Source: a virus | DNA length: 24,258 nucleotides | Virus record (IMG/VR): IMGVR_UViG_3300039136_000058 | Coordinates: 1 to 24,258 of that record | Strand: one strand, 5' to 3' | Shown: positions 1 to 24,258 of the stretch, piece after piece | Layout of the letters: each line of letters opens with the position of its first letter | Numbering within the stretch: the first letter of the stretch is position 1 | Notes under the pieces: generated by a model | Seen by the model: only the letters and a program-made list of their open reading frames with translations | What the model was told of the DNA's origin: nothing | The model's database searches: none | Translations under genes and position numbers: made by a program

Positions 1-2
1 AT

Positions 3-392
3 AACTCAGGACTGAAAGGACATGGCAAGGTTGTTCGTGCGAAAAGCAGAGAAGGTAGAGCGAATTTTGTTAAGATGTCAAAGAAGCACTTAAACGCTCA
101 TCCAGTTGAAATACTGGCAATACTTACCAAGCAGGCAATGGTAGATGAAGATTATTATCTAGCTCTAGCGGCTTGTAAAGAACTTGCACAATATACAGCA
201 CCGAAACTAAAAAGCGTAGACCATTCGCTTGGAGCAAAGGAAAGCATGAAACCAGTCCAAATAGTTCTCAATGGTGGGACTAATCAAGTTAATCTGTCAG
301 AAGTCCAAACCCTAGAAGATGACCTGAACGATTTTGGTGCAAGTGAAGAGCCGATTGCACCGAAAGAAGTCATAACCCTAAACGCTGATTAG
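3..392 (+). CDS. Terminase small subunit-like protein (5' partial)
   Basis: The reading frame is open from the window edge, so the gene very probably begins upstream. The first internal ATG (75) has no ribosome binding site, and the residues before it (GLKGHGKVVRAKSREG, basic) read like real N-terminal protein. The body has a short helical segment with the pattern HPVEILAILTKQA then ACKELAQYTAPKLKSVDHS. In many phage small terminases a similar 'AAKEL.QY..PKLKxVEHS' stretch follows a 'P.e.L..ia' helix. The tail after residue 60 of the ATG form is acidic and low in complexity. A small terminase would recognise phage DNA and recruit the large subunit for packaging, but no large terminase is visible here. 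The identification rests on pattern memory only; another DNA-binding protein is possible. Confidence 0.5.
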   Translation, partial: NSGLKGHGKVVRAKSREGRANFVKMSKKHLNAHPVEILAILTKQAMVDEDYYLALAACKELAQYTAPKLKSVDHSLGAKESMKPVQIVLNGGTNQVNLSEVQTLEDDLNDFGASEEPIAPKEVITLNAD

Positions 393-418
393 TCATTAAA
401 TTTTCTTATGTCAAAGCT

Positions 419-455
419 ATGCGTTAATAGTGATTATGCCAAATTATTGACGCAT
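419..455 (+). repeat. Hairpin just after the terminase-like gene
   Basis: ATGCGTTAATA (419-429) pairs with TATTGACGCAT (445-455), giving 11 bp with one G-U pair at RNA level and a 15-nt loop. It lies 27 bases after the stop codon at 392. There is no clean run of T after it, so it is at best a weak terminator or an mRNA 3'-end protecting hairpin. Confidence 0.45.
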
Positions 456-978
456 TCAACTCTTAATATCATTTCTAACTATCAACGCTAAGTTGTTGTT
501 TTCTTTACAGTTATCAAAAGTCAAGTTTTTTCTACCAGTACATTTGAATTTAACATAATGGAGGTTATGCGAACCTATTAATATCTGGTAAATCATTAGT
601 TCTGTTTATAGCTAGTAGTTTGACACTGATTGATTAAGGGGGGGGCTACCTCCTGAATCGAGTCGTAATACACAACCCAAAAAATCGACAACAGGGTTAG
701 CAAATTGACTACCTCACCTCACACGAACAACCCAAATCAAATTCTAGCACCCTACACGCTATTGAATTACCCACTACCCTTGTCATATATCATCTAAAAA
801 AAGATAACGCCTTGTACACGTATAGAATTGGCTATAATCAACATTTTCGTGTCGTATTCCAATCCATAGTTCACCATATCGAAAAAATTTGAGTAATTTT
901 CAAGCGAATTTGACTATCAAGCCCAATTGTCACTCCATTCTGCTCCAAGTTGCCTAGACTGCTCCCAAACAACCTAAA

Positions 979-1040
979 AAACATACGTAAACATACGCAA
1001 ATACACACAAATACACGTCAAATACACACAAATACACAAG
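979..1040. repeat. Left iteron cluster (six tandem units of 10-11 bp)
   Basis: Six head-to-tail units start at 979, 989, 999, 1009, 1020 and 1030. Two read AAACATACG(T/C) and four read AAATACAC followed by AC, GTC, AC or AAG. The spacing is one helical turn, so the A-runs are phased and the DNA is expected to bend. The CAAATACACA core differs by a single base from the reverse complement of the right-cluster repeat TGTGTATCTG. The two clusters are therefore inverted versions of one binding site. Confidence 0.85.
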
Positions 1041-1330
1041 ATGTGTATCTCCCGAAACGCTGATGGATAGGGGGCTGTAAGGGTAGAAAAACACAAAAAC
1101 ACAGCCCTAAAGACTAAATACTATTATTTATTAATAACTCGCTCTCTATATATCTCTATATAGCAAAAGAAGAAGACAGGACAAATTTCTTTCTAGCATA
1201 CACGTTCTATCTTAGGGTGTATATATTTTTTAAAAATAAAAGAATGGATATTAGATGGATATTTTTCTATGAATAATTTTTTTTCTATGGAGATAATTTT
1301 GAAAAATTAATAGACTGTCTTAAGGAAAAA

Positions 1331-1415
1331 TGTGTATCTGTGTATAAGTCATATAAATCAATGGGTTACGTGTGTATCTGACTGTGTATCTGATGTGTAT
1401 CTGACTGTGTATCTG
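1331..1415. repeat. Right iteron cluster (five copies of TGTGTATCTG)
   Basis: Perfect copies of TGTGTATCTG sit at 1331-1340, 1371-1380, 1383-1392, 1394-1403 and 1406-1415. The last four are spaced 12, 11 and 12 bp apart, close to one helical turn. A nine-of-ten copy, in the same orientation, lies next to the left cluster at 1042-1051. The sequence TGTGTATAA (1339-1347), overlapping the first copy, is a match to the DnaA box consensus TTATNCACA on the minus strand. Confidence 0.88.
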
Positions 1416-1434
1416 CCCCGTAGAATGGGGTTTT
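1416..1434 (+). terminator. Weak rightward terminator-like hairpin
   Basis: CCCC (1416-1419), a 7-nt loop and GGGG (1427-1430) are followed directly by TTTT (1431-1434). The stem is only 4 bp but all G-C. It abuts the last iteron and would stop any rightward transcription leaving the origin region. A GTTC-GTAA-GAAC mini-hairpin follows at 1442-1453. Confidence 0.3.
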
Positions 1435-1526
1435 GAGAGGGGTTCGTAAGAACTTGAATCCAATATAAAACAGCTAAAAAATAATTGCAAGCCCCTTTGT
1501 TAAAATTAATTTTTTAATAACTTTAT

Positions 1527-1587
1527 AATAAAACTTATGACCTCATAAATAAAACTTTCACTAATTAAGTTTATTACGAGTCATAAG
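1527..1587 (-). terminator. Leftward terminator-like hairpin after the primase gene
   Basis: CTTATGAC (1534-1541) and GTCATAAG (1580-1587) are perfect complements. Inside them AATAAAACTT (1548-1557) pairs with AAGTTTATT (1567-1575) with one bulged base. Read leftward, the structure is followed by a T-rich stretch (TTTTATTAT), and it begins 16 bp beyond the primase stop codon at 1603. This fits a terminator of the repressor-primase transcript that also shields the origin. The stem is A+T-rich, so efficiency is uncertain. Confidence 0.45.
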
Positions 1588-1602
1588 CATTGTTAATACT
1601 AG

Positions 1603-3855
1603 CTAAACAACAAAATACCTCAAAGTGGCTTTGTTGTTCTTGGAGACTGTTTTATCTTCCTTAATGATTTCTCTTGTCACCATTTCTGCTAGCAACTTGG
1701 TACATTCATCTTTTGACATACGCATACGATTGCGGATTTTGCCGAATGTAGCTCCATCATCACCAATGATTGCAATGGCTCTGGCTAACTTGTCTCGTCC
1801 ACCGCTACCTGCACCTTCCTTGTCGTTGGAGACAACTTTAATGGTCTTAATCTTGATGTCACGTAATACAAAAGCGTATGCCCATGTAATATGTTCCTCT
1901 GTGCGGATACCTTCCCCACTGGCTAAGATTAGCGAAAGTTTCAGTACTTGCTCGTAACCACGCCTTACTAAAGACTCATAACCATTGGTATTGGCGTAAG
2001 TCTCGGCTTGATTCCAGAATTCGTCACTGATTCTGTCTAACAACTCTAAGCCGCCTTTGGTTGTCTCGATAACAGTCCTGTTAGTTACTCTGTCTCCATC
2101 TTTAACGTCAACTGCGAGTTTGCGTAGACGTACAGCCAAACCAAGTGGTACAGGATGGACGTTACGGTGCTTGTTGATACGAGGATTGGTGTCTTCCTCG
2201 ATAAACATGAATGCTCTAGCGATAAAACCGTTAGTCGCTTGCTCAAAGTCGATAAGTTCGTCAAACACTGTTGGTGTGGTGAATCCTATTAAAGATAAGA
2301 ATGGATTAACTAAGCCAGACGATAACATTTCTATGTTTTTTTTAATTGATTCTGCTGTGCTAGTGTTTCCATCGTCCTCATAGGACTTCATCACTGCTAA
2401 CAACTGCTTGGTGACTTCCTTTTTAACGTCTCCACCTAAATGGAGTTTACCATTCGCTTTTGAGTAAATCGACATAATGGTACTGATAACACCTTCCAAA
2501 TACGATGCTCCAGAGCCTTTAGCGTTGACGATTTTAGACAGTAAGTAACCGAATTCGTCCACAGAGTAGATGTTTGCTTGTTGACTGCATAGGTTGCGGA
2601 TAAGTTCTTGTTCTGACTTGATGTTACCTAGTATGTTTTTATGCATACCACCTGCTTCCATGACATCACTGACAGACTGCAAAATGGATTCCTTACCTGT
2701 TGACGAGCCTGCAACACCGAAAGCAAGTATGTTAGTGCTAGAATTTAAGTGGTCTGTATAACGTAACCCACATAATGAACCGACTGACATAAGTGCCGCA
2801 CCGACCGCTAGGCGTTCTCTTGGATAAAGTGATTGTTGGTTAATCCAATCCGTGACTTCCCCGACAATACCGCATGGCTTGTTTAAGTCCACGTATGATG
2901 TGTCTATCACTCCTGTGCCACCTGCACCACTGTCGTTTTCTCCGCCCACCCCAACAATAGGCGTGTCTTCTATGTACTCGAAGGTGACAGGTGGTAAGTA
3001 ACCGTTGTTTTCAGCATGGTAGATAAGTGTTCCTAAGCCTACAACAGACTGAGACTTGCCGAATGAATGCCATTTACGTGCTTTAGCGTCATAACCATCG
3101 TATTTATCAGACTGTGAACACCATTTATCCCAGATTTCTAAGCCACCACCATGTAATGACTCGTGGATAGCCATACCTATCTCAATCATGGATTCGTATT
3201 CGTCTGCAAGTGCTACTGGAACGTACTCTAGGAGTTTTTCGACTTCCTGCTCATCAATGTCATACGTCTTACCGTTGAATTCTTTACGAATCTTGCCTTT
3301 CCGTTCTAATAGAGCTAATAATTTAGGTGGAATGTCACATTTTGGTGCAGACAAGCTTCCTTTCTCTAATTGATATGTATTACCACTTGCATGACTTGAA
3401 CCTAAACCTACAACAAACCCACTTGATTTAAAGTCGATACCTGCGTAGTCTTGCAACTTACCTAGATAAGATTTTTCCTCGTCTGCTTTGAAATAGATAT
3501 GCCTACCACCACCACCTGTACGAACTACGAGCGATGACTCTTCCTCAAAGTCTATACCTGTATCTTTTACAAGCCTAGCGTAGGATTCGTCTCCACCGTT
3601 ACGTGGGTCAATGTCAATAATCAAGCTTCCTTTACATAGTACGCCAAATCCAGTTTCAAACTGACCGATATCTAACATAACTTGGAGCTGTTCTTCTGAC
3701 CAATCTGGTGTGTATTGCCAGTTTGACGATAATGGGTGTTTGTAAGTGGCTTTACATTCCATGTTTCCACAACCACAGAATCCACATACTGTTTTATGCA
3801 ATGGAAATACTTTATAGCCTGCTTTAATATAATCTCTAATGTTTTGTTCAATCAT
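1603..3855 (-). CDS. PrimPol-type primase fused to a DUF3987-like helicase/ATPase
   Basis: Probable replicative primase-helicase of 750 residues. Positions count from the ATG at 3855. The N-terminus has a cysteine cluster (CGFCGCG then C34) and then a bifunctional primase/polymerase fold, with the catalytic DID at 81-83 and the GGGGRHIYF motif at 114-122. A helical PriCT-like segment follows (about 200-285). The C-terminal half is an ATPase of the DUF3987 kind, with Walker A GVAGSSTGKES (380-390) and Walker B YSVDE (430-434). A winged-helix-like tail ends at RYFVV. It would unwind DNA and lay primers at the fork. The ATG is preferred over an in-frame GTG four codons upstream (3867) because GGTGA lies at a good distance before it. 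The ATG overlaps the stop of the repressor gene, so the two are translationally coupled. The leftward direction is opposite to all other replication genes here. Confidence 0.85.
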   Translation of the reverse strand: MIEQNIRDYIKAGYKVFPLHKTVCGFCGCGNMECKATYKHPLSSNWQYTPDWSEEQLQVMLDIGQFETGFGVLCKGSLIIDIDPRNGGDESYARLVKDTGIDFEEESSLVVRTGGGGRHIYFKADEEKSYLGKLQDYAGIDFKSSGFVVGLGSSHASGNTYQLEKGSLSAPKCDIPPKLLALLERKGKIRKEFNGKTYDIDEQEVEKLLEYVPVALADEYESMIEIGMAIHESLHGGGLEIWDKWCSQSDKYDGYDAKARKWHSFGKSQSVVGLGTLIYHAENNGYLPPVTFEYIEDTPIVGVGGENDSGAGGTGVIDTSYVDLNKPCGIVGEVTDWINQQSLYPRERLAVGAALMSVGSLCGLRYTDHLNSSTNILAFGVAGSSTGKESILQSVSDVMEAGGMHKNILGNIKSEQELIRNLCSQQANIYSVDEFGYLLSKIVNAKGSGASYLEGVISTIMSIYSKANGKLHLGGDVKKEVTKQLLAVMKSYEDDGNTSTAESIKKNIEMLSSGLVNPFLSLIGFTTPTVFDELIDFEQATNGFIARAFMFIEEDTNPRINKHRNVHPVPLGLAVRLRKLAVDVKDGDRVTNRTVIETTKGGLELLDRISDEFWNQAETYANTNGYESLVRRGYEQVLKLSLILASGEGIRTEEHITWAYAFVLRDIKIKTIKVVSNDKEGAGSGGRDKLARAIAIIGDDGATFGKIRNRMRMSKDECTKLLAEMVTREIIKEDKTVSKNNKATLRYFVV

Positions 3856-4102
3856 TTTTATTTTCACCCATTGTCAACCATGACACGTCTGGTCTTAAAT
3901 CATGTTTTTTAAACTTACCTTTGGTAACTGACTCTACTTTTGCCGCCATTTTTTTAGATATACGTCCACGAATCTGCCAGTTATTAACTACTTGTTGTGT
4001 AATGCCTAGTTGTACCGCCATAGTAGCTTTACTGCCATAATAGGCTAATAGCTTGTTAAACTCTTTCCTCATATCTACTTTAAGCTGTTCCTTTATGCTC
4101 AT
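3848..4102 (-). CDS. Cro/YdaS-like helix-turn-helix repressor
   Basis: A protein of 84 residues with one helix-turn-helix. Residues of about 17-50 fit the YdaS/Cro pattern: KLLAYYGSKATMAVQLGITQ, with QQVVNNWQIRG as the recognition helix. They are followed by the ending 'GKFKKHDLRPDVSWL', typical of YdaS-type antitoxin/Cro proteins. It is the first gene of the leftward transcript and overlaps the primase gene by a few bases. It sits beside two divergent promoters, the usual place for a Cro-type switch protein that represses its own promoter and perhaps the rightward early promoter. No CI-like partner or integrase is in the window, so it may be the remnant or one half of a lysogeny switch, or simply an early-gene regulator. 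Confidence 0.75.
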   Translation of the reverse strand: MSIKEQLKVDMRKEFNKLLAYYGSKATMAVQLGITQQVVNNWQIRGRISKKMAAKVESVTKGKFKKHDLRPDVSWLTMGENKND

Positions 4103-4159
4103 TATGTATATACCTGTATGTATGTTAAAATGTTTATATTTTTGTTTACAACGAAAGTC

Positions 4160-4187
4160 ATTATATATATAAAAGAGTCTTTAGCAA
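4160..4187 (-). promoter_or_regulatory. Leftward sigma70-type promoter of the repressor-primase operon
   Basis: On the minus strand TTGCTA (4187-4182) is followed after 16 bp by a perfect TATAAT (4165-4160). Predicted transcription starts near 4153 and leaves a leader of about 50 nt. That leader contains the palindrome GTATATAC (4106-4113) within a run of TGTAT-like repeats (about 4105-4122), a candidate operator for the repressor. Confidence 0.6.
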
Positions 4188-4219
4188 TATTCCTAGCGAC
4201 AAAAATACAAATAAAAAAT

Positions 4220-4241
4220 AAAACCAAAATAAAACCAAAAT
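4220..4241 (+). repeat. 11-bp tandem repeat upstream of the rightward early promoter
   Basis: AAAACCAAAAT occurs twice head-to-tail (4220-4230, 4231-4241), ending five bases before the -35 box at 4246. The unit is one helical turn long. It could be an UP element that contacts RNA polymerase alpha subunits or a regulator site. Confidence 0.6.
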
Positions 4242-4245
4242 AAGT

Positions 4246-4274
4246 TTGACAATCGTTTTTCTACGCAATAGAAT
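4246..4274 (+). promoter_or_regulatory. Strong sigma70-type early promoter of the replication operon
   Basis: TTGACA (4246-4251), a 17-bp spacer and TAGAAT (4269-4274) make a near-consensus promoter. The start is predicted near 4281, about 60 nt before the Sak4-like gene. The spacer contains GTTTTTCTACG (4255-4265), an 11-mer repeated exactly at 9516-9526 in the late leader. It lies about 60 bp from, and diverges from, the leftward promoter, so a repressor bound between them could control both. Confidence 0.8.
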
Positions 4275-4339
4275 ACATTCCAAGCATTAACGAAAACCAT
4301 TTCATAAATGCAATACTCATAACCCTCAAGGAGCATAAA

Positions 4340-5107
4340 ATGAGTTTATTAAATTCAATTAAGAAGCCAGTAGATAGACCAGTCATGGTGACAATCTGTG
4401 GTGAAGCAGGTTCAGCTAAGACTAGCTTGTCTGCAACCTTTCCAAATCCCATCTTTATTCGTACAGAAGATGGGCTTCAATCAATCCCAGAAAAAAACCG
4501 CCCAGATGCGTTCCCCGTTGCTAAGACAACCGATGAAGTTGTTGACCAAATTCGTGCATTGGCAAAAGAAGAACATGAGTACAAGACACTTGTTATTGAC
4601 TCAGTAACAGCGTTAGAGCGAATGATTATTGATGAAATCGTAGCAGGCGATAAAAATAAACCAAAATCAATTAACCAAGCGTTAGGAGGTTATGGGGCAG
4701 GACTTATGGCTGTTGCCGCTGAACATCAAAAGGTTCGTAAAGCGTGTGGTTTTCTAAATGAGAACAAAGGTATGAACGTGGTGTTTATCGCTCACGCTGA
4801 TACAGAGACAATTGAACTGCCAGACATGGACGCATACACACGTTATACGTTACGACTTGGTAAACGTAGTATTGCCCCATATACGGACGATGTAGATGTT
4901 GTGGGTTATCTGAAACTGCAATCGTTTGCAATCGGCAGTGGAGATAAGAAGAAAGCGGTGTCAGATGGTACAAGAGTTCTAGTTACTTATGCTACTGCAT
5001 CTAACGTATCTAAAAACCGATACGGCATTGAAGAAGATATTGTATTTGAAAAAGGTAAGAATCCTCTTGCCGCATTTATTCCAACACTAAAAACAACTAA
5101 TAAATAA
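4340..5107 (+). CDS. Sak4-like/AAA_24 RecA-fold ATPase (recombinase)
   Basis: A protein of 255 residues with a RecA-type core. Walker A is GEAGSAKTS (21-29) and Walker B is TLVIDS (83-88). Phage proteins of this AAA_24 type next to DUF669 proteins are single-strand annealing ATPases (Sak4 group) that work with a phage SSB in recombination-dependent replication and repair. The glycine normally before the P-loop lysine is alanine, a variant also known in MCM helicases. The start follows a strong AAGGAG site. It is the first gene after the near-consensus promoter, and the DUF669 gene follows after 11 bp, supporting joint function. The assignment rests on the motifs, the length and the neighbours. 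Confidence 0.8.
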   Translation: MSLLNSIKKPVDRPVMVTICGEAGSAKTSLSATFPNPIFIRTEDGLQSIPEKNRPDAFPVAKTTDEVVDQIRALAKEEHEYKTLVIDSVTALERMIIDEIVAGDKNKPKSINQALGGYGAGLMAVAAEHQKVRKACGFLNENKGMNVVFIAHADTETIELPDMDAYTRYTLRLGKRSIAPYTDDVDVVGYLKLQSFAIGSGDKKKAVSDGTRVLVTYATASNVSKNRYGIEEDIVFEKGKNPLAAFIPTLKTTNK

Positions 5108-5118
5108 GGAGACAGATT

Positions 5119-5604
5119 ATGTCACTATGGAATTTTGAAGAAAAGCCAACAGAAAAAGCAACGGGTAGTTTTGAATCAGGCGGAGGTTCGTTTGAACCAA
5201 TTCCAAGCGGAACTCAGCTAAAGGCTATTATTGATGAAGCAAAGTATGACAGTTATGAAGGTGAAAGTTACATTTCTTTACGTTGGGTTGTTATTGATGG
5301 TGAGTTCGCTAACCGTAATATCTTCCAAAAGTTAAAAGTGTTTAGCGAAGATGGTAAAAAACGTGATAAAGCACTTAATATGCTGTTGGCTATTGATGCT
5401 AATGCAGGTGGTGGATTGTCTAAGCTTAAAGAACCTACCGATATGGACTTAATGAAGAATCTTATTAGTAAACCTATGGCTATCAAGGTTGAAGTATGGG
5501 AAATGAACGACAAGTCTGGTAACTGGGTAAGTGCTGTTGCTCCAACAGGTGCGGAAACAAAATCACCTGCTTATTTAGATGATAATGACGATGTACCATT
5601 TTAG
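5119..5604 (+). CDS. DUF669 single-stranded DNA-binding-like protein
   Basis: A protein of 161 residues matching the phage DUF669 pattern: an N-terminal WNFEE start, a Gly/Ser linker, then an OB-fold-like part with 'LRWVVIDGEFANRNIFQKLKV' near the middle. It ends in DDNDDVPF. This acidic tail with a terminal Pro-Phe is nearly the same as the C-terminal peptide of bacterial SSB (DDDIPF) that docks repair and replication proteins. The likely role is to coat single-stranded phage DNA and recruit the upstream ATPase, the YqaJ nuclease or host factors. AAGGAG precedes the ATG. The gene lies directly behind the Sak4-like gene and is closed by a hairpin at 5630-5652. Confidence 0.8.
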   Translation: MSLWNFEEKPTEKATGSFESGGGSFEPIPSGTQLKAIIDEAKYDSYEGESYISLRWVVIDGEFANRNIFQKLKVFSEDGKKRDKALNMLLAIDANAGGGLSKLKEPTDMDLMKNLISKPMAIKVEVWEMNDKSGNWVSAVAPTGAETKSPAYLDDNDDVPF

Positions 5605-5629
5605 AGTTTGTCGATAAATAATAACAACC

Positions 5630-5652
5630 AAACCCTGTGTAATGCAGGGTTT
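5630..5652 (+). terminator. Hairpin after the DUF669 gene
   Basis: AAACCCTG (5630-5637) and CAGGGTTT (5645-5652) form a perfect 8-bp stem with a 7-nt loop. Only a short T-run, shared with the stem, follows. It probably acts as a partial terminator or processing site that lowers expression of the genes downstream relative to the ATPase and SSB. Confidence 0.5.
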
Positions 5653-5724
5653 AATGTATATATAAAGGTGCGTCCTGATTAACTTAAAAATAATTGGCTT
5701 AGTAAAGCTTAAGGAAGTTTTAGA

Positions 5725-6024
5725 ATGAATTTTGAAGATGCGAGACCGCTTGCTACGTTTCCACGGAAAGAGCGAGAGATTTTAAAGCAATTTCAACCAA
5801 GTGAAAATGGTACTGACTGTACGTTTGAGAAGCTACCTAAACACGCTCAAGAGGTTGCATTAGAGCTAATGGCAACTGCAAAGTGCGGTAACGAATTGGT
5901 ACGAATGTTAGACTCAGACCTAGATTTCAGGTATGAGATTGGATGTGAAGATATGGATATCTATCCACCAGAAGTTGATGCTGTTATGCGTTATTACAGG
6001 TATAGAGAGGATTCCTATGCCTAA
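5725..6024 (+). CDS. Hypothetical protein (99 aa) in the recombination operon
   Basis: I do not recognise this protein. It is mixed in charge and net acidic, mostly helical in appearance, with several aromatic residues near the C-terminus (MRYYRYRED). There is no signal peptide, membrane segment or metal-binding cluster; its two central cysteines are far apart. AAGGAAG lies before the ATG. It overlaps the next gene by 8 bases, so translation is coupled. The position between the SSB-like gene and the YqaJ nuclease suggests a role in replication or recombination, which is inference only. Confidence 0.7.
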   Translation: MNFEDARPLATFPRKEREILKQFQPSENGTDCTFEKLPKHAQEVALELMATAKCGNELVRMLDSDLDFRYEIGCEDMDIYPPEVDAVMRYYRYREDSYA

Positions 6025-6409
6025 TAAAAAAGAACCAATATTTAAACGCACAAAAGATGGACGTGCTGTTATTAAGTTTTTAGGTGAAGCCAAAGGCAGA
6101 GTTGTTTTAACTACGACAGATAAGCTAGAGACAGGACAATTACTTGCGTATATCCCAAGGTATACAGACACAGAATGGTGGGACGATGTTGTATATAACA
6201 AGTCACGAAAACTTTTCGATGGAAAACTAATCTGGTGTTTTGAGAGTAAAAACGACCTAGTTGGTGTGGCTAAGTTCTATGACGCAGTTAATAATTGTAC
6301 GTTTGATGAAGAAGGAAAGCGTGGTGGTAGTAGGTTTAAATACTATGACTCGTACGATGGAAAGATGCCTGCTTGGGCTTTAAAGGCATACCCACAATTG
6401 GAGATATAA
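6017..6409 (+). CDS. Hypothetical protein (130 aa) before the YqaJ nuclease
   Basis: Unrecognised protein of 130 residues. The start at 6017 is chosen because AGAGAGG precedes it and it overlaps the upstream stop codon (ATGCCTAA). An earlier in-frame ATG (5933) lies inside the previous gene and has no such site. The protein is basic at its N-terminus (PNKKEPIFKRTKDGR). It has a beta-rich middle, a WWDD segment, and a C-terminal YYDSYDGKMPAWALKAYPQ stretch. No catalytic motif is evident. The gene ends 3 bp before the YqaJ start, so the two are in one tight operon and probably in the same process. Confidence 0.7.
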   Translation: MPNKKEPIFKRTKDGRAVIKFLGEAKGRVVLTTTDKLETGQLLAYIPRYTDTEWWDDVVYNKSRKLFDGKLIWCFESKNDLVGVAKFYDAVNNCTFDEEGKRGGSRFKYYDSYDGKMPAWALKAYPQLEI

Positions 6410-6412
6410 CAA

Positions 6413-7282
6413 ATGGAACAACGAAGTAAAGAATGGTTTGATGCCAGAAAAGGATTGATAACAGGTTCAATTGCAGGAGCGATACTTGGGTTTGACCCAT
6501 TCAGAAAGAAAGACGATGCAATGCGACAGATGGTTAGAGATTACTTTGGTGCTGAATCAGAGTTTACAGGTAACGTAGCGACTGAGTATGGAGTTCGGTT
6601 TGAAGATACCGCTAGAGCATCGTTTGAAGCAGAGACGATGCTTGATGTTACTGAGTATGGGTTTATCAAAAACGGCATATTTGGCGTATCACCAGATGGG
6701 CTTGTTGGCGAAGATAGTGGTATTGAAATTAAATGCCCTTTTAGCAAGCGTAACGACCCAATGCCAGAGTTTAAAGATTGTTTTGAACAACAGCATTATT
6801 ATGCTCAAGTACAGCTTAGTCTGTATGTTACAGGTCGTAGAAAATGGTATTTCTATCAATGGTCTCCACAAGGAACAAAACTTGAAGTAATTACACCAGA
6901 TACAGAATGGCAATCGATTATGCTGTGGAGACTTGAAGAGTTTTACGATGAATTTCAGAAGATTATTCACGATGTAGAATTGCATAGCAAGTATCTGGGA
7001 CAGAGTGTTATTGAGTTTAATGGTGCGAATGACTTAGAGATTGAATACATACAAGCAAAAGAACAGCTAGCAATTGCTAAAGAAAGAATGGATAACGCTA
7101 AAGCCGCATTGATACAGTTCGTTGGCGAGGATACAGAAAAAGCAGTTATTGGTAGCCTGAAATTGTCTAAGGTTAAAAAAGAAGGTTCTATTAGCTATTC
7201 AAAGGTTGTAAAAGAGTTGTTGCCAGAACAAGACCTTGAGCCATACCGTGGTAAAGAAAGCCAGTATTGGGTGATTAAGTAA
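6413..7282 (+). CDS. YqaJ-type phage exonuclease
   Basis: A protein of 289 residues of the YqaJ/lambda exonuclease PD-(D/E)XK family. The N-terminus has RSKEWFDARKGLITGS, the usual 'W...R.g.ITAS' opening. The catalytic elements are in order: E64 (GVRFEDTAR), D95 (GVSPDG), EIK at 105-107, and the Gln-containing helix AQVQ (131-134). Such enzymes resect one strand of linear double-stranded DNA to leave single strands for annealing. Here the partners would be the Sak4-like ATPase and the DUF669 protein. The C-terminal 90 residues are a helical extension with a repeated KEQLAIAKERMDNAKAAL-type pattern. The start follows GGAG. The helicase gene begins one base after its stop. Confidence 0.87.
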   Translation: MEQRSKEWFDARKGLITGSIAGAILGFDPFRKKDDAMRQMVRDYFGAESEFTGNVATEYGVRFEDTARASFEAETMLDVTEYGFIKNGIFGVSPDGLVGEDSGIEIKCPFSKRNDPMPEFKDCFEQQHYYAQVQLSLYVTGRRKWYFYQWSPQGTKLEVITPDTEWQSIMLWRLEEFYDEFQKIIHDVELHSKYLGQSVIEFNGANDLEIEYIQAKEQLAIAKERMDNAKAALIQFVGEDTEKAVIGSLKLSKVKKEGSISYSKVVKELLPEQDLEPYRGKESQYWVIK

Positions 7283-7283
7283 A

Positions 7284-9098
7284 ATGTTTACACCTAGACC
7301 TTATCAGAAAGAAGCAATAGATAAAGCAATAGATGGTATGAGATATTGCCTTGATGCTTTGCTTTTAGAGTTAGCAACAGGAGCAGGTAAAAGTATTATC
7401 GTTGCTAAAATTAGTGAGACTGTATGTGCTAATGGGCGTAACAAGGTGTTGTGCCTTGCTCCATCTAAAGAACTAACAGAGCAGAATTATGAAAAGTACA
7501 CTGCAACAGGGGCAAAAGCTTCGTTTTATTCTGCTTCTATCGCTAAGAGCCTAAAGCACGATGTTATTTTCGGTACTCCATTAACTGTCAAGAACGGATT
7601 GGATAAGGTTAAGAAGCTAAATATAGCGGCTGTAATACTAGACGAAGCACACATGATTACACCAACTATTAAAGAGATAATCAGTGTGTTAAAAGCGGCA
7701 AACCCTCAGTTGCGTATTCTTGGAATGACTGCGACTCCGTACCGTACTAAAGAGGGATATATTTATGAAGTTGATGAAAATGATGTACAGGTTGAAGAAG
7801 CGTTAGAACCTTACTTTAAGAAACTTCTGTATAGAAAGACAGCAGAAGAATTGATTGAGGACAGGTATCTAACAAGACCCATACACGGTGATGAAATAGA
7901 GCAGTACGATACGTCAAGCCTTGTTATGAAAGGTGGTAAGTTTGACTCTAAAAGTGTTGATAAAGCGTTTCTAGGACACGGACGAAAAACAAGTAAGATT
8001 GTTGAAGAAATCATTTCCAAGTCTTCTAACAGAAATGGCGTGTTGATTTTTACGGCTAACATAGACCATGCAAAAGAAGTATTAGCTTCTCTCCCACCTG
8101 AAATATCAACAATGGTAGATGGTAAAACATCAAAAAACGAACGAAAACAAATACTAAGAGACTTTAAGGATATGAAATTAAAGTATCTTGTAAATGTATC
8201 TGTACTGACAACGGGTTTTGATGCACCACACGTGGATGTAGTGGCTGTATTGAGAGCAACAGAGTCAGCAGGGTTGTTTCAGCAGATAATTGGGCGTGGA
8301 ACACGACTGTATGAAGGTAAAACAAATTTTCTAGTATTGGATTATGCTGAGAATATATCAAGACATGAGTTGCACGAAAGTTTATTTAAGCCGACAATTA
8401 CAGCAGGGTTTAAGTCAAAAGGTGGCGGAAACATGACAGCTATCTGCCCTGTTTGTGCTTTTGAAAATCAAGTTACCGCAAGACCAAATCCAGATGGCTA
8501 TGAGATTAACGAATACGGCAATTTCACAGATGCTCTAGGAGAAGAAGTGTTGACCGATGATGGTAGACCATATCCTGCACACTTTGGGCGTTCGTGTCAG
8601 TCATTCCTGTTGACAGACAAGAGTTATGTTCAATGTAGTCATAAATTCACTTCAAAGAAGTGTACAGAATGTGGTCACGATAATGACATATCTGCAAGAC
8701 GATGCAAAGCTTGTAGACATGAGCTTATCGACCCGAACGAAAAACTAAAACTTGATTATGAGAAATTTAAATCAGACCCACGCAAATTATCTGTTGATAA
8801 TGTATTAGCATGGACTATTCAAAGGTGGCACAGTCAATCTGGTAACGATATGGTAAAGGTTGAGTACACAACAGAGTACAGGACTTTTCCAGTTTGGTAT
8901 TCACCAAAGATACGTGCAACATGGCTAGACTTCACAGAGCAGGTGTTTGGAATACAGACAACAGATATATATGATGTATTTTCAAGAATCAGTATAGGAA
9001 AGATGCCTAAAACAATAACAGTAGTAAAAGATGGTAAATTTTATAAGGTGACTAAACACAATGAATCTCAAAAAGCTAACAGTGCCTATTTTCGGTGA
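7284..9098 (+). CDS. SF2 DEAH-type DNA helicase with zinc-finger C-terminus
   Basis: A superfamily 2 helicase of 604 residues. It opens with PRPYQKEAIDKA, a Q-like motif. Walker A is ATGAGKS (31-37), DEAH at 120-123, TAT at 149-151, a TTGFDAP segment near 309-315, and motif VI QIIGRGTR at 334-341. After the helicase core come cysteine pairs C388/C391, C451, C460/C463 and C474/C477, probably one or two zinc ribbons that grip nucleic acid. The fold is that of phage helicases related to UvsW and type I restriction motors, which remodel forks and recombination intermediates. It follows the YqaJ gene by a single base. Its last 38 bases overlap the VRR-NUC gene, so the three are co-translated. Confidence 0.87.
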   Translation: MFTPRPYQKEAIDKAIDGMRYCLDALLLELATGAGKSIIVAKISETVCANGRNKVLCLAPSKELTEQNYEKYTATGAKASFYSASIAKSLKHDVIFGTPLTVKNGLDKVKKLNIAAVILDEAHMITPTIKEIISVLKAANPQLRILGMTATPYRTKEGYIYEVDENDVQVEEALEPYFKKLLYRKTAEELIEDRYLTRPIHGDEIEQYDTSSLVMKGGKFDSKSVDKAFLGHGRKTSKIVEEIISKSSNRNGVLIFTANIDHAKEVLASLPPEISTMVDGKTSKNERKQILRDFKDMKLKYLVNVSVLTTGFDAPHVDVVAVLRATESAGLFQQIIGRGTRLYEGKTNFLVLDYAENISRHELHESLFKPTITAGFKSKGGGNMTAICPVCAFENQVTARPNPDGYEINEYGNFTDALGEEVLTDDGRPYPAHFGRSCQSFLLTDKSYVQCSHKFTSKKCTECGHDNDISARRCKACRHELIDPNEKLKLDYEKFKSDPRKLSVDNVLAWTIQRWHSQSGNDMVKVEYTTEYRTFPVWYSPKIRATWLDFTEQVFGIQTTDIYDVFSRISIGKMPKTITVVKDGKFYKVTKHNESQKANSAYFR

Positions 9099-9477
9099 TA
9101 CCTCGTTTAGAGGAAAATGCCCAACTGAAACAAATGAACAAGTGACATTCTTCGGGTGGTTAAGAAGAGAACATCCAGAGTACGCTAAGATTGCTATACA
9201 CATTAGGAACGAGGGTAAGCGAAGCGTACAGCAAACAATGAGACACAAAGTAGAAGGAATGGTAACTGGAGCAAGCGATATTATTATTCCATCTAGCCCT
9301 ACGTTCGTATGTGAACTAAAGCGAGCAGACCATACCAAAAGCACGATTTCAGATGAACAGATTATGTACCTAGAATCAGCAGAATCAAAGAAAGCATACG
9401 CTTGTGTTGCTTTAGGTCACAAAGGTGCAATAGAATCATTTGAATATTATTTAAATAATATTATACATTGCAATTAA
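9061..9477 (+). CDS. VRR-NUC domain nuclease (junction resolvase-like)
   Basis: A protein of 138 residues containing a complete VRR-NUC fold. It has ETNEQVTFFGWLRREHPE near residues 23-40, then HIRNEGKRS (47-55). The catalytic signature is GASDIII (70-76) followed by ELKR (85-88), the D...ExK core of PD-(D/E)XK nucleases. Phage VRR-NUC proteins cut branched DNA and can resolve Holliday junctions, which fits the end of a recombination operon. The start overlaps the helicase gene and is preceded by AAGGTG; there is no better internal start. Its final codons contain a 20-bp perfect palindrome (9443-9462) that seems to serve the promoter behind it. Confidence 0.82.
   Translation: MNLKKLTVPIFGDTSFRGKCPTETNEQVTFFGWLRREHPEYAKIAIHIRNEGKRSVQQTMRHKVEGMVTGASDIIIPSSPTFVCELKRADHTKSTISDEQIMYLESAESKKAYACVALGHKGAIESFEYYLNNIIHCN
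9443..9462. promoter_or_regulatory. 20-bp perfect palindrome, candidate operator of the late promoter
   Basis: Bases 9443-9462 read the same on both strands, centred between 9452 and 9453, and consist only of A and T. The right edge is 21 bp before the -10 box at 9484-9489. The palindrome therefore covers about -53 to -34 relative to the predicted start, the classic site of an activator. It lies inside the last codons of the nuclease gene. A simple A/T-rich UP element is the alternative. Confidence 0.5.
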
Positions 9478-9480
9478 TTT

Positions 9481-9489
9481 TGTTATAAT
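9481..9489 (+). promoter_or_regulatory. Extended -10 promoter of the structural operon
   Basis: TGTTATAAT is a perfect extended -10 element (TGn TATAAT). No acceptable -35 box lies 16-18 bp upstream; the bases there belong to an A/T-only palindrome. Transcription is predicted from about 9496, giving a leader of roughly 255 nt before the first structural gene. This architecture suggests late or activator-dependent transcription. Confidence 0.6.
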
Positions 9490-9495
9490 AAGCAA

Positions 9496-9751
9496 CAGAC
9501 AAATACATAGTGTTTGTTTTTCTACGAAATTCGATTAAGTTAGTAATAAGTGCTAGTCGAACAGGATGTTATAGTCTCCTGATATAACTTATTACAGTAC
9601 TTGGGTTACACTCCTTTCAGTGACAGTAAGTACGGACAGCTTGGAAAGACAGGCATTATTGGTTAGCACACTATTTTACTCGGTCTTATCCACCTCTCCA
9701 TCATTGGTAGTGTGCTATTCAATAATAAACATAATCAAAGGAAGCTAGGTA
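9496..9751 (+). promoter_or_regulatory. Structured 5' leader RNA of the late operon
   Basis: No gene is visible here, but at least three hairpins follow each other. GTAATAAGT (9543-9551) pairs with ACTTATTAC (9587-9595) and encloses CAGGA/TCCTG (9562-9566/9577-9581). GTACTT (9597-9602) pairs with AAGTAC (9628-9633) and encloses TTAC/GTAA (9606-9609/9626-9629). TAGCACACTA (9664-9673) pairs perfectly with TAGTGTGCTA (9708-9717) around a pyrimidine-rich 34-nt loop. The 11-mer GTTTTTCTACG (9516-9526) is shared with the early promoter. No T-run follows, so a simple terminator is unlikely. A regulatory leader, an antitermination site or a stable small RNA are possible. It does not fold as a tRNA. 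Confidence 0.5.
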
Positions 9752-9964
9752 ATGACACCTAATGAAGAATTAATTGCAATGTGGGAAGAGCTACGTGGTG
9801 TTGGCATTAGTGCTAAGTTTATCACGGCAATGACAGGCGTAAAATACGTTAATATTTGGAATCGCTCAAGCGGAAAGGTTGGCGGTGAGTTACCATACAC
9901 AAAAGTTGATAAGATAAAAGAATTACATAGTGATATAATGGCTATAGTTGATAAAAATAACTAG
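9752..9964 (+). CDS. Small helix-turn-helix-like protein (70 aa)
   Basis: A protein of 70 residues. The central part GISAKFITAMTGVKYVNIWN reads like a helix-turn-helix (a helix, a Thr-Gly turn, then a recognition-type helix), followed by LPYTKVDKIKELHSDIMAI, as in small XRE-like phage proteins. AAAGGAAG lies at a good distance from the ATG. It is the first gene after the late promoter and leader, and the portal gene begins 8 bp after its stop. It could regulate the late operon or take part in DNA packaging, since small terminases often sit just before the portal. Neither role can be shown from the sequence. Confidence 0.65.
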   Translation: MTPNEELIAMWEELRGVGISAKFITAMTGVKYVNIWNRSSGKVGGELPYTKVDKIKELHSDIMAIVDKNN

Positions 9965-9972
9965 GCTTCGTT

Positions 9973-11403
9973 ATGTCAGTAGATACAATTCACCCAGATT
10001 ACAGTAGAGTCTCAAATATGTGGACTCGTTGCCGTGATGTCATTCAAGGAAGAGATAGGTTAAATGAGGTAGATAAAAGGTCAGCAAATGGCGTATATCT
10101 TCAGAAACCAACTGGATTGAGTGAAGCAGAATTCCATGCTTACTGCGATAGAGCGTCATTCTTTAATGCGTCTGCAAGAACTAAAGAAGCAATAACTGGT
10201 TTAATTTTAGCCAAGCCTGCTAACTTTGACTATCCGATAGAAGAACACTTAAATGATGTAACAAATACAGGTATAAAGCTTCGTGAGTTTGCTCAGAGTG
10301 TTATTGATGACGAGGTAGAAATCACTCGTACTGGTGTGCTTGTTGAATACCCTAGTGTAGACACTTCACAATTCACAAAAGCAGAAGTTGAATCACTTAA
10401 CCTGCGTCCATACCTTGTTAAATACAGCGGTGAGCAAATTACCAACTGGAAAGTAGGAACTGTCAATAATTCTCAGCGTTTAACAATGGTTACTCTTAAA
10501 GAATCTATTGATTCATCAGAAGATGAATTCTCTCACGAAGAGGATGTACAGTACAGAGTCTTAGATATCTCAAATGGCGTTTATCGAATTAGAGTCTTTA
10601 CCAAGAATGATAAAGATGAAGATGAAATTGTGTCTGAATTGTATCCTAAGATTAATGGTGAGTATCTAACTGAAATCCCATTTTATATCGTAGGTGGTGC
10701 TAGGGTTCGTAAGCCAATGATGAACGACCTTATCGACACGAATATTGCACACTATCGAAACTCAGCAGATTTTGAACACGCTTTAAGATTTACTATACCA
10801 ACAGCAGTTGTAACTGGGGCGGCATTAACTCCAGAAACAGGCGAGTTCAGAATAGGTGGCTTATCAGCATGGGTATTCCAAAACCCAGACGCTAGAGCTT
10901 CGTATCTTGAGTTCAAGGGCGATGGGTTACGACCTGTTAAAGATGCCATTAAGGATAAAGAGTTCCGCATGGCAATACTTGGTGCTAGAATGTTGGCTGA
11001 TGAAAAGAGAGCATCTGAAGCCGTGTCAACAGTAGAGATTCGTACAGCAGGAGAACGTGCTATTATCGCTAACACAGCAGATGATGTGTCAGACACTATC
11101 ACCAAAGCTTTAAAAGTAATGGCAAAGTGGTCTGGGAAAGATGACTCTAAAGTTAAATATAAGCTAAATATCGACTACGGTATTGGTAGGCTTGACTACC
11201 ATACTATTAAAGAGCTTGTTGCATCATGGCAAGCAGATGCTATTACAAGCAAGACCTTGTTTGAGAATCTAGTTAAAGGCGATATCATTTCACCAGATGA
11301 AACATTCGATGACTACCAAGACCAACTTCTTACGACAGCTTACTCAGTAACTAACGAAGTATACAGCAACAAAGAAGAAGTAAATGTCACAAAAAACGCT
11401 TGA
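9973..11403 (+). CDS. Portal protein (DUF4055 type)
   Basis: A protein of 476 residues. The N-terminus matches DUF4055 phage portals: HPDYSRVSNMWTRCRDVIQG, then YLQKPTGLSEAEFHAYCDRA and FFNASARTKEAITGLILAKP. In this family these form the base of the ring through which DNA enters and leaves the head. The middle holds a beta-rich part with the EIPFYIVGG segment, and the long C-terminal helices carry the ARMLADEKRASEAVSTVEIR region typical of the family. The length is usual. The start has only a weak ribosome binding site, and coupling to the small upstream gene (8 bp away) is likely. The last 20 bases overlap the Mu F-like gene. The large terminase that would dock here is not in the window. Confidence 0.85.
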   Translation: MSVDTIHPDYSRVSNMWTRCRDVIQGRDRLNEVDKRSANGVYLQKPTGLSEAEFHAYCDRASFFNASARTKEAITGLILAKPANFDYPIEEHLNDVTNTGIKLREFAQSVIDDEVEITRTGVLVEYPSVDTSQFTKAEVESLNLRPYLVKYSGEQITNWKVGTVNNSQRLTMVTLKESIDSSEDEFSHEEDVQYRVLDISNGVYRIRVFTKNDKDEDEIVSELYPKINGEYLTEIPFYIVGGARVRKPMMNDLIDTNIAHYRNSADFEHALRFTIPTAVVTGAALTPETGEFRIGGLSAWVFQNPDARASYLEFKGDGLRPVKDAIKDKEFRMAILGARMLADEKRASEAVSTVEIRTAGERAIIANTADDVSDTITKALKVMAKWSGKDDSKVKYKLNIDYGIGRLDYHTIKELVASWQADAITSKTLFENLVKGDIISPDETFDDYQDQLLTTAYSVTNEVYSNKEEVNVTKNA

Positions 11404-12355
11404 TGATTTACTGGTAACAAGACAGTTATTATTGCTTCGCTATGCAAATAGTGAATTTAAAACTGTCTTTGACCAATATTTCGACCTATCCAATAAGATA
11501 TCAACAATACTTAGAAATTCAGAAGAATTATCCAACTCCAGAAAGTCATATATTAATAGTAAAATCAATGAGTTACAGAGGTTAGTTGACTTCATTTCTC
11601 CAAACTTAATTGATATAGCACTTCTTGAGTATCATGCTGTTAAGGCAAATATTGAGGAAGACAACTCTGTTATTCCTGTCCCAATCGGTGATATTAAAGA
11701 AATAGGTAAGTATGCATTTGTAGGTGGTGCTATGCTTGCAGACTGGTTTACCAAAGCGAATAACGATGCTAAGTTTGCGATAGCTGAAACAGTAAAGCGT
11801 CTAGCTAACCAAAACGCAACTAATATAGAAATTGCAAAAGGACTAACAGGCTCAACCAATAACATAAAAGGTGGTGAGCCTTTAAAGCGTACATTGCGTG
11901 GTATTGATGCTGATATTAAGACAGCTGTGTTAGGAGTGGCAACAAATGTTCGTGAACGTATAATGCAAGAAAATATTGGATTGTTCTCATTGGTTATGCA
12001 TAACTCAATTATTGATACCAAAACAACAGATATTTGCTTATCAAGAAACGGCAAGCTGTGGGAATATCCAAGTTTATTACCTTATGGTCATCAAGTTGCG
12101 TTTAAAACACCTCCACTACATAGGAATTGCCGCTCGTACATTAGCTATATATACAAGGGAAATGAAGATAAGTACCTTAATACAGAGCGTAATTTCAACA
12201 AGTGGCTATCACAACAAGATAAATCATTCCTAGACAAACTTTTAGGAAAAGGAAAAGCTGAGTTGTATTTAAGTGGAAAAATCACCTTAAATGAGCTTGT
12301 TGACAATAAAAACAATCCTATTAGTCTAAAAGTGTTGAAGCAACAATATTCTTAG
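11384..12355 (+). CDS. Mu F-like minor head protein (head morphogenesis)
   Basis: A protein of 323 residues. The C-terminal part has the Mu gpF/SPP1 gp7 signature: DTKTTDICLSRNGK (211-224), then PPLHRNCRS (243-251). The Asp/Cys and His/Cys residues resemble a metal site. These proteins attach to the portal and are injected or retained as minor capsid components in head assembly. The N-terminal 130 residues are helical, with a likely amphipathic segment. The gene overlaps the portal gene by 20 bp (ATGTC within the portal end) and uses the AAAGAAG there. A downstream leader with nested inverted repeats separates it from the scaffold gene. Confidence 0.82.
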   Translation: MSQKTLDDLLVTRQLLLLRYANSEFKTVFDQYFDLSNKISTILRNSEELSNSRKSYINSKINELQRLVDFISPNLIDIALLEYHAVKANIEEDNSVIPVPIGDIKEIGKYAFVGGAMLADWFTKANNDAKFAIAETVKRLANQNATNIEIAKGLTGSTNNIKGGEPLKRTLRGIDADIKTAVLGVATNVRERIMQENIGLFSLVMHNSIIDTKTTDICLSRNGKLWEYPSLLPYGHQVAFKTPPLHRNCRSYISYIYKGNEDKYLNTERNFNKWLSQQDKSFLDKLLGKGKAELYLSGKITLNELVDNKNNPISLKVLKQQYS

Positions 12356-12394
12356 ACTATACTTTAACCTATCAATGTAAGTTAGTGATTTATA

Positions 12395-12425
12395 TTGATA
12401 TTCAGCCAGTGGCTAACCTTATCAA
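12395..12425 (+). repeat. Nested inverted repeats before the scaffold gene
   Basis: TTGATA (12395-12400) and TATCAA (12420-12425) enclose AGCCA-G-TGGCT (12404-12414), an odd-centred palindrome. They lie in the 87-bp gap between the Mu F-like and scaffold genes, just before GGGAG (12431-12435), the ribosome binding site of the scaffold gene. They could form an RNA structure or bind a protein, and may set the ratio of scaffold and capsid to portal. Confidence 0.4.
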
Positions 12426-12442
12426 CCTGTGGGAGATAACAG

Positions 12443-13060
12443 ATGGAATTAGAAGAAGCATTAGCAAAAATTAAAGACCTTTCAACTCAAGTTGAAGCGG
12501 TATCTTCAAAGAACCGTGAACTGCTAGAGGAAAAACGTCAATTAAAAGCAAAAACAGAAGAAATCGACAGAGAAGAATACTCAAAAGGATTGGAAGCATT
12601 AGCTAAGATTCCAGAGTTAGAATCTCAGATTACTTCACTTCAAGAAAATGGTGCTAAAGCAGTTACCAAGCTTGAAGACGAATTAAATGCACGAACTACT
12701 GCATTGCATGAACATCTTTTAAACGGTGGTATGTCGGAAGCGTTAGCTAAAGCGAATATCAGACCTGAGTTGTTAGATGGGGCTAAAGCGTTGCTTATGC
12801 CGCAAGCACAGCTTGTAGAAGAAGATGGTAAGTTCAAAACAGTAATTGGTGAAAATTCATTAGTTGATGCAGTTGCAGAATGGGCTAATTCCGAAAATGG
12901 TAAGCACTTTGTTAAAGCACCCGATAATTCGGGCGGTGGTGCGAACCCAAAAGATGGTTCAACTACACCTAGCGGTGATGAACAAAGAGCCAAAAAAATT
13001 GAAGCCGCTAAACAAAGTGGCGATATTACTAGCTATTTGAGTGCTAGTTTAACTGCATAG
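12443..13060 (+). CDS. Capsid scaffolding protein
   Basis: A protein of 205 residues directly before the major capsid gene, the normal scaffold position. The N-terminal 90 residues are a charged coiled coil (ELEEALAKIKDLSTQVEAV, then LLEEKRQLKAKTEEI). A helical middle contains LLNGGMSEALAKANIRPELL, and a flexible Gly/Pro/Ser linker (about 155-180) leads to a basic C-terminal helix (RAKKIEAAKQ), the part which usually contacts capsid protein. Scaffolds guide capsid subunits into the procapsid and then leave or are cleaved. No protease domain is seen here or nearby. The start follows GGGAG. Confidence 0.75.
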   Translation: MELEEALAKIKDLSTQVEAVSSKNRELLEEKRQLKAKTEEIDREEYSKGLEALAKIPELESQITSLQENGAKAVTKLEDELNARTTALHEHLLNGGMSEALAKANIRPELLDGAKALLMPQAQLVEEDGKFKTVIGENSLVDAVAEWANSENGKHFVKAPDNSGGGANPKDGSTTPSGDEQRAKKIEAAKQSGDITSYLSASLTA

Positions 13061-13087
13061 TTTTTTTAATAAAAGAGGTTTAGTCAA

Positions 13088-14239
13088 ATGGCTGAAATTA
13101 CATCAGGCTTACTAAAAGCCGAACTAGATAAAATTAACATTGATGAAGCGTTTAACTTAGTACGTAGTAACATCAATGGTATTATTTCATTAGCATCTAT
13201 GGGTTCAGCAGAACGCCCGTATGAAGGATACAAATTTGGTTGGTTGGAAGAGCAGGATGTTGAAACGTCTTCTCCATTGACTGCTCCATCTTTAGCGGCA
13301 TCGACTACTCTGTCAGTAGCAGATGGTACTAAATTCCGTAAAGGCATGATGATTTCATCTAAAGGTGAGATTATGATTGTTACTGCTGTTGCCGCTAACG
13401 ACCTAACAGTTGTGCGTGGTGTAGGCGGAACGACTGCGGTAGACCAAGCGGCTAATGATGTTATTATGATTGACTCTGTTGCACGTGAAGAGAACTCATT
13501 AGTTGAGACAGATGGTATCTTCCAACCTTATGAAGTTGAAAACTTCTTCCAGACAATGGACACAGCGATTGAAATGTCAAGACGTTCATTAGCGACTCTA
13601 CAGGAAGGTAATACAAACGACCTTTCTTATCAGCTAGGACGCAGAATTCAGAAGTTAGGCGACCAAATGAATCGTGCGTTTTATCGTGGTCGTAAACACG
13701 CTGAGACTATTGATGGTAAGCTACGTACTTACTCAGGTGGTATTAAGTACTTCCTAGACCAAGCAGGTTCTATTAATGTTGACCACAGTGCGGCTTCTTT
13801 AACTCTTGATGCGATTGACGAACTAAACAAGGAAGTCGTGTTAAAAGGTGGAATGACTGACACTATCGTTGTATCAGTAAACAAAGCTAAAGCTATCAAT
13901 GCTCTAGTTCGTGCTGAGTATTCAAGTCAAAGCCTAAACAGCTTCCTTGATGACCGTGGTTCATTAGTACGTCTTACTTCATCAATTCCGCTAATTGGTA
14001 ACATCAATCAAATCGTTGTTGATACTAACCTAGCTGATGACGAGTTGTTCATTGCTGATACAAGCAAATTCGTTATTAAGCCTATGGCTCAAGGTAACGC
14101 AGAAGCTTCTGGTGCATGGCGTACAGTTGATGCTACACAGAATGGACAAGATGGTCAGGTTGCACGTGTGATTGGAGATTTCGGTTTCCAAATCCGTGAT
14201 AGCAAGACACACATGGCAGGTTTATACAACATCGCATAA
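13088..14239 (+). CDS. Major capsid protein (SU10/DUF5309 type, HK97 fold)
   Basis: A protein of 383 residues with the pattern of DUF5309/SU10-type major capsid proteins. After an N-terminal helix (residues 1-40) comes a beta insertion (about 70-130, with TLSVADGTKF and LTVVRGVGGTT). Then follow ENFFQTMDTAIEMSRRSLAT, a long helix with QLGRRIQKLGDQMNRAFYRG, and the 'YSGGIKYFLDQ' segment. A C-terminal domain holds SIPLIGNINQIVVDTNLADD and GDFGFQIRDSKTHMAGLYNI. It would form the icosahedral shell. The gene has a clear GAGG site, lies 27 bp after the scaffold, and its codon use looks uniform with the neighbours. No cleavage site is obvious. Confidence 0.85.
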   Translation: MAEITSGLLKAELDKINIDEAFNLVRSNINGIISLASMGSAERPYEGYKFGWLEEQDVETSSPLTAPSLAASTTLSVADGTKFRKGMMISSKGEIMIVTAVAANDLTVVRGVGGTTAVDQAANDVIMIDSVAREENSLVETDGIFQPYEVENFFQTMDTAIEMSRRSLATLQEGNTNDLSYQLGRRIQKLGDQMNRAFYRGRKHAETIDGKLRTYSGGIKYFLDQAGSINVDHSAASLTLDAIDELNKEVVLKGGMTDTIVVSVNKAKAINALVRAEYSSQSLNSFLDDRGSLVRLTSSIPLIGNINQIVVDTNLADDELFIADTSKFVIKPMAQGNAEASGAWRTVDATQNGQDGQVARVIGDFGFQIRDSKTHMAGLYNIA

Positions 14240-14250
14240 GGAGTTGAATT

Positions 14251-14436
14251 ATGAAATTTAAGTCAAAGCCTTTATCAATGTACAGTACGCCTAAAGGTAT
14301 CGTTAAGTTTAATGCTAACGGTGCTTATGAGTCTGAAGTACCAGAGATTGTTGCAGTATTAAAGAGCAATCCAAAAGTTGAAGCTGAGAAGCTACAACGC
14401 TCTAAGCCTAAAGCGAAAGCGGCAGACTCAGAGTAA
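14251..14436 (+). CDS. Small basic protein after the major capsid gene
   Basis: A protein of 61 residues with a basic start (MKFKSKPLSMYS), a short beta segment (KGIVKFNANGAYESE), then EVPEIVAVLKSNPKVEAEKL and a Lys/Ala tail. Small genes of this form and length often follow the capsid gene in siphoviruses, where they read 'F.nGvYeT.d.eiielLk.np' and are of unknown or head-related function. AAGGAG precedes the ATG and the gene is 11 bp behind the capsid. A hairpin (14443-14466) closes it. Confidence 0.7.
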   Translation: MKFKSKPLSMYSTPKGIVKFNANGAYESEVPEIVAVLKSNPKVEAEKLQRSKPKAKAADSE

Positions 14437-14442
14437 TAAACA

Positions 14443-14466
14443 GAGTCTATCTGAAAAGGTAGGCTC
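14443..14466 (+). repeat. RNA hairpin between head and connector genes
   Basis: GAGTCTATC (14443-14451) pairs with GGTAGGCTC (14458-14466): 9 bp at RNA level, including two to three G-U pairs, around TGAAAA. The next bases, GATTTATTACTTT, are T-rich but not a clean run. It may be a partial terminator or a stabilising hairpin for the abundant capsid message. Confidence 0.4.
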
Positions 14467-14490
14467 GATTTATTACTTTGGAGATTTAGC

Positions 14491-14988
14491 ATGATTGTAG
14501 AAGATGGTTCAATCGTAGATGGTGCTGATAGCTACGTTAGCTTGAGTTATGCTAATAATTATTTTGCATCAAGAGGAAATACAGATTGGCAGGCTCTTAC
14601 TGATTCTGATAAAGAGTACGCCTTGGTGAACTCGACAGATTATATCGAGACTATCTATTGGGGTATGTTTGTTGGTGAGCCTGTATTAGATACACAGATA
14701 TTGTCATTTCCTCGTATTGCAGACGAATTTGCAAGCGATTCAGTACCAGACAGATTAATGAGAGCAGTGTGCGAGTTGGCTATGAAAAACGCTAATGGCA
14801 TTGTTCTTATTGAAGATAGTGAGCAGAGAGTTATTAAAGAGAAAGTAGACGTAATTGAAACTACATACTCTTCGTATGGTGATGATACCAAACGGTTTAA
14901 TATTGTTGCTAGATTAATTTCACCACTGCTAACCAGTGGCAGTGCATCAAGTGGTGAGTTTACTCAAGTAACGCTTGTGAGAACATAG
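14491..14988 (+). CDS. Head-tail connector, DnaT-like family
   Basis: A protein of 165 residues opening with MIVEDGSIVDGADSYVSLSY and ANNYFASRGNTDW, then KEYALVNSTDYIET and LSFPR. This is the pattern of the family named 'DnaT-like ssDNA-binding protein', which in phages is a head-tail adaptor bound under the portal. The family name is historic and no DNA function is implied. Helices dominate, with a Ser-rich C-terminus. GGAG lies before the ATG, and the next gene begins one base after its stop, as expected for connector genes made in similar amounts. Confidence 0.75.
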   Translation: MIVEDGSIVDGADSYVSLSYANNYFASRGNTDWQALTDSDKEYALVNSTDYIETIYWGMFVGEPVLDTQILSFPRIADEFASDSVPDRLMRAVCELAMKNANGIVLIEDSEQRVIKEKVDVIETTYSSYGDDTKRFNIVARLISPLLTSGSASSGEFTQVTLVRT

Positions 14989-14989
14989 T

Positions 14990-15340
14990 ATGAGTTATGC
15001 AAGCAAAGCACGTTCTGTTAAAAAAATGATAGCTAAAAACGGCTCTGATGCTGTATTTACAACAAAATCAAGTGGGTTTGACCCATTAACAGGTGAGGTA
15101 TTGACAGATGTGATAACATCGTTCACAGCTAGTGCGGTTCGTACAAAATACTCATTAAAAGATATAGATGGAGATAATATTCGTAATGAGGATTTTAAAC
15201 TGTTAGTTGAAGCGACAAGTGGCGTACCAGAGAAAACAATGAGAGTTGATTTCAGTGGTACAATTTACACAGTGGTTAATGTATCTCCTGTTTCACCAAG
15301 CGGTATTGATGTTCTGTACAAGGTACAAGTGAGGGTTTAA
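14990..15340 (+). CDS. Probable head closure (stopper) protein
   Basis: A protein of 116 residues, mostly beta in appearance, with SGFDPLTGEVL and later a SGTIYTVVNVSPVSPSGIDV stretch. Proteins of this size, with a late 'Y.V..V.p..P.G..v.Y.v.vR' pattern and directly behind the adaptor, are usually the stopper that closes the connector after DNA packaging. The stop overlaps the next start (TAATG). The call rests mainly on position, length and beta character, so it is moderate. Confidence 0.6.
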   Translation: MSYASKARSVKKMIAKNGSDAVFTTKSSGFDPLTGEVLTDVITSFTASAVRTKYSLKDIDGDNIRNEDFKLLVEATSGVPEKTMRVDFSGTIYTVVNVSPVSPSGIDVLYKVQVRV

Positions 15341-15744
15341 TGTCAGATTGGTCTAAGCAGATGAGAGCGGCAAGAAAAGATATTGAATCAAAACTGACTG
15401 ATGTGTTTAAGGAAGAGTGCCGTATCACTGCTAGTTCTGTTATAGAAGCAACGCCTGTCGATACAGGTAATGCTTCGGCAAACTGGTATAGTTCTAAAGA
15501 CAAGCCTAGCACCAGAATCAACTATAAGTATTTCACTCAGGATTTGTCACCAGAAGAAGGTAAGTTTGAAAGCAGAATGAGAGCAAATAAGACGCTTGCA
15601 GGTATAAAACTAGGGCAAACATTTTATCTTACAAACAATGTTGATTATATCAACGAGCTTGAAGCAGGTAAGTCAAACCAAGCTACGCAAGGTATGTTAT
15701 TTGTTGCGGCAGACTATGCGAAACAGAGGATAAACAATAAATGA
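15340..15744 (+). CDS. HK97 gp10-like neck/tail completion protein
   Basis: A protein of 134 residues with an N-terminal helix rich in Arg/Lys, ATPVDTGNASANW (36-48), and LTNNVDYINELEAG near residue 100 (the 'NnvpYA..lE.G.s.qap.gm' pattern of HK97 gp10-like proteins). The C-terminus is AADYAKQR. These proteins join the connector to the tail. The overlaps at both ends (TAATG and ATGA) show it is translated with its neighbours. The identification is good at family level. Confidence 0.75.
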   Translation: MSDWSKQMRAARKDIESKLTDVFKEECRITASSVIEATPVDTGNASANWYSSKDKPSTRINYKYFTQDLSPEEGKFESRMRANKTLAGIKLGQTFYLTNNVDYINELEAGKSNQATQGMLFVAADYAKQRINNK

Positions 15745-16139
15745 GTAAGAAGATAGCTAGTATTGCTTTATCAAGACGTTTATCTGTTATGCCTAACTTG
15801 CCTACTGTTGCACCAGAGAACACAGAGTTTACACCAGTAAGTGGCGAAATGTATATCGAAGAGCAGACAGTGTTCACTGGCTCAAATGAATATACTTTAA
15901 AGGGCAGTCAACAGCTAAATTTCGGTATATACAGACTTTATGTGTATGCAGACAAAGGTTCATCTAAGTTTAATTCGTTAGACTTGCTTGATGATTTATC
16001 TAGTCATTTTGCTAAAGGAACTGTTCTTGACGAGCAGGGGCAAAAGCTAGAGATTTACAAGGTTCACCCATTGAGTTCTTATGTAACTGATGCGTGGTAC
16101 GTCACACCGTTAATGGTGTATTTTAGATTTTACGCATAA
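15741..16139 (+). CDS. Tail terminator-like protein (DUF4128 type)
   Basis: A protein of 132 residues that starts with a basic helix (KKIASIALSRRLS). It then has PNLPTVAPENTEFTPVSGEM, the 'PvapeN..F.P..g..Y' opening of DUF4128 proteins, and later GIYRLYVYADKG followed by a 'LLDDLSSHFAKGTVL' helix. Such proteins cap the tail tube and set its end, and they sit between gp10-like and major tail genes. Its ATG overlaps the previous stop (ATGA). Confidence 0.7.
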   Translation: MSKKIASIALSRRLSVMPNLPTVAPENTEFTPVSGEMYIEEQTVFTGSNEYTLKGSQQLNFGIYRLYVYADKGSSKFNSLDLLDDLSSHFAKGTVLDEQGQKLEIYKVHPLSSYVTDAWYVTPLMVYFRFYA

Positions 16140-16175
16140 AGCGTGGAAAAATTACTTTAAACAAGGAGAAGTAAT

Positions 16176-16628
16176 ATGGCTACTGAGTTAGTTACCTCAT
16201 TGGGTTATACCGTTTCAGTTGAAGATGGTGAACCTGCAACTTTCGACCAAGCAGGATTTGCAGATGCGGCAATGATTTATGATGAAATCGTTGATGTTAC
16301 AGAAGTAACAGGTGATATTGGTTTCACATTCAATACTGCAACAGCCGTTACGCTAAAAGATGGCATTACTAAGACAGCTAAAGGTGCGATTACATTCAAC
16401 CCTCTAACTATCCAAGTTTTAAATACTGCTTCAACTGGATTGACGACTTTAAAGACTTCTGCGGCTACTCAACGTGGTCAGGTTTCTTTAAAGCTTGAAG
16501 ATGCTGATGCTAATATTATCTATCTATGTGGTGTTGTTACTCAAGACACTAAAGCAGTTGGTAATGCTGATGCTGTTCAGATGCAGACTTTCACATTCAC
16601 TCCTAACTACTCTCCAATCTACGTTTAG
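16176..16628 (+). CDS. Major tail protein
   Basis: A protein of 150 residues, almost all beta, rich in Thr, Val and Ala (for example VTGDIGFTFNTATAVTLKDG). This is the normal make-up of a tail tube subunit. It has its own strong AAGGAG site and a 36-bp gap, and it is followed by the strongest terminator in the window, consistent with a very abundant message. The position between the tail terminator-like gene and the chaperone fits exactly. It is short compared with many tube proteins, and no Ig-like C-terminal domain is present. Confidence 0.75.
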   Translation: MATELVTSLGYTVSVEDGEPATFDQAGFADAAMIYDEIVDVTEVTGDIGFTFNTATAVTLKDGITKTAKGAITFNPLTIQVLNTASTGLTTLKTSAATQRGQVSLKLEDADANIIYLCGVVTQDTKAVGNADAVQMQTFTFTPNYSPIYV

Positions 16629-16653
16629 TAGACTAAAGTTTAGTTTGTGAATA

Positions 16654-16681
16654 AAGGGCTAGATTTTTCTAGCCTTTTTTT
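16654..16681 (+). terminator. Strong rho-independent terminator after the major tail gene
   Basis: GGCTAGA (16657-16663) and TCTAGCC (16668-16674) form a perfect stem with a TTTT loop, extended by further A-T and G-T pairs to 10 bp. The stem is followed by seven T (16675-16681). An ACTAAA/TTTAGT repeat lies just before it. It should stop a part of the transcripts, so the downstream tail genes need read-through or another promoter. Confidence 0.85.
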
Positions 16682-16729
16682 GTGTCTGAGTGTAAAATAA
16701 TTATTACAATTCAAAAGAGGTAATATTAG

Positions 16730-17113
16730 ATGAACTTGTCAAAACTATCATACAAAAACAACCTTTCTAAAACAGCACGTGTTGTTATTAAGAACCCGTA
16801 TACTGAGGAGGTTTTACTTGATGATAAAGGTGTTGAAATTGCGTTCAATGTCTGGAACGCTAAGTCAGTTGAGTCAGCTAACCGTGTAGTTGAATTTAAA
16901 CGTGAAAATGAAGGCAACCCTACTACTTTTGAATTCATGGCTTTACTAATTGATTCTATCGAGGGTGTGATTGAATACGGTGAAGATAATAAGAAGGTTA
17001 CGTCTAAGTCATCAATTGAAGAAATTGCTGAAATGCTTGAGGATGTTGATTTTATTTCAGAGCAAATCATGGAAGTTTCAGCAGGGCTTGAGGCTTTTGC
17101 ACCAAAAAACTAG
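16730..17113 (+). CDS. Tail assembly chaperone, unshifted form (gpG-like)
   Basis: A protein of 127 residues, rich in acidic residues and helices, with SANRVVEFKRENEGNPTTFE near the middle and SIEEIAEMLEDVDFISEQI near the C-terminus. It lies just before the tape measure, the fixed place of tail assembly chaperones that coat the tape measure during tail building. The last codons are CCA AAA AAC followed by the stop TAG, and A AAA AAC is a canonical -1 slippery site in the correct frame. Most ribosomes would stop here and make this form. GAGG precedes the start, after the terminator of the previous gene. Confidence 0.8.
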   Translation: MNLSKLSYKNNLSKTARVVIKNPYTEEVLLDDKGVEIAFNVWNAKSVESANRVVEFKRENEGNPTTFEFMALLIDSIEGVIEYGEDNKKVTSKSSIEEIAEMLEDVDFISEQIMEVSAGLEAFAPKN

Positions 17114-17146
17114 AAGCCGCCCTACTGTATGTTAGACAGTTAGGGC
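17104..17146 (+). promoter_or_regulatory. Programmed -1 ribosomal frameshift signal
   Basis: The slippery heptamer A AAA AAC occupies 17104-17110 in the zero frame. After an 8-base spacer (17111-17118), GCCCTACTGT (17119-17128) pairs with ACAG (17136-17139) and TAGGGC (17141-17146), with a single bulged T at 17140 and a 7-nt loop. Ten base pairs at this distance are textbook for -1 frameshifting. The stop codon directly after the heptamer makes a slip the only way to continue. Confidence 0.85.
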
Positions 17147-17511
17147 ATCTTCACGCTAATAGAGGTGAAAAACAAGGTTCTAGGGCTAGTGTTATACTAG
17201 CAAGTGGAGAGGAGTTACCTCTCCCGCCTGTTGGTAGATTAGAGTATATTGTTTCCATTGCTTCACGTATAGGCTTAGCTAAGTCAGGAGGAATGGGAGC
17301 TGTATCAGTAGAATGGGTTGATATCCATGCCTATTGCTCATTAACAGGTCTTGACCTTATTCCGTTAGAAGTGGAGATAATAAAAGATTTATCAAGTGCT
17401 TATGTAAATCAATTGCATGAGTCTAAAGAGTCTACAACGCCTTCCCCTTATGTTAATTCAACAGTTAGTCGTAACCTGTTGTTTTCTAACCATCCTTCGT
17501 ACAAAAGTTAG
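17110..17511 (+). CDS. Tail assembly chaperone, -1 frameshift extension (gpT-like part of GT)
   Basis: After a -1 slip at 17104-17110 the reading frame continues from C17110 for 133 residues (LEAALLYVRQLGHLHANRGE and onward, passing through MGAVSVEWVDIHAYCSL) to the TAG at 17509-17511. The fused product is 260 residues, close to the lambda gpGT (about 279). The frame is open along its whole length and has no independent start with a usable ribosome binding site: the internal ATG (17293) has AGGAGG only one base away. The extended form would carry the part that binds the tail tube, while the N-terminal part binds the tape measure. Three hairpins lie in this stretch. Confidence 0.8.
   Translation, partial: LEAALLYVRQLGHLHANRGEKQGSRASVILASGEELPLPPVGRLEYIVSIASRIGLAKSGGMGAVSVEWVDIHAYCSLTGLDLIPLEVEIIKDLSSAYVNQLHESKESTTPSPYVNSTVSRNLLFSNHPSYKS
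17185..17224 (+). repeat. Two tandem hairpins inside the frameshifted frame
   Basis: GCTAGT (17185-17190) pairs with ACTAGC (17196-17201) around a 5-nt loop. GGAGAGG (17206-17212) then pairs perfectly with CCTCTCC (17218-17224) around AGTTA. They lie 75-115 bases after the slippery site. They may help the stimulatory fold, protect the message or control another event; chance is not excluded in a coding sequence. Confidence 0.4.
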
Positions 17512-17516
17512 TATAA

Positions 17517-17541
17517 TGACCTCATGCCAAACGTGAGGTCA
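17517..17541 (+). promoter_or_regulatory. Hairpin covering the tape-measure ribosome binding site
   Basis: TGACCTCA (17517-17524) and TGAGGTCA (17534-17541) form a perfect 8-bp stem with a 9-nt loop. The ribosome binding site GAGG (17535-17538) of the tape-measure gene (ATG at 17547) is inside the 3' arm, so the folded RNA hides it. The stop codon of the frameshift product (17509-17511) lies five bases before the stem. A ribosome terminating there would cover the 5' arm and open the site. Confidence 0.65.
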
Positions 17542-17546
17542 AAATT

Positions 17547-20500
17547 ATGAGTAATGTCGCTTCCCTATCTTTAGAAGTAAAATCCAAAGGACTTGATGCA
17601 GGACTTAAAAAGCTAGATAGCTTGAATGAGTCAGGTGTTAGGCTTGAAAAACAACTTATTGCTATTAGCAGAGCGATGAAGTTTGACAATAAAGATTTGG
17701 ATAAAACAGCTAAAACAGTATCTTCTCTTTCTAAGTCCACTGTTAGTCTTGAGAAATCTCTTGCATTACTAAATAAGCGACTAAATACCTTAGAAAAAGA
17801 AAGTAAAAAATCTGTCGTTTCTATTGACAAGTCAACTACGTCTACTAAGAAAGCCAAGACAGCAACAGATAGCTACTCTAAGTCAATTTGGGGAGCATCG
17901 AAAGCCAATATAAATATGCACTCACAGGCTATGAACACCAACAAGTCTCTCGGTGTTCTTACAACTACTGTTATGTTTGCAGGTAGAGCGTTTGGTAATT
18001 TTTCAACGTATACAGCGACAGCATTAGCGGCTTTAGCGGCTCATCATGTCATTAAGACAGCAGATGCATTTACGGCTCTTGAAAACCAGTTAAAGCTTGT
18101 ATCAACAACAACCAAACAACTAACTGGTAACTTCGAGTTATTGCGTCAAGTTTCACTGGCTACATATTCTGATTTACAGTCTAACGCCAAGTTATTTACT
18201 GCGACAGACGCTATCTTTAAAAAGCTAGGTATGACAACAGAGGATAACACTAAGTTTATCTCTACATACCAGAAAGCTTTATCCCTAACAAATCCAACCA
18301 TGAAAGAAGCTCAAGCTACCACAATCCAATTTGTACAGGCAATGGGTAGTGGATTGCTACGTGGTGAGGAATTCAACTCAATCATGGAAAACGGTCGTGG
18401 CGTAGCTATGATGTTAGCAGATGGTCTTAATGTACCAATCGGCTCTCTACGTGAAATGGCTCAAGCAGGTGAGTTGACATCTGAAAAGGTTATCACAGCA
18501 CTTCAAAAGATGGGTGTTGAGATTGACGAGAAGTTTGCTAAAAAGACTATGACAGTATCACAGTCCATGCAGACCTTCTCTACTAACTCAATGGTAGCTA
18601 TGGGCGAACTTGATAAACAGCTTGGTGAGGTTATTAGTAGTATCTTAGGGCTTGAAGATGCTAATGGTAAAGCACTAACATCAACTCAAGCACTTGCTAG
18701 AGGAATTCACAAACTAGGTGAAAATCTAAGAGATATTCTTGAGTTTATGAATGAGTTTGCGAAGGTTGCCGCAGGTGGGCTAGGTGTTTACTCTATCGTT
18801 AAAGCTATGACAAAGCTTAAAAAGAATTCAAAAGGCACTATGTCAGCAATGGAAGATATGGCAATGGGTTTTGTCGCATCTGCGGCAGAAGGAAAAAAGC
18901 TAGACCATATTATTAAAGGTCTTACTGCTTCATTACTAGCACTTGCAAAAAACCCTGTGGCATTAGTATTTATAGGATTGGCAACAGCCGCAACATACGC
19001 TTATGCGGCAATGGAAACGGTCGAGGATAAAGCCCATACGCTTGATGATATTCTTATAAAGCTGTACGAGCGTAACGGAACGTTTATTGGCGATGACGAT
19101 TTGGGTGATGATGAACTAAAAGGTTATATCGACACACTTATTGTTCTTGAGGATAAGTTAGCTAAGATTGCTTCGCTAAAAGGTCGTAACGCCAAGAAAG
19201 ATGAATCACTGATACGCAAACAGATTGCAGATATTCGCATGTCTATTGCTCAAAGACAGGAAGAAATGCAACTCGAAGAAAACTGGCAAGCTACATTAGC
19301 ACAGTGGAACGAGACTGCAAAAGCGGAAGAAACTGCAAGAATGGCTCTTGAGAAGCGTAACGCTGAATCATTGCAGTCTTATAATGAATCCGCTCTTGAA
19401 TTAATTAAGAAGAAAATCAAGCTTACACAAGACCAAGTTAGTGCAGAGAAAACACTAGCTTCTATGCGTATCTGGGCAATGGATATTGACCTAGACTTGA
19501 AGAAAAAACTCCTAGCAATGCACATGGAGAATTTCGAGTTACAAAAGAAACAGGAAGAGAAGAATAAACGTACAGCTAAATCGTTCGATTACAGCGGAGC
19601 AATGGCAAGACTTGAGCTTCAATACGATAATTTGTCTGTATCTGTAATTGATGCCGCTGTTGCTACTGCTAAGTTCAATGCTATACAGGGCGGTGCAACA
19701 GCAGAACAAGCAAACGCTATTGGTGAAAAGACCAGAAAGATTCTTGAACACAAGGACGCACTAGAGTATTCAAAAGAACAGCAAGACGCATGGACTGATT
19801 CTTTACGTGAGTTCCATGAGGAATTTGCGAAAGAAGAAAGTGACGAGAAGAAGGAATTAGAGCTTTTTGGAGAAAAGCAACTTGATGCACTAGAATCAGC
19901 AAAAGAGCTTGTAGCTGATTTCGGCAATGTATGGGATGACTTAGGAGATTCTGTTGCTAGTGCTATGGGTGAAGCTCTTAATGCCTTCGATGATATGCAT
20001 AAGTCATACGATGATATTGACGAAAAGATGCAGGCGTTAGCTGAAACTAACCAACAGCATACAGAAGAATATCTTGCATTAGAGAAGCAAAAAGAAAATA
20101 CAACGCTCCGAGGGTATTCAAACATGGCTTCGGCAATGGCAGGAATGTTTGAGGAAGGCTCAGCGGCTCAAAAAGCGGCTCACACTGCAAGTATGGCTAT
20201 GCAGGCTATTGAATTAGCAGGTGAAATGCAGTTAGCAATTGCAAGTGCGGTAACAGCGGTTGCAGAGCAAGGTAAGGGCGACCCATACACGGCATGGGCT
20301 AGAGTTGCATTAATGGCGGCAACAATGGGTTCATTGTTATCAAATATCGGTGCGTCAATATCTGTAAGCGGTAGCGTACAACCTAGTGTTGAATCCTTAC
20401 CAGAGCCAGATGGTTCAAGACTAGGCTCTGATGAAGCAAGTTCATCAATTGTTAATGCGTTTGACATGATGATAGACCTTGAAGCAGACCAATATTCTGA

Positions 20501-22760
20501 GTTACGTGGCATCTATTCTGAAATGAAGGAACTTAACAACAGTCTAACTGGTGTTATGTCGTCATTGTATGCAACTGGAGATTTATCTGGATTAGGTAAA
20601 GGCGGTACTAGCTCTTACAGCTATGCAGGAAAAGACTTTATTGATTTCGCACTTAACAACCCTGTTGCAGACTTTGTGTCAAACATTCCAATAATCGGTG
20701 GGATATTCGACACCATGAACGGAATATTGGGCGGTGCGGCTGAATTTTTATCAACTGGTCTGTTCGGGTCAACGAAGAAATCAACATCAGACTATGGACT
20801 TTCTCTTGGTAGCTTCTCGTTAGGCGGTGATGCTGATTTAAAGTCATACAGAACCGTTAGGAAAGCAAAAGATGGAGGTTGGTTCAGAAAAACAAAGATT
20901 TCTTACAGAGATTATTATTCACAGATAAGTGGTCAATCTGAGGATATGTTGAACAAGGTGTTCGACAACCTAAGAAATGGAATGATTGAATTTGGTGATA
21001 TTCTTGATAGAGACGTACAAGGTCAAGTTGATTCTTTTGTTGTGTCAATCGGCAAAATATCAACAAGTGGAAAATCATCAGCCGATATTCAAGAGGCATT
21101 AACTAATGCTATCAGTGGTCAGGCTGACAAACTTGCATACTCAATATTCGATGACCTTGTACGTCTTTACGGTAAGCTTGACGAAAGTGCGTTTGATACA
21201 GTCTCTAGGCTTGCTGTCGAAAAAGGAATAGTAGAGGGTACGCTAAGTTCAATCGGTCAGAAGATAGCATCAGACGTTATTCACGCAACACAGTCTATTA
21301 TTGAATTAGCAGGAGGTGTAGAGTCATTTGTTGACACAACTAATGATTTTCTTGAGTTATTCTTTAGTGACAGCGAGAAACAAGCTCTTAATCATAAGAA
21401 GCTATCTGAAATCCTTGAGTCAATAAATATTGTACTTCCTGCTACCAGAGATGGTTATAGAGAGTTAATTGAGGCGTTAGACCTTACTACTGATTCAGGA
21501 CGTGAAGCATACGTAACACTTACTGCTCTTTCAAAATCAGCAGACGATTTCTATTCAACCTTTGAGAAACAGCTTAAAAATTCATTTGATAACTTTACAG
21601 ATGGATATAACAACATTCTTGAAGGACTTTTAGCGTTAGCAGGTGCAGAAGCAAAGTTAGCACACCAACGGAAAGAGACGATGGACGCAACAGACCCATT
21701 GTTACAGTCTCATTTAGCCAACCTATGGGTGCTTGAAGACGTTATTGATGTGCAAGGTGAATACAATAAAGGTCTTGAAGAAGCTAACTCTTATTTAAGC
21801 GGTGTATTTAGTACGATTAAAACATTCGTTCAAGGATTGTTGTTCACAGGAATGACAGCTTCGGTTGGTTATGCACAACAGCTTGATTTAGCAAAGAGTG
21901 GTGATAGAGAAGCTTTAAGCTCAATTACTCAGTCAGCAAGCACACACTTAGACCAAGCACGTATTCAAGCTAGTTCATTAGTCGATTACAACAGAATCAA
22001 GATGGGTGTGGCTAAAGAACTGCTTAATCTTGGGGATGAACTGACTTCAGAGAAATTTCTAGCAGATTCGTTTAATGAGTCTATTGCAGAACAAACAGCA
22101 GAGCTAGCATCGTCATTAGCGTCATTAATTGATGTTACAGGACAAAGTATCACGCTAGAAGAGTTCGTGTCTGTCTATGAAGGTATTAGTGATGAAGAAA
22201 TACTAAGAGAAATCTTTAACGCAGTAGATGTAGATAACAACGGTACTCTTACTGCTCTTGAAGCGGCTACACTTAATGCTGAGAAGGGGTTAAATCCGCT
22301 TGAAGCTAAAGCTATTGAGCAGTTAGATGCACTTAACGCTGTATATGAAAAAAATGAGTTGCAAGTAGCAGGGCTTATTGACTTGAATGATTCTGTAATA
22401 TCTCTTACAGATGCAATACTCAGTATGACGAGTCTTTTTGTTGAGCCAACAACTCAGCAGAGCGATACAAACTCCACGTTTATAGGTTTTACATCTTCGG
22501 TAAACAGTACAGATGGTTCACACGCAAATGGACTTATGAGCGTTCCGTTCGATGGGTATAGAGCAGAGTTACACCGTGGAGAAATGGTATTACCTGCTAA
22601 CCAAGTTGATTACCTAAAAATGGGAGCAATGGCAAATGAAATTAAGCTTTTGCGTGATGAAATAAAAAGTTCAAACACACAGTTAATAGCTAACACGAAG
22701 AATTCATTAGAAGTGCTTGAAAAGTTTGATATAATTGGTATGCCAGACGTCAGGGTTTAA
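17547..22760 (+). CDS. Tape measure protein
   Basis: A protein of 1737 residues, the largest gene here. Residues 1-110 form coiled coil (ESGVRLEKQLIAISRAMK, with many Ser/Lys). A hydrophobic region follows at about 135-170, then the tape-measure domain (about 170-360, with LRGEEFNSIMENGRG and SLREMAQAGELTSEKVI). Another hydrophobic segment lies at about 460-490 (NPVALVFIGLATAATYAYAA). Long helical stretches reach to about residue 900, with more hydrophobic and Gly-rich parts beyond. The C-terminus ends with a VPFDGYRAELHRGEMVLPA motif, frequent in phage tape measures. DVDNNGTLTALE (1561-1572) is a complete EF-hand loop. At about 0.15 nm per residue, a tail of some 260 nm is expected. The protein sets tail length and passes into the host envelope at DNA entry. 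Confidence 0.92.
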   Translation: MSNVASLSLEVKSKGLDAGLKKLDSLNESGVRLEKQLIAISRAMKFDNKDLDKTAKTVSSLSKSTVSLEKSLALLNKRLNTLEKESKKSVVSIDKSTTSTKKAKTATDSYSKSIWGASKANINMHSQAMNTNKSLGVLTTTVMFAGRAFGNFSTYTATALAALAAHHVIKTADAFTALENQLKLVSTTTKQLTGNFELLRQVSLATYSDLQSNAKLFTATDAIFKKLGMTTEDNTKFISTYQKALSLTNPTMKEAQATTIQFVQAMGSGLLRGEEFNSIMENGRGVAMMLADGLNVPIGSLREMAQAGELTSEKVITALQKMGVEIDEKFAKKTMTVSQSMQTFSTNSMVAMGELDKQLGEVISSILGLEDANGKALTSTQALARGIHKLGENLRDILEFMNEFAKVAAGGLGVYSIVKAMTKLKKNSKGTMSAMEDMAMGFVASAAEGKKLDHIIKGLTASLLALAKNPVALVFIGLATAATYAYAAMETVEDKAHTLDDILIKLYERNGTFIGDDDLGDDELKGYIDTLIVLEDKLAKIASLKGRNAKKDESLIRKQIADIRMSIAQRQEEMQLEENWQATLAQWNETAKAEETARMALEKRNAESLQSYNESALELIKKKIKLTQDQVSAEKTLASMRIWAMDIDLDLKKKLLAMHMENFELQKKQEEKNKRTAKSFDYSGAMARLELQYDNLSVSVIDAAVATAKFNAIQGGATAEQANAIGEKTRKILEHKDALEYSKEQQDAWTDSLREFHEEFAKEESDEKKELELFGEKQLDALESAKELVADFGNVWDDLGDSVASAMGEALNAFDDMHKSYDDIDEKMQALAETNQQHTEEYLALEKQKENTTLRGYSNMASAMAGMFEEGSAAQKAAHTASMAMQAIELAGEMQLAIASAVTAVAEQGKGDPYTAWARVALMAATMGSLLSNIGASISVSGSVQPSVESLPEPDGSRLGSDEASSSIVNAFDMMIDLEADQYSELRGIYSEMKELNNSLTGVMSSLYATGDLSGLGKGGTSSYSYAGKDFIDFALNNPVADFVSNIPIIGGIFDTMNGILGGAAEFLSTGLFGSTKKSTSDYGLSLGSFSLGGDADLKSYRTVRKAKDGGWFRKTKISYRDYYSQISGQSEDMLNKVFDNLRNGMIEFGDILDRDVQGQVDSFVVSIGKISTSGKSSADIQEALTNAISGQADKLAYSIFDDLVRLYGKLDESAFDTVSRLAVEKGIVEGTLSSIGQKIASDVIHATQSIIELAGGVESFVDTTNDFLELFFSDSEKQALNHKKLSEILESINIVLPATRDGYRELIEALDLTTDSGREAYVTLTALSKSADDFYSTFEKQLKNSFDNFTDGYNNILEGLLALAGAEAKLAHQRKETMDATDPLLQSHLANLWVLEDVIDVQGEYNKGLEEANSYLSGVFSTIKTFVQGLLFTGMTASVGYAQQLDLAKSGDREALSSITQSASTHLDQARIQASSLVDYNRIKMGVAKELLNLGDELTSEKFLADSFNESIAEQTAELASSLASLIDVTGQSITLEEFVSVYEGISDEEILREIFNAVDVDNNGTLTALEAATLNAEKGLNPLEAKAIEQLDALNAVYEKNELQVAGLIDLNDSVISLTDAILSMTSLFVEPTTQQSDTNSTFIGFTSSVNSTDGSHANGLMSVPFDGYRAELHRGEMVLPANQVDYLKMGAMANEIKLLRDEIKSSNTQLIANTKNSLEVLEKFDIIGMPDVRV

Positions 22761-22764
22761 TCAA

Positions 22765-22926
22765 ATGAAAGTATCAGAACTGCTTGAAGCATGGGAATTC
22801 GGAGCTAAGATTAGCTACTCATACAACGGGGTTTCATACTCTGTTGGAGAATACAATCCTGCTTTTATAGGTGGGTTTAAGACGCTGTTCTATAAGCAAG
22901 GTGTTAGGTTTAAGGTTCATAAATGA
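22765..22926 (+). CDS. Small hypothetical tail-region protein (53 aa)
   Basis: Unrecognised protein of 53 residues, starting MKVSELLEAWEFGAKISYSY and ending basic (FKVHK). The start at 22765 is preferred because AGGG lies before it and it begins 5 bp after the tape-measure stop; an upstream in-frame ATG (22735) is inside the tape-measure gene. Its ATGA end overlaps the start of the next gene, so it is translated together with the distal tail protein. There is no signal peptide or membrane segment. Confidence 0.65.
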   Translation: MKVSELLEAWEFGAKISYSYNGVSYSVGEYNPAFIGGFKTLFYKQGVRFKVHK

Positions 22927-23828
22927 AAATAATCAGACCGATTGATACCGCTTGCGGAAACATACTCCAATCTAACGTAACACAAGATGTTCCCCAGTGG
23001 GACATTGGCGTTACTTATTCAAAAGGCGATACAGTCGTTACTGTGAGTGATACTTGCGGTGATGTCGTGTATGAGTCGCTTGATAATTCAAACACTGGTA
23101 ACGACCCAGAAACAACACCATTATCGTGGTTGCCAATTGGCACAAGTAATTACTGGTCTCTGTTTGATGATAAGAACAGTTCTCAAACAAAAAAACCAAC
23201 ATTAATTGAATATGTTGTTGAGTTTTCAAACATTGTTGACTCATTTGCATTAATTAATATCAATGCCACTTCTGTCGATTTCGATATATGGGAATCAAAT
23301 CAAGATTGGACTATTGACACTCCAAAGTTATCTATTTCAGTTGATTTGAGAGATTACGGCACAACATCATGGGCTGAGTATCTTTTGTATGAGGTTAAGC
23401 AGAAAGACAACGAAGTTCAGTTCGGCATTCCTATATTCTCAGGTGGAGTAGGGCGAATGAGACTTCACGGAGGTGATAATCTCGCAATTGGCTCTTTAGT
23501 CTATGGCAGAAGTGTTGATGTAGGAGATTCACTATATGGATTTACTTCTGAGATAAAAGATTACTCATACAAAAGTGTTGATGAATTCGGTAACAGAACA
23601 ATTGTTGAGCGTGAATTTAGAGGTAAACTTGGTTGTCAGGTTGTTGTTGACACAGGACGTGTGAACTACATTAGAAAAGTCTTAGCCAAGTATAGAGCAA
23701 AACCTATTGTATGGGTTGCATCAACAGAAAAAGAGCAGACTCAGATATATGGGTTCTACAACACTGCTGTATTTAGAGAGGAACACCCATCTTACGCCAC
23801 ACTTAATCTTGAATTAGAGGAATTATAG
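22923..23828 (+). CDS. Distal tail protein with carbohydrate-binding-like N-terminus
   Basis: A protein of 301 residues. It starts MKIIRPID and then has VPQWDIGVTYSKGDTVV and YESLDNSNTGNDPETTP followed by W...IG.SNYW.LFD. This is the pattern seen at the start of many phage distal tail proteins and in family 5/12 carbohydrate-binding modules, where the aromatic residues hold sugar. The rest is beta-rich without clear motifs and ends ATLNLELEEL. It probably forms or decorates the baseplate/tail tip and may touch the host glycan. The start overlaps the small gene by four bases (ATGA). Confidence 0.7.
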   Translation: MKIIRPIDTACGNILQSNVTQDVPQWDIGVTYSKGDTVVTVSDTCGDVVYESLDNSNTGNDPETTPLSWLPIGTSNYWSLFDDKNSSQTKKPTLIEYVVEFSNIVDSFALININATSVDFDIWESNQDWTIDTPKLSISVDLRDYGTTSWAEYLLYEVKQKDNEVQFGIPIFSGGVGRMRLHGGDNLAIGSLVYGRSVDVGDSLYGFTSEIKDYSYKSVDEFGNRTIVEREFRGKLGCQVVVDTGRVNYIRKVLAKYRAKPIVWVASTEKEQTQIYGFYNTAVFREEHPSYATLNLELEEL

Positions 23829-23830
23829 CA

Positions 23831-24258
23831 ATGGCTATTAATGAAACAATACCTGCAAACACAAGTGACTTGCCAGATATCAAGACACAAACCCAAGAGG
23901 CATTTAGTACAAACGCAGATGCGGCCTTTTTGCATATCCAACAGCTTGTACCTTCTATTAACACATGGGCAGGAGAAGCTAACTCAACTGCTACACAGGT
24001 TAATACAGATTCAGTCAATGCTACGACTAAAGCAAGTGAAGCATCTACGAGTGCAACTAATGCCTCTAACAGTGCTACAGCTTCAGCTAACTCTGCTACA
24101 GCATCAGCTACGAGTGCTACAGCTTCAGCTAACTCAGCTACAGCAAGTGCTACAAGTGCTACAGCAGCACAAACAGCGTTAGACACTTTTACAGGCCAAT
24201 ATCACGGGGCATTATCTACTGCACCAACAACAGGTGTAGACACTGGTGATTTGTATTT
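23831..24258 (+). CDS. Tail fibre/tail tip protein, N-terminal part (3' partial)
   Basis: The gene begins at 23831 with GAGG upstream, two bases after the previous stop, and is still open at the window end (about 142 codons seen). Residues 1-60 (MAINETIPANTSDLPDIKTQ) form the attachment part. From about residue 66 to 114 the protein consists of Ser/Ala/Thr/Asn heptads (SATASAN repeated), expected to form a trimeric coiled-coil or rod. It then continues YHGALSTAPTTGVDTGDLY, a segment typical of phage fibre shafts. It is probably the host-recognition fibre. The end and receptor-binding part are missing, so further domains cannot be named. Confidence 0.7.
   Translation, partial: MAINETIPANTSDLPDIKTQTQEAFSTNADAAFLHIQQLVPSINTWAGEANSTATQVNTDSVNATTKASEASTSATNASNSATASANSATASATSATASANSATASATSATAAQTALDTFTGQYHGALSTAPTTGVDTGDLY
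24068..24172 (+). repeat. 21-bp tandem repeat coding for heptads in the fibre gene
   Basis: Five consecutive 21-bp units start at 24068, 24089, 24110, 24131 and 24152. Each encodes (N/T)SATASA or a near variant, and two more degenerate units precede them (24026-24067). The period is exactly seven codons, so changes in copy number keep the frame. The unit resembles AACAGTGCTACAGCTTCAGC. Confidence 0.8.

Follow-up and report, generated by a model that had tools for sequence, protein, structure and literature searches.

Phage satellites of the PICI and SaPI kinds carry their replication origin directly 3′ of the initiator gene, where two sets of iterons flank an A+T-rich region (PMC6092414). The origin of one such element, the EcCICFT073 PICI, supports plasmid replication, and this organisation was stated to be unknown in any other bacterial replicon (PMC6092414). 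On inspection of its sequence, the EcCICFT073 origin contains units of the TATCTACC type, arranged 3′ of pri-rep as 9–11 bp repeats in four blocks, two near and two far, with the far blocks reversed. The iterons just downstream of the genes for SaPI Rep and SCCmec Cch2 are bound by the C-terminal domains of these proteins, apparently as two hexamers (PMC7581432). In satellite P4, the α protein binds repeats through a winged helix, unwinds and primes (PMC4234260).

We analysed a 24,258-base IMG/VR virus record (the window), which is probably a fragment, and in which opposed repeat arrays at 979–1415 flank A+T-rich DNA beside a primase-helicase gene. An earlier note on this DNA had taken the segment for a candidate iteron-controlled origin and had known of no described phage with this exact arrangement. 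The first claim is still the best reading and is backed by conservation in dozens of relatives; the second gives way, as PICI/SaPI and P4 satellites have the same or a similar layout. Like the origins of EcCICFT073 and SaPIbov1, the window site is immediately 3′ of the initiator gene, and it shares the four-block opposed geometry of EcCICFT073. By comparison with these systems, its iterons would also be read by a C-terminal domain of the initiator. The initiators differ, being of the D5_N/DUF5906/Pox_D5 type in EcCICFT073 and of the Prim-Pol/PriCT-2 type with a DUF3987/MCM-like helicase in the window. Satellites are also without particle genes of their own, whereas the window has genes for portal, major head, scaffold, connector, tail terminator and tape measure.

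P4 resembles the window in using a single primase-helicase with a winged-helix origin-binding domain, and its crr region lies directly 3′ of α with type I repeats in both orientations. However, replication of P4 depends on two cis regions, ori1 and crr, with several kb between them; one array region is seen in the window, which is probably a fragment. In P4, crr is a 120-bp direct duplication with repeats in the order ++−−+, and ori1 has a low opposed-array score because its repeats are not split into two opposed sets. The α protein combines a Toprim primase with a D5_N helicase, unlike the window protein. SCCmec Cch2, also a helicase that loads itself, uses its C-terminal domain to bind direct repeats that follow closely on the operon, and may do so as two hexamers, but its site has three 5-nt iterons only and it works with another polymerase-primase. 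The PrimPol of phage NrS-1 shares the Prim-Pol, a helix-bundle domain and a hexameric AAA+ helicase; the NrS-1 genome has two copies of an 8-nt priming site, and no iteron arrays have been described there. By analogy, the window site would work like the PICI/SaPI and P4 origins, as a variant outside both families because its helicase belongs to another family and its carrier is a full phage. Judged against the open-access literature, so that an earlier description is possible, this looks like a satellite-type origin layout in use across a large family of ordinary phages.

Architecture of the array region

The features of the region and its neighbourhood are as follows.

3–392, plus strand: gene cut by the window start, with no match in Pfam or PHROGs
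979–1038, plus strand: far outer iteron array, six AAAYAYAC-type units at 10–11 bp spacing, distal to the primase gene
1042–1050, minus strand: one unit in reverse orientation, TGTGTATCT, bordering the far outer array on its inner side
1087–1103, plus strand: far inner pair, two copies of AAAAACACA at 1087 and 1095 with 8-bp spacing, one mismatch to AAATACACA
1104–1330, no strand: A+T-rich core between both inner pairs, candidate melting region
1316–1325, minus strand: core-edge motif CCTTAAGACA beside the near inner pair, seen directly and in the same place in relatives L097 and L186
1331–1348, minus strand: near inner pair, TGTGTATCTG (1331) and TGTGTATAAG (1339) with 8-bp spacing, TGTGTAT at both
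1371–1415, minus strand: near outer array, four perfect TGTGTATCTG units with spacing 12, 11 and 12 bp
1603–3867, minus strand: primase-helicase gene, proposed initiator (Prim-Pol, PriCT-2, MCM-like AAA+ helicase and C-terminal winged helix; phrog_3022 DNA primase)
1606–1797, minus strand: C-terminal winged-helix domain (residues 691–754), proposed iteron reader from its fold and its co-variation with the iterons
3848–4102, minus strand: Cro/YdaS-like HTH regulator gene, upstream of the primase gene and co-directional with it

All eleven repeat copies listed in the earlier note are present and unique in the window, two of them weaker: the far outer array has degenerate AAACATACG units at 979 and 989, followed by AAATACAC at 999, 1009, 1020 and 1030 (spacing 10, 10, 10, 11 and 10 bp). 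Five perfect copies had been reported on the right, and TGTGTATCTG is exact at 1331, 1371, 1383, 1394 and 1406 and nowhere else in the record, but the first of these stands 40 bp from the other four. The left and right units are reverse complements bar one base (CAAATACACA and CAGATACACA), as had been seen, and the far array is inverse in orientation to the near array, as among relatives. The two inner 8-bp pairs and the reversed copy at 1042 had been missed; a reversed copy within the outer array is found also in L097, L041 and L043. With the two inner pairs present, the site consists of four nested blocks: on either side of the A+T-rich core an inner block at 8-bp spacing, and beyond these an outer block, at 10–12 bp on one side and at 10 bp on the other.

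The DNA between the inner pairs (1103–1330) is 75% A+T, in keeping with its earlier description, and 1218–1357 (81% A+T) is the most A+T-rich 140 bp of the entire 24,258. Within the core, 1262–1300 holds two copies of an A+T-rich 18–20-bp repeat, TTTTTCTATGGAGATAATTT. The 1.2 kb that carry the arrays (393–1602) have no ORF of 60 aa or longer, and the arrays lie outside any gene, between convergent gene ends. The near arrays (1331–1415) start about 190 bp beyond the primase stop at 1603, and thus directly 3′ of the gene. This differs from lambda-type origins, in which iterons of one orientation lie inside the initiator gene.

Chance does not readily produce such a cluster. Five exact copies of the 10-mer occur per 100 bp, compared with at most two in 150 second-order Markov windows, and the opposed-array score is 9 against a shuffle maximum of 5. 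A sliding scan found no comparable opposed cluster elsewhere in the window, every other 600-bp stretch scoring 5 or less. The cumulative GC-skew plot that the earlier note had proposed carries no information on the origin because skew tracks gene direction; its minimum is near 4250, at the divergent promoter.

Opposed arrays could also pair with each other as hairpin arms rather than serve as protein sites. The precedent is pRN1, in which an HTH repressor gene accompanies a Prim-Pol/helicase/winged-helix gene and replication requires a stem-loop origin 3′ of the latter (PMC4234260). The authors of that study extended the model to PriCT-2 phages, BIP-1 among them, for which they proposed a stem-loop on the 3′ side of the gene and saw no iterons fit for an origin (PMC4234260). 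The window shares this gene order, and its segment as single-stranded DNA folds better than shuffles (−48 versus −32 kcal/mol, z −3.5), with array pairing with array. However, any opposed arrays of one unit would fold likewise, and the pRN1 stem-loop spans 100 nt without iterons, whereas the window has iterons and its arms are mismatched in every intact unit, an A of the left unit meeting the C left by its right partner (CAAATACACA versus TGTGTATCTG). The hairpin register is moreover broken because the arm spacing differs (10–11 versus 11–12 bp), and neither the tandem 8/10-bp geometry nor the link to the winged helix described below is expected of a hairpin. BPP-1 (L098), which is nearly identical to BIP-1, itself has opposed TTTGCCTCG pairs (two plus two) 3′ of the primase gene, about 445–575 bp beyond the bbp29 stop, so iterons may explain the BIP-1 hairpin. 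We consider a stem-loop origin most unlikely here, and protein-binding arrays much more probable.

Recurrence of the layout among relatives

The earlier note had proposed to look for the repeats in related phages. As DNA, 393–2400 has no match among phage records, but the opposed layout does recur. A single-protein search returned near-identical contigs only and was useless for conservation; a genome-contig scan gave few close relatives and hence no replication set, and the sole near relative, L006, is almost identical to the window and tells nothing about selection. Because DNA similarity finds nothing, we compared arrangement instead of letters.

An alignment of nine primases yielded a discovery set of 80 IMG/VR loci at 39–46% identity. 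When clustered 9-mers were sought blind, many loci had their best cluster just beyond the primase stop, in two opposed arrays. Locus L043, for example, has three copies of GCAAGATAG at 10–11 bp, three at 8 bp, a 149-bp TA-rich core and then the mirror image, and L097 carries the window's own unit, AGATACACA. We scored opposed arrays over the 600 bp directly 3′ of the homologous Prim-Pol/PriCT-2/helicase gene with a threshold of S ≥ 6, which was reached in 25 of 86 regions (the window included, and some being mutually close relatives) and in none of 86 mid-gene stretches; at eight loci any of 25 shuffles scored 6 or more. Over the first 150 bp, GATAG is read 63 times on the coding strand and five times in reverse, a ratio that inverts farther out.

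Four predictions were fixed beforehand for a held-out set of 43 relatives, all of them less than 90% identical to one another and to any in the first set. In this set, S ≥ 6 was found in 15 of 43 relatives, compared with 0 of 43 coding controls and 5 of 430 shuffles, so that over both sets shuffles reach the threshold at a rate of about 1% or lower. The near-to-far strand flip has p = 2e-14; these p-values are optimistic, given some dependence between the two sides of a locus and between related loci. Pairs at 8 bp lie inside pairs at 10–12 bp on 17 of 19 discovery sides and on all 19 held-out sides (36 of 38 overall). No opposed array was detected in about two-thirds of the relatives, which reflects either divergence or absence. 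H103 (L009) has its array 3′ of the primase gene at 8308–8519, but some relatives, namely pYD21-A, VaS_L1 and phiHSIC, carry theirs on the 5′ side. Within the cores of relatives, TATATATA is enriched.

DnaA boxes were set aside as origin evidence. With 0.45 expected, the 86 regions contain five exact TTATCCACA boxes, but three of the five come from one close group (L041, L043 and L071), just beyond the primase stop, and the relaxed box is at expectation in the same regions (8 versus 7.3). The window has a relaxed match only, inside an iteron pair. At 8673–8777, far from its primase gene, L087 has nine exact copies of CCCTAGTCG at 13-bp spacing.

The constancy of position bears on two other functions for non-coding repeats. 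Repeats near terminase genes have a packaging role in some phages, and the gene left of the arrays has no match in Pfam or PHROGs; the arrays might be a pac or cos site bound by terminase. Against this, the arrays stay with the primase gene across relatives, terminase genes are at least 2 kb away in H103 and pYD21-A, and opposed symmetry about an A+T-rich core is atypical for packaging sites; we give a packaging site a negligible probability. Clustered non-coding repeats adjoining replication genes would also suit a centromere-like partition site of a plasmid-prophage, but the scanned window proteins include no ParA/ParB-type match and conservation tracks the primase winged helix, so partition too is hardly to be credited.

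A candidate iteron reader

The earlier note had named no initiator, and we now propose the C-terminal winged helix of the primase-helicase, on the strength of fold and co-variation. Pfam assigns Prim-Pol and PriCT-2 domains, with DUF3987 above cut-off in L043 and no D5_N match. In a confident AlphaFold2 model built with 52 relatives (mean pLDDT 87.5), residues 332–676 resemble MCM helicases (Z 17.4, rmsd 3.8 Å over 250 residues) and a winged helix occupies 691–754. Folded alone, the last 74 residues again form a winged helix, near many DNA-binding ones (Z about 10). A sequence profile search against solved structures found no relative; the P4 origin-binding domain and SaPI Rep are absent from the structure match lists, which excludes nothing.

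Co-variation was assessed by Mantel tests, from which relatedness is not fully removed; they are given instead of a table of helix 2 motifs (GV.NR versus ATAG units) because the latter was noticed post hoc. Across 23 loci, iteron similarity follows winged-helix identity (r = 0.33, p = 0.0008), and still does with the helicase domain partialled out (p = 0.0006), whereas the helicase contributes nothing beyond the winged helix. The held-out co-variation is weak and nominally significant only (r = 0.22, p = 0.026; partial p = 0.048). In the pooled data (n = 43) p < 0.0002, and the helicase given the winged helix has r = −0.05. Among 60-residue stretches, r exceeds 0.20 only where the winged helix is covered. 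The window and L097 have the unit ATACACA in common, yet no obvious shared recognition helix.

Pairs of close relatives supply natural swaps. Outside the winged helix, L182 and L184 are identical at 655 of 680 positions, compared with 51 of 65 within it (p = 1e-6); one of the two has ATACACA iterons, which are replaced in the other, parts of the core being kept. The same pattern is seen between L206 and L211 (p = 9e-8). L182 and L186 show the converse: the Prim-Pol domains are 70% identical and the winged helices 96%, and the iterons are kept. L211 was used in place of its sister L213, which was dropped as a swap example because its C-terminus is frameshifted; the primase of L213 is otherwise intact. 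As far as sequences can tell, the swap pairs behave as a reader and its site would, and the iteron reader is probably the C-terminal winged helix of the adjoining primase-helicase.

Alternatively, the arrays might be an operator or incompatibility site, occupied not by an initiator but by the Cro/YdaS-like regulator or by some protein of copy control. The regulator gene shares the operon, and phage regulators bind short repeats. However, the arrays lie between convergent gene ends, distant from the operon promoter, and relatives with similar GATAG-type iterons have HTH genes of unrelated families, similarity of the upstream HTH gene being unrelated to iteron similarity (r = −0.02). An operator or incompatibility site thus has very little probability, and the Cro/YdaS-like protein is the probable regulator of the operon and not the iteron reader.

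Proposed mode of initiation and genomic setting

We consider it very probable that 979–1415 is a phage replication origin at which the primase-helicase binds the repeats through its winged helix, two rings load and replication is bidirectional. Monomers would bind the repeats through the C-terminal winged helix, and one MCM-like ring would then assemble on each side, the two facing each other across the A+T-rich core because the arrays point in opposite directions. The rings would melt the core, the Prim-Pol domain would prime both strands and replication would depart in both directions. Binding and ring loading are modelled by analogy on SaPI Rep and SCCmec Cch2, and unwinding and priming on P4 α. 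At a guess, the inner and outer blocks have separate roles. A broader and rather doubtful extension is that the site exemplifies a nested, mirror-symmetric origin code of a very large group of tailed phages, in which outer 10-bp and inner 8-bp arrays might serve docking and ring assembly of a head-to-head MCM-like double ring, and in which winged helix and iterons might evolve together as exchangeable alleles, by which competing phages would differ in origin specificity.

The layout provides a sequence rule for locating origin and initiator across a large phage family with uncultured and cultured members, in which most origins have no annotation. An arrangement regarded as special to phage satellites is thereby extended to full phages whose MCM-like helicase is unrelated, which suggests that the DNA side either converged or descends from a common source. 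Where winged helix and iterons have changed together, they are natural swaps for studying origin recognition by a self-loading helicase, and the nesting of 8- and 10-bp repeats makes a concrete prediction on the placement of two rings on DNA.

Divergent from the primase and regulator genes are those for Sak4, a single-strand binding protein, a RecE-like exonuclease and a RadD-like helicase, and then portal, scaffold, major head, connectors, tail terminator and tape measure. None of the window proteins scanned matches a terminase, which makes it likely that the record is incomplete. Named phages with the primase module include Pseudoalteromonas H103, Vibrio pYD21-A, Alcaligenes CASP1 and Listonella phiHSIC. 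The small gene preceding the primase gene in relatives is of at least two unrelated HTH kinds (Cro/YdaS-like and an 'LHYNTLR' type), which are swapped freely. A second A+T-rich patch, between the divergent Cro/YdaS and Sak4 genes, has 2.6 copies of AAAATAAAACC at 4215–4243, and a 21-bp coding repeat (about 4.8 copies) is present at 24066–24166, in the gene cut by the window end.
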